The notes beneath the pieces were generated by a model. It was not told where the DNA came from. It saw only the letters and a list, made by a program, of their open reading frames with translations, and made no database searches. Both the position numbers and the translations under genes were made by a program. From Halobacteriovorax marinus SJ (GTDB taxonomy: Bacteria; Bdellovibrionota; Bacteriovoracia; Bacteriovoracales; Bacteriovoracaceae): 64,000 nucleotides of DNA. Positions 1-64,000 of the stretch are shown here, piece after piece. Positions within the stretch are counted from its first letter, which is position 1. Each line of letters begins with the position of its first letter. The stretch lies in assembly GCF_000210915.2 (NCBI RefSeq), contig NC_016620.1:1798001-1862000 (forward strand). The letters run 5' to 3'.

Positions 1-376
1 CTCTAAGATCGGAGATCTAAAAGTTGATGAATGGTATCCTGGAATTGTAACTAATATCACTCAATTTGGTGCCTTCGTTGACATCGGAATCAAAGAGAAT
101 GGTCTACTTCACGTTTCTCAGATAGCTGATAAATTCGTAGAGAATGCTCTAGATGAATTAAAAGTTGGCCAAGAGTTAAAAGTTAGAGTGAAGGATGTTG
201 ATTTAGATAGAGGAAGAATTTCTCTTTCTTGTAAGCAAGATGATGGGAATGCGGAGTTTAAGTCTAATTACGAATCAACTCCAAGAAGAGGTGCTAAGCC
301 AAAGTCGGCACCAAAGTCTGATGCACCACTAAAGAATAATGCCTTCGCAGGATTAAAGAACTTTAAATTTAAATAG
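1..376 (+). CDS. tex: Tex-family S1 RNA-binding protein, 3' end only
   Basis: The reading frame enters at base 2 and the last 124 codons are visible. Residues about 8-78 form an S1 OB-fold domain with the typical pattern VTNITQFGAFVDIG, then GLLHVSQIADKFV and RVKDVDLDRGRISLS. This matches the C-terminal S1 domain of Tex (YhgF), a cytoplasmic nucleic-acid-binding protein linked to transcription. After the S1 domain comes a short polar, lysine-rich tail ending NFKFK, as in many Tex proteins. The catalytic-looking YqgF and helix-hairpin-helix parts would lie upstream of the window. Another S1 protein (for example ribosomal S1) is possible, but the DKFV and VGQELKVRV context favours Tex. Confidence 0.75.
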   Translation, partial: SKIGDLKVDEWYPGIVTNITQFGAFVDIGIKENGLLHVSQIADKFVENALDELKVGQELKVRVKDVDLDRGRISLSCKQDDGNAEFKSNYESTPRRGAKPKSAPKSDAPLKNNAFAGLKNFKFK

Positions 377-383
377 TGATTAC

Positions 384-410
384 AAAGGGGAGTTTAGCTC
401 CCCTTTTTTT
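384..410 (+). terminator. Rho-independent terminator after the Tex-like gene
   Basis: A stem GGGGAG/CTCCCC, extended by A-T pairs, has a 5-base loop and runs into seven T residues. It lies 8 bases after the stop codon, so it separates this gene from the next one at 448. Confidence 0.85.
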
Positions 411-447
411 ATTGATTAATACCTTAAAGCTCATTAACATTTAGTAA

Positions 448-2445
448 ATGAAGAAATCCTATAATTTATTATCAATAATATTACCCGTGGCCCTTGGCCT
501 AATTTTCTTCTTTCCACTTTACTTCCAAGGGAAACTCTTTCAAGAGATCACTCCCCTACAAATTGATTATTCACAAAAAGATTATTTCTTTAATAGCTTT
601 AGCTGGATCTATTCTTTAAACCTCTTGGGTGAGCCTCTTCTTGCAAATCCTAATAATGGAATCGTCTCTCTACAGTCTCTAAGCTATTTATTCTTATCAC
701 CGCATTTGGCCTATAAGATAAATTTTCTCATTGGCCTAATTATCTTCTACTACTTCTCACTTAAAACAATAAGAGAGGATAGTGAAAAGTCTCATTATAT
801 AGATTATTTCTTGGCCCTACTCTTTCTAAGTGCGCCGCTCTTTCTCTCTACAACTCAAAGGATGAGCTTTTGGCCTTTAGTTTGGAGTGCTCCCTACTTC
901 TTTACAATTAAAAGGGCCATTAAAAGAGATTCAACAATCTATTATATTCTTAGTGGTCTAATTCTCTCTCGAACATTTTCTCTGGGAGAGCCATTTCTCT
1001 TTTTATTTCTCTTCCTACTTCCCTATCTCTACTTATGGAAAATACCTCAGAGAAAGGCCTTCTATACCGTAGGAGTATTTATCGTTGGGATACTTCCTTT
1101 CTTAATCTATTATCAAGAATTACTACCTCTTACAGCGAGATACTACTCACAACCAGAAAGTATTGCCCTAAAGTACAGTTTGCAGATGAGAGATATTTTC
1201 TCAATTTTAACCAATAAACTCCTATCTTTTGAAAGAGCTGATAGATGGTTTGAAGAGATTTCTCTAGGGCTATTTAGCTCTATTTCATTCTTCTATCTAT
1301 TAACTAAGCATAAGAAGAAAGTGAGCATATCTCTAATTTGCTTAATTATAATTGTCTTTATTATGAGTATGGGAGCAAACTCTTCAATCTCTAAGTTTAT
1401 CTTATTAGAATTTCCAGTCTTTTCTCAATTACGCTACCCAGAGAAGTTTACGATTTATATCTTCTTGATTCTATCATCATTAATATTATGGACTCCTTTA
1501 AAAGGAGTGCATCTAAAGTTTTTAAAGACCATTATAGCAATAGCTATAGTCGAGAATTTAGTGCTTTCCCCTAATTTTAAATATATTGATCAAGACTTAA
1601 TCATCAAAAAAACTTATCTTGGCCAATTTCAAAATATCCATACAAGATTTAAAATCTGCAATGGCCCAACTAGAGCTTCTGGATCAAGAGAGAGCATAAA
1701 CCTCAGGGCCTTTGGAATTGCGACTTTAAATACAACTTCTAATATATCCTCCACTGCTTTAAAGATGGTTGATTGTAATGCTATCGTGGACACAAAAAAT
1801 GCTAGAAGACTAGGTGTATCGCATATCCTCTACCGAAATATTACAGAAGTTGAAGAAAGAAATTTAATAAAGAATGGTTGGGAACTTGTCCAAAGAGAGG
1901 GAGAACTTTCAATCTTTAAATTATTTAATTCCTCACCGAGTATCTCTTACTTTACAAGTGAATTTACAGACACTCCCCTCATCCAACACAGAGGAAGAGA
2001 GTATAAGAAAAATGAAAGCCTAAACTGGAGTATCCCCCATATCTCAAATCAATTTTCACTTTTAAATACAAGGCTTAAGCTTCATAGAAATAATATAGAA
2101 AAACCCAGTTGTAGAGAAGAGCAAAGCTCACAACTTCTTATCTCCTACGGTGCTCAAAAGATCGAAACAAGAATTTCATCTCTATGTGGAGGTCTACTTC
2201 AAATCCCTTGGTACTTCACTACAGGTTGGAGAGCATACGTAAATAATGAGGAAGTCCCAATTTTAAGAATTAACGATATAACCATGGGTCTTATGCTCCC
2301 TCGTGGTGATCATAGAATAGAGATGCTCTACACCCCTAGAAAGTGGCCATTTTTATTCTCATATTTTCTGATTGGCCTATTAATTCTCTCTCCTATCCTA
2401 CTGAAATTAAAGGATTCACATTTAATCAAAAAGGATAAAGTATAA
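448..2445 (+). CDS. YfhO-like polytopic membrane protein
   Basis: This 665-residue inner-membrane protein has about ten hydrophobic segments across residues 7-360, a soluble part at about 370-630, and a final membrane segment. The end of the soluble part carries the YfhO-family hallmark: a beta-sandwich with GWRAYVNNEEVPILR and LPRGDHRIEMLYTP, just before the last helix. YfhO proteins are GT-C-like, lipid-linked-sugar enzymes involved in glycosylating cell-wall polymers. The substrate here is unknown. There is no clear Shine-Dalgarno before ATG 448. The next gene begins 25 bases later on the same strand, so the two are probably co-transcribed. Confidence 0.65.
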   Translation: MKKSYNLLSIILPVALGLIFFFPLYFQGKLFQEITPLQIDYSQKDYFFNSFSWIYSLNLLGEPLLANPNNGIVSLQSLSYLFLSPHLAYKINFLIGLIIFYYFSLKTIREDSEKSHYIDYFLALLFLSAPLFLSTTQRMSFWPLVWSAPYFFTIKRAIKRDSTIYYILSGLILSRTFSLGEPFLFLFLFLLPYLYLWKIPQRKAFYTVGVFIVGILPFLIYYQELLPLTARYYSQPESIALKYSLQMRDIFSILTNKLLSFERADRWFEEISLGLFSSISFFYLLTKHKKKVSISLICLIIIVFIMSMGANSSISKFILLEFPVFSQLRYPEKFTIYIFLILSSLILWTPLKGVHLKFLKTIIAIAIVENLVLSPNFKYIDQDLIIKKTYLGQFQNIHTRFKICNGPTRASGSRESINLRAFGIATLNTTSNISSTALKMVDCNAIVDTKNARRLGVSHILYRNITEVEERNLIKNGWELVQREGELSIFKLFNSSPSISYFTSEFTDTPLIQHRGREYKKNESLNWSIPHISNQFSLLNTRLKLHRNNIEKPSCREEQSSQLLISYGAQKIETRISSLCGGLLQIPWYFTTGWRAYVNNEEVPILRINDITMGLMLPRGDHRIEMLYTPRKWPFLFSYFLIGLLILSPILLKLKDSHLIKKDKV

Positions 2446-2470
2446 TTATTCATTAACCGAAGAGTTACTT

Positions 2471-4543
2471 ATGAATAATCGAAAACTATCTAGAATTTTT
2501 AGCTTTTTATTACTGACCTTGGCCCTTAGCTCATGTGGGCCAAAGAAGTCTGCACCAACGACACAGGCAAAGGTCTTTCTGGGCGCGCTTACAGGTTTTT
2601 CTAATCCTGTAATGCTCTATGGTGGAAGTATTGAAGCGAATCATACTTTTGCTAAGAAAATTATGCCAACTGAAAATGATATAGTTCTCGATCTTAAACA
2701 AGGCGCATGGAAATTCTATGCTCTTTACTGGGATGGTGCTCAACCCTTTGAGGGAAATCTCTCTTGCTTTGCGACTGAGACGATAATTGAGGGAGAGAAT
2801 ATGGATGTGAATATCACACTCTCTCAAACAGGTTGTAATGATCCGGCCCTTTTTCCAGCATCACTTTCACCACAACAATCTTTTATCTTCAACGGCTGCT
2901 CAACTCTATCTGATGTCGTAGACGAAAACTCACTCTGTGATCTAATGTCTAAAGGTCATGGAGAATCTTATCGAATAATTTTTCCACAGTGGTCACCAAG
3001 CCCACTTGAGCTAGTAAAGGATAGTGCCACGGCCGCTATCACTTCAAATTGCTTTAATAAAGGTGCAATTAGTAATATAAAAATGCCTATTGGAAGTAGT
3101 GAAACTTTCTTTCACCCACTTGTCGTCTCTTATGAAAACTCTAATTGCTTAGGAGAATTTAAAGAAACAAGAGCTCTTCATACTTTCTCTAAGGCAGTAA
3201 ACCTAGATACAAAAGAATTTAATAATGGATCAAATAATTTCTTATTCTTTATTGATAGAGGCCCAGAATCTTTAAAAGTCATTCACACTGCAATTGGTAA
3301 TAGTTGTGATGAGAAATTTGATATGAAAACAATTGGTACCAAGACTGTCTTCTTTGGTCCTGATACAAATTACGGTTCAATGCCCTATGTTCTTGATGAA
3401 GTAAATGAAGTCGTTACAGAACTAGCGACAGGAAATGAAAATACATACTATGTTATGAAGTATGGAAATCAAGTTCTCTTTAACTCAGATGATGGGACAA
3501 ATGGAAGTGAGTTATGGATTACTGATGGAACAATACCTGGAACGTATATGTTAAAGGATATTGATTCAGGTGCCACAGCTTCAACCCCCTCTAGATTTAA
3601 ACTCTTCAATGGATTCGTCTACTTTGTCGCCAATACTGCTGGCGCAGGAATGGAGTTGTGGAAAACAGATGGGACAAACACAGGGACAATTATGGTGCAT
3701 GATCTCTATGCTGGAGCATACTCAGGTCTTGGGTCCGTTTCAGAATTTGTTCTCTATAATAATGAGCTTTACTTCGCAGGTGATGATGGAGCAACAGGAA
3801 CAGAGCTATATAAAGTTGATACTAGTGATACTGTCTCTCTAGTACAAGATATTTACACTGGGGCGACAGGATCACAGGTCTCTAATCTTGCAAATTTTAA
3901 TGGGAAACTCTTCTTTCTTGCTGATGACGGAGTTAATGGTACAGAGCTCCACTCATGGGATGGTTCAACACTAACAATGCATACAAGTTTCACTAGTCCT
4001 ACCCCATTTAGTGGAGGCTTTACAACGGCAGCAGGAAAGATCGTCTTCTCTGCTAATGCTGGAGATAGTGTTTATGGACAAGAGCTCTACGAGCACGACG
4101 GCGTGAGTGCCAGTGCTACTTTACTGCACGATATTTTTACTGGAACAGACTCTAGTTCCCCAACCTTTTACAAGAAGCTTCCAAATGGGGGTATTATTTT
4201 AAAAGCAAATAATGGCTCTAATAATCAACTCTACTACTTAGCGCCAGACCTAACTTTAAATCAAATATACCCTGGACAAGAGGTCTCAAACCTAGAGGAT
4301 ATGATTACTTATGACGGGAAGACTTATATGATTCTATCCTTTAACTCAGCAGAAAGTAAGCTCTATAAATTTGATCCTCTAAGTATTAATCTTATAGAGA
4401 GACAAGGCATCTGTCCTAGTGGATGTATGTCATGGCCTGCTGGCAAATTTGGAGTATCTGCCAGAGGTAAACTATACATTAAGAAAGTCTACTACAGCAG
4501 TCCTGATTACTTTTATAATATTTTCAGAATGGGACCATTATAA
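2471..4543 (+). CDS. ELWxxDGT-repeat lipoprotein
   Basis: The N-terminus is a lipoprotein signal with lipobox LSSC and lipidated Cys22. The second half (from about residue 330) holds repeats of the ELWxxDGT type: GSELWITDGTIPGT, GMELWKTDGTNTGT, then more diverged TGTELYKVD, NGTELHSWDG and YGQELYEHDG. Each is followed by a KDI/HDL/QDI strand roughly 45-50 residues apart, which suggests a beta-propeller. Residues 30-330 are a separate cysteine-containing region that I do not recognise. Family members are mostly surface or secreted proteins of unknown ligand. It follows the YfhO-like gene closely, and a surface-exposed or periplasmic role is likely. Confidence 0.7.
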   Translation: MNNRKLSRIFSFLLLTLALSSCGPKKSAPTTQAKVFLGALTGFSNPVMLYGGSIEANHTFAKKIMPTENDIVLDLKQGAWKFYALYWDGAQPFEGNLSCFATETIIEGENMDVNITLSQTGCNDPALFPASLSPQQSFIFNGCSTLSDVVDENSLCDLMSKGHGESYRIIFPQWSPSPLELVKDSATAAITSNCFNKGAISNIKMPIGSSETFFHPLVVSYENSNCLGEFKETRALHTFSKAVNLDTKEFNNGSNNFLFFIDRGPESLKVIHTAIGNSCDEKFDMKTIGTKTVFFGPDTNYGSMPYVLDEVNEVVTELATGNENTYYVMKYGNQVLFNSDDGTNGSELWITDGTIPGTYMLKDIDSGATASTPSRFKLFNGFVYFVANTAGAGMELWKTDGTNTGTIMVHDLYAGAYSGLGSVSEFVLYNNELYFAGDDGATGTELYKVDTSDTVSLVQDIYTGATGSQVSNLANFNGKLFFLADDGVNGTELHSWDGSTLTMHTSFTSPTPFSGGFTTAAGKIVFSANAGDSVYGQELYEHDGVSASATLLHDIFTGTDSSSPTFYKKLPNGGIILKANNGSNNQLYYLAPDLTLNQIYPGQEVSNLEDMITYDGKTYMILSFNSAESKLYKFDPLSINLIERQGICPSGCMSWPAGKFGVSARGKLYIKKVYYSSPDYFYNIFRMGPL

Positions 4544-4626
4544 TTATTTATAACACCCATACACTTTATTAATTTTATTTATTAATTTACTTTTTCTAAA
4601 TTAGTCTCACCAACAAGGAGAGGCTA

Positions 4627-5130
4627 ATGAAAACAATGAAAAAAGTAATTACCATTTTAACACTAACAATGACTCCACTCTTAGCGGGAGATTTCCCAAA
4701 AGAGCAGAAGAGAGTTATCAAAGAAGAGACTCATCAAACTCAGATTCAATTAGACACAGAGAATGTTAGATGCTCAGCGCTTGGCTACGGGGCATCTGAA
4801 CTTAAAATAAGTGTTCCATCACTTGAGTGGTACGCAATCTTTGATCACTCAAATAGAGATGGGAGAGGGCCATGTGTAACTGCAGGCAGAGGCTTTTGCG
4901 ATATCTTTGGTGGCATGGATGAAGAAGTATCTGAAGTACTTATAAGCGAAGAAAAGCCAACAGAAGATATATCTGTAACTGTTACACTGACAGAAGTTCT
5001 ACATGAGACAAATGAGAAATGTTTTAGAAGCTTAGAAGAGAGTGTTGAAACGAATGTAAGAGGTATTCCCTTCACTCACCTAAGAATTAAAGACATAGGT
5101 GAGCTTCCAAAGGAAAAGTGTAAGTTCTAA
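4627..5130 (+). CDS. Small secreted cysteine-containing protein, unknown function
   Basis: 167 residues. A Sec signal peptide (hydrophobic core ITILTLTMTPLLAG) is followed by a polar mature domain with five cysteines (VRC, GPC, GFC, EKC, EKC), suggesting an exported, disulfide-bonded protein. A strong Shine-Dalgarno AAGGAGAGG lies 4-5 bases before ATG. I do not recognise the family. Its stop codon overlaps by four bases the stop of the opposite-strand gene at 5127-5726, so the two mRNAs are complementary at their 3' ends. Confidence 0.6.
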   Translation: MKTMKKVITILTLTMTPLLAGDFPKEQKRVIKEETHQTQIQLDTENVRCSALGYGASELKISVPSLEWYAIFDHSNRDGRGPCVTAGRGFCDIFGGMDEEVSEVLISEEKPTEDISVTVTLTEVLHETNEKCFRSLEESVETNVRGIPFTHLRIKDIGELPKEKCKF

Positions 5131-5726
5131 TCGACTCTATTAAAGTAACGATAGGCCCTAACTTCTAAATCTTGTATACAGAATTTTACATCATTAGAGT
5201 TTGGGTCTATTTCACTACAAGAATTTCTATAAATGTCATCATTTTCATAATTTTCAAACACAATCGCCATATCACATGACTTATTTTCTTCATCGCAATT
5301 GATAAACTCATAAGTTAAGTAAACTTGCGCCGGAGCATAGTCATAGTATAAGTCTGTACACTCTCCTACTTTCTCATAGAAGTCCCATACTAGACCACCA
5401 TATCTTCTACCTGTATCCACCATATCTTCATACTTAGAAACACCCTCTATCGTACAAGTTACAGTAGATCTCTGCTCTCCTACAACATCCCATCCATCTT
5501 CGTTATGAGTATAACTAATGTAATCAAAGTTTAGAGCGCAAGTTTTTGTCTCGCTATCACAGTTGATTTCATTAAAGGAGTAATCGTAATCTCCCTCACA
5601 CCATGTATCACCACAGATATTATCGATTTGAGTAAGAACTTCATTCTTCTGTGAAGAAGTGAGAAATTCAGCTGCGTGGATATTCATTGTAAGTGTGAGA
5701 AGCACAAAGGCGATAAGCGATTTCAT
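5127..5726 (-). CDS. Secreted cysteine-rich acidic protein with internal repeat
   Basis: 199 residues with a Sec signal peptide ending near IHAAEF, then an acidic, tyrosine-rich mature part with ten cysteines. The motif NCDSETKTC in the first half and NCDEENKSC in the second half, each preceded by an aromatic/acidic stretch, indicates an internal duplication. The even cysteine count fits periplasmic disulfides. I do not recognise the family. The Shine-Dalgarno AGGA sits about 7 bases from ATG. It converges on, and overlaps by four bases, the gene at 4627-5130. Confidence 0.6.
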   Translation of the reverse strand: MKSLIAFVLLTLTMNIHAAEFLTSSQKNEVLTQIDNICGDTWCEGDYDYSFNEINCDSETKTCALNFDYISYTHNEDGWDVVGEQRSTVTCTIEGVSKYEDMVDTGRRYGGLVWDFYEKVGECTDLYYDYAPAQVYLTYEFINCDEENKSCDMAIVFENYENDDIYRNSCSEIDPNSNDVKFCIQDLEVRAYRYFNRVD

Positions 5727-5854
5727 TAGTATTCCTAGTTAAGATTTCCCCACTTATAGAAAGAAATGAGACATTCGTAAATAACATAGGTAACATGTTC
5801 ACCATCTAATTTTTAGATTTATAACATTTAGGCAAGTGTAGAATCAGATACTTA

Positions 5855-7024
5855 CTATCCAATAGAGCGCACGTAATCGAGATAAGTGCTCTCATCCTTT
5901 TTGAATTGAAAGAAGGCCAAGGCACTAAAGGCTATTGAAATTACATAAGGAACAAAGAATGAGATAAGCATTCCCTTGAGCGTAATATAGACAGGGATTT
6001 GGCGATCAACGAAGACATCAGGCATGATATTTGGAGCATAGATCTTTATGAGCCATAGGAAAATGAGAGCAAATCCCAGACCCGAGACTATACTTGAGAG
6101 GGTGGTTAAATTTAAAAATATTTTCATGGCAATTTCTAATTTATTCTTAGAGCTTCCAAGAATCCAAAAAGAGACAAGATCCCCCTTAACTTTTCCAAGG
6201 AAAATCATCAAACCAGAAGTGATACAAAGAGAAACCAATAAAGTCATACCCGAAAAGAGAAAGAGCATGACTCGATTCTCTAGCCTAAGGGCCCAAACTA
6301 AATTCTTAAACTTATCTGCCCACGTTACTAGACGAACCTTATCTCCGTACTCACTTTCTAACCATGACTTAAGCTCTGTGAAGTCGTGGTCTTTATAGAG
6401 TCTGATTCTATTGATGGCCCTCTTTCTAATTAAGTTCTGAACTACGGGAAGTCTCACCCACACATTGAACATATCACTTTCGGGAACATCAGTGCGAACA
6501 AAGCTACTGGCATCAACTTGTATAAGTCTAGGAATATCGTCCATCAAACTATCCACATGAGAGGGAGAGATAAGAGAGAACTCATCTCCTTCCATAAGAG
6601 AGACTTTATAGGCGAGGTCATGACCAACAATAGCGCCTTGTTCTAAATCTTTCTTATCTAAGAAGCTAGGAGTAAATTTAGAAGTATCAACTCCTCGCAA
6701 AACAACTGGCGTTATATAGTTGAGTTGTCTAAGAAGTAATTCAATTTCATATTCAACACTAGGATTAAATTGCTTATTTACGAGTTCGTCATAGAGCTTT
6801 GCAGACTCTTCTCTACTGAGATCAGTGATCTCAATAACAGCACTTCCATCTACAGTCTTGGATCTCGTTGTTAACTTATTTTGCAATCCGCCCATAGTAC
6901 TTTGCAGAACAAGCAGAGCGAAGCTAGAAATGAAGAGGCCAACGATTGCTAGAAATAACAATCGTTGGCGCGTCTTGGCCTTAAATATATAAGTGATAAA
7001 ATAGCGGCAGAAGTTTAATATCAT
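5855..7024 (-). CDS. LolC/LolE-like ABC transporter permease
   Basis: 389 residues with the LolC/E layout. One N-terminal helix ([19 protein letters not shown]) is followed by the QSTMGGLQ box that corresponds to the VMNGFQ box of LolC/E. A periplasmic domain spans about 50-245, and three C-terminal helices form an FtsX-type permease fold. LolCDE lifts lipoproteins out of the inner membrane, and relatives (MacB/FtsX) transmit force to the periplasm. No ATPase partner (LolD) is encoded nearby. The gene starts only 3 bases after fadJ, so it is probably read from the fad transcript. The exact substrate cannot be told from sequence. Confidence 0.7.
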
Positions 7025-7027
7025 TTA

Positions 7028-9148
7028 TTAAACGTCGTAGAACTTCTTCTTCTGTGCTGCTAAATCTTTTAAGAAATCACAAGGAGTGTATCTGTCTTTA
7101 TCAACAGACTCAGCTCTATCTTCCATCGCTTTAATAAGTCTCTCTAAACCTTCAGAGTCAGCGTAGCGAAGAAGTCCTCCTCTAAATGGAGGAAATCCAA
7201 TTCCAAAGATAAGACCAAGATCTACTTGAGCAGCACTTTCGACAATACCGTCGGCCAGCACTGTAGCAGCTTCGTTGATCATTGGAAGGAAGATTCTCAT
7301 CTGAATTTCTGTCTCATCCATCTTTTTCTTAGTCTTAGGTAGCATGGCCTGAACTTCTTCATTTGGCCCTTCTACCTTTCCTCTCTTGTCGTAGATATAG
7401 AAACCTTTTCCATTCTTCTTACCTAAGAAGTTCTTCTCTACAAGTTTAGAAGAGAACGGAGAAGACTTAACTCTATCACCTAGACCATCATGGATAATCT
7501 TTGCAACTTTCTCCCCTACGTCTATTCCTACTTCGTCTAATAGACGACAAGGACCCATAGGCATACCGAAGTTAAGACAAGCGTCGTCTATATCTTTCAT
7601 AGGAACACCTTCTTCTAGAAGGAAACCTGCCTCATTCATAAATGGCATTAAGATTCTATTTACAAGAAAACCTGGTCCATCTTTTACGATAACTGGTGTC
7701 TTCTTAACTTTCATACACCAATTATAGAGGGCCTCAAGTGTTTCCGGAGCAACTTTATCATGAGTGATAATCTCTACAAGAGGCATCATATGAACAGGAT
7801 TAAAGAAGTGGAGACCTGCAAAACGCTCAGGATTCTCTAGGGCCGTACTCATCTCCTGAACAGAAAGTGAAGATGTATTAGAAGTGATTACACAATCCTT
7901 TCTCACCTTAGTTTCTACTTCAGAGAAAACACTCTTTTTAATATTCATATTTTCAACAATGGCCTCGATAACAAGATCAACTCTTTCAAAACCATCGTAA
8001 CCAACTTGACCTTGAATCGAGCGCTGCTTGCGTTCAAATTCATCGCGAGTCATTCTCTTTCTCTTCACTGCTCCCATGAAGTTTGAAGAAGATTGTTTAT
8101 ATCCAAGCTCTAGAGCTTCAGGAGTTAAATCTTTCATGAGTGGGGCCATTCCATTATTGGCCATAAGCCATGCAATTCCACCACCCATCGTTCCAGCTCC
8201 AAGGGCCGCGCCCTTTTTTAAGCGTGGAAGATTTCCAGAGCTCTCAGGTCCAGAGTATTTCTTAGCTGTTTCAGTCATAAAGAAGATATGCTGTAAATTC
8301 TTAGATTGCTCACTTACACAAAGCTCTCCAAAGGCCTGAGACTCAGCTGCAAGGTAGCTAGATCTTCCCTTCATAATTCCAGCTTCCATCACATCTAAAA
8401 TCTTAAGAGGTGCTTGGTAGAATCCCTTTGTCTTCTTTAGAACACTCTCCCTAGCTTTTTGAAAAATAATTTTCTTAGCAAAGAAGTTATCAGATGCAAT
8501 ATGTTCAAGGGATTCCTTTAATCCACCCTTCTTCTCGTCTCCACCAAAGTGAAAAGACGCCATCTTTTTAATTCTCTCTTTTGGATAAACACCTGCCACA
8601 AGACCTAGTCGCTTGGCCTTTTTAGCCTTTAACATTTTCCCAGTTAAAATAACGTCCAATGCCTTTGGAAGACCTATCTTTCTTGGGAGTCTATAAGTTC
8701 CACCAAAACCAGGAATAAGTCCTAATTTAACTTCTGGAAGACCAAGCATTGTTCCCTTGTCATCAGAGGCAACAATGGCCTTACATGAAAGAGATAACTC
8801 AAGTCCACCACCAAGACATACACCGTGAACTGCTGCAATCGTAGGAACTTTAAGGTCTTCAATTTTATTAAAAATTGTTTGACCAGCTTCAGCACCAGAT
8901 GCACCATCACTTTCCGTCTTCATTGATGAAATGAGGTTAATGTCAGCTCCGGCCAAGAAACATCTATCTTTATGTGACCAGAAGACAACACCTTTAATAT
9001 CTTTATTCTTATGTAGCTCATCTAGACGATCAGATAACTCTTGCAATGTCTCCTCATCTAGAGTTGTCATTGACTTAGTACAATTATATCCAAAGCCTAA
9101 GTAAGCAATACTTTCTTCTATTTCAAAACTAATTCTCTTTGATTCCAT
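7028..9148 (-). CDS. fadJ: Multifunctional fatty-acid oxidation alpha subunit (enoyl-CoA hydratase / 3-hydroxyacyl-CoA dehydrogenase)
   Basis: 706 residues, the usual length for FadJ/FadB. The N-terminal crotonase domain has the oxyanion/catalytic segment GGGLE with Glu117, and PEVKLGLIPGFGG with Glu139. The dehydrogenase half has the NAD-binding loop GAGTMGGG at 317-324 and catalytic His447 in HFFNPVH, followed by two C-terminal helical domains. It hydrates enoyl-CoA and oxidises 3-hydroxyacyl-CoA in beta-oxidation in the cytoplasm. The thiolase partner lies 9 bases upstream in the same operon. The fadI-fadJ order and thiolase type favour FadJ over FadB, but the two are hard to separate without alignment. 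Confidence 0.9.
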   Translation of the reverse strand: MESKRISFEIEESIAYLGFGYNCTKSMTTLDEETLQELSDRLDELHKNKDIKGVVFWSHKDRCFLAGADINLISSMKTESDGASGAEAGQTIFNKIEDLKVPTIAAVHGVCLGGGLELSLSCKAIVASDDKGTMLGLPEVKLGLIPGFGGTYRLPRKIGLPKALDVILTGKMLKAKKAKRLGLVAGVYPKERIKKMASFHFGGDEKKGGLKESLEHIASDNFFAKKIIFQKARESVLKKTKGFYQAPLKILDVMEAGIMKGRSSYLAAESQAFGELCVSEQSKNLQHIFFMTETAKKYSGPESSGNLPRLKKGAALGAGTMGGGIAWLMANNGMAPLMKDLTPEALELGYKQSSSNFMGAVKRKRMTRDEFERKQRSIQGQVGYDGFERVDLVIEAIVENMNIKKSVFSEVETKVRKDCVITSNTSSLSVQEMSTALENPERFAGLHFFNPVHMMPLVEIITHDKVAPETLEALYNWCMKVKKTPVIVKDGPGFLVNRILMPFMNEAGFLLEEGVPMKDIDDACLNFGMPMGPCRLLDEVGIDVGEKVAKIIHDGLGDRVKSSPFSSKLVEKNFLGKKNGKGFYIYDKRGKVEGPNEEVQAMLPKTKKKMDETEIQMRIFLPMINEAATVLADGIVESAAQVDLGLIFGIGFPPFRGGLLRYADSEGLERLIKAMEDRAESVDKDRYTPCDFLKDLAAQKKKFYDV

Positions 9149-9157
9149 AATCTATTC

Positions 9158-10453
9158 CTACTTAATTAAATTTTCAATGATACAAGCACCACCTTGCCCA
9201 CCACCAATACATAGTGAGGCAACACCATACTTCGCTTTTCTTCTCTTAAGCTCATGCATAAGAGTTACGATCAATCTTGATCCTGTTGATCCAACTGGAT
9301 GTCCAAGAGCGATAGCACCACCATTTACATTAAGTTTATCACTTGGAATTTCACCAAGAGCTTCGTCTAAACCAAATCTCTTCGCAAGCTCACCCTCTTT
9401 ACTCGCTTGAGTAACAGCAAGTAGCTGAGCAGCGAATGCTTCATTTATTTCAAAGAGGTCCATATCTTTAACACCAAGACCTGTTCTCTTGAAAACACCG
9501 TCCATTGCCAGTAGTGGCCCCATTCCCATTCTCTCAGGCTCAAGTCCATGGAAGTGAAAATCAACTAACTTAGCAATTGGTTTTAAATCATATTTTTCAA
9601 CAGCTTCTTCACTTGCAAAAATAAGTGCTGATCCACCGTCTGTTATTGGACAAGAGTTACCAACTGTAACTGTTCCAGATCTCTTTTCAAAGTATGGCTT
9701 CATTTTACCAAGCCCCTCTACTGTAGAGTTTGCACGAGGCCCAACATCTTTAAAGAGAAGCTTCGCTAACTTCTCACCGTAGAGAATCGGAAGAATTTCA
9801 TCATCAAACTTTCCTTCCTCTGAAGCCTTAGTGGCCTTTAGGTGAGATTCATTTGCGTAGGCATCTTGCTCGTCTCTAGTGATTCCAAATTCTCTAGCTA
9901 AAACCTCAGCAGTTTGTCCCATATTTAAACCACAGAAAGGATCAGTTAAACCTTGTTCGATAGCAATAATTGGAGAGAGAAATGGAGGTCTAAAGCTACT
10001 TACGGCCTTTAGCTTATCAGAGACAGTTCTCGCTTTCATAACGTTTACAAAGAGATCAGTCATCTCTTTACTATAGATCAATGGCATTTGAGACATAGAC
10101 TCAACACCACCAGCAATAATGATATCACTTCTTCCACTGGCAATTTTCATGAAGGCCTGTGAAACAGCTTCCATACCAGAGGCACAATTTCTATGAACAG
10201 AGTAGGCCGATGTCTTCTTATCCAATCCTGCTTCCAGAGCGATCACTCTTGAAATATTTGGATACTTAGCCGGTGTTCCAGTATTTCCGAAGATGACTTC
10301 ATCCACTTCATCATAAGGAATGGATGTTTTATCAATCATATTTCTAACTAAGTACGCTCCCAAAAAAGGCGCATCCACATCTTTTAAATCTGTGCCTGCC
10401 TTCGCATGTGGTGAGCGTTTGCCATCAATTATATAAACTGGTTTCATGGCCAT
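9158..10453 (-). CDS. fadI: Acetyl-CoA acyltransferase (3-ketoacyl-CoA thiolase)
   Basis: 431 residues, the long FadI length rather than the about 390 of FadA. The acyl-accepting Cys90 is in SVHRNCASGMEA, the active-site His385 in ALGHPVGSTGSR, and the second catalytic Cys415 in SLCIGGGQGG. It cleaves 3-ketoacyl-CoA to release acetyl-CoA in the last step of each beta-oxidation round, in complex with the product of the next gene. ATG 10453 has a perfect GAGGAG Shine-Dalgarno five bases upstream, which decides it over the ATG two codons later. First gene of the fadI-fadJ-permease transcript. Confidence 0.93.
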   Translation of the reverse strand: MAMKPVYIIDGKRSPHAKAGTDLKDVDAPFLGAYLVRNMIDKTSIPYDEVDEVIFGNTGTPAKYPNISRVIALEAGLDKKTSAYSVHRNCASGMEAVSQAFMKIASGRSDIIIAGGVESMSQMPLIYSKEMTDLFVNVMKARTVSDKLKAVSSFRPPFLSPIIAIEQGLTDPFCGLNMGQTAEVLAREFGITRDEQDAYANESHLKATKASEEGKFDDEILPILYGEKLAKLLFKDVGPRANSTVEGLGKMKPYFEKRSGTVTVGNSCPITDGGSALIFASEEAVEKYDLKPIAKLVDFHFHGLEPERMGMGPLLAMDGVFKRTGLGVKDMDLFEINEAFAAQLLAVTQASKEGELAKRFGLDEALGEIPSDKLNVNGGAIALGHPVGSTGSRLIVTLMHELKRRKAKYGVASLCIGGGQGGACIIENLIK

Positions 10454-10546
10454 TTTTACTCCTCTAATTTTAAGTATTAAGAATTATAGGGAAAATTGTA
10501 GAGTAAAAATGAATAAAGGGAAAGAAGTATTGGGCCTGTTTAACGC

Positions 10547-10580
10547 AAAAAAAGGGGAAGAGGCGCCACACCACTTCCCC
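10547..10580 (-). terminator. Rho-independent terminator of the gene at 10634-11698
   Basis: Read on the minus strand: GGGGAAG, a GC-containing loop, CTTCCCC, then seven T. It lies about 55 bases downstream of the outer-membrane protein gene and upstream of fadI, so it isolates the fad operon. Confidence 0.85.
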
Positions 10581-10633
10581 CTTCTAAGAGAAGAAAACTT
10601 AACTTTTCCCGACCCATTTAGGCCGGTATAAAA

Positions 10634-11698
10634 TTAGAATTTAATTAAGATACCTGCATTTAGACTCATGTTATTTGCTTTCTCGATAGCAGTTCCAACA
10701 TTTTCAAGTCTAACTTGATCAGGGTTTCTATTTGATGAAGCACTCGCAGTATTGAATGAGTCACCAAATCCTTTCTGATATTTGAATTCTAAGTTCGCAC
10801 CAATTGTATCAGTGAAATGAATCTCAGAACCCGCTAATACAGAACCTGCAACATATGATGACGAGAAGTCTTCGTTACCAAGAGTTACATTATTGTAGTA
10901 GTATTGCTGGTTATTTTCATAAGCAAGACTATGTCTATTATATCCAACTCCTAAACCAAGGTATGGTCTAATAGTGCTCTCAACACTCATGAAGAATTTT
11001 GAATTAACTTCTAGACCTAATCTAGAGTAATTCATCTCTCTACCTTGACCGTAAGTATTGTAATAACCTGAGTTATAATACGGGTTATATACATTTGAGT
11101 TATAGTAATTTACCCCAGAGTACTGGTTTGCAACATCAGTGATACCCATTTTAGTATAACCAACAGAAAGACCAACACTTATTCTTGAAGTAATTTGATT
11201 TTCAACTGTTAAATTAATATTGGCACTAGACTCTAATTCAAGTCCATCTTCACCACTAATTGTCATAAGTCCGGCAGAAGGAATCACTTTATTCTTCTTT
11301 TCCTCTTTCTTAACAACTGGTGCTGGAGCTGGTGCAACAACTTTCTTTACTGGAGCTGCTTGAGCTGTACCTACGCTATCAATGGCCATGGCCTGTGCGT
11401 TGAATGCCTTTTGTAATTTCTTAGCAAGCTTTTGCTCTTCTTGAAGACGCATATCTTCAATCTTCTTAGAGACCATTTGCTCGTTACGCTCTTCTAACTT
11501 CTTTCTTAGCTTTGCCATTCTATCAGCAGCAGTCTCCTGCTTTGGAGTATTGAAGCTTCCATCAATGTCAATTTGCTCAGAACTAAGTACAGACTCAGCG
11601 TCGTTTAAAAGTGGGTCACCTTGTGCCATGATGGCCTGTGAGGATAGTCCCATTAACATCAGCATTAATAATGCTTTGTTTGCGTGGCGTGTTTTCAT
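10634..11698 (-). CDS. Outer-membrane beta-barrel protein with periplasmic coiled coil
   Basis: 354 residues. The signal peptide ends near IMAQG. Residues about 55-110 are a charged helical/coiled-coil stretch (MAKLRKKLEERNEQ...), followed by a Pro/Ala/Lys linker (APAPAPVVKKEEKK). From about 145 there is a barrel of alternating aromatic strands with many Tyr/Asn, ending NAGILIKF with the terminal Phe expected by the BAM machinery. This resembles OmpA-like eight-stranded barrels of predatory bacteria, but no named family is certain. The leader carries a short hairpin (AGCGCTT/AAGCACT, 11719-11736) next to the AAGGAG ribosome site. The gene has its own terminator, so it is probably monocistronic. 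Confidence 0.7.
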   Translation of the reverse strand: MKTRHANKALLMLMLMGLSSQAIMAQGDPLLNDAESVLSSEQIDIDGSFNTPKQETAADRMAKLRKKLEERNEQMVSKKIEDMRLQEEQKLAKKLQKAFNAQAMAIDSVGTAQAAPVKKVVAPAPAPVVKKEEKKNKVIPSAGLMTISGEDGLELESSANINLTVENQITSRISVGLSVGYTKMGITDVANQYSGVNYYNSNVYNPYYNSGYYNTYGQGREMNYSRLGLEVNSKFFMSVESTIRPYLGLGVGYNRHSLAYENNQQYYYNNVTLGNEDFSSSYVAGSVLAGSEIHFTDTIGANLEFKYQKGFGDSFNTASASSNRNPDQVRLENVGTAIEKANNMSLNAGILIKF

Positions 11699-11882
11699 AA
11701 TTTTCTCCTTAAGATTTTAGCGCTTAAAAAAGCACTAAATTATTCCTTAAAATAATGCATGTAGTCATATTGTTACACTTATACCAAATGGAGAGAAAAT
11801 AGAAAGGCAATTGCGCACTGCGTGAAATCTTTACACGATGACACATCAAGGTGGAGATAAGTAGCTGAAACTACAGAATATT

Positions 11883-12098
11883 TTAACGTCTTATAGTGAA
11901 ATAGCGCAGGTCTTCAATATTGAAACTACGCTGAAATGAGCAAACAATAGCAGTGGAATTGGGAGCACAATTTCTGGCATCACCTAAAATCGATGACTTA
12001 ACTGTCTGTAAGACAGAACCCATAATTGTCACCATCACCGCAATAAGCATGACGTACTCAACAGATGTCTGTCCTCTTTGTCCCTTTAGAAACTTCAT
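11883..12098 (-). CDS. Flp-type (class III signal) pilin-like protein
   Basis: 71 residues. The N-terminus KGQRGQTSVEYVMLIAVMV is the type IVb/Flp prepilin pattern: basic leader, Gly cleavage site before Gln, Thr/Ser at +2/+3, Glu at +5 after the cleavage point, then a long hydrophobic helix. Such proteins are cut by TadV/PilD-type peptidases and assembled into Tad pili or anchored as minor pilins. No tad genes occur in the window, so this is an orphan copy. There is no Shine-Dalgarno; a perfect TATAAT box ends six bases before the start codon, hinting at a leaderless mRNA. The C-terminus has two cysteines and a basic end. Confidence 0.7.
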   Translation of the reverse strand: MKFLKGQRGQTSVEYVMLIAVMVTIMGSVLQTVKSSILGDARNCAPNSTAIVCSFQRSFNIEDLRYFTIRR

Positions 12099-12104
12099 AT
12101 CTTT

Positions 12105-12110
12105 ATTATA
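12105..12110 (-). promoter_or_regulatory. -10 box for a possibly leaderless pilin mRNA
   Basis: TATAAT on the minus strand lies exactly six bases upstream of the ATG at 12098, so transcription would start at or next to the A of the start codon. No good -35 hexamer is visible, which keeps confidence modest. Confidence 0.35.
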
Positions 12111-12148
12111 GCAAAGTTTATAAATTCCCTCTTGGGGTAATTTTAACC

Positions 12149-13534
12149 TTAGAGAAATTGCTGGGCTTCCTTAATATCAACCAAGGTTGAAAAGAGACCT
12201 AGGTGGGAGTCTTTATAAGGGCCAAAATAATAGACATTATTCAATCTCTTTTTAAAGAGTGGATTAGACGTATCATAAATTCGAACTCGCTTAGGCATTT
12301 GAATTCCACTTCGAATTCTTCCGCCAACACCTTCGGCAACAAAGACTTCATGTCCAAATTCGAACTCTCCACTTTCCTTAAAAGACTTTATATTAGGAAT
12401 TAAATCTCTAAGATCTTCTCGCAACCACTTTTCGAGCTCACCTTTAAAGAAGGAGATCTTCTGCCCCTTCTTCTTGAGAACATAGTGCTCAACTTGGCAA
12501 AAATGACCATACTTCTCTAAAACAATGAGAGCATAATTAGTCCCTATTCTAGAATTCTTGGCCATAATATAAACGCCATCTGAGAGATTGGTTTTCTCAT
12601 CTAAAGAGATTCTTGTAGTGACATTCTTATAGCATTTATTATCTGGAAAAACTTTTAGGGGAAGCTGCTCTGGAATTCCTCCAAGTAGAGAAACTCTTTG
12701 AGGGTGAATAATTCCTTCAAAACTAGCGAGTTCAATACTCCACGGGCTTTCTTTATAGAACTTCCACTCTCTAACATGAGTTCTCTTAAGCTGACCACCA
12801 CGCTCTTCGAAAATACCTTTAAGCTCCTCGTTGATCTTATCCTCTTTAAGTTTATAAAAAGGAGAGAGCATAGAGTGAAAGAGATGGAATAATTCAATCT
12901 CACTAGACTTAAGGGCCATTCGCGATTGAAAAAATCCCTTTGCACTATAGAGGAATGTCTTATACTCCCAGTACTTACTCTCACTTTTAAAAATGTTATT
13001 TACATTTTCTTTAAAGAGTAAGAAGAGCTCCTTAACAAGAACTGGACAGTGATTAAGAAATGTCTCTAGAGAGATACTTTGCAAGCTACTAAAGCGACAC
13101 GTATTCTGCCCTACTCTTTGACAGAAACTTATAAACTCATTATTAAGCTGATCTCTAAAATCATCACTACACTCAATGGCAACACGTCCATCTAGTCTAG
13201 TGAAAAAGAGAGGTAACTTTCTCGTTAATTCTAATAGATTCTCATAGGGAGAATTTCCAAGTTGAATCATTTCATCATCAACATGAAAGAAAAGCGGTGA
13301 TGGACTTAAATAACGATCCAAATTGATAAAAGGTGAAACTCTACTATCTTCACCCCATGTCTTTAAAAAAGCTCTCTCCAATTCACACACCTGTCTGCCA
13401 AAGAGAGGTCCATATTTTAGTCTCTCGTCATCGAGCATAAGAACTTTTCTATTCTTAGATAATAAATCAAAACTAAGAAGATAAGAGAGATAATTGTGAC
13501 CTAAAAGGGCCATATCTATATTTTTTTCTAACAT
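12149..13534 (-). CDS. Degenerate flavoprotein-like protein co-transcribed with waaA
   Basis: 461 residues, cytoplasmic. The N-terminus has the beta-alpha-beta outline of an FAD-binding oxidoreductase (MALLGHNYLSYLLSFDLL, then KVLMLDDE with the terminal acidic residue), but the GxGxxG loop is reduced to GHNYLS. The middle (around 215-275) resembles the substrate/FAD region of phytoene-desaturase or amine-oxidase relatives: a long helix, then EERGGQLKRTHVREW. The C-terminus (NNVYYFGPYKDSHLGLF) fits the last FAD contact. Its start ATG overlaps the end of waaA by 7 bases, indicating translational coupling. Function unknown; it could be a non-catalytic relative. The flavoprotein link is inference from pattern only. 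Confidence 0.45.
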   Translation of the reverse strand: MLEKNIDMALLGHNYLSYLLSFDLLSKNRKVLMLDDERLKYGPLFGRQVCELERAFLKTWGEDSRVSPFINLDRYLSPSPLFFHVDDEMIQLGNSPYENLLELTRKLPLFFTRLDGRVAIECSDDFRDQLNNEFISFCQRVGQNTCRFSSLQSISLETFLNHCPVLVKELFLLFKENVNNIFKSESKYWEYKTFLYSAKGFFQSRMALKSSEIELFHLFHSMLSPFYKLKEDKINEELKGIFEERGGQLKRTHVREWKFYKESPWSIELASFEGIIHPQRVSLLGGIPEQLPLKVFPDNKCYKNVTTRISLDEKTNLSDGVYIMAKNSRIGTNYALIVLEKYGHFCQVEHYVLKKKGQKISFFKGELEKWLREDLRDLIPNIKSFKESGEFEFGHEVFVAEGVGGRIRSGIQMPKRVRIYDTSNPLFKKRLNNVYYFGPYKDSHLGLFSTLVDIKEAQQFL

Positions 13535-14820
13535 CTAAATAAATCCATTAATTGTTGAAAGCCCTCTTCATATTGAGCAACAACTTTTCTACGCTTCGCA
13601 GTTTCATATTCTCTATTATATTCACTTATTGAGCTAGTTATTTTTGAGAGATCCTCTACAACGATAACTTCCGAAGGAGAAATCTCTTTAGTAAAATCAA
13701 ATTCAGTAGATCTAAAAATCTTTGGTCCACAATAAATACGCGCACCACAGAGAAAAGGCTCTAGCACCGAGTGAATACTTCTTCCATGACCACCACCTAC
13801 AAGAACGTGTCCAAAGTAGCAGTAGCTCTCAAGAAGAACGCCCGGAGTTTTATTAATGTAGATATAGCCGTTTTCTAAAGTTGTATTCTCATCGATCACT
13901 TGTGAGCTAAGAGTTGGTGCAAGTTTTTCTATAGTAGATAAAATCTCTGCAATCGCCGAAGAACTCAGGGAGTGCGGAGCAATGACTAGTGTTAACTCTC
14001 CACTTAATATTTTCTCTTGAAGACTACTGGAGCGCAGAATATCAAGATCAACCGGCCACGCTGAGCCAATAATGAAATTGCTCTGTACGTCTTTTGCCTG
14101 GAGCTGTGAAAAAAAGTTGGAGATATCACGACTGGATTCAATAGTAGTTTTTGAATTAGAAATACGTTTAGAGATTTGCAATAGCCTCATCTCAAAAGTT
14201 CTTAGATGAACCTTCGATTTTAGTCTTAATTCATTAAAGTTTTTAAGCTCTATCTCTGAGGCCGCAATAATATAGTCAAAGCAATTATAAAGTGCTCTAT
14301 AGAAAATTCTATTAAGGCCACTTAACTTCTTTCCCTTTAAGGATGCCGACAATAGCGTAAACCTTACATCTGAGCGCGCCCCATAGAGCATGAGTTCGCT
14401 AAAGAAATCATAGCGGCACATGAAGAAACTCTTGGCCGTAACCCAGCTCGAAAAGTTACGTCTATAAATTGTCATAAGTGGTAGCGGGAGAATATTTAAT
14501 CTCTCATACCTCTTCGCAAGCTCAGTACACTTTCTATCAACTGATGGAGATGTGTAGACCAATTCAATATACAAACCCTGCTCTAGAAAGTGAGTTATTA
14601 GAGGCATGGCCTGTTCTAGCTCGCCTTCACTAGAAACATGAAAGCAATGAGACGCACTAATTCCCCTATCTTTATATGTAATAATTTTTTTTGACAGTTC
14701 AAAGGCCTTACGATTCTTAATTGGACCAACAAAGAGGGCCAATAGCTCAAAGAAAGGAGCAATAAGCCACTGAAATAACAGAGCAAATCTTTGAAAACTT
14801 AGATAAGTGTTTAACATCAT
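13528..14820 (-). CDS. waaA: 3-deoxy-D-manno-octulosonic acid (KDO) transferase
   Basis: 430 residues, the normal WaaA/KdtA length. An N-terminal membrane anchor (about 8-32) precedes the first GT-B domain with the signature HVSSEGELEQAMPLI, which contains the catalytic-base Glu. The C-terminal domain has the donor-site features SAWPVD, APHS and GGGHGRSIHSVLEPFLCGARIYCGP, matching the family GGG..HN.LEP.....P...GP pattern. The enzyme adds KDO from CMP-KDO to lipid IVA in lipopolysaccharide synthesis at the inner face of the inner membrane. The number of KDO residues added cannot be told. The downstream gene overlaps by seven bases. Confidence 0.82.
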   Translation of the reverse strand: MMLNTYLSFQRFALLFQWLIAPFFELLALFVGPIKNRKAFELSKKIITYKDRGISASHCFHVSSEGELEQAMPLITHFLEQGLYIELVYTSPSVDRKCTELAKRYERLNILPLPLMTIYRRNFSSWVTAKSFFMCRYDFFSELMLYGARSDVRFTLLSASLKGKKLSGLNRIFYRALYNCFDYIIAASEIELKNFNELRLKSKVHLRTFEMRLLQISKRISNSKTTIESSRDISNFFSQLQAKDVQSNFIIGSAWPVDLDILRSSSLQEKILSGELTLVIAPHSLSSSAIAEILSTIEKLAPTLSSQVIDENTTLENGYIYINKTPGVLLESYCYFGHVLVGGGHGRSIHSVLEPFLCGARIYCGPKIFRSTEFDFTKEISPSEVIVVEDLSKITSSISEYNREYETAKRRKVVAQYEEGFQQLMDLFRC

Positions 14821-14853
14821 ATAAAAATTTTCTCAAAATGGTGTCAAACTGTC

Positions 14854-14859
14854 ATTATA
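14854..14859 (-). promoter_or_regulatory. Candidate -10 box of waaA
   Basis: TATAAT on the minus strand, 34 bases before the waaA start codon in the 212-base divergent gap. No convincing -35 hexamer is seen at 16-18 bases, so this is tentative. The rest of the gap holds the ribosome site of the divergent gene. Confidence 0.3.
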
Positions 14860-15032
14860 TAAGTTTCACCGTATCTAAAAGTTGTCTAATCTTGTCAGAA
14901 TATAACTTTTTCTTACATTTCGCGGTAAGAAACACATACCTGACAAAAATCTATTGTAAATCCAATAAAAAATTGGGACAAATGACCATTGCTAAAATTG
15001 AATAAGATTAAATTTAGGAAGGAGAGAATTCA

Positions 15033-15887
15033 ATGAAACTTACGAAAATGCTTGCTGTGATGGCAATCTTTTCAGTGATGAGCACAGGAGCTGAGGAAAC
15101 TACAGCTGCGAGCGCAACTGCTGCAACAACTACAACTTCAACAAGTTCAATTAAAAAACTTTACAACAAAGTTAAAGAATCACCATTTTCAATGGCCTAC
15201 CTAAATGACTCTTTTTCTTCATTCAATATTGATGGTGTTAAAACTTACCACTACCTCTATGCTCACTATGGTCTAACATCGACTGATAAGATCTCTCTTG
15301 TTCCTACATTTACAACTGACTTAATCAGTAGAAATAAAGTAACTAGAGAAAGAGCGAATAATACAAGACTTCACTCTACTCAATTAAGATATACTAAGAG
15401 TAGTATCTTAAATGAAAAAGATCACGGTGTTAGCCTTTACGCACAAGTAAGATACTACCACTACTCAAAGTCAAACCAAGAAAGTGGAAGTGATGGTTAC
15501 GGTAGAGCAATCATTAGTGCTTCAAAGGGATTTGGAAAATTTAGACTCTCTCTAACTTCTGATAACGTTGTTTACAATAGAAATGCTAACAAAGCATCTA
15601 TGACACACTTTAATATGCTAGGTGTTGGAACAAGCTACTCACTAACTGATAGCTTCTCTGTATCAACAGCTACAAACTGGTACAAGTATAACTACAATAA
15701 TACAGACAGTTTCAAAGAGTTCGCTCTTCTAGGTCTTTATACTGAATACTCATTTGGAAATGGGTTATCAGTAGGTCCATACTTTGAAGCAGAAATGCTT
15801 ACTGCACAAGATGGTAGAGATGGATTCACAGAAGAATGGGTAAAGAATGGTTCAGTTGGAGCAACTCTTTACTATAGCTGGTTCTAA
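15033..15887 (+). CDS. Outer-membrane barrel protein with Ser/Thr-rich N-terminus
   Basis: 284 residues. The signal peptide (MLAVMAIFSVMSTGA) is followed by an Ala/Thr/Ser-rich stretch and then the short motif STSSIKKL. From about residue 50 the protein is a series of amphipathic beta strands rich in Tyr, Ser and Asn, ending GATLYYSWF. The C-terminal aromatic is typical of BAM-inserted barrels. The gene at 44100 has a similar beginning (TSTSVKKL) and size, so the two may be paralogues. A strong GGAAGGAG lies before ATG, and a terminator follows directly. Substrate or role unknown. Confidence 0.65.
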   Translation: MKLTKMLAVMAIFSVMSTGAEETTAASATAATTTTSTSSIKKLYNKVKESPFSMAYLNDSFSSFNIDGVKTYHYLYAHYGLTSTDKISLVPTFTTDLISRNKVTRERANNTRLHSTQLRYTKSSILNEKDHGVSLYAQVRYYHYSKSNQESGSDGYGRAIISASKGFGKFRLSLTSDNVVYNRNANKASMTHFNMLGVGTSYSLTDSFSVSTATNWYKYNYNNTDSFKEFALLGLYTEYSFGNGLSVGPYFEAEMLTAQDGRDGFTEEWVKNGSVGATLYYSWF

Positions 15888-15916
15888 TTTAAATTCTCAA
15901 ATTCAACACTTATATT

Positions 15917-15942
15917 AGGCGATCATTTTGATCGCCTTTTTT
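15917..15942 (+). terminator. Rho-independent terminator after the barrel gene
   Basis: Perfect 9-bp stem AGGCGATCA/TGATCGCCT with a 3-base loop, followed by six T. It lies 30 bases after the stop at 15887. Confidence 0.88.
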
Positions 15943-16042
15943 GTGGAAAAATATTCCGATTTAAAGCAGACTAGTTCACTTGAATTAAGAATCTCCTAAG
16001 AGATACCGATTAAATTAATGGGTAATTTTAAAGGGATTTATC

Positions 16043-17254
16043 ATGTCGAATACGCAATTTAAGGAAATGACCGTCAATATTGAAGAACTGATTCTCACAG
16101 AAGAACAGGTCTCCTCTGGACAATATCCCCTCAATGAAATTTACGATATAAGATTTGGTGATGAAAGCGTTGGCCCAATCTGGCAACAAGATATCAAAGA
16201 ATACTTACAAAACTCTGGTCACTTTGAGCAGGGAACAGAGATAAAGTCATACGATAAAGATGAATGGGTTCATATTTTCGAACATCCATTCTTTCAAAGA
16301 AGAAAACCTCAATTAGTTTCAACAGGTGTATTAGACACTGAAGATATCCACTACCATCTCTTAATTGATGGACAAAAACACGGTCCTTATACTTCATTTG
16401 AAGTCACAACAATGCTTAAGGCCAATGAAATTCTAGTGACAGATGAAGTTTCAATTGATGATGGTGCAAGTTGGGGCCATCTCTATGAAATTGAAGATTT
16501 TGACAGAAGAGCACTGAAGTCAAATGAAGAGCTTCCACACCTACCAACTGATGATGTCTTTGTTAAATCAGGACAGAACTCTAGTTCAAAATTACAAAAT
16601 AGTAACGACGAAAAAACGAACCTCATAGCAGGGCTCGCTTATATTGGTAACCTAAGATCAGGTAAGGCCAAAGAAGCTCAGGCCAAGGCCATGACTGATG
16701 AATACGAAGAAGAGACACAAGCTCTAGAGCCTGTGAATTATCAAGACTATTTATGGAAGGGTCTCTTTGCCATTTCAATCATTGGCCTCATTACTGTATT
16801 TGCAACTTGGATGAATAGACCTACTGAAAATACGAGAACACCGGCCAGTGCAAAGCAAGCTACGCCAAAGAAGATTGAGCCTATTAAGCTTAAGCCTATT
16901 CAACAAACGAATACACCTCCAAGTAGTTCGAATACAGAGTCTCCAAGAATTGAAAGCGAGTCTCGAGTAAATAGTAGACCTACTTCATTTAGAAGAAGTA
17001 AGGCGTTTAGACAGGCCGCAAGCGAGAAAAAGAAACTCACAGAAGATGCAAGATACCCTGAAGAGAACGATGACTTTTATTATGATGACAATACTGAGCC
17101 TGTTCAACTTGACCCAATAAGAAGAACTCTTAGTAAAGAAACAATCGATCCGGAATTTAATGAAGACGAGTATGTTGATGAAGTTGAGGGTGATCTTGAC
17201 GCTAGGGAGAATTTCCAAGGCGAAGAGGTCTTTGACGAAGAAGTCGAGTACTAG
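16043..17254 (+). CDS. GYF_2-type tandem-domain membrane protein with acidic tail
   Basis: 403 residues. Two copies of a GYF_2-like module (DUF4339 type) are visible: IRFGDESVGPIWQQDIKEYL with DEWVHIFEHPF at about 30-90, and HLLIDGQKHGPYTSFEVTTML with GASWGHLYEI at about 103-152. Both have the hallmark GP turn and closing Trp strand. A single membrane helix follows at about 237-255 (GLFAISIIGLITVFATW). The remaining 150 residues are Pro/Ser/Lys-rich, then strongly acidic and probably disordered. GYF modules bind proline-rich peptides, so this may be an inner-membrane scaffold with cytoplasmic recognition modules. The next gene is 58 bases on, possibly with its own expression. Confidence 0.6.
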   Translation: MSNTQFKEMTVNIEELILTEEQVSSGQYPLNEIYDIRFGDESVGPIWQQDIKEYLQNSGHFEQGTEIKSYDKDEWVHIFEHPFFQRRKPQLVSTGVLDTEDIHYHLLIDGQKHGPYTSFEVTTMLKANEILVTDEVSIDDGASWGHLYEIEDFDRRALKSNEELPHLPTDDVFVKSGQNSSSKLQNSNDEKTNLIAGLAYIGNLRSGKAKEAQAKAMTDEYEEETQALEPVNYQDYLWKGLFAISIIGLITVFATWMNRPTENTRTPASAKQATPKKIEPIKLKPIQQTNTPPSSSNTESPRIESESRVNSRPTSFRRSKAFRQAASEKKKLTEDARYPEENDDFYYDDNTEPVQLDPIRRTLSKETIDPEFNEDEYVDEVEGDLDARENFQGEEVFDEEVEY

Positions 17255-17284
17255 TTCAAAAAATCAATAATTTCTGTGACTTCT

Positions 17285-17311
17285 AGAGTATTTATATGTT
17301 AAAAATACTCT
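17285..17311 (+). other. Hairpin directly abutting the tmk start codon
   Basis: Inverted repeat AGAGTATTT/AAATACTCT (9 bp) with a 9-base loop. The right arm ends on the base before ATG 17312, and no Shine-Dalgarno is present. It could hide or position the start codon. Confidence 0.5.
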
Positions 17312-18001
17312 ATGACACTAAAAAATAGAGAAATTTTAAATAATTTTAGAACACCTGCTTTCCCTGGATCTTTCTTCTTAAGCTTTGAAGGAATTGAAGG
17401 TGCTGGAAAATCAACTCAAATTATTTCTGCAAAAGAATATTTAGAATCACAAGGCTTTAGAGTTCTTATTCTACGTGAACCAGGTGGGACACCATTTGGT
17501 GAAAAGCTAAGACAGGCCATTCTAAATTCTAAGTCAGAATTAGAGCCAATTTCTGAAGCCTATCTCTTTGCTTCTTCTAGAGCTCAATTGCTAACAGAAG
17601 TAACGCTAAAAGAGTTAAATACACCGGGTACAGTTGTCATTTACGATCGCTACTTAGACTCATCTATTGCCTATCAAGGGATTGCTAGAGGACTAGGCGT
17701 TGACAATATTTTAAATATTCACAATGTATTTCCACTTAATCTCATTCCTCACAAAACTTTCTACTTGAAAATTTCAACAGAAACTTCCTTTGGTAGACAG
17801 AGAGTGAGAAATGCTCCTAAAGATTACTTTGAAAGTAGAGGAAAAGACTTCTACGACAACCTAGTTCAGGGTTACGAGCTAAGTTGTGAATTATTTCCTG
17901 AGAGAATTAGTGTTATTGATGGAAATAGATCATTAGATGATGTTTTTGCCGACATTAAAGAAGAACTAAATCACCTAATCTTTAAAAGAGATGAACAATA
18001 G
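17312..18001 (+). CDS. tmk: Thymidylate kinase
   Basis: 229 residues. The P-loop is FEGIEGAGKST at about 25-35, then the DRX-type segment LREPGGTPFGEKLR, and DRYLDSSIAYQG for TMP binding. It phosphorylates dTMP to dTDP in the cytoplasm, an essential step to dTTP. The protein has about 20 extra residues before the first beta strand, and no later start codon (ATG, GTG or TTG) exists before the P-loop, so the extension is probably real. There is no Shine-Dalgarno, and a hairpin sits against the start. It overlaps holB by 11 bases in the tmk-holB-ricT order known from Firmicutes and Bdellovibrio-like bacteria. Confidence 0.93.
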   Translation: MTLKNREILNNFRTPAFPGSFFLSFEGIEGAGKSTQIISAKEYLESQGFRVLILREPGGTPFGEKLRQAILNSKSELEPISEAYLFASSRAQLLTEVTLKELNTPGTVVIYDRYLDSSIAYQGIARGLGVDNILNIHNVFPLNLIPHKTFYLKISTETSFGRQRVRNAPKDYFESRGKDFYDNLVQGYELSCELFPERISVIDGNRSLDDVFADIKEELNHLIFKRDEQ

Positions 18002-18806
18002 TAAGATACTAGATAAACTCATAGATCTCTGGGCCAAGGATAAGTTGGCCCACTTTTACATTGTTCAACCTTCACCAACTCAGGAAAATCCAAGAGAATT
18101 CACTAGGAAGTGGATTCAAAACTTCTTAGCGCAAACAATTGCAAGTGAAAAAGAAACTTCTCTTGAGAACGCGAAGTCTAAATTGGAATTGGGACTTAGT
18201 GATATATTACAGATCTCTAAAGAAGATGAATTTGAAAACTATAGTGTTTCAGATGAGCAATTTAGTGAATTTAATAAATTTCAAAATTATCGTCCTCTAG
18301 AATTGAAGCAGAGATTTATCACGATAGATGACGCTCATAGTATTACGACTATACTCAGTAATAAATTACTTAAAACTCTAGAAGAACCTGCTGCAAATAC
18401 AACGATTTTTCTTTTAGATCCCTTTAGAAAGAATATTCTCCCAACCATTTCATCAAGGGCCATCTACTTACGTCTTCCATCGGCGCAGAGCGCTCAAAGT
18501 ATAGCGAGTTCTAAGAACCTCTCAGAATTTCTAGGAGGGCTTGAGTTGAAAGAAGATATAATTGAGGCGGTCAAACTAATAGAGAGAGATAGATCAAATA
18601 TAATGCCCCTCTTTGATACGCTCAAGGGTAAGAAGTCTCTCGAACTAGAATTTGTTGAGGGCCTTACACAATACGTTAATCAAAGAGAATTCGACTACTC
18701 TACACTGCATCGCTTCTCTCAAGCACTTAAGTGGTATGAGAAGGCCCAAGTCTTTAATAATTACTCTCCAGAGAAGCTCTCAGGCCTAATGCTGTCCATA
18801 ATTTAG
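17991..18806 (+). CDS. holB: DNA polymerase III clamp-loader subunit delta'
   Basis: 271 residues. The recognisable core is LLKTLEEPAANTTIFLL followed by ILPTISSRAIYLRLPS, the SRC-like (here SSRA) motif of clamp-loader delta' subunits. The N-terminal part lacks a working Walker A, as expected for a non-ATPase subunit. It would help load the sliding clamp at replication forks. The ATG lies inside the last codons of tmk (11-base overlap), implying coupled translation. It is shorter than E. coli HolB (334), mainly at the C-terminus. Confidence 0.85.
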   Translation: MNNSKILDKLIDLWAKDKLAHFYIVQPSPTQENPREFTRKWIQNFLAQTIASEKETSLENAKSKLELGLSDILQISKEDEFENYSVSDEQFSEFNKFQNYRPLELKQRFITIDDAHSITTILSNKLLKTLEEPAANTTIFLLDPFRKNILPTISSRAIYLRLPSAQSAQSIASSKNLSEFLGGLELKEDIIEAVKLIERDRSNIMPLFDTLKGKKSLELEFVEGLTQYVNQREFDYSTLHRFSQALKWYEKAQVFNNYSPEKLSGLMLSII

Positions 18807-18879
18807 CCGCTTTGTACCTAGACAAATCACTGAAAATTCAAGACTATACTTATTTAAAATAAATAGACGGATTTTATCA

Positions 18880-20238
18880 ATGCAAGAAAATGCAAACTCA
18901 AATATAGAGGAAGAGACAAAAGATGCTCCTTCCACAGTCAATAACGAAACTGAAAACTCTCCACAAGAAGATGGGAAATTTACTGAAGGTGAATTAATAA
19001 CTTTAGTGCGAGTACGCTTTCCTGGAAATGCTAAATCATTTCCTTTTCTTATCGGTAAGAGAAAGTTCATGTACGGCCAAAAAGTTATGGCCATGAGTGA
19101 CCGAGGGATGACACTTGGTTATATCAATTCTCTTCCCTACGAAGTTCCCTTCAAAAAAGATATGCTGCCTCTAAAGAGTATTAGTAAGGTGGCCACTGAT
19201 GAAGATGTAAGTGAGCAGAGAAGTTATTATTTAAAAGAGAAAGAAGCTGAGAATTTCTGTAAAGAGCTCATTGAAAAGCATAAATTAGATATGAACCTAA
19301 CACACGTTGAGTTCATCCAATTTGGTAAGAAAGCAGTATTCTACTTCAATGCCCCCGCTAGAGTAGACTTTAGAAATCTAGTAAAAGATCTTGTCGCGCA
19401 ATTAAAGATGCGTATTGAATTAAGGCAAATTTCAGTTCGCGATAGGGCCGCGGCCATTGGGGCCATCGGCGTTTGTGGACTTCAGACGTGTTGTTCAAGC
19501 TTCTTAAAGAATTATGGCAATGTCAGTATTAAAATGGCCAAGAACCAGAATTTAGCGCTTATTCCAAGTAAGATTAACGGAATCTGTGGTCAGATTAAGT
19601 GCTGTATTAAGTATGAGGACGATGTCTACTCACAAAAGAGAGGGCTACTGCCTAAAGAAGGAATTTTCTTAAAGGCAAAGAACGGAGATATTGGTCGAGT
19701 GCAAAAGCTCCATCTCATTGTTGAGCAATTTGATATGATCACAGACAAGGGTCAGATAAGAAGATACTCAGTTAATCAATTCTTAAGAGATGATTCTAAA
19801 CCACCAAAGGATTGGAAATTTCCAAATGATCTACGCCACATAGTTAATGAGACTAGTACAGTTATTGGCCTCACAGATGAAGAGCAGAGAAAGTCGGAAG
19901 AGTTCTTAAAGAAATATAGTGAAGAAAATCCTGATAGCGTTATGGAAGTCTATTTAGATGACGATAATGACGATAGCGATAATGATCTCAACGAACTTGA
20001 CTCTCTAGAGGGTGAAATTCAAGTAAAGACTGAAAAAAAGAATACGCGCTCTAATGATCGCAGATCTAACTCTGGCGCTAAGAAGAATAACCAAAGAGGT
20101 AAGTCTTCTAATAGAAATACTGGTAACCGAGCACCTCAAAATAAAGAAAGCACTACTGAAGGCCAGAAAAAGTCTAACCCTAATAAGAAGAGATATAGAC
20201 CTAAGAAAAAGAAAAATCCAAATAAGAAACCTGAATAA
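18880..20238 (+). CDS. ricT: RicT/YaaT-like PSP1-domain protein
   Basis: 452 residues. The central PSP1 region has the diagnostic cysteine pattern CGLQTCCSSFLKNYG and GICGQIKCCIKYEDDVY, which in RicT binds iron-sulfur clusters together with RicA and RicF. In Bacillus this Y-complex steers RNase Y-dependent mRNA processing. The region before is acidic (residues 1-45). The last about 110 residues are a basic, Asn/Lys/Arg-rich disordered tail (ending KKKKNPNKKPE) that could bind RNA. Position after holB matches the conserved tmk-holB-ricT order. No ricA or ricF candidate is visible here. Confidence 0.85.
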   Translation: MQENANSNIEEETKDAPSTVNNETENSPQEDGKFTEGELITLVRVRFPGNAKSFPFLIGKRKFMYGQKVMAMSDRGMTLGYINSLPYEVPFKKDMLPLKSISKVATDEDVSEQRSYYLKEKEAENFCKELIEKHKLDMNLTHVEFIQFGKKAVFYFNAPARVDFRNLVKDLVAQLKMRIELRQISVRDRAAAIGAIGVCGLQTCCSSFLKNYGNVSIKMAKNQNLALIPSKINGICGQIKCCIKYEDDVYSQKRGLLPKEGIFLKAKNGDIGRVQKLHLIVEQFDMITDKGQIRRYSVNQFLRDDSKPPKDWKFPNDLRHIVNETSTVIGLTDEEQRKSEEFLKKYSEENPDSVMEVYLDDDNDDSDNDLNELDSLEGEIQVKTEKKNTRSNDRRSNSGAKKNNQRGKSSNRNTGNRAPQNKESTTEGQKKSNPNKKRYRPKKKKNPNKKPE

Positions 20239-20243
20239 ATCTT

Positions 20244-21446
20244 ATGAAGATACTTCATACAAGTGATTGGCACCTAGGAAAGAAACTCTATAAAGTGAGC
20301 AGATTAAAAGAACAAGCTCGCTTTCTAGAGTGGCTAATCGACTATATTTGCGACAATGAAATTGATATTCTTCTTATAAGCGGGGATATCTTCGATGTCC
20401 CTACTCCGCCCAATGAAGCACTTAAACTCTACTTCACTTTCCTAAAGAAACTTAATGAGAGAAAAGAAATACCAATTTTCATTATTGGCGGAAATCACGA
20501 TAGTTCAAACTTCATTGAAGCCCCTTCTCCTTTTCTAGAATTGAATAATATATATGTAGTGGGGAGTTTGGAAAAACTTCTTAGTGAAGACTACTCTCAC
20601 TATATACACAATTTAGAAATAAAAGGTGAGAAGCTAAGTATAAGCTTACTTCCCTACTTTAGAACTCACGAGTTATTTAACCTAGCAAAAGCGTGGAATA
20701 TAAATATTGAAGAAGGTCTCTTGCCAGTTATTGAAGAGTTGATGAAGAGATTCTTAGATAGAGCTAGCGGACAAAAGATCCTTATGTCACACCACCTCTT
20801 TGGTAGCTACGAAGAAGCAGGCTCAGAGCAAGGTCTCAATCTCTCTGGAATTGATTCCATACCAACAAATACACTACAAGGCTTTGACTATGTGGCCTTA
20901 GGACATATCCACAAGGCCCAAACAGTGAGAAAGAGTCAACCTATAGTTCATTATAGTGGCTCCCCACTGGCCTTTCGCTTTAGTGAAACCTCTACAAAAG
21001 AAGTTTCTATTATTTCCATAGAAAATGATGAACTAAGCTTCGAGAGAACTCCCATCAAAGAATTTGATAAATTGCTTCGAGTAAATTGCCAAAAAGAGGA
21101 AGTTGAAGAGTTTAAAAATCAGATAATTTCAAGCTGGGGTAATAGAGATGACCTTGAAGTTTTCCTAGAGCTTCGTATTAAGTGTGATACCCCTATTACA
21201 TCTATGGCCGAGACTCTTAGAGAAGAATTTAGAGAGAATAAAATTCACTTGCTCTCCTTTGCTGCCATTGTTGGAAAAGTAGAAGATGAAAGTGAGAGCA
21301 AGATACTTGAAAAGAGCTTACGCACAGAAGAGCTCTTTGAATTATTCTATAAGAAGAAATATCCAGAATCCAATGAAATACCAAAGCCTCTTTTAGAAGA
21401 CTTTAATGAACTTTTAGAAAGTATTAGAGAGAGTTATGAGGCTTAA
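20244..21446 (+). CDS. sbcD: Exonuclease subunit SbcD (Mre11 family)
   Basis: 400 residues. The calcineurin-like metallophosphoesterase motifs are all present: HTSDWHLGK, SGDIFDVPTPP, GGNHDSS, MSHHLFG and ALGHIHKAQ. With SbcC it forms the Mre11-Rad50-type nuclease that opens hairpins and processes DNA ends. It begins six bases after ricT and overlaps sbcC by 11 bases. Length and C-terminal capping domain are normal. Confidence 0.95.
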   Translation: MKILHTSDWHLGKKLYKVSRLKEQARFLEWLIDYICDNEIDILLISGDIFDVPTPPNEALKLYFTFLKKLNERKEIPIFIIGGNHDSSNFIEAPSPFLELNNIYVVGSLEKLLSEDYSHYIHNLEIKGEKLSISLLPYFRTHELFNLAKAWNINIEEGLLPVIEELMKRFLDRASGQKILMSHHLFGSYEEAGSEQGLNLSGIDSIPTNTLQGFDYVALGHIHKAQTVRKSQPIVHYSGSPLAFRFSETSTKEVSIISIENDELSFERTPIKEFDKLLRVNCQKEEVEEFKNQIISSWGNRDDLEVFLELRIKCDTPITSMAETLREEFRENKIHLLSFAAIVGKVEDESESKILEKSLRTEELFELFYKKKYPESNEIPKPLLEDFNELLESIRESYEA

Positions 21447-24400
21447 GAGTATAGAAATAGAAAATATAACGAGTCTAAAAGGTAAGCACTATATAGACTT
21501 TGAAGATATTCTAAAAGAAGGAGAGCTCTTCGCTATCACTGGCCCTACAGGCTCAGGAAAGAGTTCCATACTAACAGCAATTAGTCTCGCACTCTACGGA
21601 AAGAATTATAAGAAGAGCTTAGATAGTAAGGACTTTGTCACATTAAATATGCCCTCTTCAAAGGTATCTCTTAACTTTGAGACAAAGGGTGAGAATTACT
21701 GTGCTTCATGGTCTATTAAAGTTCTAAAGAAAAATGGCGATCCTATAAAGAAGCCAACGACTCAGAGAATTGTGACAAAAGACGGAGTTGCAATCGAGCA
21801 AAGTGCTGAAGAGATTATCGGCCTTAGCTTCGATCAATTCATAAGAAGTGTTATTCTTAATCAAGGACAATTTTCAAAATTTCTGACTTCAAACTTTTCT
21901 GAAAGAAGAAAGATACTAGAGCGTCTCTATTCTGAGAATGAACTCTCTGATATCAATAAGAAACTCAGAGAAAAACTCTCCTATCAAAAACAAGAGATTG
22001 AAAAGCTTAGTATAAAACTAGAGTCATCCCTACCTTATACAGAAGCTGAAATTCTTGAAGCAAAGTCTCAACTTCCTGAATTAGAGAAGTCTAAAGGCGT
22101 TGTAGAAGAAAATTATAAAAAGATCCAAGAGTTCGAAAAACAATTAAGAGACATTCTAGAATTTAGTTCAAAGAGAATTCAATTTCTAAAAAAGTCTAAG
22201 GATATCGACCTTAATATTACAGACGTTAACAAGAATTTAAATAATGTCCTTGATAATCTTAAAAGTGCCACATCCACATACGATGCCTTCAAGCTTGAAT
22301 ATAATATTAGAGGAAAGAAGTTAAAAGAAGCTCTAACTCTGAGTGCAAAACTAAATAATACTCGAGAAAAAATTGCGACACTTAAGTCAAATAAAGAGAA
22401 ATTAGAAGAAAAGTTTAAAAAGATAGAAATAGAAATCTCTACTAAGAGTAAAGAACAGAATGAGCTCACTAAGGAAAGAGAAGAAATCGATAAGAAAATA
22501 ACCTATAAAGATATAGAGTCTATCGACAAGGTAGCTGATCTTTTAAATGATCTATCTAATACTCTTCAAAAAATAGACTACGAGAGAGAATCCCATAAGG
22601 CGCTTGAAGAAGAACTTAAGGCCATAACAAAGAATGGAGAAGAACTCGCAAAACAAAAGAACACTCAAGAAAGTAATCTTAAAGAGATCTTTAAAACCCT
22701 AGATTTTGAAAGCTTCTACGCAGAAAAATCCAAATATCTAGATACTAGATTAAGTGAATTAGAAAAACAGAAATTGCTTCTACAGCAAGATGAACAGAAG
22801 AAAATTGAGCTCCAAAAGAAACTTAAATCAATAAATATTGAAAAAGTAGAAGAGCAAATTAGTGAGGTAGAGAAGAAGCTCTACAATATTGAAAAAGAAC
22901 TCACACTAGCAATCATAAAAGAGAAACAATATAAGAAGAACGAGGCCCTACTCATCTTAGTCAATGAATCAATTGATGATAGTACTTGTAAGCTCTGTCA
23001 TGGAAAAGTTGAAGTTGATCTCTTAGAAAGTATCAAAAAAGATATTATTAAAGAATTAAAGAATAATGAAGGTCTCATCAGTACTGACAATATCAGAGAA
23101 TTAGTCGCAAATGAAAATCAGAAATTAACAGTTTTGAAGTATGAGCTTGAAAACCTCACCAAACAAAGAAGTGAAAATCTTGAATTACTCAAGCCTCTAG
23201 AGGAAAGAGTAAAGGGACTTGAAAGTACCACAAATGAGATTCAAGACATAACAAAAGAAAAAGAAGTTCTATCTAAATCCTATGAGAGCGCGAGGTCATT
23301 GGCCAAGAGTCTGATTATAACTGAGAATGAGATAAAATCACTACGTTTAAGCTACACTAAGACGAAGAGTAATATTGATGCCATTGAGTCAAAGATTAAA
23401 GCTCTAGATAAAGAGAGTGCAGATCATTTAAAACAACTCTCAAAACTTGCCCACAGTGAAATTCAAATTGATGCCATTAATGAATTAAAGCAACAAATAA
23501 AGGCAATAAATGAATTAAACCAAATAGAGCAAAAATATAAATATAATCAATCTCACCTAGATTCTTTAAATGAGCAGACTCTCGAATTAAATAAGGATAA
23601 GAAATCGACACTTTCAGACTTAGACACTTTAAAAGAAGATGAAGTTGAACAAGAAAAAACACTTCTAGATCTCACTAACGGTGAAGATATTAATAGTGCA
23701 CTAAAAGAGCTAGAAAGTAAGAGAGAAGAGCTTGAAGAAAATATTCAAAATATTAATAAAGAGAAGTCAACACTTGAAACAGAGTACACACGACTACTCA
23801 CTTCAAAAGATTCCTTAAAAGATCAAATTACAGCACTAGAAAACTCCACTATCTCTGCCTACGGAAACCTTGCTAACACTAATTTAAAAACAACTGAGTT
23901 AGTGTCAAAGAATAAAGAGACAGAAATTTATATTAGTAAAGTAAAGAACCTCAAAACTTATATTGATGATGAGGCCAGCGTTCAAGGCCTTAAAGATGCG
24001 AGAGAGAAATTACTTCTCCCAGAATTAGAGTACTTTAGAGATACGTTAAATGAGATCCTCACTCAAGTTACTAAGTCTAAAGAGAAGATCTCTCTCTATG
24101 AATCGAAGGTGAAAGAACAAAAAGAAGATAAGAAGCTATATAAGGAATATAGAGCAAGCTTTGATAGGTTAAATAACTTAACAGAAGTTCTTGGTAAGAA
24201 TAAAGATGAGTTTAGAAATTTTGTTCTTGGTTTTATTGAAAATCAATTAATACAAAATACAAATCTTGAACTATCAAAGATATGTGATGGTCGATATGGG
24301 CTAACTCAAAGAGAGAGCACTCATGGTCATGACTTCTTTATTTTGGATAAGTGGAATGGTGCTCTAGAGAGAAAGGTCTCCACCTTATCAGGAGGTGAAA

Positions 24401-24672
24401 CATTTCTCGTCTCTTTGGCCATGGCCCTAAGCTTAGCAGAGATGACCAGAGGACAAGTTGATATTGATTGTTTCTTTATTGACGAAGGTTTTGGGAGTTT
24501 AGACTCTGATAGTATCGAAGATGCATTTAGTGCTCTAATGTCTGTTCGATCTCGTGGAAAACAAATAGGTGTCATTTCCCACATTGGGGAATTAACTTCA
24601 AGGATACCTGCTAATATTAATTTAAATAAATCGCCAGAGGGGCGATCAAAGATAGAATATATCTTCAACTAG
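21436..24672 (+). CDS. sbcC: Exonuclease subunit SbcC (Rad50 family)
   Basis: 1078 residues. Walker A GPTGSGKSS is at 36-44. A long pair of coiled coils (about 175-510 and 530-900) flanks the zinc hook CKLC at Cys518 and Cys521. The C-terminal lobe has the ABC signature STLSGGE and Walker B CFFIDEGFGSLD. It forms the ATPase and DNA-tethering subunit with SbcD. The coding region is very rich in Lys/Glu/Leu/Ser, as expected for coiled coil. Its last codons are part of the terminator stem. Confidence 0.95.
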   Translation: MRLKSIEIENITSLKGKHYIDFEDILKEGELFAITGPTGSGKSSILTAISLALYGKNYKKSLDSKDFVTLNMPSSKVSLNFETKGENYCASWSIKVLKKNGDPIKKPTTQRIVTKDGVAIEQSAEEIIGLSFDQFIRSVILNQGQFSKFLTSNFSERRKILERLYSENELSDINKKLREKLSYQKQEIEKLSIKLESSLPYTEAEILEAKSQLPELEKSKGVVEENYKKIQEFEKQLRDILEFSSKRIQFLKKSKDIDLNITDVNKNLNNVLDNLKSATSTYDAFKLEYNIRGKKLKEALTLSAKLNNTREKIATLKSNKEKLEEKFKKIEIEISTKSKEQNELTKEREEIDKKITYKDIESIDKVADLLNDLSNTLQKIDYERESHKALEEELKAITKNGEELAKQKNTQESNLKEIFKTLDFESFYAEKSKYLDTRLSELEKQKLLLQQDEQKKIELQKKLKSINIEKVEEQISEVEKKLYNIEKELTLAIIKEKQYKKNEALLILVNESIDDSTCKLCHGKVEVDLLESIKKDIIKELKNNEGLISTDNIRELVANENQKLTVLKYELENLTKQRSENLELLKPLEERVKGLESTTNEIQDITKEKEVLSKSYESARSLAKSLIITENEIKSLRLSYTKTKSNIDAIESKIKALDKESADHLKQLSKLAHSEIQIDAINELKQQIKAINELNQIEQKYKYNQSHLDSLNEQTLELNKDKKSTLSDLDTLKEDEVEQEKTLLDLTNGEDINSALKELESKREELEENIQNINKEKSTLETEYTRLLTSKDSLKDQITALENSTISAYGNLANTNLKTTELVSKNKETEIYISKVKNLKTYIDDEASVQGLKDAREKLLLPELEYFRDTLNEILTQVTKSKEKISLYESKVKEQKEDKKLYKEYRASFDRLNNLTEVLGKNKDEFRNFVLGFIENQLIQNTNLELSKICDGRYGLTQRESTHGHDFFILDKWNGALERKVSTLSGGETFLVSLAMALSLAEMTRGQVDIDCFFIDEGFGSLDSDSIEDAFSALMSVRSRGKQIGVISHIGELTSRIPANINLNKSPEGRSKIEYIFN

Positions 24673-24699
24673 CCTAAGCTAGTTGAAGAATTGTTTTTT
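24663..24699 (+). terminator. Terminator overlapping the sbcC stop codon
   Basis: Perfect 10-bp stem CTTCAACTAG/CTAGTTGAAG with a 6-base loop, then a T-rich run (TTGTTTTTTC). The left arm includes the sbcC stop codon, and the T run ends just before the stop of the convergent asnS. Confidence 0.85.
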
Positions 24700-24700
24700 C

Positions 24701-26098
24701 TTAGAAATCGCAATTTCCTGGATTACGAGGAAATGGAATCACGTCTCTGATATTCGACATACCAGTAATATACATGATGGCCCTTTCAAAGCCGAGACCA
24801 AATCCTGCGTGAGGAACTGATCCATACTTTCTAAGGTCTAGGTACCACCAGTATCCTTCTTTATCCATATCGTCCTTATCCATTTTGGCAACGATCTTGT
24901 CATAGTCCTCTTCTCTTTGAGAGCCACCAATAATCTCACCTACACCTGGAACAAGAACATCCATAGCACGTACTGTTTTTCCGTCTGGGTTTTGCTTCAT
25001 ATAGAAGGCCTTACAGTCGGCCGGGTAATCCGTAACAATCACAGGACCTTTAAAGTGCTTTTCAGCAAGAAATCTCTCATGCTCAGTCTGAAGCTCGTTA
25101 CCCCAAGTCGTTGGGAATTCAAAGCTCTCACCACTTGCATTTAAGATATCGATGGCCTCAGTATAAGTGATTTTTGTAAATGGAGTATCTCTTACAAGCT
25201 TTAACATTTCTAAATGAGACTCATCTAGGTTTCCACCATGACGATTAACTAGGAAGTTCATTTCATCTTCACAATTCTTTAGAACTTCAGAAATCATATA
25301 TTGAATATAATCACCTGCTAACTTTGCAACATCATCAAGATCGGCAAAGGCAACTTCAGGTTCAATCATCCAGAACTCAGATAAGTGTCTTGGAGTATTT
25401 GAGTTCTCTGCTCTAAATGTAGGTCCAAAAGTATAGATAGCACCTAAACCAGAAGCGAAACACTCACCTTCAAGTTGTCCCGTTACACATAGAGAAGTTT
25501 CTTTTCCAAAGTAGTCCTTTGTAAAGTCAACTTCTCCAGCATCATTTAGTGGAGGGTTTTTAGCATCAAGTCCAGAAACTCTGAACATCTCGCCAGCTCC
25601 CTCTCCATCAACAGATGTGATAATAGGAGAATTGAGATAGTAGAAGCCTTGATTAGAGAAAAAGCGGTGAGTTGCTTGTGCAAGCTCATGTCTAATTCTA
25701 AAAACGGCTCCAAATGTATTTGTACGTACTCTTAAGTGAGCTTGCTCTCTTAAAAACTCCAAAGAAGTTGCCTTCTTTTGAAGTGGGTATGTTTCATCTG
25801 AACGACCAATAATCTCAACTGACTTGGCCTGCATTTCAACTTTCTGTCCACGACCACCAGATGGTACGAGGGTACCAGTAATAGCAACTGAAGATCCAAT
25901 GAGAAGAGATGAAACTTCTTCATAATTTTCAATTGTAGCATCGATAATAATTTGAAGGTCTCCCTGACAACTTCCATCGTTAATCATCATAAAAGAGAAC
26001 TTCTTCGACTTACGAATACTTTTGATCCACCCTTTTACAACGGCGTCGCAATCTACAATTTCATCTTTAAATATTTTCTTTAGTAAAAATCTTTCCAC
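24701..26098 (-). CDS. asnS: Asparaginyl-tRNA synthetase
   Basis: An N-terminal OB-fold anticodon domain (VKGWIKSIRKSKKFSF, NDGSC) is followed by a class II core: motif 2 TFRAENSNTPRHLSEFWMIEPE and motif 3 GFGLGFERAIMYITG, ending with the AsnRS/AspRS-type NIRDVIPFPR. The end is PGNCDF. It charges tRNA-Asn. I chose GTG at 26098: it has GGAG six bases upstream, whereas the upstream TTG codons at 26113/26110 lack a ribosome site (the longer form would be 470 residues, this one 465). It follows the PfkB kinase gene closely and shares its transcript. Confidence 0.93.
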   Translation of the reverse strand: MERFLLKKIFKDEIVDCDAVVKGWIKSIRKSKKFSFMMINDGSCQGDLQIIIDATIENYEEVSSLLIGSSVAITGTLVPSGGRGQKVEMQAKSVEIIGRSDETYPLQKKATSLEFLREQAHLRVRTNTFGAVFRIRHELAQATHRFFSNQGFYYLNSPIITSVDGEGAGEMFRVSGLDAKNPPLNDAGEVDFTKDYFGKETSLCVTGQLEGECFASGLGAIYTFGPTFRAENSNTPRHLSEFWMIEPEVAFADLDDVAKLAGDYIQYMISEVLKNCEDEMNFLVNRHGGNLDESHLEMLKLVRDTPFTKITYTEAIDILNASGESFEFPTTWGNELQTEHERFLAEKHFKGPVIVTDYPADCKAFYMKQNPDGKTVRAMDVLVPGVGEIIGGSQREEDYDKIVAKMDKDDMDKEGYWWYLDLRKYGSVPHAGFGLGFERAIMYITGMSNIRDVIPFPRNPGNCDF

Positions 26099-26114
26099 GT
26101 TCTGCTCCAACAAA

Positions 26115-27107
26115 TTAAAGAAGACTCTCTTTAACTGTTAATACTTGTTCTTTTGTTAATCTTGCTCCGAATTGAGTTACTAATTCACTTGAGCTATGAC
26201 ATGCCAACTTGGCAGCTTCATTATATTCCATTCCATTAGTGATTCCGTAAAGGAAAGCTCCAGCGAAGAGATCTCCAGCACCATTAGTATCTTTTGCTAC
26301 GACCTTCTTTGTCTCAATGGCCATCTCTCTTTCACCATCATAAATAATGGCACCCTTATCACCCATTGTTACAGCAAAAGATTTTGCAACAGACTTAAGT
26401 AGATTTACAGCAGTGTCAATATTGTCAGAGTCAGTAAAACTCATGGCCTCAGCTTCATTACAGAAGAGAAGATCTACTTTCTTATCACCAATAATTTCTT
26501 TAAATCCATCCTTAAAGAAACCTACGATTCCTGGATCAGAAAAAGTAAGAGCAACTTTAACATCGTTTGCATGAGCAATTTCACGTGCCTTAATTGCAGC
26601 GGCTTTCCCAGTAGGTGAAGTTACCAAGTAACCTTCAATATAAAGGTATTCAGAATTAATTAACTCTTCTTCTACTAATTCGTTTGTAGAAAAAGTTTCA
26701 GTAATACCTAAGAAAGAATTCATTGTTCTATCAGCATCAGGAGTGATGAAAACCATACACTTACCAGAGACACCCTCTTCTCTAGATTCACCCATATTAG
26801 TTGTAACACCATTTCCAACAAGATCTTTGTAGTAGAACTCTCCGGTCTCATCATTGGCAACTTTACATGAGTAAAAGGCCTTACCACCTAATTGGCTTAC
26901 AGCAATAATTGTATTGGCAGCTGATCCACCACAGCTTCTATCGTGAGAAACACCTTCTAGATTATTCAAGAGCTCTGTTTGTCTCTCTTGATCAACTAAT
27001 GTCATTAAGCCTTTTTCAACTTTCATCTTTTCTAAAAAAGATGGCTCAACTTCAAACTCCATATCAACTAGAGCATTTCCAATTCCATAGACATGATATT
27101 TCTTCAT
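26115..27107 (-). CDS. PfkB-family kinase, adenosine-kinase-like
   Basis: 330 residues. The PfkB signatures are GGSAANTIIAVSQLGG near residues 60-75 and DTNGAGDLFAGAFLYG near 270-285, which contains the anion hole and catalytic Asp. The N-terminus (GIGNALVDMEFEV) and the overall pattern match the bacterial group annotated as adenosine kinase or ribokinase-like. It would phosphorylate a nucleoside or sugar with ATP; the substrate cannot be fixed from sequence. GGGAAG sits before ATG. asnS follows directly, an unusual pairing that probably reflects operon packing only. Confidence 0.82.
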   Translation of the reverse strand: MKKYHVYGIGNALVDMEFEVEPSFLEKMKVEKGLMTLVDQERQTELLNNLEGVSHDRSCGGSAANTIIAVSQLGGKAFYSCKVANDETGEFYYKDLVGNGVTTNMGESREEGVSGKCMVFITPDADRTMNSFLGITETFSTNELVEEELINSEYLYIEGYLVTSPTGKAAAIKAREIAHANDVKVALTFSDPGIVGFFKDGFKEIIGDKKVDLLFCNEAEAMSFTDSDNIDTAVNLLKSVAKSFAVTMGDKGAIIYDGEREMAIETKKVVAKDTNGAGDLFAGAFLYGITNGMEYNEAAKLACHSSSELVTQFGARLTKEQVLTVKESLL

Positions 27108-27295
27108 TAATGACTTCCCTTTTTTTAAAATTTTGCAAATTCTACCTTAAATACTGTGCATTTGTCATGATTTTTTGTTTTAGAATCAAGGACTTAAAAT
27201 ATATGGCCAACACATTTACAAATAGTTACAATTTATAGCTAGGAACGTTAATTTTATGGATTAAAATAAAGAATAATCTACACAAAGGAATGAAT

Positions 27296-27997
27296 ATGAC
27301 GATTCAAGACTTTCTCAAAAAGAAACAAGAGAAGTTGGCCCAGAAGACGAAATCTAAGAAGAAAGATTTTCGTGAAAAATGCGAAGATATACTTGAGCAA
27401 ATAAAGACATATAACGAAGAAAAGCATAATGAGCTTCTAAAAACATTTAAGGACAGATACGACAAGGTCAATATTCAGAAGAAAAAGATTCTTGGTTTCT
27501 ATGGTCAACTCGTAAATGAATTAAAAGCTTTGAGAGAACAAGCTGGAGAGAGCTTACTTCAAACACCTGTTGTTAAAAGGGCCCAATCCAAAATAAAAGA
27601 TGTAAAAAAACAAAAAGAAAATATTGAGAAGAAAGTTGATAAAGTCGTCAAATCAACGAAGAGAAAAGTTACAGACGCCGTTAAGAAAGTTGAGAAAGCT
27701 GCAGATGAAGCGGTTGCGAAAAAGACGGCTACTAAAAAGACTGCAGCCAAAAAGAAAGTTACTAAAAAGAAAGCTGCTGCAACTTCTTCTACTGAGAAGA
27801 AGACTGCTGCCAAGAAGAAAGTGACGAAGAAGAAAACTGTTGCTAAAAAAACGACAGCCAAAAAGGCGACAGCTAAAAAGAAAGTTGCTAAAAAAACTGT
27901 CGCGAAAAAGACAGTGGCCAAAAAGACGCCCGCTAAAAAAACTGTCGCAAAAAAGACAGTGGCCAAGAAGAAAGTTACTAAAAAAGCATCAAAATAA
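27296..27997 (+). CDS. Histone H1-like lysine/alanine-rich DNA-binding protein
   Basis: Residues 1-110 are a charged helical region with coiled-coil character ([23 protein letters not shown]). From about 110 onward the sequence is almost only Lys, Ala, Thr and Val in KKxxAKK repeats, like eukaryotic H1 tails and bacterial H1-like proteins (Chlamydia Hc1/Hc2, Bordetella BpH1). Such tails bind DNA non-specifically and compact the nucleoid. ATG 27296 has AAAGGA six bases upstream, while the in-frame ATG at 27290 touches that site, so the shorter start is preferred. Bdellovibrio-type bacteria compact their nucleoid in attack phase, which would fit, but that link is inference. Confidence 0.75.
27887..27976 (+). 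repeat. Two 45-base tandem repeats in the H1-like tail
   Basis: Bases 27887-27931 and 27932-27976 are near-identical 45-base units encoding [15 protein letters not shown] and [15 protein letters not shown]. Such units can expand or contract by slippage and change tail length. Confidence 0.8.
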
Positions 27998-28007
27998 GAT
28001 CAACACT

Positions 28008-28036
28008 TATGGCCTAGTCATCATTTCTAGGCCATA
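28008..28036 (+). other. Hairpin between the H1-like gene and the YceI gene
   Basis: Perfect 10-bp stem TATGGCCTAG/CTAGGCCATA with a 9-base loop, 8 bases before the next start codon. There is no T run, so it may be a weak terminator, an mRNA 3'-end protector, or a control element for the downstream gene. Confidence 0.5.
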
Positions 28037-28044
28037 TAGTAGTT

Positions 28045-29013
28045 ATGAAAAAAATAATCTCAATACTACTACTTTTATCTTCACTCTCTATTAGCGCATC
28101 AAATTGGAGGGTCAACTGGCAACACTCTAAAGTAGGCTTCCAAATTACCTATATGGGTCTATCTAAAGTTGATGGAGCTTTTACAAAATTTGACGGTGCA
28201 TTTGATTTCGATCATCAATCAAAGAAATTAGAAAATGTAGAATTTCATATTCAGACTAAGAGTATCGATACTAATAATACGAAGAGAGATAATCACATAA
28301 AGAATCAAGATTTCTTCTACGTGAATAAGTATCCAAAAATCACATTTACTTCAAAGAAGACGGAATACACAAATGGTGTTCCAACAAAACTCATCGGAGA
28401 AATGCAATTATTAAATACTAAGAAAGATGTTGAATTCAAAGTCGACTACAAAGGTATGACGAATGATCCGTGGGACAAAGAGAAGAAGACTGTTTTCTTT
28501 TTGGCCAGTACGCAAATTAATAGAAAGGACTTCGGACTTACTTGGAATAAAGAATTAGATAATGGAGGCCTTCTTCTTGGAGAAATCGTAGATATTCAAG
28601 TTACGATCGAAGCCTTCGAAGAAGGAGTGAGACCGGCCTTCTCTAGATTTTTTCTCCCTACAGAAGATATCAAAGAAGAAATTGAAAATAAGCTAGCAAA
28701 AGTCACTAAAGAAAGTGATGCAAGTGGAGATGAGTATCAAGCTCCTGCTAAGAAAGAAGTAATTGATAGACCACCACTTCCAAGCAATTTAGATATGGTA
28801 CTCAATATTCTCTTTGGATTTGTAGGCTTTGTAGTTCTTATTGGCGGAGGAATTAAACTTCAAATAGTGCTGACAAACTTTCTTGAAAAGAAGAACTTCA
28901 GTGAGAAGTGGACCTTTCTCATTCCTAATATTGTTGTAATGTTACTTATTATGTACTTTGCAACACTACTCGCTCCATTTATGGGCTATGGACCGCATCC
29001 TTGGGGAAATTAA
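28045..29013 (+). CDS. YceI-family periplasmic protein fused to a membrane tail
   Basis: 322 residues. A signal peptide (ISILLLLSSLSISA) precedes a YceI lipocalin-like domain at about 22-200: NWRVNWQHSKVGFQI, DHIKNQDFFYVNKYPKITF and the closing IDIQVTIEAFE-like strand. YceI proteins bind isoprenoid or other lipophilic molecules in the periplasm. After an acidic linker the protein continues into two membrane helices (about 250-275 and 292-312), unlike the usual about 190-residue YceI, so the lipid-binding domain would be held at the inner membrane. There is no Shine-Dalgarno; a hairpin lies just upstream. Confidence 0.78.
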   Translation: MKKIISILLLLSSLSISASNWRVNWQHSKVGFQITYMGLSKVDGAFTKFDGAFDFDHQSKKLENVEFHIQTKSIDTNNTKRDNHIKNQDFFYVNKYPKITFTSKKTEYTNGVPTKLIGEMQLLNTKKDVEFKVDYKGMTNDPWDKEKKTVFFLASTQINRKDFGLTWNKELDNGGLLLGEIVDIQVTIEAFEEGVRPAFSRFFLPTEDIKEEIENKLAKVTKESDASGDEYQAPAKKEVIDRPPLPSNLDMVLNILFGFVGFVVLIGGGIKLQIVLTNFLEKKNFSEKWTFLIPNIVVMLLIMYFATLLAPFMGYGPHPWGN

Positions 29014-29771
29014 TCCCTAAGGAAGACCAGTTCATTTTCAGTAGATGAGCTTTCGTCAAAGTAGTAGCCATCAGTATTGAACTTCTTGAGCTTAGCAACT
29101 GAATTAATCTTATTCTCTACTATATAGCGTGCCATCATCCCACGGGCCTTCTTGGCATAGAAGCTAATAATCTTATACTCTCCATTCTTACTATCCTTAA
29201 AGATTGGAGTAATCACTCTTCCCTCAATAGACTTAAAGTCAATTGCTCCGGAGTATTCATTAGAGGCACAGTTTACAAGAATCTTCTTATCACATAGAAG
29301 TGCGTTCATCTCTTTAGTAAGGTCTTCTTTCCAATACTCATAGAGGTTCTTATTTCCAGCGATAGAGAATTTCGTTCCCATCTCTAAACGGTAAGGTTGA
29401 ATCAATTCTAATGGAGCTAATACTCCATAGAGACCTGAGAGTATTCTCATATGATCTTGAGCGTATTGCATTGATTTCTCTGAAAGCGTACTCGCATCAA
29501 AACCAACGTAAGTATCTCCCATGAATGAGTAGATGGCCTGTTTAGCATTCTTAGGAGTAAATGGAGTTTTAAAAGACTGGTAACGTTCCATATTGAGCTT
29601 TGTGAGAGACTCTGAGAGCTTCATCATTTTTGAAATCTCACTGGCGCTACACTTTCTGAGCTCTTGAATAAGCTTTCTAGATTTATCTAGAAATTTAGGT
29701 TGCTCATATTGATCAATTGGTGGCCTAGAATCAAAATCTAACTTCTTAGCTGGTGAAACGATGACTAACAC
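29010..29771 (-). CDS. yaaA: Peroxide-stress protein YaaA (UPF0246)
   Basis: 253 residues, the family length. The N-terminus VIVSPAKKLDF is the family signature, and later blocks TPKNAKQAIYSFMGDTY, ILSGLYGVLAPLELIQPYRLEMG and FYAKKARGMMARY are all family-typical. In E. coli YaaA limits intracellular iron during peroxide stress and binds DNA. It starts with GTG (29771), seven bases after GGAG. Its stop overlaps the stop of the convergent YceI gene by four bases. Confidence 0.93.
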   Translation of the reverse strand: MLVIVSPAKKLDFDSRPPIDQYEQPKFLDKSRKLIQELRKCSASEISKMMKLSESLTKLNMERYQSFKTPFTPKNAKQAIYSFMGDTYVGFDASTLSEKSMQYAQDHMRILSGLYGVLAPLELIQPYRLEMGTKFSIAGNKNLYEYWKEDLTKEMNALLCDKKILVNCASNEYSGAIDFKSIEGRVITPIFKDSKNGEYKIISFYAKKARGMMARYIVENKINSVAKLKKFNTDGYYFDESSSTENELVFLRD

Positions 29772-29906
29772 AGAAATACTCCAAATTTTAAATTATGAAT
29801 CTATCTTACAAGCTCCCCTGCCAATTGGCCATGGCATCGAGTGAGTAAATAGCTGATATCTAGCTGTACATTTTGGCATCATATTTGATTTTTTAAAAAT
29901 TTTAAA

Positions 29907-29931
29907 AATCTATATACTGACAGTATAGATT
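29907..29931. promoter_or_regulatory. Near-perfect inverted repeat upstream of the PilZ gene
   Basis: Arms AATCTAT(AT)ACTG and CAGTATAGATT around a single A, with a 2-base bulge in the left arm. It lies 22-46 bases before the start codon and could be an operator or a leader hairpin. Confidence 0.4.
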
Positions 29932-29952
29932 ATTATTTTGAGGGTAGAGATA

Positions 29953-30708
29953 ATGAAATATAGGCCGCTTCCATTTGTGATTTTGGGGATTTTACACCTT
30001 GTTGAACCGCTCTTAAAGCTTGCATACTTTAAAGCGACAACTCATTTTCCCATCATGAATATTATAGAGAATATAACTCATCTCAATTCGCCGAGAGCGG
30101 TCTTTGAGTTTTGGTTTCTCTTTCCCATCGGAGGGCTTGCGCTTCTAGGTGTTAAGAAATGGAGTTACCCAATATTTGTAAGTGTTCAACTCTATTCCAT
30201 TTATAGGCATCTTAATTACGAGCCCTTTACTTGGCCTTATGCCACCTCAACTCCTCAGTGGCCAAGCCTTGTTCTACTCGCATGCAATATTGCTATTATT
30301 ATCTACTTTCTCTTACCAGAAATACGTAAGCCATTCTTTAACAAGGAAGACCGTTGGTGGGAGCATAGAGAGCGTTATACAATTAGAATTCCATGCTCTT
30401 ACACTCTTAGTAGCGGCAATACACTTAAAGATGCAGAGATTCTCAATATCTCTCACTCAGGGGCTTTTGTTACGCTGCCTGAGAGTGAAAATATCTGTCA
30501 GGAAAAGCTTATAATTAATATTACTTTTTTAAACGACAATATCTGTCTAGGGGCCAAAGTTATTTCCGCCCACGAGTTTGATTCAGAAAAGGGATTTGGA
30601 ATTGCATTTGAATATGAAAATATTTGGGAAAAGCTCTATATGACAAAGATAATGAAGATGATTGCAAGGGCCGCCAAAAAGCACCACAAGCAGCAATTGG
30701 CAGCGTAA
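29953..30708 (+). CDS. Membrane protein with C-terminal PilZ domain
   Basis: 251 residues from ATG 29953, chosen because GAGGG lies eight bases upstream; an in-frame TTG at 29938 has no such site. Three or four hydrophobic segments (about 5-125) are followed by a PilZ domain at about 132-235. It has the basic RERYTIRIP motif for cyclic-di-GMP phosphates and NISHSG for the base (the D/N-x-S-x-x-G motif). It probably senses cyclic-di-GMP at the inner membrane, and could control motility, attachment or envelope functions. No output domain is fused. Confidence 0.78.
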   Translation: MKYRPLPFVILGILHLVEPLLKLAYFKATTHFPIMNIIENITHLNSPRAVFEFWFLFPIGGLALLGVKKWSYPIFVSVQLYSIYRHLNYEPFTWPYATSTPQWPSLVLLACNIAIIIYFLLPEIRKPFFNKEDRWWEHRERYTIRIPCSYTLSSGNTLKDAEILNISHSGAFVTLPESENICQEKLIINITFLNDNICLGAKVISAHEFDSEKGFGIAFEYENIWEKLYMTKIMKMIARAAKKHHKQQLAA

Positions 30709-30722
30709 TCCCTAAATGAATA

Positions 30723-31445
30723 TTAGAAAATATAGAGATCGTAGCGAGCGCTCTTTCCTTTATACTGAGCAGATGGTTTTGCCCTTAGAGTAGGAGACTT
30801 TACTCCCCTCTTAACAACAAATCTCTTAACTCCACTTTGCTTGGCCCACTGATAGACTTCTTCTTCATCCAGATCCTTTCCCACTAATTCTCTAAAGACT
30901 TGCATCTCTTTTCTGGGTAGAGCACTCTTTTTCTTACCCTCTTCTGGATACATGGGATCGTAGTAGATAGCGCTAGGAGTAGCAGTATTTAAGAGTTCAC
31001 AGTGCTGCTTGGCCTCCCCCGGATAGATTGTAAGAGAAGATGAATTAAAGTTCATGGCCGCCGAGAGCAAGAGCGCCGCGACTGAGGGGTTCCTCTCAAA
31101 TCCAGTTACCTTAGCGCCAAACTTAAGAAGTAAGATCGCATCTTTACCACTTCCACAAGTGATATCCCATATATGGGAGTCTGCACTGGGCTTAATCCCT
31201 AGGGCCTTGGCCAAAGGTTCCTTATTTAAATGATAATTCTTATTAAAATGTGATGCCCACAATTGATTGAAATCAAAGGCAATTTCACCACGCTCACTAG
31301 AGCTATAGAAGAGCTTTCCTCCGCGGTAAATAAGCCCAGTCAGAGGTGGATCTCCCTCTACTCGCTCCACGTTATAAAATTTCTCTAAATTACTCTTCAG
31401 ACCCTGATCTAGCTCAGAGTCACTGTAGATTTTAAGTGTCATCAT
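30723..31445 (-). CDS. rsmJ: 16S rRNA (guanine1516-N2)-methyltransferase
   Basis: 240 residues. The class I methyltransferase motifs are WDITCGSGKDAILLL (motif I) and YYDPMYPE with the following KKSALPRKEMQVFRELVG, a signature specific to RsmJ (YhiQ). It methylates the small-subunit rRNA at the position equivalent to G1516. Two ATG codons begin the gene; no strong ribosome site separates them. It is divergent from gcvP with a 97-base gap. Confidence 0.9.
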   Translation of the reverse strand: MMTLKIYSDSELDQGLKSNLEKFYNVERVEGDPPLTGLIYRGGKLFYSSSERGEIAFDFNQLWASHFNKNYHLNKEPLAKALGIKPSADSHIWDITCGSGKDAILLLKFGAKVTGFERNPSVAALLLSAAMNFNSSSLTIYPGEAKQHCELLNTATPSAIYYDPMYPEEGKKKSALPRKEMQVFRELVGKDLDEEEVYQWAKQSGVKRFVVKRGVKSPTLRAKPSAQYKGKSARYDLYIF

Positions 31446-31542
31446 ATTGGCAATTATATCAGTTAATTTAAGTAGATAAAGTCATTTATTACATGATATT
31501 AATGAAGCTAAATGACAATTAAATAAGCAGAGGATATTTCCA

Positions 31543-34500
31543 ATGAGTCGTATCGATAACTTACCATATAATCCCAATGAACTAGAGCGTGAATTAGCTC
31601 CTTACTACATCTGTGCTTCTAAAAATGAAATTCAAGAAATGATGGACACTATTGGAGTAAAAGAACTTAAAGACCTCTACTCACATATTCCAAAAGAAGT
31701 CCTCATGGCAGAAGGGCCAAAAGAATTGGGAGAGAGACTAGAGTATGAACAACTTGTTGCTCATGTTGAAGACTTAGCAAAGAAAAATAATCTAAAGACA
31801 TCATTCTTAGGTGATGGACTACAACAATATAAAGTTCCAAGCGTAGTTCCATTTGTATGTGACATTAGAGGACTAACGACTGCTTATACTCCTTACCAAC
31901 CAGAGCGTTCTCAAGGAACACTTTGGACATTGTGGATGTACTCAAGCACTCTCTCTATGCTCACAGGATTTGAAGCAATTAATGCCTCTTTCTATGAGAG
32001 ATCAACTTGTCTCTTTGAAGCGTGTAACACGGCTACAAGAATTAAAAGAAAAACAAATAAAGTTATTATCTCAGAAGGTATCTATCCAGGAGACCTTGAG
32101 GTTCTAAGAACGCACGCAAAGGAAACTTCCTTAGAACTTATCACGCTACCAATTGATGAAGAAACAGGCCTTACTGATATTGATGCTGCAAAAAGCTTAA
32201 TTGAAAAAGAAAAAGATTCTCTAGCTGCATTCGCATTTTGCCAAGTAAACAACTTAGGACTTGTTGAAGATGTAAATGCACTTACAGATCTTTGTACAGA
32301 AGCAAATATTCAATCGATTGCAATTATTGATCCTATGCTACTCGCAACAGAGGGTCTACTTGCTCCTAGTCTCTATGGATCAAATGACCAAGGTGCAGAT
32401 ATGATTGTTGGCGAGGGTCAACACCTTGCTATAGGTCCTAATTGGGGAGGCCCAGGGTTGGGTATTTTTGGAATTCGTTACAATGATAAGAATAAAACGG
32501 CAATTCGCTCAACTGCTGGTCGTTATATTGGAAAAGGTAAAGATGGTAGTGGAAAGACTTGTTTATCTATAGTTCTATCAACTCGCGAGCAACATATCAG
32601 AAGAGAGAAGGCCACAAGTAATATCTGTTCTAACCAATCTTTCTTGGCCTCAGCTGCAGGAGCGGGAATTCTAGCACGCGGTGAAGAGGGAATGACAGAG
32701 TCAATGATGGCCGGTAGAGAGCTTGCAAATCAAATCTTTGTCGAATTATCTAAGTACCAAGAGTTAAGTGCGACTTATCCACACTCTCCTTTCTTTAATG
32801 AAATCATCTTTACCTTCAATGGTGATCTCGATGTTCTAATGCAAAGAGCGAGTAAAGCGGGAATTCATCTTGGAGTAAAAGTAGACGAGAGAATTAAAAA
32901 GAACAATCAATTAAAGATGAGCTTCTCAGACCTTCAAAATGATGACGACTTAGAAAAGTTAATCAACTTCTTAGACGATCACCTAACTGCACAAGAAAGT
33001 GAAGAAGAACTCTACACACCAGAAATTCCGAGTGCCCTTTTAAGAGAGGGAGAAGTTGGACTTCCAAACTTCACTGAAGAAGAAATTAAAAACTTCTATA
33101 TTCAACTTGGAGAGATGAATGTCTCCCCTGATGATAATATCTACCCGTTAGGGTCATGTACTATGAAGTACAATCCTTATATCAACGACTACGCTGCAAA
33201 CCTACAAGGCTTTACAGACACTCACCCTCAAGCACCAATGGTTGATACTCAGGCCAACCTTGAAATTCTCTTTGAAACACAAGAGATGTTTAAATCAATA
33301 ACTGGTCTACCAGGAGTAGTGACTCAACCAGTAGCGGGAGCCCAGGGTGAACTAGTTGGATTAAAATTATTCCAGGCCTATCACCGTGATAGAGGAAATG
33401 CGCAGAAGAAGAATATTATTCTTATCCCAAGAAGTGCTCATGGAACAAACCCGGCCACTGCAACGATGGCAGGTTTTGAAACGAAGAAAGTAGATGGAGT
33501 TCAATACGGGATTATCACTATTGAAGCTGATGCCAATGCTGAAATTGATTTTGAACAACTTAAAAGTGTTGTAGCTGAATATGGGGAAAGAATCGCTGGT
33601 ATCATGGTTACCAATCCAAATACTGCAGGTATCTTTGAGACAAGATTCAAAGAGATGGCAGACCTCATTCACTCAGTAGATGGACTTGTCTACATGGACG
33701 GTGCCAATATGAATGCCATTGCCGGTTGGGTTGATCTCGGGGCCATGGGAGTGGATGCCGTACATAATAATCTTCACAAGACATGGACCATTCCTCACGG
33801 AGGCGGTGGACCAGGTGATGCCATTGTTGGTGTTAGTGAGAGACTACTCGACTATATTCCAGGCCTACAAGTTAAGAAAGAAAACGATCAATTTGTTGCT
33901 TTTAAAACACCTAAGTCAATTGGGAGTTTTCATCGCCATCACGGAAACTTTGCTCACAAAGTTAGATGTTATACTTACCTAAAGGCACTTGGCAGCGAAG
34001 GTGTTAAGCAAATGTCTGCTATTGCAGTACTTGCGGCCAAGTATCTCTATCATCAACTTAAAGATACTTACCCTACACTACCAGCAAGATCAGAAAACTC
34101 TCCAAGAATGCATGAGTTTATTCTCACTCTAACTGATGACGAGTTCTCAAAAATTGCAGCAGCTGGAACACCAAAGTCTGCGGCCATTGCAAAAATAGGA
34201 AAGCTCTTCTTAGACTTCGGACTTCATGCTCCAACAGTGGCATTTCCAGAAGTTTACGGCCTTATGGTAGAGCCTACCGAGTCTTTCACTAAGAAAGAAC
34301 TCGACGATTTCATAAGCGTCGTTAAAGAAATTAAACTTATTATCAACGAACATCCTCAGGTTCTTCAAACAACTCCGCACTTTACTCCGATAAAGAAAGT
34401 TGATGAAGTTAGTGCAAATAAGAACCTCGATCTCTTTGAGAGAATTACAAGTTTTCCAAATCTTCCAAAGAATGTGATCGATCCAGGTGAATTAAGTGCA

Positions 34501-34560
34501 ATGATGCCAAGTGATGTGACTAAGAAAATTCTTGTTGCTCACGAAGCTTCGTCTAATTAA
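31543..34560 (+). CDS. gcvP: Glycine dehydrogenase (decarboxylating), P-protein with both subunit types fused
   Basis: 1005 residues. The first half (about 1-460) reads like GcvPA of two-subunit systems: SFLGDGLQQYKVPSVV and TAYTPYQPERSQGTL. The second half (about 490-1000) reads like GcvPB: YPLGSCTMKYNPYIND, SAHGTNPATATMAGF, VYMDGANMNA, and HNNLHKTWTIPHGGGGPG carrying the PLP lysine. It decarboxylates glycine and passes the aminomethyl group to GcvH. The usual one-chain GcvP lacks the PLGSCTMKYN block in this form, so this appears to be an A-B fusion. gcvT and gcvH are not in the window, and no glycine riboswitch fits in the 97-base upstream gap. Confidence 0.93.
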   Translation: MSRIDNLPYNPNELERELAPYYICASKNEIQEMMDTIGVKELKDLYSHIPKEVLMAEGPKELGERLEYEQLVAHVEDLAKKNNLKTSFLGDGLQQYKVPSVVPFVCDIRGLTTAYTPYQPERSQGTLWTLWMYSSTLSMLTGFEAINASFYERSTCLFEACNTATRIKRKTNKVIISEGIYPGDLEVLRTHAKETSLELITLPIDEETGLTDIDAAKSLIEKEKDSLAAFAFCQVNNLGLVEDVNALTDLCTEANIQSIAIIDPMLLATEGLLAPSLYGSNDQGADMIVGEGQHLAIGPNWGGPGLGIFGIRYNDKNKTAIRSTAGRYIGKGKDGSGKTCLSIVLSTREQHIRREKATSNICSNQSFLASAAGAGILARGEEGMTESMMAGRELANQIFVELSKYQELSATYPHSPFFNEIIFTFNGDLDVLMQRASKAGIHLGVKVDERIKKNNQLKMSFSDLQNDDDLEKLINFLDDHLTAQESEEELYTPEIPSALLREGEVGLPNFTEEEIKNFYIQLGEMNVSPDDNIYPLGSCTMKYNPYINDYAANLQGFTDTHPQAPMVDTQANLEILFETQEMFKSITGLPGVVTQPVAGAQGELVGLKLFQAYHRDRGNAQKKNIILIPRSAHGTNPATATMAGFETKKVDGVQYGIITIEADANAEIDFEQLKSVVAEYGERIAGIMVTNPNTAGIFETRFKEMADLIHSVDGLVYMDGANMNAIAGWVDLGAMGVDAVHNNLHKTWTIPHGGGGPGDAIVGVSERLLDYIPGLQVKKENDQFVAFKTPKSIGSFHRHHGNFAHKVRCYTYLKALGSEGVKQMSAIAVLAAKYLYHQLKDTYPTLPARSENSPRMHEFILTLTDDEFSKIAAAGTPKSAAIAKIGKLFLDFGLHAPTVAFPEVYGLMVEPTESFTKKELDDFISVVKEIKLIINEHPQVLQTTPHFTPIKKVDEVSANKNLDLFERITSFPNLPKNVIDPGELSAMMPSDVTKKILVAHEASSN

Positions 34561-34567
34561 ATTTCTA

Positions 34568-34600
34568 AGCGCTCTCTTTTTTTTAGAGGGCGCTCTATTT
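34568..34600 (+). terminator. Probable terminator after gcvP
   Basis: A 10-bp stem AGCGCTCTCT/AGAGGGCGCT with one G-T pair has a T loop, then a modest T run (ATTTTC) that ends at the next start codon. It may attenuate rather than fully stop transcription. Confidence 0.55.
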
Positions 34601-34602
34601 TC

Positions 34603-35250
34603 ATGTCCAATACAAAGAGAATCCCCTACCTCATTAATTTAATAGATAAAGAATACTCTTATATTTGGGATCTATGCTGTGACCACGGAAATATAGGGAT
34701 AGGCCTTGGTCAGAAATTCCCAAGTACAAAAATTATTTTCAATGACATTATTCCAAGTATTACGAATGCTCTGAGAGAAAAATTAGAGAGTCTACCTAAT
34801 CTTAATTCCAAGCGATTTAAAATCATCACCGCTTCCGCCAAGAAACTAAAAATTGATAAAGATAATAGTCTAGTTATTATAGCTGGTGTGGGTGGAAGAC
34901 AGGCAAGAGAATTTCTAGAAGAAATCCTAAGAAGCGAAAGTCAAAACTTTGATCTTCTCCTGTGTACTCACTATCAACAAGAGGAGCTTAGAGAATTCCT
35001 TATTCAAAAAAACTTTGGACTCCTAAGAAGTGAGTTAATCTTTGATAAGTTAAGACCCTATGAAGTGCTCTACGTCTCTAGAGAGGTAGAAAATGACATC
35101 CCCTCTTTTTCAACAGAATTATTAAATAGAGATGATGTAGCAGCTAGAGAATATTTTACGAAGAAGTATCGATACTTAGAGAAGAAGAGAAATAAATCTG
35201 AAAATGAATTAAAGGCCCAGGAAGAAATCAAGGGCCTCTTAAAATTATAA
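34603..35250 (+). CDS. TrmK-like SAM-dependent methyltransferase
   Basis: 215 residues. Motif I is WDLCCDHGNIGIGLG, followed by IIFNDIIP (the motif II acidic position) and VIIAGVGGRQAREFLEEIL, which matches the AGMGG segment of the COG2384 (TrmK) family; LLLCTHYQQEELREFL is also family-like. TrmK makes m1A22 in tRNA of Gram-positives; the relatives in Gram-negatives are less well characterised, so the target is unproven. It begins only a few bases after the gcvP terminator, without a clear ribosome site. Its end overlaps the convergent nucleotidase gene by six bases. Confidence 0.75.
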   Translation: MSNTKRIPYLINLIDKEYSYIWDLCCDHGNIGIGLGQKFPSTKIIFNDIIPSITNALREKLESLPNLNSKRFKIITASAKKLKIDKDNSLVIIAGVGGRQAREFLEEILRSESQNFDLLLCTHYQQEELREFLIQKNFGLLRSELIFDKLRPYEVLYVSREVENDIPSFSTELLNRDDVAAREYFTKKYRYLEKKRNKSENELKAQEEIKGLLKL

Positions 35251-36939
35251 GTCGATGGCCCTATATGGGATGAGAACCTTTTCTTTCTTTCTAGGAACTT
35301 TTAATACTGAAGTTCTATAGAAGTCATCACCAATTCCATAACTATAATCGATAATACCGACCTCTTGAACCTTTTTAGAGATCGCCTCCCACATAGTCAT
35401 ATCAGTTTTAGAAATTCTTCTAAGTAAGTAGCGAACAGAGCCAGTCATACCTAATCCACCAACGACGATTCCTTCTGGCATTGAAACACGGTACTGTCTA
35501 TGTGGAAGAATAGGCTCACCGTGAACGCGAATATTTACAACATCAAAATCTCTATCAATGCCTAGAAATTGCCCTATAAGACCTAGAGGATTACTCTCAT
35601 CATCGGCCTCACTTCTAGGAATAACAGAAGTATTGATATCAATAATTTCATTTCTATCGTCAATGAGATCAAATGTTACACCAGAGAATGTTACAGGGAA
35701 TTGTCCTTTTAGAATAAGTCTAATAAGAGACTTTAAAATAACACCGTGGATATCAACTTTATAAATCGCCCAACCATATTTATCATCTAAATCAAATACC
35801 CTTGGGTATGAGTTAAAAACCATCTCTCTCGTGACCTTACCTACTGGTAAGCTCGCTCCACCAAACATTGGAGAATGAAATGAAATATCAGCATCAACAG
35901 CATCCTTGACTGCATCTGAAATGAGTCTTGTCCATGGAGTGAGAATGCTCTCACTATTTCTAAGCTTTATTCGCGTATATCCAAGTATCTCCGCTAGATA
36001 ATCTTCCCCATACTCACTATTTAGCATTTCACGAGAGTCTGAAACAAATTGATCAACAGAGGCATCTCTAGTTTCACCTGAGTAAATTGGAATTAACTTA
36101 TAATCTAAAATCTTTAATGGCTTACCTTTAATAAGTTCAAGTTTCATTTGTCCTAGGAAGCGAACATGGGCACCAGTTTGAACAATAGGTCTGAAGTTTC
36201 CATTCGCATTTCTTACCATTAGCGGTTGCATAATGGCAGTATGAGAATGTCCCCCAATGAGTAGGTCAATATCAGATGATTTCTTAATGATTTTTCTATC
36301 ACCTGAAAGCCCAACATGACTAAGGGCTATGACAAAGTCATTACCTTTTTTCTTCATTTGAGTAGAGAGCTTATCTCCAACTTTAGCAGGAGCATCTATA
36401 TCTCCTCCAGTAAAGCGCCACTTATAAGCAATCTCATTGGTAGTTAATCCCATAACTCCAATTGTTACACCATCTACATTAAAAGAAGTGTATGGCCTTA
36501 TATGCTTCTTTATAGAAGTAAAAAGAGGGTTGACCGCTTTAAAATTAGCACCCAAATAATGGAATGTTGGCGGCTGCTCTTCGAGCATTTGATTTAATTC
36601 AGAACCACCCATGAGCCAATCGTGATTACCAACAGCAATAGCATCGTAACCCATACGCTCCATCATTCTAAAGCCTCTGCGTCCCCTATCGGCCATATAA
36701 TAGAGGTTACCATCGAGGAAATCTCCAGCATCAAAGCGCAACGTGCTCACACCTTCACGAGCGGCCAAGGCCTCGAGTTCGTCCATCTTGGCCTTAAGAG
36801 CAGCGTAGCTACCTCTAGTAGGGTCTATAATTGTATGGTCATAATATGAATGTAAATCATTAGTATGGAGAATTTGCACCACGGCCGCAAAGCTATTGAT
36901 TTGAAGAAAAGAGATTGCAAAAAGCAGTATTGATTTCAA
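35245..36939 (-). CDS. UshA-like periplasmic 5'-nucleotidase / metallophosphatase
   Basis: 564 residues. After a signal peptide (LLFAISFLQINSFAA) comes the calcineurin-like metal centre: HTNDLHS, DAGDFLDG, GNHDWLMGG, LSHVGLSGD and GGHSHTAI. The C-terminal 5'-nucleotidase domain (about 320-510) binds substrate. It would strip phosphate from nucleotides in the periplasm, useful for scavenging prey nucleotides. TTG 36939 is the likely start, as AGGGG lies about seven bases upstream. It could also cleave UDP-sugars or other phosphoesters. Confidence 0.85.
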   Translation of the reverse strand: MKSILLFAISFLQINSFAAVVQILHTNDLHSYYDHTIIDPTRGSYAALKAKMDELEALAAREGVSTLRFDAGDFLDGNLYYMADRGRRGFRMMERMGYDAIAVGNHDWLMGGSELNQMLEEQPPTFHYLGANFKAVNPLFTSIKKHIRPYTSFNVDGVTIGVMGLTTNEIAYKWRFTGGDIDAPAKVGDKLSTQMKKKGNDFVIALSHVGLSGDRKIIKKSSDIDLLIGGHSHTAIMQPLMVRNANGNFRPIVQTGAHVRFLGQMKLELIKGKPLKILDYKLIPIYSGETRDASVDQFVSDSREMLNSEYGEDYLAEILGYTRIKLRNSESILTPWTRLISDAVKDAVDADISFHSPMFGGASLPVGKVTREMVFNSYPRVFDLDDKYGWAIYKVDIHGVILKSLIRLILKGQFPVTFSGVTFDLIDDRNEIIDINTSVIPRSEADDESNPLGLIGQFLGIDRDFDVVNIRVHGEPILPHRQYRVSMPEGIVVGGLGMTGSVRYLLRRISKTDMTMWEAISKKVQEVGIIDYSYGIGDDFYRTSVLKVPRKKEKVLIPYRAIDL

Positions 36940-37042
36940 TGAACACCCCTGTAATTAAAGGCCCATACAATCACTTTCTTAATGAAATGACAATTTGATC
37001 AGTATTTATTTCACTAGAGTTTATTGAGTCCATTACAAAGGG

Positions 37043-37354
37043 CTAGCAATCATCTAGAGAGTAGACTTCATAGGCCGGAATTTCATAAGGGTGAGCCTCT
37101 ATCATTTCTGACAATGCGCCCTGTATCAAATTATTTTCACAAACTAACTCAAGCTTAACTTCCTCTACCTTTTCTAGTTCGCCAACTTTTCCGATAAAGG
37201 CCTGAGAGCCTTTAAGGGGGCGGAATTGGCCCATTCCTACTGTTTCAAAACAACATTTATCGTAGTTTCCAATTCGACCAGCACCGGCCTTAAAGAGGGC
37301 TTCTTTTACTTGTTCAATATGGGATTTAGGAACAAAGACAATGATTTTTTTCAC
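37043..37354 (-). CDS. YqfO/NIF3-like small domain protein
   Basis: 103 residues. The pattern VFVPKSHIEQVKEALFKAGAGRIGNYDKCCFETVGMGQFRP and AHPYEIPAYEVY is the ferredoxin-like insert domain (CutA/PII-like fold) found in the middle of NIF3-family proteins and as stand-alone YqfO-like proteins. These bind metals or small ligands; the function is unclear. It starts with GTG after GAGGG. The gene is alone between ushA-like and peptidase genes. Confidence 0.72.
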   Translation of the reverse strand: MKKIIVFVPKSHIEQVKEALFKAGAGRIGNYDKCCFETVGMGQFRPLKGSQAFIGKVGELEKVEEVKLELVCENNLIQGALSEMIEAHPYEIPAYEVYSLDDC

Positions 37355-37505
37355 AATTTCCCTCGTTTTGATGCAGATTACTAACAGTTTCTTACATTCA
37401 TCATAAATAGTTTGAAAAAATTTTACAAAGCATAACCGAAACCTAACAATAACATAACAAAGTAGAAAAAGTGCTTAAAAACATGTTTTCATGGAGGAAC
37501 ATAAA

Positions 37506-38384
37506 ATGAGAAAAGGAATTCTAGCGACCCTAGTTGCTATGTTAGTTTTCGGTGGTCAAGCTCTAGCTTGTGATCAACACGGACAAGGTGGAATCGTTGA
37601 AGAAAATACTCTTAACATTCCAGTAGGTGCAAAATCTGTAAACTCAATGGATGAAGCTACATTCAACGAAACAATCGACAAAGTAGAAGAAATCTATGCT
37701 CCAATCGTTGCTGAGAGAGGAAAGAGGCTTCAAATTGAAAGAAAGTGGGAAGACGGAACAGTAAACGCATATGCTCAACAAATGGGTAATACGTGGAAAG
37801 TTTCTATGTTTGGTGGTTTAGCTAGACATGCTGCTATCACTCCTGATGGATTTGCAACTGTTGTATGTCACGAATTAGGTCACCACATTGGTGGACAACC
37901 TAAGAAGAAGTCATGGTTTGGTTCTTCACGGGCATCAAACGAAGGTCAAGCAGATTACTTTGCAACTTCTAAGTGTTTAAGAAAGTACATGGAAAATGAT
38001 GACAATGCAGCAATCATTGCTGAAATGGATATCCCAGCATTCGTAGTAGAAAAGTGTGAAGCACAATTTACTACTGAAAAAGATGTTTTAATGTGTAAGA
38101 GAGGGGCAATGGCCGGTCTTTCACTAGCTGGTTTATTTAAGGATCTAAGAAACCTTACAACTCCACTTAAGTTTGATACTCCAGACACAAGAGTTGTTTC
38201 TTCAACTGATCACAATCACCCACAACCACAATGTCGTCTAGACACTTATTGGAATGGTTCTCTTTGTGAAATCGATGCTTACACTGACGTAAGTGACAGA
38301 GACTACAAAGTTGGAACTTGTGCTAGAGCTGATGGTTATGAATCAGGTGTAAGACCACTATGTTGGTTTAAGCCAGGAAACTAA
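37506..38384 (+). CDS. Secreted zinc peptidase with HExxH...E motif
   Basis: 292 residues from ATG 37506, preferred over in-frame ATG 37491 because GGAGG lies eight bases upstream of 37506 and the signal peptide RKGILATLVAMLVFGGQALA then starts properly. The metal motif is CHELGHHIGG (His122, Glu123, His126), and the third ligand is probably Glu146 in NEGQADYFA, a gluzincin arrangement. The C-terminal third carries paired cysteines (CRLDTYW, SLCEID, GTCARADG, PLCWF). The protein is likely an exported endopeptidase. It is monocistronic, with its own terminator. Confidence 0.72.
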   Translation: MRKGILATLVAMLVFGGQALACDQHGQGGIVEENTLNIPVGAKSVNSMDEATFNETIDKVEEIYAPIVAERGKRLQIERKWEDGTVNAYAQQMGNTWKVSMFGGLARHAAITPDGFATVVCHELGHHIGGQPKKKSWFGSSRASNEGQADYFATSKCLRKYMENDDNAAIIAEMDIPAFVVEKCEAQFTTEKDVLMCKRGAMAGLSLAGLFKDLRNLTTPLKFDTPDTRVVSSTDHNHPQPQCRLDTYWNGSLCEIDAYTDVSDRDYKVGTCARADGYESGVRPLCWFKPGN

Positions 38385-38411
38385 TCCAAAATTAAAAACG
38401 CGTGTAAATAT

Positions 38412-38438
38412 AAGAGGGCCCCACAAGGGCCCTTTTTT
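38412..38438 (+). terminator. Rho-independent terminator after the zinc peptidase
   Basis: Stem AGAGGGCCC/GGGCCCTTTT with a 5-base loop CACAA (38422-38426), followed by a T run. It sits 28 bases after the stop at 38384. Confidence 0.85.
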
Positions 38439-38464
38439 ATTTTAAGTGCAGCCAGAAGCTTTAT

Positions 38465-39199
38465 TCAAAACCTCTCTATTCGAATAATATTTGGATCTAA
38501 AGAAGCGATGAACGCATCAATTTTTCCACTATATTCACTCTGTACCCCTACGATAAAATCACCCTCGTTAAATTGAAGACTATAACTCTTTCTCTTTAGC
38601 GCATCTCTAAAATTCGTATCGATATCAATAATGAGACAATGATGGATATCCTCTAATTTAAGTTGAGTGTAATACCCTTTTCTTCCATTAAAGAATAATC
38701 TTTGATTGGTTATATAGAGTACTCCATAGTCATGATGAGAGAAGTCCTGCCCAACACGTCCAATAAGCGCTCCTTCAATAAATTCATCTTCAAATATTAT
38801 TGGCGGCCTATCCATAATCCAGGTTAAGCACTCTTTATCAAACATAAGAAGCGCTCTATTATCAAAGACTCTCACTCTCTTCTTTAAGAATTCATTCACA
38901 CGACGTCTATCTATAATCCTCTCTTTTGTATGTAAGTAAAATAACTCGCTCTCATCCTCACTTTCCAAGAGATTAAAAGCAATATGTCCATCAGCAAGAC
39001 ATAAATCTAATATAGACTTATCTCCGATCTCTCTAAACCTTATATCTTTTAGACTCTCATAAGGAGTTCTATGAATGAGTTGATCTCCATTGTAAAAAGA
39101 CATTCTCTTTTCTTCGGCAACTAGCTCACCGGGCATTCCTTCATAGATGGCCTTTACATGAAAGCTATCGTGTACAGGTAATAAGGTTGCTAATGACAT
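38465..39199 (-). CDS. Cytoplasmic protein with PH/GRAM-like domains, unknown function
   Basis: 244 residues without signal peptide. The C-terminal half contains GVLYITNQRLFFNGRKG followed by KLEDIHHC, the strand pattern of bacterial PH/GRAM-like domains. The N-terminal half has a similar outline (GELVAEEKRMSFYNGDQLIHRTPYESLKDI), suggesting two such modules. These domains usually bind lipids or proteins; no function can be named. GGAGG precedes ATG. Its upstream neighbour is separated by a strong terminator. Confidence 0.5.
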   Translation of the reverse strand: MSLATLLPVHDSFHVKAIYEGMPGELVAEEKRMSFYNGDQLIHRTPYESLKDIRFREIGDKSILDLCLADGHIAFNLLESEDESELFYLHTKERIIDRRRVNEFLKKRVRVFDNRALLMFDKECLTWIMDRPPIIFEDEFIEGALIGRVGQDFSHHDYGVLYITNQRLFFNGRKGYYTQLKLEDIHHCLIIDIDTNFRDALKRKSYSLQFNEGDFIVGVQSEYSGKIDAFIASLDPNIIRIERF

Positions 39200-39281
39200 G
39201 GGGAACCTCCATTAAGAGTATTTTAAAAGAGAAATTCCAGTAAATGTTTTATGAAGATGAAGAAATTTTAATAATTAGAAT

Positions 39282-39305
39282 AAAAAAGGCCCCATGATGG
39301 GGCCT
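39282..39305 (-). terminator. Rho-independent terminator of the L,D-transpeptidase gene
   Basis: Minus-strand stem AGGCCCCA/TGGGGCCT with a 3-base loop and a run of T. It lies 27 bases after the stop of the gene at 39332. Confidence 0.9.
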
Positions 39306-39331
39306 CTATATTTAAGAAACTAACTGCAATT

Positions 39332-40726
39332 TTATCCGTGAACCCACCATCTATAGAGTCTGTCACCAAGACTTACGTCTCTCTTGTGATCATCAATACA
39401 ATCTTCGTAGGCCTTTTCTTTCTTCTTATTCATTTTCTTAACGGCCTTTTGGTATTTCTTCTTGGCCTTCTTAAGTTTTTTCTCACGCTGTCTTTGTGAG
39501 TCATCTAAGTCATACTCAGGAGCATAGTCTTCCCACTTAACTGCATAAGAAGGGTTGTCGTATGATCTTGCTTTACACTTAGCTCTAATTCCTTCCCACT
39601 TATCTTCTACTAGCTCAGCAGTACTGTAGTTAAAGATTTGGTGGTAGTTATCGCCGCTTCTATCATAGAGTTCTTCAACAGGAGCACTCTCTTTCCAGTT
39701 ATTGTGAACAAGTACTAAGTTATCACGGTCAAGAGTGAAGTTAGGGTTCGCTCTAGAACCAGTATTTGCAACTCTTTTATAAGGCTTATTTCTCTTTGGA
39801 AATGGATGCTCTTCTGAGTTATTAGCAGTGTACTTTACTGTGATAGGTAATTGCTTAGTTGGACCAGCAGCTACTAAGTAATACATTGACCATAAGTCAG
39901 GTGTTTGCATTCTCATACAACCGTGACTATCGAATGCTCTGATGAACTCATTCTTATCTGGGAATGGTTGTGCATGGAAACCAATACCTGTGTAGTCTTC
40001 AGCAGCATCAGAACCTTTTAAAATTCTAATAAAAGGAAGATTTGCAAAGTATCTTGGCATTTTTCTATTTCTAATGGCTTTAGATTTATCTAAGTAACCA
40101 TTCTTAAATCTTGGAGTAAGTAGTGAGATCTCATCGTTTAAAACGGCTTCATCGAATGATCCTACACCAAGAGGGAAAACCATTGTCATATCACTATTCT
40201 TATCTTTAACAACAACTTTTCTAGACTTTAAACCAACGTCAAATACAAGCTTTGTACTAGAGAGAGCTGTAAATTTCTCAGGAGTCACGATGAACTCCTT
40301 AACGTCAGTTGAGTTATACTCTACACTGATTTTCTTAAAAGCGATTGTGTCTTCATTGTATTTAATGAGAGCGGTAAGCTTGAGCTGAACTCTATTACCG
40401 TTCCACTTAGGAAGTTCATTAAAGAAAAGATTTAGAACTTCATCTACTTTTCCTTTATCACCAAAGTATTGATCTTGATCCTTTAGAAGTTCTTTACTTA
40501 CGTGAGCAAGTCCTGGAACAAATGAAGGTAAATGTTTTACAACATCTTCTACTCTAACACCGACAACTTTATTTTCGGCCTGAGCAGGTAGGTTAATTTC
40601 TTTCCAATTCGACGTACGACCGAAGAAAGATGCGTTAGCAGATGGAATTAATTGTGTGTGCGACGGCGCACTTAAAAACGTAGCAAGTACAAATGCTGTA
40701 CCTGCAAGCTTTGCAGTCAGTTTCAT
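39332..40726 (-). CDS. L,D-transpeptidase (YkuD family), secreted
   Basis: 464 residues with a signal peptide (LTAKLAGTAFVLATFLSAPSH). The catalytic core is GIGFHAQPF, then FDSHGCMRMQ with nucleophile Cys270, the YkuD HxnSHGCxR pattern. The C-terminal 70 residues are very basic (KKLKKAKKKYQKAVKKMNKK) and may hold the enzyme near peptidoglycan or nucleic acid. Such enzymes make 3-3 cross-links or attach proteins to peptidoglycan; Bdellovibrio uses many of them to strengthen the prey wall. A candidate promoter is TTGACT-N17-TTTATT. The gene is monocistronic. Confidence 0.85.
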   Translation of the reverse strand: MKLTAKLAGTAFVLATFLSAPSHTQLIPSANASFFGRTSNWKEINLPAQAENKVVGVRVEDVVKHLPSFVPGLAHVSKELLKDQDQYFGDKGKVDEVLNLFFNELPKWNGNRVQLKLTALIKYNEDTIAFKKISVEYNSTDVKEFIVTPEKFTALSSTKLVFDVGLKSRKVVVKDKNSDMTMVFPLGVGSFDEAVLNDEISLLTPRFKNGYLDKSKAIRNRKMPRYFANLPFIRILKGSDAAEDYTGIGFHAQPFPDKNEFIRAFDSHGCMRMQTPDLWSMYYLVAAGPTKQLPITVKYTANNSEEHPFPKRNKPYKRVANTGSRANPNFTLDRDNLVLVHNNWKESAPVEELYDRSGDNYHQIFNYSTAELVEDKWEGIRAKCKARSYDNPSYAVKWEDYAPEYDLDDSQRQREKKLKKAKKKYQKAVKKMNKKKEKAYEDCIDDHKRDVSLGDRLYRWWVHG

Positions 40727-40755
40727 ATTTCCCCCTATGTGTGTTTCTTGGGGGC

Positions 40756-40784
40756 AATAAACAATTCTTGGTGCATATAGTCAA
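40756..40784 (-). promoter_or_regulatory. Candidate sigma-70 promoter of the L,D-transpeptidase gene
   Basis: On the minus strand, TTGACT (40784-40779), a 17-base spacer, and TTTATT (40761-40756). The start of transcription would be about 20 bases before the start codon, with an AGGGGG ribosome site between. Confidence 0.45.
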
Positions 40785-40818
40785 CAAATCTTGACACACA
40801 ATGTAAAACTTACTTAGA

Positions 40819-40847
40819 TAAAAAAAGGGGACCTATAAAGTCCCCTT
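40819..40847 (-). terminator. Rho-independent terminator of the FKBP gene
   Basis: Minus-strand stem AAGGGGAC/GTCCCCTT with a 7-base loop, then a T run of about seven. It lies 27 bases after the FKBP stop codon. Confidence 0.9.
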
Positions 40848-40873
40848 CAATATTGATAAATCTTTATGAGAGA

Positions 40874-41614
40874 TTATTTCTTGGCAGGCTTAGCGTGACC
40901 GTGATCATGTCCATCACCAGCAGAGTGAGCCTCTGGAGCTGGATTAACTTCGAAAAGCTCAACTTCAAATATTAAAGTTGCTCCACCAGGAATCTTTGGA
41001 GGTGCACCGTGATCTCCATAAGCAAGCTCAGAAGGAATTACTAATTTGATCTTTCCACCTGGAGCGATTAATTGTAGACCTTCTGTCCACCCTTTAATAA
41101 CTCTATTCAGTGGGAAAGTTACTTCCTTACCTCTATCAACAGAAGAGTCAAAAACTGTCCCATCAATAAGAGTACCATGGTAGTGAACTTTTACTTTATC
41201 AGTAGCAACTGGCTTCTTACCTTCACCCGCTTTAATAACTTTATAAGCAAGTCCAGAATCAGTCTTTGTACCACCGTCTTTAGATACGAAATTCGCTAGG
41301 AACTTCTCACCTTCAACTTTTACACTCTTTGAATTTTCTTGGATTCTTCTTTGAAATTCTTCACGCATCTTACCTTGGTAAGTTGCAAGCTCAACCTGAG
41401 ACTCTTTACCTTTGGCAGCGTCTCTTAGACCAGCGGCCATTGAGTCAATCTCTGCATCACTTAGCTTAAGGTCTTTCATTCTCTGTCCAGACATAAAACC
41501 AACTGCGTAGAAGATCTTGTCTTGCTCAGATCCACCCTTAACATCTTTTTGCTTGTTACAACCAGTTAAAATAGCTGTTGCTGCAAGCATACCTACAATT
41601 AGGCCCTTCTTCAT
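40874..41614 (-). CDS. FKBP-type peptidyl-prolyl isomerase lipoprotein (FkpA/Mip-like)
   Basis: 246 residues. Lipobox ILTGC with Cys19. Residues about 30-115 match the FKBP N-terminal dimerisation helices ([13 protein letters not shown]). The FKBP domain spans about 125-225: [33 protein letters not shown] and [24 protein letters not shown]. It would help fold periplasmic or outer-membrane proteins. An unusual histidine-rich tail follows ([14 protein letters not shown]), a likely metal-binding stretch similar to the one in the protease at 44970. Confidence 0.9.
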
Positions 41615-41697
41615 AATTACATCCTTTGTAATATTTATTTATTCCATTAAAATACTATTTTTATAAAGTTTACTCTCGAGTTTCAAATTTTTCAAGT

Positions 41698-42477
41698 TTA
41701 GTTATGCGGGTAAAGATGCCCCTGTCTAAGTTTTCTCTTTCTCTCATCAGACTCTGAGAAATTGTAATTATACATCGCTGCTTCCCAGTCACCGTACATA
41801 GGATTTGGTAGAACAATAAATTTCTTACCAAAATCGTTGCGCATTTTATCTACTAAAATATTGCGATCATTCGTTCCCTTATTGTGAAAGACTTCCGAGA
41901 AGTCGGCCAGTGTATCACCAGCCAGAATGACAATCTCATGTTTTCTTAAAATATTTTGTCTTCTCTCTTCTTTATTTCCTGTTGTCGTTCTTAGAAAAAT
42001 ATTTTGTCTTTTAACTGGGAAACCAAGATTTAATAAATTCTTATAAGTGGCATCTAGTCCTTTAATTTTTCTATTAGAGATATAGATTACTTCAACACCT
42101 TTCTTATGGGCGTAATTTAAAAAATCAATTGAACCTGGAATGGCCTTCGCCTCAGCTAACTTAATCCACTCGTCCCAATACTTTCTCTCAAAATTTCTAT
42201 TTTTTAAGATATTCATGGCCTGATATGGACTATTATCTAGAACGGTCTCATCTATATCCACTACTACAGCGGGCTTCTTGCGACCCTTGTGAGTAAGAAG
42301 TGCGCGGTCTAGGTATAGTCTCGCTGAATTAAACGCCTGATAGCTAAGCGCTCTAAACTCAGCTGCATTTTGAACCCACAAAGTTGCAGCTTCAGTGTAC
42401 TCGGCCCTATTTTGTCGTCCCATAGACCCACAAGAAGTTAGGCTTAAAATAAAAAACGTTATCAATAAAACTTTCAT
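41698..42477 (-). CDS. Lipoprotein e(P4)-type acid phosphatase (HAD class C)
   Basis: 259 residues. Lipobox LTSC with Cys16. HAD motif I is VVDIDETVLDNSPY (DxDxT), motif II is ISNRK, and motif IV is GDTLADFSE. Class C phosphatases dephosphorylate nucleotides such as NMN outside the inner membrane; the family e(P4) is used by Haemophilus for NAD uptake. Together with the UshA-like gene at 35245 this fits prey nucleotide salvage. It follows rnhA by nine bases, so they share a transcript. Confidence 0.85.
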   Translation of the reverse strand: MKVLLITFFILSLTSCGSMGRQNRAEYTEAATLWVQNAAEFRALSYQAFNSARLYLDRALLTHKGRKKPAVVVDIDETVLDNSPYQAMNILKNRNFERKYWDEWIKLAEAKAIPGSIDFLNYAHKKGVEVIYISNRKIKGLDATYKNLLNLGFPVKRQNIFLRTTTGNKEERRQNILRKHEIVILAGDTLADFSEVFHNKGTNDRNILVDKMRNDFGKKFIVLPNPMYGDWEAAMYNYNFSESDERKRKLRQGHLYPHN

Positions 42478-42486
42478 CTTTACTCC

Positions 42487-43128
42487 TTAAAACCCACTGT
42501 CATCCAGTGCTTCATTGGCCAATTGATCACACAATTCATTTTGTGGATGGCCTGCATGCCCTTTAACCCAGAGGTACTGAATATTCTCAAAGCAACTTGC
42601 TATTGTATCTAGCTCTTTCCATAAATCAACATTTTCAGGAGTTTTCTTATCAGCCTTCTTCCAACCGCGAGACTTCCATCCTGAAACCCAAGATTTCATT
42701 CCATCCACAACGTATTTAGAATCACTATAAAGGAATACTTTGGATTCAGATAAATTAATTCCATGGTGCTTTAAAGACTTCATGGCCTCAAGAGCTCCTA
42801 TCATCTCCATTCGATTATTAGTCGTATTAGTCTCAACGCCAGAACCTTTAAAGAGGACGGCTCCCGAAGAGTCCTGACCAACCATCCCCCACGCTCCTGG
42901 CCCGGGGTTTCCGCGGCAAGCTCCGTCAGAAAAAATGGCAAAGCTCTTGTCATTCTTAATTTCCTTAGGAAGAGGTAACTCTCCACCAACACTATTACTT
43001 ATTTGTTCTTCTTCATCATCCCAGTGAGCAATTTGAGACTTTAAATAATCAATGGACTCTATGGCCTTGTGATCATCTGGGAACTTTGTCTTTAATTTAT
43101 CAAAGAATGAGAGTGTTTTTTTCTTCAA
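42487..43128 (-). CDS. rnhA: Ribonuclease HI
   Basis: 213 residues. The RNase H fold starts near residue 62: FSDGACRGNPGPGAWG (first Asp), NRMEMIGALEA (Glu), YSDSKYVVDG (Asp) and KGHAGHPQNELCDQLA (His and last Asp), so the full DEDD set is present. A 60-residue charged N-terminal extension is not of the known hybrid-binding type. It removes RNA from RNA-DNA hybrids. TTG 43128 starts the gene, with AGGA seven bases upstream. Confidence 0.93.
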   Translation of the reverse strand: MKKKTLSFFDKLKTKFPDDHKAIESIDYLKSQIAHWDDEEEQISNSVGGELPLPKEIKNDKSFAIFSDGACRGNPGPGAWGMVGQDSSGAVLFKGSGVETNTTNNRMEMIGALEAMKSLKHHGINLSESKVFLYSDSKYVVDGMKSWVSGWKSRGWKKADKKTPENVDLWKELDTIASCFENIQYLWVKGHAGHPQNELCDQLANEALDDSGF

Positions 43129-43314
43129 AATATATCCTATAAATAGATTGTATTACTTTCTGGTCAAATATTTTACCTTCTTTAGCTCCACTGGGGAAAG
43201 CATTAATAAGAGTTACTCATGGCACGTAGCAAAAGAGATAAATCTTTAATTTTAAATTTTGAGCAGACATGCTAAAAAGGTCTCTTCAAATATTTTGAGA
43301 TTTAAGGAAAGGTT

Positions 43315-43986
43315 ATGAACTTTATCGATTTAAAACCTGGCACATCTGTGGAAGGTGAAAATATTGAAGCCTTTAAAACTGAGGGAAAGGCCAAGAAGTA
43401 TGTCTACTTAATGGCGGGGACTCATGGTGATGAGGTAGAAGGCGTCTATGTAGTAAAGCAACTCTTTGAGTGGCTAAAGGCCCAAGTTGATATCGAACTC
43501 AATATGGTAGTCATACCAGTCCTTAATCCAGATGGGTATAGAAACGCTACAAGAGTAAACGCCAACGGTGTAGATCTCAATAGAAATTATGATAGTGGAA
43601 CTTGGTCTAGTGAGGCTCGTGAAGAGAAGTACTATCCAGGAACAGAACCTCTCAGTGAGCCAGAGAATAAATTTCTCATTGGATTATTTGAAAAATTTCC
43701 GCCAAAGGTAATTCTAAGCTTTCACTCATGGAAACCTATGATTAATTACAATGGTGATTGTAAAGAGATTGCTGAATTTCTAAGCCAGTATAATGGCTAT
43801 GTCACATGTGATGATATTGAAGGACACCCTACTCCAGGCTCACTTGGAGACCTAGGGCCTAAGAAGTATAGTAGCCCAGTACTCACTTTTGAATGTCCCG
43901 TACTAAATGATGAACTTAACCTAAAGCAAATCTGGCAAGAGAATGAAGCCGGTCTTAAGGCCTTATTCCAAAGCGACCTTCTCTAA
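43315..43986 (+). CDS. M14-type zinc carboxypeptidase, MpaA-like
   Basis: 223 residues, no signal peptide. The zinc pair is in AGTHGDEVEG (His37, Glu40), then NRNYD for substrate carboxylate binding, SFHSWKP for the third ligand, and LTFECP carrying the catalytic Glu. This compact form resembles MpaA murein-peptide amidase, which trims gamma-D-Glu-mDAP bonds in recycled wall peptides. A cytoplasmic role in digesting wall peptides is plausible, but related succinylglutamate desuccinylases cannot be ruled out. It ends 14 bases before an inverted repeat. Confidence 0.75.
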   Translation: MNFIDLKPGTSVEGENIEAFKTEGKAKKYVYLMAGTHGDEVEGVYVVKQLFEWLKAQVDIELNMVVIPVLNPDGYRNATRVNANGVDLNRNYDSGTWSSEAREEKYYPGTEPLSEPENKFLIGLFEKFPPKVILSFHSWKPMINYNGDCKEIAEFLSQYNGYVTCDDIEGHPTPGSLGDLGPKKYSSPVLTFECPVLNDELNLKQIWQENEAGLKALFQSDLL

Positions 43987-43997
43987 ATAAATTCCCG

Positions 43998-44039
43998 CTA
44001 CACCGAGAGAGCATCTCGGTGTAGACAATCTGACACCGA
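43998..44039. promoter_or_regulatory. ACACCGA half-sites: inverted repeat plus third copy
   Basis: A perfect 11-bp inverted repeat CTACACCGAGA/TCTCGGTGTAG with a 5-base spacer (43998-44024) is followed by another ACACCGA at 44033-44039. No T run follows on either strand, so it is a poor terminator. It lies directly upstream of the sigma-54 promoter and is a good candidate activator-binding site. Confidence 0.55.
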
Positions 44040-44045
44040 AATTCA

Positions 44046-44061
44046 TGGCACCTTTGTTGCA
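44046..44061 (+). promoter_or_regulatory. Sigma-54 (RpoN) promoter
   Basis: TGGCAC-N5-TTGCA with the invariant GG (44047-44048) and GC (44059-44060) separated by exactly ten bases, a full consensus -24/-12 site. Transcription would start near 44072, giving a leader of about 28 bases containing AAAGGAAG before the ATG at 44100. Confidence 0.8.
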
Positions 44062-44099
44062 GTATTATACTCAAGTATTACTTAGCAAAGGAAGTGTTA

Positions 44100-44951
44100 A
44101 TGAAGAGATATACCTCTACATTATTGATTTTACTTATGACATCGCCCGCAGCACTGGCAGCTTCAGTGTCGGCAACGAGTACATCTGTAAAAAAATTAGA
44201 CAACAGTGCCGGATTGTCCCTGGATAATGTGGGAATTTCTCTATCCAATACTTTCGCAACGGATATAAAGACACCAAACGCGGCCAACAAGAGTATGGTT
44301 AATACGACTGCATTAACAATTAGTTATAAATTAGACAGCACTACTAAGCTAACTCTCTCTACTATTTACGATAAAGACCTAGAGAATGACCGTGAAGGCT
44401 TAATTAGAGATCCAAAAATTGGACTCTCAAAGAGCTTTGGAAAGTTAAATAAGTATCTCTCAGCAGCTGCTTCAACATCTGCAAAGATTCCACTAAGTAA
44501 ATCGTCAAGAATTACTACGAGCTTACAGACTGGACTTAGTTTAGCGGGCTCTCTTACATATGATGCCTCTGAGCACATTCTTAGAGACCTATCGATTACT
44601 TATGCACCAGCTGCAATTGTAAATTTTCACAAGTATAGAGTGACAACAGCGGGTAGTTCAAATACTCAGTACACACTCTCAAATACACTTGCACTTAACT
44701 ATGGATTGACTGACATCGTCTCTCTGTCGGCAAGTGGAACATATTATAGAAACTTTGATTATACAGGTCACACAAAAGACTTCTTTGGAATTGAGCAAAC
44801 AGCATCGTTTGTTCTACCACAGAACTTCTCACTAAGTGTAGGACACGCTACTGGTGGATCGGCACTCGCCGTAAACGGTAGAGAATCAAACGTTAGTTTA
44901 TTTGACAGAAATTTATCATCATATTTTTTAAATATTGGCTTTAGCTACTAA
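44100..44951 (+). CDS. Outer-membrane barrel protein in the sigma-54 operon
   Basis: 283 residues from ATG 44100, selected over the in-frame GTG at 44094 because the ribosome site AAAGGAAG covers that GTG. The signal peptide ends near ALAAS. A Ser/Thr-rich segment with TSTSVKKL follows, then from about residue 35 alternating beta strands rich in Ser, Thr and Leu, ending FLNIGFSY. This resembles the barrel at 15033 in start and size. It may be a porin-like or anchoring partner of the large protease encoded 18 bases downstream. Confidence 0.65.
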   Translation: MKRYTSTLLILLMTSPAALAASVSATSTSVKKLDNSAGLSLDNVGISLSNTFATDIKTPNAANKSMVNTTALTISYKLDSTTKLTLSTIYDKDLENDREGLIRDPKIGLSKSFGKLNKYLSAAASTSAKIPLSKSSRITTSLQTGLSLAGSLTYDASEHILRDLSITYAPAAIVNFHKYRVTTAGSSNTQYTLSNTLALNYGLTDIVSLSASGTYYRNFDYTGHTKDFFGIEQTASFVLPQNFSLSVGHATGGSALAVNGRESNVSLFDRNLSSYFLNIGFSY

Positions 44952-44969
44952 GAAGATCTAGGAGAAAAC

Positions 44970-47900
44970 ATGAAGAACAAAAACTATCTATTAACTTCTC
45001 TCATCCTTGCTGGACTTGTTGCAAGTTGTGCAAAGGAAAGAGAATTAGATACTGTTTACAAGGCGCCAGAAATCATGAGCAAGTCTGCCATCAATACAGA
45101 TGCAGAATTCCTCTATGTACCAACATCTCAGGGAGTTCCTAGATTTACTAAGGCAATGGCCCCATTCGTTCAAGGTAACGAGAAGATCATCAAGTTTAAA
45201 CTTGAAGAGGAAGGGATTGTTGCTTATGAAATGGAAAAGAATGAATCATTCGCCGACAATACTCTAAACAATAGACCTATTCTTACTATACCTGTTACGT
45301 ATAAGTCTTATCGTTGTGCTGAAAATGCTGACAAAGAATGTACGAATAGAGAAGAAGAAAACACTGAACTAGAGTGGTTTCAAAAAGACCAAATCATTCC
45401 TGACTTTGAGAAAGTAAAAGTTCTTGAAGCTGATAGTGTTGGTCTTCCAGAAAATAACGATACTTGTTTCTCTCTCCAAGGAACAAAGCTCGTAGATTAC
45501 GAAGTAACAAATACAGATCTTCATTTTGAAATTGAGAAAACATATAAGTTCTCAAATACACCATCATGTATCAACGAATTATGGTATAGCTCAGGAAGTG
45601 AGTACGATAAGTTTCTTGAAGGCCTAGACGATAACGGAGCATTTAACACGAGAGTGTTCTTCTCATTTGCTAAGCTTGATACAATTGCTTCTAAGAACTA
45701 TAAGTCAATTGACTATCCTGTTGAAGAGCACAGCACTTTTGGTTTCTTTAAAACTAAAGAAAGAAAGAAGAATGCTTTTGGACAAACAGAGAGATTCTAC
45801 AAATTAAATAGATGGAATCCAAAGAAGCAAGTTGTTGACTACTACTTAAGTAACGAGTTCAAGAAGAAAGAAAACAAGTATCTAAAAGATGCAACAATCT
45901 ATGCGTTCGATAGAATGAATAGAATTCTTGAAGATAATAAAGTTAATCTTAGACTTAAACTACATATGCCTGCAGACAAAAGTCCAGGTAATCTAAGAAA
46001 TACAATGGTTGTTCTTATTGAAGACATCGCCTCTACTCTACTTGGGTACGGTCCAACAGTTGCCAACCCTAGAACAGGTGAGATTGTAAAAGGTCACGTA
46101 AATATGTACAAGGGCTCACTTGAGTCAATTGCTCCAAGTGCCTACGACTCGATTGTATTCCTAGAGAAACAATTAAAGAAAGAAGCTATGAATAACGCTG
46201 CGATTGCACAGTCTTTAGTAGCACCGACAAAAAAAGCGACTGCAAATAAAATGCTTCAGAAGTTTGCAAAGAATAAACTTTCTCCAGAGAAACTTTCTCC
46301 AGAGAAACTTGCTGAGACTATTAAGTTAGTTCTAAGCAGTGGAGCAAAAGAAGATGCACACGGACATGATCACGGTCACAACCATGGACACGTTCAAGGA
46401 ATCTCTCACTCAAACGTATCTGCAGCTGCAGCTGGTTTGAAAGATTTCAAAGCATCAATTGATAAGAGATTAAGCGCTGACTACCAAGCACTTGTACTAG
46501 GTAAAATTAATGGTGAATTAAATGAGTTCACTAGAGAGATGAAGAATAATCTCGAAATAAAAGAACTTCTTCACAAGAACAGTGTTTATACAACTGATAT
46601 GGTTAACTTCCAGGCGCTAGGAAAGATTTCAGTTGATGAGATCAACACTGTTGCTGGAATTAGAGACCAAAGAGGAAACCTAAAGGACTGGATTCAATTA
46701 GAAGAATCTCAACAGAGAAAACTTATTAAGATTCTAGCACGTCATGCTTATATCCCAACTCTTGTTCACGAAATTGGACATAACTTAGGATTAAGACATA
46801 ACTTTAGAGGTTCTCTAGATGCAGCAAACTTCTATAATGAAGAAGAGAGAGCGAAGCTTGGAATTACTAGTGGTTCAGTATTCTCTTCAATTATGGATTA
46901 CTCTTACTCAAGCTTAAATGAGCTATCAACTTTTGGTAAGTATGATATTGCTGCTCTTAAATTTGGTTACAATAGAGAAGTTGAAGTACTAGACAAGCCA
47001 GGTGGAAAAGTTAGAAATATCTCTCTTGAAAGACAAGGTGTTGATGGGCAATCAACTGTTGAGATCAGTGTAAATAGTGTTGAGAACAGAGTTCAATATA
47101 AGTTCTGTACTGATGAAGACGTTAATATGTACGCTGACTGTAATAGATTTGACGAAGGTTCAAATGAACTTGAAATGACAAAGCACTACGCTGCTAAGTA
47201 CAAAGAGTACTACCAATGGCGTAACATGAAGAATAGATCTAAGAACTTCAATGATAGAATTGGAACTTGGAGATATTACTTAGGTACATACTATACTCTA
47301 CTTGATTTAAGACAAGCTCATGAGACATGGCAATTCTACAAGAGTTACCTTGCAGGATTTAATCTTGATCATTTAATGACTAATAAGTGTGGTCCACAAG
47401 ACCAGATTGATCCAGCATTTTGTAATACAATCTCAGAAGTTGTAGATGCTAATGATGTTGCAACAACAACACTCATTGAAATTCTAAAGACTCCTGATTT
47501 AACTTGTGACCTTAACTACTTCTTAGTTGATAATACAACAGAAGAGAGTGTATTCTCACACAGAGTGGCCACTAAATTATCAGAAGCAACACAATATAAG
47601 TCATACCCACTTGCCAATGGTAAAGGTGAATATAGAGCAACAAGTTGTTTTGATAGAAATGCTTTTGGAGACATCGTTAATAATAGAGAATCTATTATGG
47701 AAGTGGTTGAAGCATGTAATGCTCAACTAGGTGAAGAAGTTTGTTCAGATGACAAATTAGGTTTACGTGTTGCTATTGTTGGACAGGTTGGAAAACTTCA
47801 CAACGATGTTGATGCCGCTGATAGAGACGGTGAAAGACTTGAAACTGATGATATCGAAATTAGAGGAAACTGGATGGACAAAGTATTGGCCATGGAAATT

Positions 47901-49001
47901 CTAACTAATAGAGATAGATTAACATCTGCGGGAGAAAGTATTCACGCATCTTTTACAGATATGCCTAAGTACAAAGATGAAATTAAGAATATCATCGATC
48001 ACTTAGCACTTAATAAAACACTTAAAGACCCGTTAATGGCAGAAGATGAAAATGGTGTTAAGTATCATATGCCATTTGATACTGACTTACACGCAAAGAC
48101 AAAAGTGCCAACTATTAAGAGGTTCTTACAGCAATTTATCCCGTTCCCTGACTCAAAGGAATTCGATATTGCTCCAGTGCTTCTAAAGACTGCTGCTATT
48201 AACTCTTACGAAAGTGAGCACGATGCAGAGACGATTAGCCAATATGTTGCTAGATCAGAGTTCTTTGACTCGATTGTTGTAAGAAGAAATAATATTGCTT
48301 CATCAAGCATTGGATTTGGACCTGCAGTTGTAATGACAGCAAATGTACACAACTTCCAATACGGAGCAACAGCGAGAAATAAATTAGCACAAGAGAGTAT
48401 TGCGAGAATCAATGGTCTTACTACAGCTAGAAAAGATCAGATTGAAGCGGTTATGAGAGACCTCTCTAAACCAGTAGCAACAGAAGAGACTCCAGCAGCT
48501 GAAGAAGTACCAGCGGCTGAAGCTCAAGAAGTAGCAACTGCCGAAGAAGGACAGGAAGAGACTACAGAAGAAGAAGTAGCCGAAGAAGTTGTAAGTGAAA
48601 AAGCTGCTGAAGAAGCTGCTCAGGAAATCATCGAGATTTCGGCAGAAGTTAGAAATAATGTAGCTGCTATCGCTGCAATTAAGAGACACATGGCAATTTT
48701 CAACAAGCCAATTAACGAGTTTGTTGCCATCATATCTGCAAATGACGGAACTCCTCAAGGTCAAGCTGACACACAGGCCAAGGTTGCAGCGTTTAGAGAA
48801 AGAGTTGGAGCAGAGACTTTCAATACTGTTAACCAAGTCTTGGCAATGTTTAACCAGTACGCATCTTTAGATGTTAGATACGCTCAACTTGCAACAGTTG
48901 ATCTCTATGACCTAGACTTCGTTCTTTCAAGTGAAGAGCAGAGAAAAGAGATTTTAGAGAAAGAAGTTGATCTAATCTGGAGTCTACCAATCGTAGAATA
49001 G
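44970..49001 (+). CDS. Giant metzincin-type zinc metalloprotease lipoprotein
   Basis: 1343 residues. Lipobox LVASC with Cys20. The zinc site HEIGHNLGLRH (His600, Glu601, His604, His610) is the full HExxHxxGxxH metzincin motif, and SIMDYSYSS with Met642 is the expected Met-turn. The flanking HNFRGS and the TFGKYDIAALKFGY block resemble the large DUF5117/DUF4953 zinc-protease group. Other features are a histidine-rich stretch near 462-482 (HGHDHGHNHGH), a duplicated SPEKL motif (near 437-446), and a Glu/Ala-rich low-complexity region near 1170-1225. It is likely held on the outer membrane, or in the periplasm, as an endopeptidase. Expressed with the barrel gene from a sigma-54 promoter. Confidence 0.8.
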   Translation: MKNKNYLLTSLILAGLVASCAKERELDTVYKAPEIMSKSAINTDAEFLYVPTSQGVPRFTKAMAPFVQGNEKIIKFKLEEEGIVAYEMEKNESFADNTLNNRPILTIPVTYKSYRCAENADKECTNREEENTELEWFQKDQIIPDFEKVKVLEADSVGLPENNDTCFSLQGTKLVDYEVTNTDLHFEIEKTYKFSNTPSCINELWYSSGSEYDKFLEGLDDNGAFNTRVFFSFAKLDTIASKNYKSIDYPVEEHSTFGFFKTKERKKNAFGQTERFYKLNRWNPKKQVVDYYLSNEFKKKENKYLKDATIYAFDRMNRILEDNKVNLRLKLHMPADKSPGNLRNTMVVLIEDIASTLLGYGPTVANPRTGEIVKGHVNMYKGSLESIAPSAYDSIVFLEKQLKKEAMNNAAIAQSLVAPTKKATANKMLQKFAKNKLSPEKLSPEKLAETIKLVLSSGAKEDAHGHDHGHNHGHVQGISHSNVSAAAAGLKDFKASIDKRLSADYQALVLGKINGELNEFTREMKNNLEIKELLHKNSVYTTDMVNFQALGKISVDEINTVAGIRDQRGNLKDWIQLEESQQRKLIKILARHAYIPTLVHEIGHNLGLRHNFRGSLDAANFYNEEERAKLGITSGSVFSSIMDYSYSSLNELSTFGKYDIAALKFGYNREVEVLDKPGGKVRNISLERQGVDGQSTVEISVNSVENRVQYKFCTDEDVNMYADCNRFDEGSNELEMTKHYAAKYKEYYQWRNMKNRSKNFNDRIGTWRYYLGTYYTLLDLRQAHETWQFYKSYLAGFNLDHLMTNKCGPQDQIDPAFCNTISEVVDANDVATTTLIEILKTPDLTCDLNYFLVDNTTEESVFSHRVATKLSEATQYKSYPLANGKGEYRATSCFDRNAFGDIVNNRESIMEVVEACNAQLGEEVCSDDKLGLRVAIVGQVGKLHNDVDAADRDGERLETDDIEIRGNWMDKVLAMEILTNRDRLTSAGESIHASFTDMPKYKDEIKNIIDHLALNKTLKDPLMAEDENGVKYHMPFDTDLHAKTKVPTIKRFLQQFIPFPDSKEFDIAPVLLKTAAINSYESEHDAETISQYVARSEFFDSIVVRRNNIASSSIGFGPAVVMTANVHNFQYGATARNKLAQESIARINGLTTARKDQIEAVMRDLSKPVATEETPAAEEVPAAEAQEVATAEEGQEETTEEEVAEEVVSEKAAEEAAQEIIEISAEVRNNVAAIAAIKRHMAIFNKPINEFVAIISANDGTPQGQADTQAKVAAFRERVGAETFNTVNQVLAMFNQYASLDVRYAQLATVDLYDLDFVLSSEEQRKEILEKEVDLIWSLPIVE

Positions 49002-49013
49002 TAAAAAATAAGA

Positions 49014-49046
49014 GAGCACTTAGGTCTAACCTAAGTGCTCATTTTT
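49014..49046 (+). terminator. Rho-independent terminator of the sigma-54 operon
   Basis: Perfect 11-bp stem GAGCACTTAGG/CCTAAGTGCTC with a 5-base loop and ATTTTT. It starts 13 bases after the protease stop codon. Confidence 0.9.
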
Positions 49047-49239
49047 ATGTAAAGCGCCCAATATATCTTACAGAAATCCACCAGCAAAACATTCCCTAAA
49101 TAAAAAGAAAAGAGCACCTAAATCCCTGAAACTAATGAACTTAGACTTTTATTCATAATTCTTCTAACAAGTAGTGTTAATATGTCTCATCTTAAGCCGT
49201 AGAGGTTCTAAGAATAAGTACCCCATCGCTGGAGTAGAT

Positions 49240-49614
49240 ATGAAGAACGAATACTATGATGAGACATTTTTGGAAACACAGAAGAATACTCTTCTACAAA
49301 TGAAGATGAATATTCTAAACCATATGAAGACTCATGCAATTGATGAAATTGCGCCAGATAGAGATCAAATCGTAGAAGACGTCGATCAGTCTCAAATTCT
49401 TATGGCACAGTCACTTAGTATGGGATTAAGAGATAGAGAGCTTTCAAGACTTAGGCAAATTGAAGAGGCCTTAGCAAAATTTGAAGATGGTAGCTATGGA
49501 CTCTGTGAAGAGACTGGTGAGCCAATTGGAAAGAAGAGACTGGAGAAGATCCCTTGGGTAAAACTCTCCATTGATGCTCAAGAAGAGATTGAAAGAACTC
49601 TTAGGGCAGCCTAG
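49240..49614 (+). CDS. DksA/TraR-family protein lacking most zinc ligands
   Basis: 124 residues from ATG 49240 (GGAG five bases upstream); an upstream in-frame ATG at 49174 lacks a site. The DksA layout is clear: an N-terminal coiled coil with an acidic tip (EDVDQSQ), then LEEALAKFEDGSYGLCEETGEPIGKKRLE-like globular part (the actual spelling is IEEALAKFEDGSYG, then CEETGEPIG). Of the four zinc positions only Cys89 remains; Thr92, Ser110 and Ala113 replace the rest. Cysteine-less DksA paralogues such as DksA2 are known to work without zinc. It may bind the RNA polymerase secondary channel and mediate ppGpp-type control. Confidence 0.82.
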   Translation: MKNEYYDETFLETQKNTLLQMKMNILNHMKTHAIDEIAPDRDQIVEDVDQSQILMAQSLSMGLRDRELSRLRQIEEALAKFEDGSYGLCEETGEPIGKKRLEKIPWVKLSIDAQEEIERTLRAA

Positions 49615-49641
49615 CTGCTTTTAACACTTATATTTACGCAT

Positions 49642-49675
49642 AAAAAAAGCCCCTTTTATAAGGGGCTTTTTCTTT
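49642..49675. terminator. Bidirectional terminator between converging genes
   Basis: Stem AAAAAGCCCCTT/AAGGGGCTTTTT flanked by A and T runs on both sides. It can stop both the DksA-like gene and the ferredoxin gene. Confidence 0.9.
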
Positions 49676-49696
49676 ATTTAAATGATCTTAATCAAA

Positions 49697-50533
49697 TTAA
49701 GCTTTAGTGAACTTGATAACTTCAACTGGACAGGCCTCAGCAGCTTCCTCAACCAGAACACCATTATCAAGAGGAGCTCCAGGACGGATGATACAGCTAT
49801 CATCAGTAACTTCGAAAACCTCTGGGTAAATCGCTTCACAAGCATCACATACAATACAACCTGGCTCAATCCAAACTTTGCTAACGGCAAAGTTCTCAAC
49901 AGGAGCAGCATCGGCTGCTGAACCAGCGAATGCACCAGCAAACTCAGGGTTAGAAGCAATCTTAAGTGCTTTATTTGAAGCTGGAAGAGGTTCAGCAATA
50001 AAGCTTCTCTTCGGTGTATGATAAAGTGGCTTAGCATAGTTAAGAGCATTATCTTCGTTGAACTTCTCTACGTCACCTGTAGCGGCATCGTATAGAGACT
50101 TAAATCTCTTTGCCTTGAACATAAAATGGTGAACAAGTGCATCTTTACTGGCCGTAAGCTCAACCTCAACAGAAGCAGCATCGTTATTACAAGCTCCTAG
50201 AAGCTCTTCTAAGTTCTTTCCAAAATCGAGGTCTCTAGCAAATGTAGAACTTGCAGCATCGAATGTTCTCGTAACATCAACCTGAGTTGGATTACTGAAT
50301 GGGTTATAAAGTCTTAAACGAATAGAATCAAATTTAGCAGGCTCTCTAGAGCTATTCCACTTAAGTGAAAAAGCAAATCCATTAGAATCTTTAGCAGTTT
50401 TTAAAATAGTAAACTTAGGTCTCGCAAATAAGAAATGAAATGCTCCAGATAATAAACTAAAGACACCCACTGTAATTACTAGACCAACACCAGCTAAAAG
50501 CGCAACTCCCATTGCAATGAAGGTTGTATTCAC
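49697..50533 (-). CDS. Membrane-anchored protein with C-terminal ferredoxin domain
   Basis: 278 residues. An N-terminal membrane helix (GVALLAGVGLVITVGVFSLL) is followed by about 150 residues of beta-rich sequence (FAFSLKWNSSREPAKFDSIRLRLYNP) of unknown type. The C-terminal 60 residues are a single-cluster ferredoxin: PGCIVCDACEAIYPEVFEV and ACPVEVIKF provide Cx2Cx2C...CP for one [4Fe-4S] cluster (or 3Fe-4S). If the helix orients N-out, the ferredoxin faces the cytoplasm. It may pass electrons to a membrane partner. Start is GTG 50533, six bases after GGGAG. Confidence 0.75.
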   Translation of the reverse strand: MNTTFIAMGVALLAGVGLVITVGVFSLLSGAFHFLFARPKFTILKTAKDSNGFAFSLKWNSSREPAKFDSIRLRLYNPFSNPTQVDVTRTFDAASSTFARDLDFGKNLEELLGACNNDAASVEVELTASKDALVHHFMFKAKRFKSLYDAATGDVEKFNEDNALNYAKPLYHTPKRSFIAEPLPASNKALKIASNPEFAGAFAGSAADAAPVENFAVSKVWIEPGCIVCDACEAIYPEVFEVTDDSCIIRPGAPLDNGVLVEEAAEACPVEVIKFTKA

Positions 50534-50659
50534 CTAACACTCCCTGTATTAAGAAATTGAGATATCTGATATCCCAAAGTTGTATTTTAATTTCTAATTA
50601 TTATAACTCTAATATAAACATTTTGAAGGACTTAGCCAACCTGTTTTAAGTGGCTTAAG

Positions 50660-51604
50660 CTAGTTTTTTTCTAGCGGTGTTATACCAAGTCCAACTTTTG
50701 TTCTCAATAAATTGTCTTCAACCATCCCTAGACCAAGTAATTCGCCTTCAAATAAGCACCAGTAAAGCCCCTCATCTGCTTCCTTAGGCAGGGGAAGGCC
50801 GTTAAAGAACTTATGCCCTTCGTCACTTGATAGCTCGATAGGTGAAAACTCTAGGCAGCGATCAACCCTCTGAGCGTATTTTGAAAGCTCATATTCCTCA
50901 CCTCTTGTAGGCCAATTTTCTTGAGTAATAGAGTTCGATATATGAGCAGGCCCAATGGACTCTCTAACTAAAGACTTGAGAGCACCGTGAGTTCCTAGCT
51001 TCTTAGCGATATCCTCAAATAAAACTCTTATATAAGTTCCAGAACTGGCCGTGACTCGAATTGTGAGCGAAAGTTCATCAAGCTTAACTAGCTCAAGCGA
51101 GTGAATAAATCGCTGGACTGGAGGCTTCTCAATAATAACACCCTCTCTGGCCCACTCATAAAGGGCCTTTCCCTTATGTTTGGTCGCGGAGAATGCAGGA
51201 GGACTTTGTAAGTAATCGCCCTTAAGGTCATCTAGAATACGAGCAAGGTCATCTTCAGCAAATGGACTAACCTCAGAGTGTTTCAGCTCACTCTCCTCTA
51301 CTGTTAAATCTCCAGTAGGGCTCTCCACACCTAGTATACCTGTAGCAAGATAGGTTTTAGGGTATTGATCGTGAATATAATCATTGAACCTAGGAGCATT
51401 TCCTATGGCCACAAGAAGAACCCCTTCAGCAAAGGGGTCTAATGTACCAAAGTGGCCAATTTTTCCAAAGCCCTTTGGAAGATGATACTTGAAGTGCCTA
51501 ATGACATCAGTAGATGTCATCCCTTCTGGTTTATAGACATTAAAAACTAAAGGGCCAAAACCTGGCCCTCCATTCTTAGACTTTCTCTGTGAGCGTGAAC
51601 TCAT
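50660..51604 (-). CDS. truB: tRNA pseudouridine55 synthase
   Basis: 314 residues. The catalytic Asp56 sits in GHFGTLDPFAEGVLL, with the N-terminal NVYKPEGMTS and the KGKALYEWAREG segment typical of TruB. It converts U55 in the T-loop of tRNAs. It is the last gene of the rimP-nusA-infB-rbfA-truB operon, and its ATG overlaps the rbfA stop (ATGA). Confidence 0.95.
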   Translation of the reverse strand: MSSRSQRKSKNGGPGFGPLVFNVYKPEGMTSTDVIRHFKYHLPKGFGKIGHFGTLDPFAEGVLLVAIGNAPRFNDYIHDQYPKTYLATGILGVESPTGDLTVEESELKHSEVSPFAEDDLARILDDLKGDYLQSPPAFSATKHKGKALYEWAREGVIIEKPPVQRFIHSLELVKLDELSLTIRVTASSGTYIRVLFEDIAKKLGTHGALKSLVRESIGPAHISNSITQENWPTRGEEYELSKYAQRVDRCLEFSPIELSSDEGHKFFNGLPLPKEADEGLYWCLFEGELLGLGMVEDNLLRTKVGLGITPLEKN

Positions 51605-51963
51605 GAAATGCCCTTTCCCTTCTTTGCTTCATCATCTAGGAGATCTTCAATTTTCTTTTCTTCATCGTATTGAGAATCATAGACAAAAGTTATCGTAGGA
51701 ACATGTCTCATTTTTAAAAGTTTTGATAAATGAGTTCTAAGCTTTCCAGTAATTGCCAAGATAGCCTTCTTTGAGTCCCCTCTTCTAGAGGCGTCGAAAG
51801 TATCCCAGTAAAGCTTAGAATTAGATAGATCATCTGAGAGTTCAACCCTAGTTATACTAACGAAAGTTAAACTAGGGTCAGAAACAGATGTTCTTATAAA
51901 TGCATTAGCTGCATTGAGTATTTTTTCAGAAAGAATATTCTTCTTACCAGAACTTGCGCCCAA
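51601..51963 (-). CDS. rbfA: Ribosome-binding factor A
   Basis: 120 residues, the family length. KH-like fold with VSITRVELSDDLSNSKLYW, LRTHLSKLLKMRHVPTITFVYD, all family-typical. It acts in 30S maturation near 16S helix 1. It lies between infB (2-base gap) and truB (4-base overlap). Confidence 0.92.
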   Translation of the reverse strand: MGASSGKKNILSEKILNAANAFIRTSVSDPSLTFVSITRVELSDDLSNSKLYWDTFDASRRGDSKKAILAITGKLRTHLSKLLKMRHVPTITFVYDSQYDEEKKIEDLLDDEAKKGKGIS

Positions 51964-51965
51964 GC

Positions 51966-54749
51966 TTAATCCCTTGCTTCCATTGAAGCTTCTTCCGCTT
52001 CAAGTGCTGCTAATTCAGCTGCTTCAGCCGCAAGCTTTTCTTCTTTGGCCACATCGTCTAAAGTTCTCTTCTTCTCAACTAACATATAAGCTTCGAATTG
52101 ATCGTTAACTTTAATGTCAGTATATCCCTCAAGACCGATACCACACTCAAATCCATTTTTAACTTCTTTAACATCATCCTTAAATCTCTTAAGAGAAGAC
52201 ATTTTTCCGTCAAACATAATCTTCCCATTTCTAAGAAGACGGATATTACAACCAACTTTAATTTTACCATCAATAACTGAAGATCCAGCGATCGTTCCAA
52301 TTTTTGGAACAACAAATGTATCTTTAACTTCTGCTCTACCGATGAATTCTTCAACAGTATCAGGATCAAGCATCCCTTCGATAGCAAGAGTTACATCATT
52401 GATAAGCTCATAGATGATTGAATATGTTTTAATATCGATTGATTTCTCTTCAGCTAATCTTCTCGCAGTTGTATTAGGTCTCATATTGAATCCTAAAATA
52501 AACGCTCCAGAAGAGTCAGCTAAGTTAACATCGTTATCATTGATAGCACCTACACCACCAGCAATAACTCTAACTTCAACTTCTGAGTTAGAAAGAGCAA
52601 GAACAGCTTGCTTAATCGCTTCAAAAGAACCTTGAACATCAGATCTAACGATAAGATTAAGTTCTTTAGTCTCTTTTCCGTCATCAGCGGCCATAGCAAA
52701 GAAGTCTTCAAGTGAAACTTTTGCTTTAGGAGTTTCTTCAAGTTTCTTTCTCTCAGCAACTCTATTGGCAACAATTTTCTTGGCTTCTCTTTCATTCTTT
52801 ACAACATCTACAGATGCACCTGGAGATGGAGCTTCATCGAGACCTAGAATCTGAACAGGTGTCGAAGGACCCGCCTTAGATAATTGCTTACCAAGGTGAT
52901 CTGTTAAGCTTCTCGCTCTACCAAAAGTTTCTCCTACTACTAGTGAGTCACCTTTCTTAAGAGTTCCAGATTGTACAAGAATTGTCGCTACTGGACCTCT
53001 TCCGTGTTCGATCTTAGATTCAATAACAACACCTTCTACATTACCTTTGTCACTAGCTCTAAGCTCTAACATTTCAGTCTGTAGGGCAATTGATTCTAGA
53101 AGATCATCAACACCGTCACCTTTAAGAGCAGAGATAGGAACAAATTGTGTATCCCCACCCCATTCTTCAGGAGTGATTCCAATATCGGCTAACTCTGATT
53201 TAATTCTATCAGGGTTAATACCTTCTTTATCCATTTTGTTAACAGCTACGATAATTGGAACACCAGCATTATTACAATACTTAACAGACTCTCTCGTCTG
53301 AGGCATTACACCATCATCTGCAGCAACAACAAGAACAACAAGGTCAGTTACATCAGCACCACGCTGTCTCATAGAAGCAAAAGCCGCGTGACCAGGAGTA
53401 TCTAAGAATGTCAGCGTACTCTTACCGGCCTTAACTGAATAAGCACCAATATGCTGAGTGATCCCTCCGGCTTCTTCATTAACAACCTTTGCGTTTCTGA
53501 TATGATCAAGAAGAGTTGTCTTACCATGATCAACGTGACCCATAATCGCAATGATTGGGTTTCTCAGTGGAAGCTTAGACTTATCTTCATCACTTAATTG
53601 TTCTTTACCAATAACTTTATCTTCATCAAAAGCAACGTTCTCAGCTCTATAATCATAGAGAGCTGCGATCTCATTTGCTAATTGAATACCAATGTAGTCT
53701 CCAGACTTGATAAGTAAGTTAATATCTAAACACTTATCAATCATATCTTTTAATTTAACTTTTAATTTCTTCGCTAACTGATCGGAAGTAGCACCGTCGT
53801 GTAGCTTTACTACTCTCTTTGATTCCTTAACTTCCGTAATCTCAGTATCTTTAGTTGGACCTGAGTAAGTCTTCTTTCTCTTAACCGTAGAGTAAACAGG
53901 ACGACCTATAGTTCCGCCAAGAGCGTAACTCTTTAGTTCTGTATCTGCTCTTTCTTGAGTAAGGGCCTGAGACTTGTTAACGTTCTTCTTACCAGACATC
54001 ATCGATGCAAGCGCACCCATTCTACCTTTAGAGACTTTCTTATCATCACTTGATTCTGAAGATCCTTCCTCTCCCTTTTTCTCAGGTGGAATATAGACTG
54101 GTGTGAACCTATGAGGTGCATCTGCGGCTTCTTGCTTAGCTTTTTCAGCGGCCTCTTTCTTGGCCTTAGCTTCAGCTTTTTCCTTCTCGATTTCCTCTTT
54201 AGTTTTTACGTGTTCAGTAGAAACAACTCTCAGTCCAAAGCCACTATCAGATTTCTCTTCAGGCTTCTTCTCTTCAACCTCAGGCGCAGAAGCTGCAACT
54301 TCCTCAACAGGAGTTTCAACTTTCTCTTCAACTTTTGGTTCTGGTGTTTCTTCTTTAACCTCAACTACTGCAGGCTTAACTTCCTTTGGTTCGGAGTCCC
54401 CTGAGCTCTTCTTGCGAATAACGCTCTTTCTTCGAACGACAGTCTTTTTCTTAGTTTCAGTTTCCTCAGAAGCAGGTTCTTCACTACTATCTGCTTTCGC
54501 AGCTGCTGCTTTTTTAACAACTTTCTTCTTAGTAGTTTTCTTTTTAACAACCTTCTTCTTAGTCTTAGAGCTAGAGGCTTTCTTCTCTTCTTCAGCAGAA
54601 TTATATTCGGCCATAACTTGCTTTACTTCTTCATCAGAAAGAACAGTCATATGGTTACGAACAGAAAAGCCTTTATTCTTCAGTTCTTCAACTAAATCTA
54701 AAGCACCTTTATTCAATTCTTTCGCCAATTCAAATATTTTCATAGGCAT
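51966..54749 (-). CDS. infB: Translation initiation factor IF-2
   Basis: 927 residues. The N-terminal IF2_N domain (KIFELAKELNKGALDLVEEL) leads into a long Lys/Ala/Glu/Pro-rich linker (about 50-320). The G domain starts at about 400: G1 MGHVDHGKTT (403-412), then DTPGH, NKMDKEG and SALKGDG. Domains II-IV and the C-terminal initiator-tRNA domain follow. Two in-frame ATG codons start it; 54749 has GGAG eight bases upstream. The linker is rich in repeats, which explains long but spurious open frames on the other strand. Confidence 0.96.
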   Translation of the reverse strand: MPMKIFELAKELNKGALDLVEELKNKGFSVRNHMTVLSDEEVKQVMAEYNSAEEEKKASSSKTKKKVVKKKTTKKKVVKKAAAAKADSSEEPASEETETKKKTVVRRKSVIRKKSSGDSEPKEVKPAVVEVKEETPEPKVEEKVETPVEEVAASAPEVEEKKPEEKSDSGFGLRVVSTEHVKTKEEIEKEKAEAKAKKEAAEKAKQEAADAPHRFTPVYIPPEKKGEEGSSESSDDKKVSKGRMGALASMMSGKKNVNKSQALTQERADTELKSYALGGTIGRPVYSTVKRKKTYSGPTKDTEITEVKESKRVVKLHDGATSDQLAKKLKVKLKDMIDKCLDINLLIKSGDYIGIQLANEIAALYDYRAENVAFDEDKVIGKEQLSDEDKSKLPLRNPIIAIMGHVDHGKTTLLDHIRNAKVVNEEAGGITQHIGAYSVKAGKSTLTFLDTPGHAAFASMRQRGADVTDLVVLVVAADDGVMPQTRESVKYCNNAGVPIIVAVNKMDKEGINPDRIKSELADIGITPEEWGGDTQFVPISALKGDGVDDLLESIALQTEMLELRASDKGNVEGVVIESKIEHGRGPVATILVQSGTLKKGDSLVVGETFGRARSLTDHLGKQLSKAGPSTPVQILGLDEAPSPGASVDVVKNEREAKKIVANRVAERKKLEETPKAKVSLEDFFAMAADDGKETKELNLIVRSDVQGSFEAIKQAVLALSNSEVEVRVIAGGVGAINDNDVNLADSSGAFILGFNMRPNTTARRLAEEKSIDIKTYSIIYELINDVTLAIEGMLDPDTVEEFIGRAEVKDTFVVPKIGTIAGSSVIDGKIKVGCNIRLLRNGKIMFDGKMSSLKRFKDDVKEVKNGFECGIGLEGYTDIKVNDQFEAYMLVEKKRTLDDVAKEEKLAAEAAELAALEAEEASMEARD

Positions 54750-54776
54750 TATGTGGACTCCCTATCCAAATTCTTC

Positions 54777-56180
54777 TTACTTAAGTTTAAATGCTGCTAA
54801 CTCTTCACGGAGTCTTCTTTCAGCATCAGAGAACTTATCTTGTGATTCATCATCAGATTGTTCTTTATTAATAATTCCATGATACGCAGGAACTGCAGAA
54901 GCTGAAACCAGCTCTTCTTCCTCGTCAGCTTGAAGCTGAATATTACCAGCGTCGATAGCAGCGATAGTATCATTGATAATTCCAGTTGCTTGTTCAGCAT
55001 CTACTTCAAGTAGCTCTGCTAACTCAGTGGCATCTGCCGCAGCAATATCACCAATCGCCTGAATACCATTTTGAACCATAACCTGGGCCAATGTATCAGT
55101 GATTGAAGAAATTTGAACAAGGTTCGCAACAGACTTCTGAATTCTTTCCTGAAGCTTAGTTTTAGATATGATATTAATCTTATATCCACTTAACATAGCT
55201 GCCAGTCTAACGTTTTGACCTCTTCTACCAATAGCGAGTGAAAGCTGATCTTCTTCAACAACAACATCCATCGTATGGTCTTCGTGATCAATTTGAATAT
55301 TAGTGATCTCAGATGGTGCAAGTGCAGCTCTAGCAAATGTATCTACATCATCGGCCCACTTAACAATATCAATTTTCTCACCCTGTAACTCATTAACAAC
55401 GTTTTGAACTCTAGAACCCTTCATACCAACACAAGCACCAACTGGGTCAATATCTTTATCAACTGAAGTCACAGCAATCTTAGCTCTTTGACCAGGCTCT
55501 CTAGCTGCTGACTTAATTTCAATTGTTCCATCTTGAATTTCTGGAACTTCAAGTTCAAATAATTTAACAAGAAAGAGCGGAGATGTTCTTGATAAACGGA
55601 TCTCAGGTCCTCTATTCGTCATAACAACTTCAGTTAAGAAGGCCTGAATTCTATCACCAGGCTTGAAGTTCTCACCAGGGATAACTTCTCTTCTAGAAAG
55701 AACTGCATCGGCCTTACCAAGGTCAACTACAATATTCCCTCTCTCGTATCTTCTAGCGATACCCGTAACAAGCTCACCTTCTTTATGCTTAAATTCAGCA
55801 AAGAGAATCTCTCTTTCAGCGTCTCTAACTTTTTGGAAGATAATTTGACGAGCAGTTTGAACATCAACTCTAGAGAAGTTAGGGTTTTCAATCTTGATAC
55901 CAATCTGATCACCAATCTCAACTTCTTCATCTAGTTCTTTTGCATCAGCAAGCGTGATCTCAACAATTGGATCTCTTACTTCATCTACAACGTTCTTATA
56001 TTGGTAGATTTCAATATCATCATCACCATCATTATATCTAGTTTCGTACTCACCTTGAATTCCGTACTTTTTTCTAGCAGTTACTAAGAAAGCTTGTTCT
56101 ACCGCTTTTACAACGATATCTTTTTCAATCCCTCTTTCTTTACCGAGAGTTTCAATTACCCTACCTAGTTCAGAAAACAT
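54777..56180 (-). CDS. nusA: Transcription factor NusA
   Basis: 467 residues. N-terminal RNA-polymerase-binding domain, S1 domain around 135-200 (GELVTGIARRYERGNIVVDLGKADAVLSR), then KH1 and KH2 (VGMKGSRVQNVVNELQGEKIDIV; LAIGRRGQNVRLAA). One helical C-terminal repeat (GIQAIGDIAAADATELAELLEV) follows, fewer than in E. coli. It binds RNA polymerase to modulate pausing, termination and antitermination. GGAAGG precedes ATG. infB follows 27 bases on, with no ylxR between. Confidence 0.95.
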   Translation of the reverse strand: MFSELGRVIETLGKERGIEKDIVVKAVEQAFLVTARKKYGIQGEYETRYNDGDDDIEIYQYKNVVDEVRDPIVEITLADAKELDEEVEIGDQIGIKIENPNFSRVDVQTARQIIFQKVRDAEREILFAEFKHKEGELVTGIARRYERGNIVVDLGKADAVLSRREVIPGENFKPGDRIQAFLTEVVMTNRGPEIRLSRTSPLFLVKLFELEVPEIQDGTIEIKSAAREPGQRAKIAVTSVDKDIDPVGACVGMKGSRVQNVVNELQGEKIDIVKWADDVDTFARAALAPSEITNIQIDHEDHTMDVVVEEDQLSLAIGRRGQNVRLAAMLSGYKINIISKTKLQERIQKSVANLVQISSITDTLAQVMVQNGIQAIGDIAAADATELAELLEVDAEQATGIINDTIAAIDAGNIQLQADEEEELVSASAVPAYHGIINKEQSDDESQDKFSDAERRLREELAAFKLK

Positions 56181-56210
56181 TTTTTACCTTCCTTTGAGTT
56201 GGCCCTAAAC

Positions 56211-56729
56211 CTATTCGAGATTAAGCTCGGGCTCTAAATTTGCTTTTTTTATATCTTCGTATTTTAAAGTTAATTCATAATCATGGCTTAAAACCGTAAT
56301 TGTTTCTTCAGTCACTTTTAAAAGCTTCCCAAGAATCTTTCTCTCTCCCTGTAGGGACTTTGGAATCCCAGGGAATAGATCTTGAGTAAGACGAGCACGA
56401 ATCGTAAATTGAATATCCTCTTCAAGTGACATTTCAAAATGTTCGATCTTGCTTAAGTGCCTAAACATCCCTGGAGAAGATACTTCGAGAGTGAGTTCAC
56501 TAGGCATCCACTCTTCTTCCTCTATATAGGGAGTTAACGCCCTATCGAGCTTAGAACATTCTTCAAGAACAGCAGTCTTAGTCTCAGGATTCATAATAAA
56601 GACTCGCAAAGTATGCGAACCTTTCAAGTAGTCTAGATCGTAAATCTCTAAACCTAATTCTTCACAAAGTCTTGAACATAGCTCGTAGAACTTCTTTTCA
56701 ACGCCTGTGCTTTCAGCTTTTAAAACCAT
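56211..56729 (-). CDS. rimP: Ribosome maturation factor RimP
   Basis: 172 residues. The N-terminal region GLEIYDLDYLKGSHTLRVFI and LTLEVSSPGMFRHL (the LEVSSPG block) are RimP hallmarks, followed by the SH3-like C-terminal domain. It is needed for 30S assembly. It is the first gene of the nusA operon, 30 bases before nusA. Confidence 0.9.
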   Translation of the reverse strand: MVLKAESTGVEKKFYELCSRLCEELGLEIYDLDYLKGSHTLRVFIMNPETKTAVLEECSKLDRALTPYIEEEEWMPSELTLEVSSPGMFRHLSKIEHFEMSLEEDIQFTIRARLTQDLFPGIPKSLQGERKILGKLLKVTEETITVLSHDYELTLKYEDIKKANLEPELNLE

Positions 56730-56766
56730 TTAACCTACTAAATATAGCTACTTAAATTTGTAGCAA

Positions 56767-56793
56767 TAAAAAAGGGAAGATTAAATCTTCCCT
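56767..56793 (-). terminator. Rho-independent terminator of the rimI-like operon
   Basis: Minus-strand stem AGGGAAGAT/ATCTTCCCT with a 3-base loop and a T run of seven. It separates the operon at 56908-59176 from rimP. Confidence 0.9.
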
Positions 56794-56907
56794 AGTTTCA
56801 ATAAAAAATTAGAAACCATAGATTAGCAATCGAGATCATTTTCAATATCAATTGTAATCTAAATACTTAATATCAAGTTTCAAAACATTTGGCAAATATT
56901 GAAAATC

Positions 56908-57351
56908 TTATAAGTATATTTCCATTATATGGGCATCTGCACCATTTGAATAGAACTTTTTGTGCAAATGAATTTTCTTGAAGCCACACCTCTCATAAAG
57001 GGCTATCGCCGGCGCATTGAGAGTCTCAACTTCCAATATTGATCGCTCAAATCCCTGAACCCTAAACTGCACAAACGCAGAGCGCAATAACTCTTTTCCA
57101 AGGCCCTTTCCCCTATCACTCTGTGAAACAGTTATTTTTAATAGATGGGCGAGCTTCTCTAGTGGACTCATTAAAAACAAACAAAAACAAGTTACATCTA
57201 CATTATAAAAGACAATATACTCATCAACGAGTTGGGCCTGCTCCCAACTCTTCTCACTCCAAGGAAAGGGGAATTGTGCACGGTCAAGAGCCTTGAGGTT
57301 CTCAAGTGTCTTGTGGTCAACTTCGCTAAGTTTTTGTCCCTTAATAATCAT
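56908..57351 (-). CDS. RimI-like GNAT acetyltransferase
   Basis: 147 residues. The acetyl-CoA motif A is SQSDRGKGLGKELLRSA (RGxGxG), and the C-terminal NAPAIALYERCGFKK is the GNAT motif B. Length and form match RimI, which acetylates the ribosomal S18 N-terminus, but other small GNAT enzymes look the same. The ATG overlaps the previous gene's stop by four bases (ATGA), so the two are translationally coupled. Confidence 0.78.
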   Translation of the reverse strand: MIIKGQKLSEVDHKTLENLKALDRAQFPFPWSEKSWEQAQLVDEYIVFYNVDVTCFCLFLMSPLEKLAHLLKITVSQSDRGKGLGKELLRSAFVQFRVQGFERSILEVETLNAPAIALYERCGFKKIHLHKKFYSNGADAHIMEIYL

Positions 57352-57893
57352 AGGAAGTAAATTTGAGAGGAAAGTCTTCGATTTACACCTGAATAGAAGA
57401 TACGAATCTTCTCAAGGAGGTGAGCATCGAGGGCCACAGGAGTTCTTTGTCTGAGAAACCTATCCCTTAAAAGAAATTCACTGCGGATAAAGAGCTTTAA
57501 AACAGTACTTAGCTCACCAGACTTATTGCACTTCTTAAGCCCAATAGCATCTAGTTCACTTTCAGTAACTTCTACATTTATTGATGCCGAGTACATTAGA
57601 ACCTTATTCAGTAGAAGTAGTTTTTGCAGTTGCTCTTGTCTTCTAGTTAGAACTTTATAGTCACCAACAAAAGGAGAAATACTTTCATAATCTTTCTTAG
57701 ATAATTCGATACTTCTAACCAAGTAACTCTTCTCTCCTATACAGCGAAAAACTTCCAGCGGGCGCAAGAACTTATTAACATCACTGAGATAGAAGATCTG
57801 CTCTTCAATTTTAAAAATTGCTGTGTCAGAAATATTTTGGGCCAACGAAATTGGCCCAAAGATTGTCATAAGAAATATTATAATAAACTTCAT
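57348..57893 (-). CDS. Secreted helical protein of unknown function
   Basis: 181 residues. The signal peptide ends near ISLAQN; the mature part is helical and charged (LTRRQEQLQKLLLLNKVLMYSA), with two cysteines (FRC, KKC). The layout of a short strand followed by helices faintly recalls the SurA/PpiC chaperone N-terminus, which is speculative. It lies between the TPR regulator and a RimI-like gene in one minus-strand operon. Confidence 0.5.
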   Translation of the reverse strand: MKFIIIFLMTIFGPISLAQNISDTAIFKIEEQIFYLSDVNKFLRPLEVFRCIGEKSYLVRSIELSKKDYESISPFVGDYKVLTRRQEQLQKLLLLNKVLMYSASINVEVTESELDAIGLKKCNKSGELSTVLKLFIRSEFLLRDRFLRQRTPVALDAHLLEKIRIFYSGVNRRLSSQIYFL

Positions 57894-57901
57894 GAAGTCT
57901 A

Positions 57902-59176
57902 TTATACAGGAGAACTCAACTCAACGTTAGCAATAGTTTTATCGTCAACGTTTTTAGTCTCCATGTGGAATCTAATTTTTGCACTTGGATTGAAAGTATA
58001 ACCGTCTTTTCCACGGATGATATACTTGCGCTTCTCCCCTTTAGCAGCTTTTGGCTCAATTAGCTTTCTTAGTCTAGAAACACTTGTATAAATAAGTTTG
58101 TCATGGATAAGTGGATTATATTCATCTTTCCATATTGACTTTGCAAGCTGTTCCTTATCAAAGTACTCACCTGGGTTCTTAGCAAGTAAGAAGAGTATCT
58201 CAAGAAGAACAAATCTATGCTTAAAGTCAATTGAACCAAGTGATCTCTCTTTAATCTTTCTATTATTTCTATCGAGATATAGATCTACACTTGAATCATT
58301 AACTTCTTCGATTTCACTTTTAAGAAGATTAGATAATCTTTTGAATACATTCGGATCGATCGATTCACTTGCAAGATTGAAGTACTCAAGCGCTCTATCG
58401 AAGTCACCCATATTCTTATAAACATTTCCTTTTCCAAGGAGAATATAACCAAATAAGTTCCAACACTTCTTAGTCTGAAGAGTTTCGTTGGCCAACTTAA
58501 AGAATTTTAGAGAGTTTTCAAAATCTTCGACCTCTAAATAAACCTTGGCCGAGAAGAGATACATCGCTCCACTCAAGTAATCTTTCTTAATAATAGCAAG
58601 AAGTTGATTAAGTTGGCTTAGATAATCAAGCGCACCTTTATAGTCTTTTCTATTATAGCAATTATTTGAAAGAGCTAAGAGAGTTTTAGCAAGGATATCA
58701 GGTTCATTTTCTTCTTTAGATTTCTTGTATGCGAATTGAAAGTTGTCATAGGCTTCTTGAAACTTTCCACTATAATTTTTTACGATCCCAACATTGTAGA
58801 AGTACTCAGCATTTAAACTGCCAAGAACTTTAGTAAGATCGTCTACTAGCTCTTCAGCGTGAGCAATATAGGCAGTGGCCTTTTCGTCGTCTAGCTTCTC
58901 AGAAGAGATTCTAATTAAGAAACCAAGAATTTTAAAAATGGAAAAGATATCTCTCGGTCTCTCTGCGCACTTTAGAGACTTTAAAAAGTTTTCTTCAGCG
59001 GCATCTAAATCAGATTTATCGTAATGTAGTTTACCTAGCTGATAAAATGATCTACCAATCTCCCTCTTAGAAAGAGAGTCATCTGTCGGTATAAATTGGT
59101 CATTGAACTCGTAGAATGCGATGGATGTATCGGCTTCTTGTTGCCTTGAATTCATCTCTAAGTTCTCGTTCATCAT
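57902..59176 (-). CDS. TPR protein with C-terminal winged-helix DNA-binding domain
   Basis: 424 residues. Residues about 40-290 are six or so TPR-like helical pairs (GRSFYQLGKLHYDKSDLDAAEENFLKS, GNVYKNMGDFDRALEYFNLA). A winged helix follows near 315-405 (LLEILFLLAKNPGEYFDKEQLAKSIW, TSVSRLRKLIE, YIIRGKDGYTFNP), an OmpR/PhoB-type (Trans_reg_C) output. There is no receiver domain, so the TPR part probably senses a protein or peptide partner. It heads a three-gene operon and has a candidate promoter with a palindrome in its spacer. Confidence 0.8.
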   Translation of the reverse strand: MMNENLEMNSRQQEADTSIAFYEFNDQFIPTDDSLSKREIGRSFYQLGKLHYDKSDLDAAEENFLKSLKCAERPRDIFSIFKILGFLIRISSEKLDDEKATAYIAHAEELVDDLTKVLGSLNAEYFYNVGIVKNYSGKFQEAYDNFQFAYKKSKEENEPDILAKTLLALSNNCYNRKDYKGALDYLSQLNQLLAIIKKDYLSGAMYLFSAKVYLEVEDFENSLKFFKLANETLQTKKCWNLFGYILLGKGNVYKNMGDFDRALEYFNLASESIDPNVFKRLSNLLKSEIEEVNDSSVDLYLDRNNRKIKERSLGSIDFKHRFVLLEILFLLAKNPGEYFDKEQLAKSIWKDEYNPLIHDKLIYTSVSRLRKLIEPKAAKGEKRKYIIRGKDGYTFNPSAKIRFHMETKNVDDKTIANVELSSPV

Positions 59177-59253
59177 AGTTTATTCCCCGAAAATGGTTAT
59201 CACCTTGGTAAATTGCGCAGCCTATTCAAGCACTTAAGAAGTGAGCTTGCAAG

Positions 59254-59283
59254 TTCATATCACGCTATAGCGCCATAAGTCAA
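59254..59283 (-). promoter_or_regulatory. Promoter with palindromic operator of the TPR regulator operon
   Basis: Minus strand: TTGACT, an 18-base spacer, TATGAA. The perfect palindrome CGCTATAGCG (59263-59272) lies within the spacer, and a second inverted repeat CACTT/AAGTG (59231-59243) lies just after the -10 box. The position is typical of a repressor site. Confidence 0.45.
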
Positions 59284-59337
59284 AAAAGACTCGAAAAACA
59301 TGTAATTTTTCTAGCTCTAACTCATTGATTAATGGAA

Positions 59338-59366
59338 TTGTCGTTGGTAAAGTGTGAAATTATTAT
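59338..59366 (+). promoter_or_regulatory. Candidate sigma-70 promoter of thrS
   Basis: TTGTCG, a 17-base spacer, then TATTAT. The transcript would begin near 59373, about 30 bases before the thrS ATG. No T-box or leader peptide is visible. Confidence 0.5.
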
Positions 59367-59403
59367 AAAACACTATTTTGAAGTAATTTCGGAGCTTTAA
59401 CTC

Positions 59404-61158
59404 ATGGCCAAATTTGACCTCGATACTATTAGACACTCAACTGCACACCTTATGGCCCAGGCCATCTCTAGAGTGTTCCCAGATACCCATATTCAATTTG
59501 GTATTGGACCAGTGATCGAGCACGGATTCTACTATGATGTGGACATGGATCACCGTCTAGTAGATGAGGACCTTGAGAAAATTGAAGCAGAAATGCAGAA
59601 TCTTATTAAAGAGAATCTCTCTATTGAGAGAAAGGTCATGTCCAGAACAGAGGCCCTAGACTTTTTTAAGGACAAAAATGACGAATTAAAACAAGACCTC
59701 ATCAATAGTTTTGAAGATGATGCTGAAATTTCTTGTTACCAACAAGGTGAGTTTATTGACCTTTGCCGTGGTCCACACGTTGAGAGCACTGGTCAACTAC
59801 CAAAGTTCTTTAAGCTTTTAAATATTGCTGGAGCCTATTGGCGCGGAGATGAGAATAATAAAATGCTTCAAAGAGTATATGCCGCGTGCTTTAACGATAA
59901 GAAGCAATTAAAGGCGCACTTAAACTTTTTAGAAGAGGCAAAGAAAAGAGATCATAGAAAACTTGGTAAAGACTTAGAGCTCTTTCACTTCAACTCTGTT
60001 GCTCCAGCTTCACCATTTTTCATGCCAAAGGGAGCGTTTGTCTACAATAGACTTATTGAGTTCATGAGAGAAATCTACAGAAAGTATGATTATCAAGAAG
60101 TCATCACTCCACAGATCCTCGACTCCGATCTCTGGCACACAAGTGGACACTACGAACACTACAAAGAAAATATGTACTTCTCTAGAATTGATGAAAGAGA
60201 ATATGCCGTTAAACCAATGAATTGTCCGTGCCATATGCTCATGTTCAAACACTATAAGTACTCTTATAGAGATTTACCTATGAGATATGCTGACTTTGGA
60301 AGGTTACACCGCTATGAAAAGGCCGGTGCCGTAACTGGTTTAACGAGAGTGAGAACTTTCTGCCAAGATGATGCCCATATCTTTATCGACATGGACGGAA
60401 TTCAAGATGAGATCACAAAGCTTATGGAGATGTTCTTCATCTGTTACGAGCACTTTGGATTTACTGGTATAAAAGTTAATCTCTCTACAAGACCAGAGAA
60501 GAAGTCTGGTGACGATGCCACTTGGGATAAGGCCGAAAACGCACTAGAAGAAGCACTTAAAAAGAGTGGTCATGAATACTTTATTAAAGAAGGCGACGGA
60601 GCATTCTACGGGCCAAAGATTGACGTAGAAATTGCTGACGCCCTTGGAAGATATTATCAGCTTGGAACGATACAATTAGACTTTCAACTTCCTGAGAGAT
60701 TTGGCCTAAGCTATACAAATGCGCAAGGAAATGACGAGAGACCTGTTGTTATTCACAGGGCCCTTCTCGGATCACTAGAGAGATTCTTTGGTGTCTATCT
60801 TGAACACGTTGCTGGCGTATTCCCATTCTGGCTCGCTCCAGAACAGGCCGTAATCGTGCCAGTAAATAATGAATTCCACCTAGACTTTGCAAATAAACTT
60901 CAAAGTGAATTATTTGCTATGGGTCTTAGAGTAAAAGTAGACGATAGAAATGAATCGATGGGCTATAAGACGAGACAAATTCAAAAGTCTAAGGCGCCAT
61001 TCATGATCGTTATTGGCGACAGAGAGATGGAAAATAATAGCGTCTCTTTGAGAAAGCACGGCGAAAAGAAAACTGAATCATTAACGATTGAAGAATTGAA
61101 GAAGCTCTTCAGTGAACTTGATGCAGAATTTATACCTGCAAAATTGAGACAAAGTTAA
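59404..61158 (+). CDS. thrS: Threonyl-tRNA synthetase without TGS domain
   Basis: 584 residues. It begins directly at the N2 editing domain (IRHSTAHLMAQAI) and lacks the about 60-residue TGS domain; an in-frame TAA at 59398-59400 rules out an upstream start. The editing domain (RGPHVESTGQLPKFFKLL), the class II catalytic core (PMNCPCHMLMFKH with the zinc Cys, RTFCQDDAHIF) and the anticodon domain are intact. It charges tRNA-Thr. The stop overlaps the ddl ATG by one base (TAATG). Confidence 0.95.
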   Translation: MAKFDLDTIRHSTAHLMAQAISRVFPDTHIQFGIGPVIEHGFYYDVDMDHRLVDEDLEKIEAEMQNLIKENLSIERKVMSRTEALDFFKDKNDELKQDLINSFEDDAEISCYQQGEFIDLCRGPHVESTGQLPKFFKLLNIAGAYWRGDENNKMLQRVYAACFNDKKQLKAHLNFLEEAKKRDHRKLGKDLELFHFNSVAPASPFFMPKGAFVYNRLIEFMREIYRKYDYQEVITPQILDSDLWHTSGHYEHYKENMYFSRIDEREYAVKPMNCPCHMLMFKHYKYSYRDLPMRYADFGRLHRYEKAGAVTGLTRVRTFCQDDAHIFIDMDGIQDEITKLMEMFFICYEHFGFTGIKVNLSTRPEKKSGDDATWDKAENALEEALKKSGHEYFIKEGDGAFYGPKIDVEIADALGRYYQLGTIQLDFQLPERFGLSYTNAQGNDERPVVIHRALLGSLERFFGVYLEHVAGVFPFWLAPEQAVIVPVNNEFHLDFANKLQSELFAMGLRVKVDDRNESMGYKTRQIQKSKAPFMIVIGDREMENNSVSLRKHGEKKTESLTIEELKKLFSELDAEFIPAKLRQS

Positions 61159-62147
61159 TGAAGAATATTCTGCTCTTATGCGGAGGCGGCGGTAGTGAAC
61201 ACGAAGTCTCACTACGCTCTGCCAATTATATCTACGACGAATTAGAGAAAGTTAATCTCTACAATGTCTTTAAAGTTGAAATCAAGGCCAATGGCGACCG
61301 AGTCGATCATCATGGCCAATTGTGCGAACTTAGAAAAGCGGGTGAACTCTATTACCCAAGTAGTGATCAAACCCATAAATTAGACTTTGCCATTCCTTGT
61401 ATTCACGGTCCTCCGGGAGAGAATGGAGTCATTCAATCAATATTTGAATTAATGGGTCTTCCCTATTTGGGTTGCTCTCCAGAGCCTAGCCAAACGTGCT
61501 TTAATAAAGTGAGCACTAAATTGTGGCTCGATGCTCTGAAGGTTCCCAATACCCCCTATATTTATCTAAGCGATGAATCGAGAGAAAGTATTTCTGCTGC
61601 AGAAGAATTCTTCAACGCAAATAAAGACGTTTATATTAAAGCTGCAAGTCAGGGCTCCTCTGTTGGCTGTTACCATGTAACTAGTCTTGAGGATTTAGAG
61701 AGTACAATTCTCTCTGCCTTTAAGTTCTCTGAGTATGTTTTAATCGAAAGAACTCTAAAGGCCAGAGAACTCGAAGTAAGTGCTTTCGAATATAATAATG
61801 AAGTCGTCATAACGGCCCCTGGTGAAATTATTTGCCCAGATGGTTTTTACGACTACGATCAAAAATACTCAAATGACAGCGCTACTAAAACAGAGGTTAA
61901 TGCCAAAGGTCTATCAGCAGAGCAAATCAATGATATTAAATCCTATTCGCTCAAGGCTTTCAAAGGTCTAAAGCTTAGACACTTATCGCGCATAGACTTC
62001 TTTCTTACAGAAGAGGGCAAAGTATATCTTAACGAGATCAATACTTTCCCAGGTATGACATCAATCTCTATGTTTCCAAAAATGATGGAAAATCATGGAG
62101 TAAAATTCTCAGAATATCTAAGAAAAATTATAGAGGAATCCACATAA
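61158..62147 (+). CDS. ddl: D-alanine--D-alanine ligase
   Basis: 329 residues. ATP-grasp ligase features: CGGGGSEHEVSL at the N-terminus, IHGPPGENGVIQ, KAASQGSSVGCY and the metal-binding NEINTFPGMTSISMFP. It joins two D-alanines for peptidoglycan precursors. Translation is coupled to thrS through TAATG. The gene after it begins 22 bases downstream. Confidence 0.92.
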   Translation: MKNILLLCGGGGSEHEVSLRSANYIYDELEKVNLYNVFKVEIKANGDRVDHHGQLCELRKAGELYYPSSDQTHKLDFAIPCIHGPPGENGVIQSIFELMGLPYLGCSPEPSQTCFNKVSTKLWLDALKVPNTPYIYLSDESRESISAAEEFFNANKDVYIKAASQGSSVGCYHVTSLEDLESTILSAFKFSEYVLIERTLKARELEVSAFEYNNEVVITAPGEIICPDGFYDYDQKYSNDSATKTEVNAKGLSAEQINDIKSYSLKAFKGLKLRHLSRIDFFLTEEGKVYLNEINTFPGMTSISMFPKMMENHGVKFSEYLRKIIEEST

Positions 62148-62169
62148 GACTTAAAAAAGGCGGATTAAA

Positions 62170-64000
62170 ATGAAGCTTCCAATTATTGGTAAAGAAACAG
62201 AAGAACACTCTAAGGCAAGACTTGCCAACTCCTACGCAAATAACCTCATTCCACCAGAAAAGAAAAATTACTTAACTGATCTAAAGAAATCAACTGGACC
62301 ATTTCTAGCGATAACTGATCATAACGATGAAACTAAATATCTAATGGACGCGGCTTCGCAAATTGCGACACTAGGCCTTGGCTTCTCCCCCTCTGTTTTC
62401 TTTGGAGCTGCCCACTACCTATCTAGCTGGACAAATGATTCAAATTCAAAAGAGTTCCACTCCATAAGAAAGGCCTTAACTGAAACTCTTAAGAGAAAAA
62501 CGAATTGGCCAAAACTAGATTTAACAATTTGTAACTCAGGTGCTGAGGCTAACGAAATTGCCCTTGGATACTGTTATAAAAAAAGGGTGAATAAGAACGC
62601 CAATAAAGTTCTCGCCTTTGAGGGAAGTTTTCATGGCAGAATGATGATCACACTCTCTAGTACGTGGAACAAAGTAAAGCGTGAACCCTTTGAATGGCCA
62701 GGTCATGAAACAATCTACTGCACATTTCCTGAGTTAGAAACTGACCTAATTCACCAAAGTGCACCTAAGGACTGGAGAAGCTTTTGGGCCAGCAGCTGTG
62801 CGCTCGAACTTGAAATCCCTAAAGATTGGAATAAAGATTCACAGATTGAAAAAGAAATTAACTCTCTCTTAGAAGTTAGAGAAAAAATAAAGACAAAAGA
62901 AATCTTCGCTATTCTCATTGAGCCAATGCAATGTGAGGGTGGTGACCGCTACAGTAGTGGGCGTTTTAACGAAGCCCTCATTCTCATGGCAAGATCCTTT
63001 GGTATTCCTGTTATCTTTGATGAAGTTCAAACAGGCTTTCACCTTGGAAAAGAATTCTTTTGGCATAAAGAATTTAACTTAAGAGATGACCAAGACAAAG
63101 AACTCTATCCCGACTATGTAGTTTGCGCCAAGAAAGCTCAAGTTGGATTAGTTCTCTCACATAACGAAGAAACTAAAAAAGAAGAGCTACAAGTATCTTC
63201 TGTCATTAGAGGCTATCTTCATGCTGTAGCACTAGATCAGTCACAAGATCTCATACACAACCTTGAAAAGTCAGCTCGAGTTCTCTTAGATGATTTATGT
63301 AAAAAGTTTGAAGGAAAGATCACTAGACCTAGAGTCAATGGAATGGCCTTTGCTTTTGAGCTTCCTAGTGCAGAGATAACGACAGAGTTTATCAATAGAA
63401 GATTTGATCACGGCCTTCTCTACTATCCAGCAGGGGCCAAGACACTTCGCTTTAGACTTAATACAAGTTTCACAAAGGGAGATATTGAGTTTCTCTTTGA
63501 AAGACTTGATCAAATGGCCGGTGAGATCTTAAATAACGAAGGTCCAAAGCCTATTAAAGAAATTGAAACTAGAGATAGAAATCTCGCGTCGATTTATGAA
63601 TGGCAGGAACTTCTCCTACTCACAAAATTGAAAGTCTTAACTGGAGAGAAACTTGACAATGAAATGTTTCAAGAAAAAATCTACTCACTCTTTGAAAAGT
63701 CTACTGGTCATAAAATCATTAGAATAGACAAAGAGAACTTTTCAAAATGGAAGGATAAGATCCATCAAATGCAGTTGGATATCTATGAGCCTACGAGACA
63801 AACTGAAATTGAAAAGTTTGAATACTGTGCTACTAGCGAAAAAGGTCAGGCAGTAGGTATCATTCAAGGTGATAAGTTACTGGCCATGAGCTTTAGCTCT
63901 CCCCTTTCTCTCAATCCGTTTGAAAGAGGCGTGAGAAATGATCCTGACTTTAACAACCCAAATGCTCTCTACATGGTCGACTCCACAGTAGGTAAAGAGC
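62170..64000 (+). CDS. Class III aminotransferase with C-terminal acetyltransferase-like region (partial)
   Basis: The frame is open to the window end: 610 codons are seen and no stop. Residues 1-450 are a class III PLP aminotransferase: NSGAEANEIALGY at 122-134, GSFHGRMM, IEPMQCEGGDRY, DEVQTGFHLG with Asp284, and a likely Schiff-base Lys321/322 in CAKKAQVG. From about 500 to the end (LDIYEPTRQTEIEKFEYC, GQAVGIIQGDKLLAM) the pattern suggests a GNAT fold. Class III enzymes move amino groups of omega-amino acids or lysine. It follows ddl by 22 bases with GGCGGA as ribosome site. Confidence 0.72.
   Translation, partial: MKLPIIGKETEEHSKARLANSYANNLIPPEKKNYLTDLKKSTGPFLAITDHNDETKYLMDAASQIATLGLGFSPSVFFGAAHYLSSWTNDSNSKEFHSIRKALTETLKRKTNWPKLDLTICNSGAEANEIALGYCYKKRVNKNANKVLAFEGSFHGRMMITLSSTWNKVKREPFEWPGHETIYCTFPELETDLIHQSAPKDWRSFWASSCALELEIPKDWNKDSQIEKEINSLLEVREKIKTKEIFAILIEPMQCEGGDRYSSGRFNEALILMARSFGIPVIFDEVQTGFHLGKEFFWHKEFNLRDDQDKELYPDYVVCAKKAQVGLVLSHNEETKKEELQVSSVIRGYLHAVALDQSQDLIHNLEKSARVLLDDLCKKFEGKITRPRVNGMAFAFELPSAEITTEFINRRFDHGLLYYPAGAKTLRFRLNTSFTKGDIEFLFERLDQMAGEILNNEGPKPIKEIETRDRNLASIYEWQELLLLTKLKVLTGEKLDNEMFQEKIYSLFEKSTGHKIIRIDKENFSKWKDKIHQMQLDIYEPTRQTEIEKFEYCATSEKGQAVGIIQGDKLLAMSFSSPLSLNPFERGVRNDPDFNNPNALYMVDSTVGKE

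Follow-up and report, generated by a model that had tools for sequence, protein, structure and literature searches.

What brings an operon for an outer-membrane barrel and a large metalloprotease under control is the question raised by a 113-nt gap in the Halobacteriovorax marinus SJ chromosome, which separates an M14 carboxypeptidase gene (stop codon at 43984-43986) from the barrel gene (start at 44100) and holds the promoter region. The gap was analyzed within a window of 64,000 nt (G000:C1:1798001-1862000; positions below are those of the window), taken from a genome, G000, of 3,437,906 bases in two contigs, the second of 1,973 bases. An earlier note on this DNA had proposed a sigma-54 promoter preceded by three activator half-sites, each reading ACACCGA. 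The reading we favor, to which we assign a probability of about 0.82, is that barrel and protease form a sigma-54 operon activated via a single dyad close to the promoter, and that the conspicuous inverted repeat further upstream is a hairpin belonging to the preceding transcript. The features of the locus are the following.

43315-43986, forward strand: upstream gene, Peptidase_M14 / AstE-AspA-like zinc carboxypeptidase, 223 aa (Pfam PF00246, E 3.7e-19).
43998-44024, forward strand: hairpin with an 11-bp stem and a 5-nt loop, probably the 3'-end hairpin of the upstream transcript (RNA fold, compensated pairs).
44021-44037, no strand assigned: 17-bp imperfect dyad GTAGACA-ATC-TGACACC, proposed activator site, centered at about -43 (homologue conservation, dyad statistics).
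44046-44061, forward strand: predicted sigma-54 promoter, -24 TGGCAC and -12 TTGCA separated by N5 (consensus match, conservation, genome-wide spacing control).
44072, forward strand: probable start of transcription, placed 12 nt past the -12 GC by established sigma-54 geometry.
44100-44951, forward strand: outer-membrane beta-barrel protein, 283 aa, 12 predicted strands (AlphaFold model, pLDDT 77).
44970-49001, forward strand: large metzincin-like zinc metalloprotease, 1343 aa, with HEIGHNLGLRH and a lipoprotein-like signal (PF16313, E 4.1e-10).
49014-49040, forward strand: intrinsic terminator of the barrel-protease operon, 12-bp stem with a T tail (terminator scan).

The barrel-protease label that the earlier note had given to the downstream operon is strongly supported, and the 12-strand model of the barrel and its nearest solved folds in the PDB, FapF and the COG4313 channel (TM about 0.55-0.6), make it sound. 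In closer relatives, too, the barrel gene is followed by a gene for a large metalloprotease, and the HExxHxxGxxH motif of the protease is kept in 12 homologues. The fold search also placed the barrel closer to FapF, an amyloid secretion channel, than to ordinary porins.

The promoter itself proved to be the firmest part of the earlier proposal. The sequence TGGCACCTTTGTTGCA at 44046-44061 fits the sigma-54 consensus TGGCAY-N5-TTGCW with exact GG-N10-GC spacing, as had been claimed, and is the sole match to TGGCAC-N5-TTGCW in the window (0.03 expected). The closest relatives, G003 and G004, keep its -24 and -12 bases unchanged, while the five-base spacer varies freely (CTTTG, TTTAA and CCTAA across G000, G003 and G004). 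Family-wide, 27 of the 30 best barrel homologues have an upstream promoter match (score of at least 14.5 of 16), mostly 40-100 nt before a start codon, as do 16 of 40 more distant homologues at a score of at least 15. The spacing is also favored throughout the genome, where N5 is the commonest distance between TGGCAY and TTGCW, with 21 occurrences, above every other spacing from 1 to 12. Almost all of the other N5 sites (19/20) lie outside open reading frames of at least 100 aa, against 0/14 for the N6 control, and 16/20 are found 20-200 nt before an open reading frame. The genome encodes one RpoN, together with six enhancer-binding proteins whose GAFTGA loop is intact or nearly so; their genes lie near G000:C1 102481, 503402, 2933907, 3194481, 3272958 and 3366340. 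Polymerase carrying sigma-54 requires an ATPase activator. On this evidence the element is almost certainly a working sigma-54 promoter. Beyond it, G000, G003 and G004 share the 5' leader TACTCAAGTATTACTTAGCAAAGGAAGTGTTA (44068-44099) letter for letter, which exceeds the needs of ribosome binding alone.

The inverted repeat upstream of the promoter calls for a different interpretation from that of the earlier note. Both the repeat, CTACACCGAGA-GAGCA-TCTCGGTGTAG, and the three ACACCGA copies (44000, 44016 on the reverse strand, and 44033) are present as described. The repeat begins 11 nt past the M14 stop codon, and its predicted RNA fold has an energy of -19.3 kcal/mol (z -5.5). In G003 and G004 the same place is taken by a hairpin with a 7-bp stem of different letters: relative to G000, two of the seven stem pairs are changed on both sides (C-G to U-A and G-C to A-U), and all pair. 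This is suggestive of a hairpin kept by compensatory change among three sequences, with equally good compensation in 57 of 500 shuffles. Despite its stem, the hairpin lacks the T tract of an intrinsic terminator, with 2 T among the 9 bases that follow; at this position other genera carry conventional T-tailed terminators (e.g., GGCCCCACTTCGGGGCCTTTTT in G075). We infer that 43998-44024 is the 3'-end hairpin of the upstream carboxypeptidase transcript rather than a pair of activator half-sites.

Two other accounts of the promoter region have to be weighed against this evidence. If the three ACACCGA copies were the activator half-sites, with the inverted pair as main operator, the locus would offer a strong palindrome from -74 to -48 relative to the predicted start, and the symmetric changes seen in G003 and G004 could also arise in a palindromic binding site. 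Yet the inverted repeat preserves pairing and not letters, and ACACCGA is absent from the orthologous promoters of both relatives, which retain the promoter, a TGAC core and the 5' leader. A search for the motif within 110 bases upstream of the other sigma-54 promoters of the genome returned 0 of 20. In the window itself ACACCGA is mildly overrepresented (five copies in 64 kb versus 1.95 expected), two of these copies being the arms of one hairpin. We consider this account highly improbable. The conserved word is instead TGACACC or TGACTCC, which overlaps the third ACACCGA copy only, so that what survives of the earlier claim is a regulator site close to the promoter, now placed at the 17-bp dyad 44021-44037 in lieu of the three repeats. 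It is barely credible, in turn, that the -24/-12 match is coincidental and that the operon is transcribed from a sigma-70 promoter: the hexamer TATACT at 44066-44071 is one base from the -10 consensus, but it has no acceptable -35 partner, it is changed to AATACT in G003 and G004 while the -24/-12 bases are invariant there and conserved in the family, and no sigma-70-type promoter was found at the barrel upstream region.

Evidence for the dyad emerged from aligning homologous promoters on their -24 box. A free, unanchored k-mer search of the upstream regions gave nothing above shuffles; once the regions were anchored and scanned with at most one mismatch, 14 of 27 homologous promoters showed TGRCWCC starting 14 or 15 nt ahead of the -24 box, against a mean background of 0.1 per offset. 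In 51 of 91 matches a complementary half precedes this word with a spacer of three bases (z 7.4, against at most 2.9 for any other spacer), which gives the consensus GGTGTCA-N3-TGACACC. In G000 the right half, TGACACC, occupies 44031-44037 and is overlapped by the third ACACCGA copy (44033-44039), and the left half is weak, with 4/7 matches. Matches to the strict extended pattern number ten across the 129 genomes, and eight of these sit at the barrel operon; the remaining two are a plausible promoter in G099 and a match within a coding gene in G100. About half of the homologous barrel promoters have no recognizable proximal dyad. In G012 and G139 the dyad pattern is matched at offset 55, but these matches resemble a terminator hairpin and were discounted as support. 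Several genera (G139:C124, G069:C27, G010:C5 and G099:C110) also carry a further GACTAAA/GACCAAA-like half-site about 20-21 nt, or two helical turns, before the right half-site.

The half-site is not confined to the barrel operon. Allowing 3-63 bases between the heptamer and a sigma-54 promoter, we found TGACACC at 44 places in 35 of the 129 family genomes, compared with 8 for a control in which the heptamer was mirrored and 0 matches in the same genomes when the whole pattern was read backwards. The offsets group at 14-15, 24-28, 34-39 and 42-45, and a periodicity scan from 10 to 11 bp peaks near 10.5 bp (p about 0.003 after the scan). Among 28 sites that lie beyond the barrel set the dyad is again detectable (z 5.8), mainly as CA-N3-TGACACC; C stands at position 6 in 20 of these 28 sites (p 9e-10). 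The p values are optimistic because the species are related. Many of the open reading frames downstream start, by eye, with a signal peptide. In G000 the other two such loci are a candidate small RNA, L083, and the L078 operon, where all five members of the genus keep the element, at an offset of 35 or 45 nt. The occurrence of the same half-site before other sigma-54 promoters, in this genome and across the family, suggests that the barrel-protease operon belongs to a small regulon.

At L083 (G000:C1:2117688-2117703, reverse strand) TGACACC stands at offset 39 from a sigma-54 promoter, which is followed by about 180 nt without a convincing open reading frame that end in a 12-bp stem, GGCCTTGATCAG/CTGATCAAGGCC, with a T-rich tail. 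The locus is strongly conserved in G003 (L223) and gave no Rfam match, and we regard it as a conserved candidate for a sigma-54-driven small RNA. Two further sigma-54 promoters have no clear open reading frame within 200 nt, L084 (G000:C1:2220002-2220017, reverse strand), which reaches a T-tailed terminator after about 110 nt, and L074 (G000:C1:309563-309578, forward strand); these are likewise candidate small RNAs. Inspection by eye picked out a different palindrome, GTTCC-N6-GGAAC or GTTCYA-N4-TRGAAC, some tens of bases ahead of other sigma-54 promoters (L077, L082, L083, L085, L089 and L091); it is possibly the site of a second activator.

In the mechanism that we propose, RNA polymerase with sigma-54 would be held in a closed complex at 44046-44061. 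An activator would bind the dyad at 44021-44037 and, placed at about -43 beside the polymerase on a fixed face of the DNA, would open the complex; the likeliest candidate for it is an enhancer-binding protein whose helix-turn-helix is of the Fis type. The two genes, encoding the outer-membrane barrel and the exported metalloprotease, would then be transcribed as one operon to the terminator at 49014-49040, and the hairpin 43998-44024 would be carried by the 3' end of the upstream transcript. That the dyad is the activator's site, contacted directly at -43, is consistent with its conservation upstream of the promoter and its helical phasing, both expected of an enhancer-binding-protein site; a center at -43 is close for an enhancer, and this counts against the proposal. 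The extension to a family-wide sigma-54 regulon of exported envelope proteins and small RNAs in Bacteriovoracaceae-like bacteria, governed by one activator that acts on GGTGTCA-N3-TGACACC from a fixed helical face and, at the barrel-protease operon, contacts polymerase from -43 without looping, is put forward tentatively, at odds well short of even. No gene for an enhancer-binding protein lies beside the barrel operon in the stretches examined from G000 or its relatives, and none of seven candidate activators scanned reached any listed curated NCBIfam cut-off, that of NorR included.

Rather unlikely, though less so than the accounts already set aside, is an arrangement in which an auxiliary factor, with either an activating or a repressing role, occupies the dyad and the enhancer-binding protein operates from another site or from solution. 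The dyad abuts the -24 box, unlike a classical looping enhancer, and the promoters that lack a proximal dyad nevertheless keep the sigma-54 element. Its precedent is the rpoS promoter of Borrelia burgdorferi, where BosR binds right beside the -24/-12 element and Rrp2 needs no enhancer (PMC3037356). On the other side, a 17-bp dyad with an N3 spacer has the form typical for sites of Fis-type enhancer-binding proteins, among them those with the NorR core GT-(N7)-AC (PMC1274295), and a spread of offsets from 14 to 70 that keeps to one helical face suits an activator that contacts polymerase.

Direct activation from the proximal dyad, if it works without looping, would make this promoter a clean system for studying close-range contact between a sigma-54 activator and polymerase. 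TGACACC provides a handle for finding the activator, and the promoter pattern, which falls almost wholly outside long open reading frames, yields a ready list of regulated genes. Our literature search on sigma-54 control in Halobacteriovorax and its lineage found nothing relevant.

Several known systems resemble parts of this arrangement. One is NorR, with its GT-(N7)-AC core, together with NorR2, whose GATGT-(N7)-ACATC sites lie immediately upstream of Vibrio promoters (PMC1274295): the dyad consensus, read as GGTGT-(N7)-ACACC, is likewise an inverted repeat with the same half-site spacing close to a promoter and fits the NorR core, although the window copy has GA, not GT, at the core's left end. 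The outer letters differ, there is usually one site here instead of a tandem, and the target is an envelope operon; no NorR orthologue was found among the seven scanned candidates, the best NF003451 score being 337 bits against a cut-off of 476. FleQ sites near flhA, fliE and fliL offer a precedent for positions close to the promoter (PMC6120874), with activation proposed, as here, from a site beside the sigma-54 element, but the targets in our case are not flagellar; the FleQ-related FlrA and Desulfovibrio DVU2894 recognize a GTCA-N6-TGRC repeat (PMC4641369), compared with GTCA-N3-TGAC here. BosR, whose site adjoins the -24/-12 element of Borrelia rpoS (PMC3037356), shares the placement of a regulator directly next to a sigma-54 promoter, but it is a Fur/PerR homologue that recognizes a direct repeat, whereas the site described here is an inverted one. 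Finally, in the computed sigma-54 regulome of Desulfovibrio vulgaris, promoters lie within 100 nt of the closest activator site, and activator motifs were inferred, as in our analysis, from sequence conserved before orthologous sigma-54 promoters; lineage and motifs are different, and activators there were largely assigned via neighboring genes, a route that fails at the barrel-protease operon (PMC4641369).
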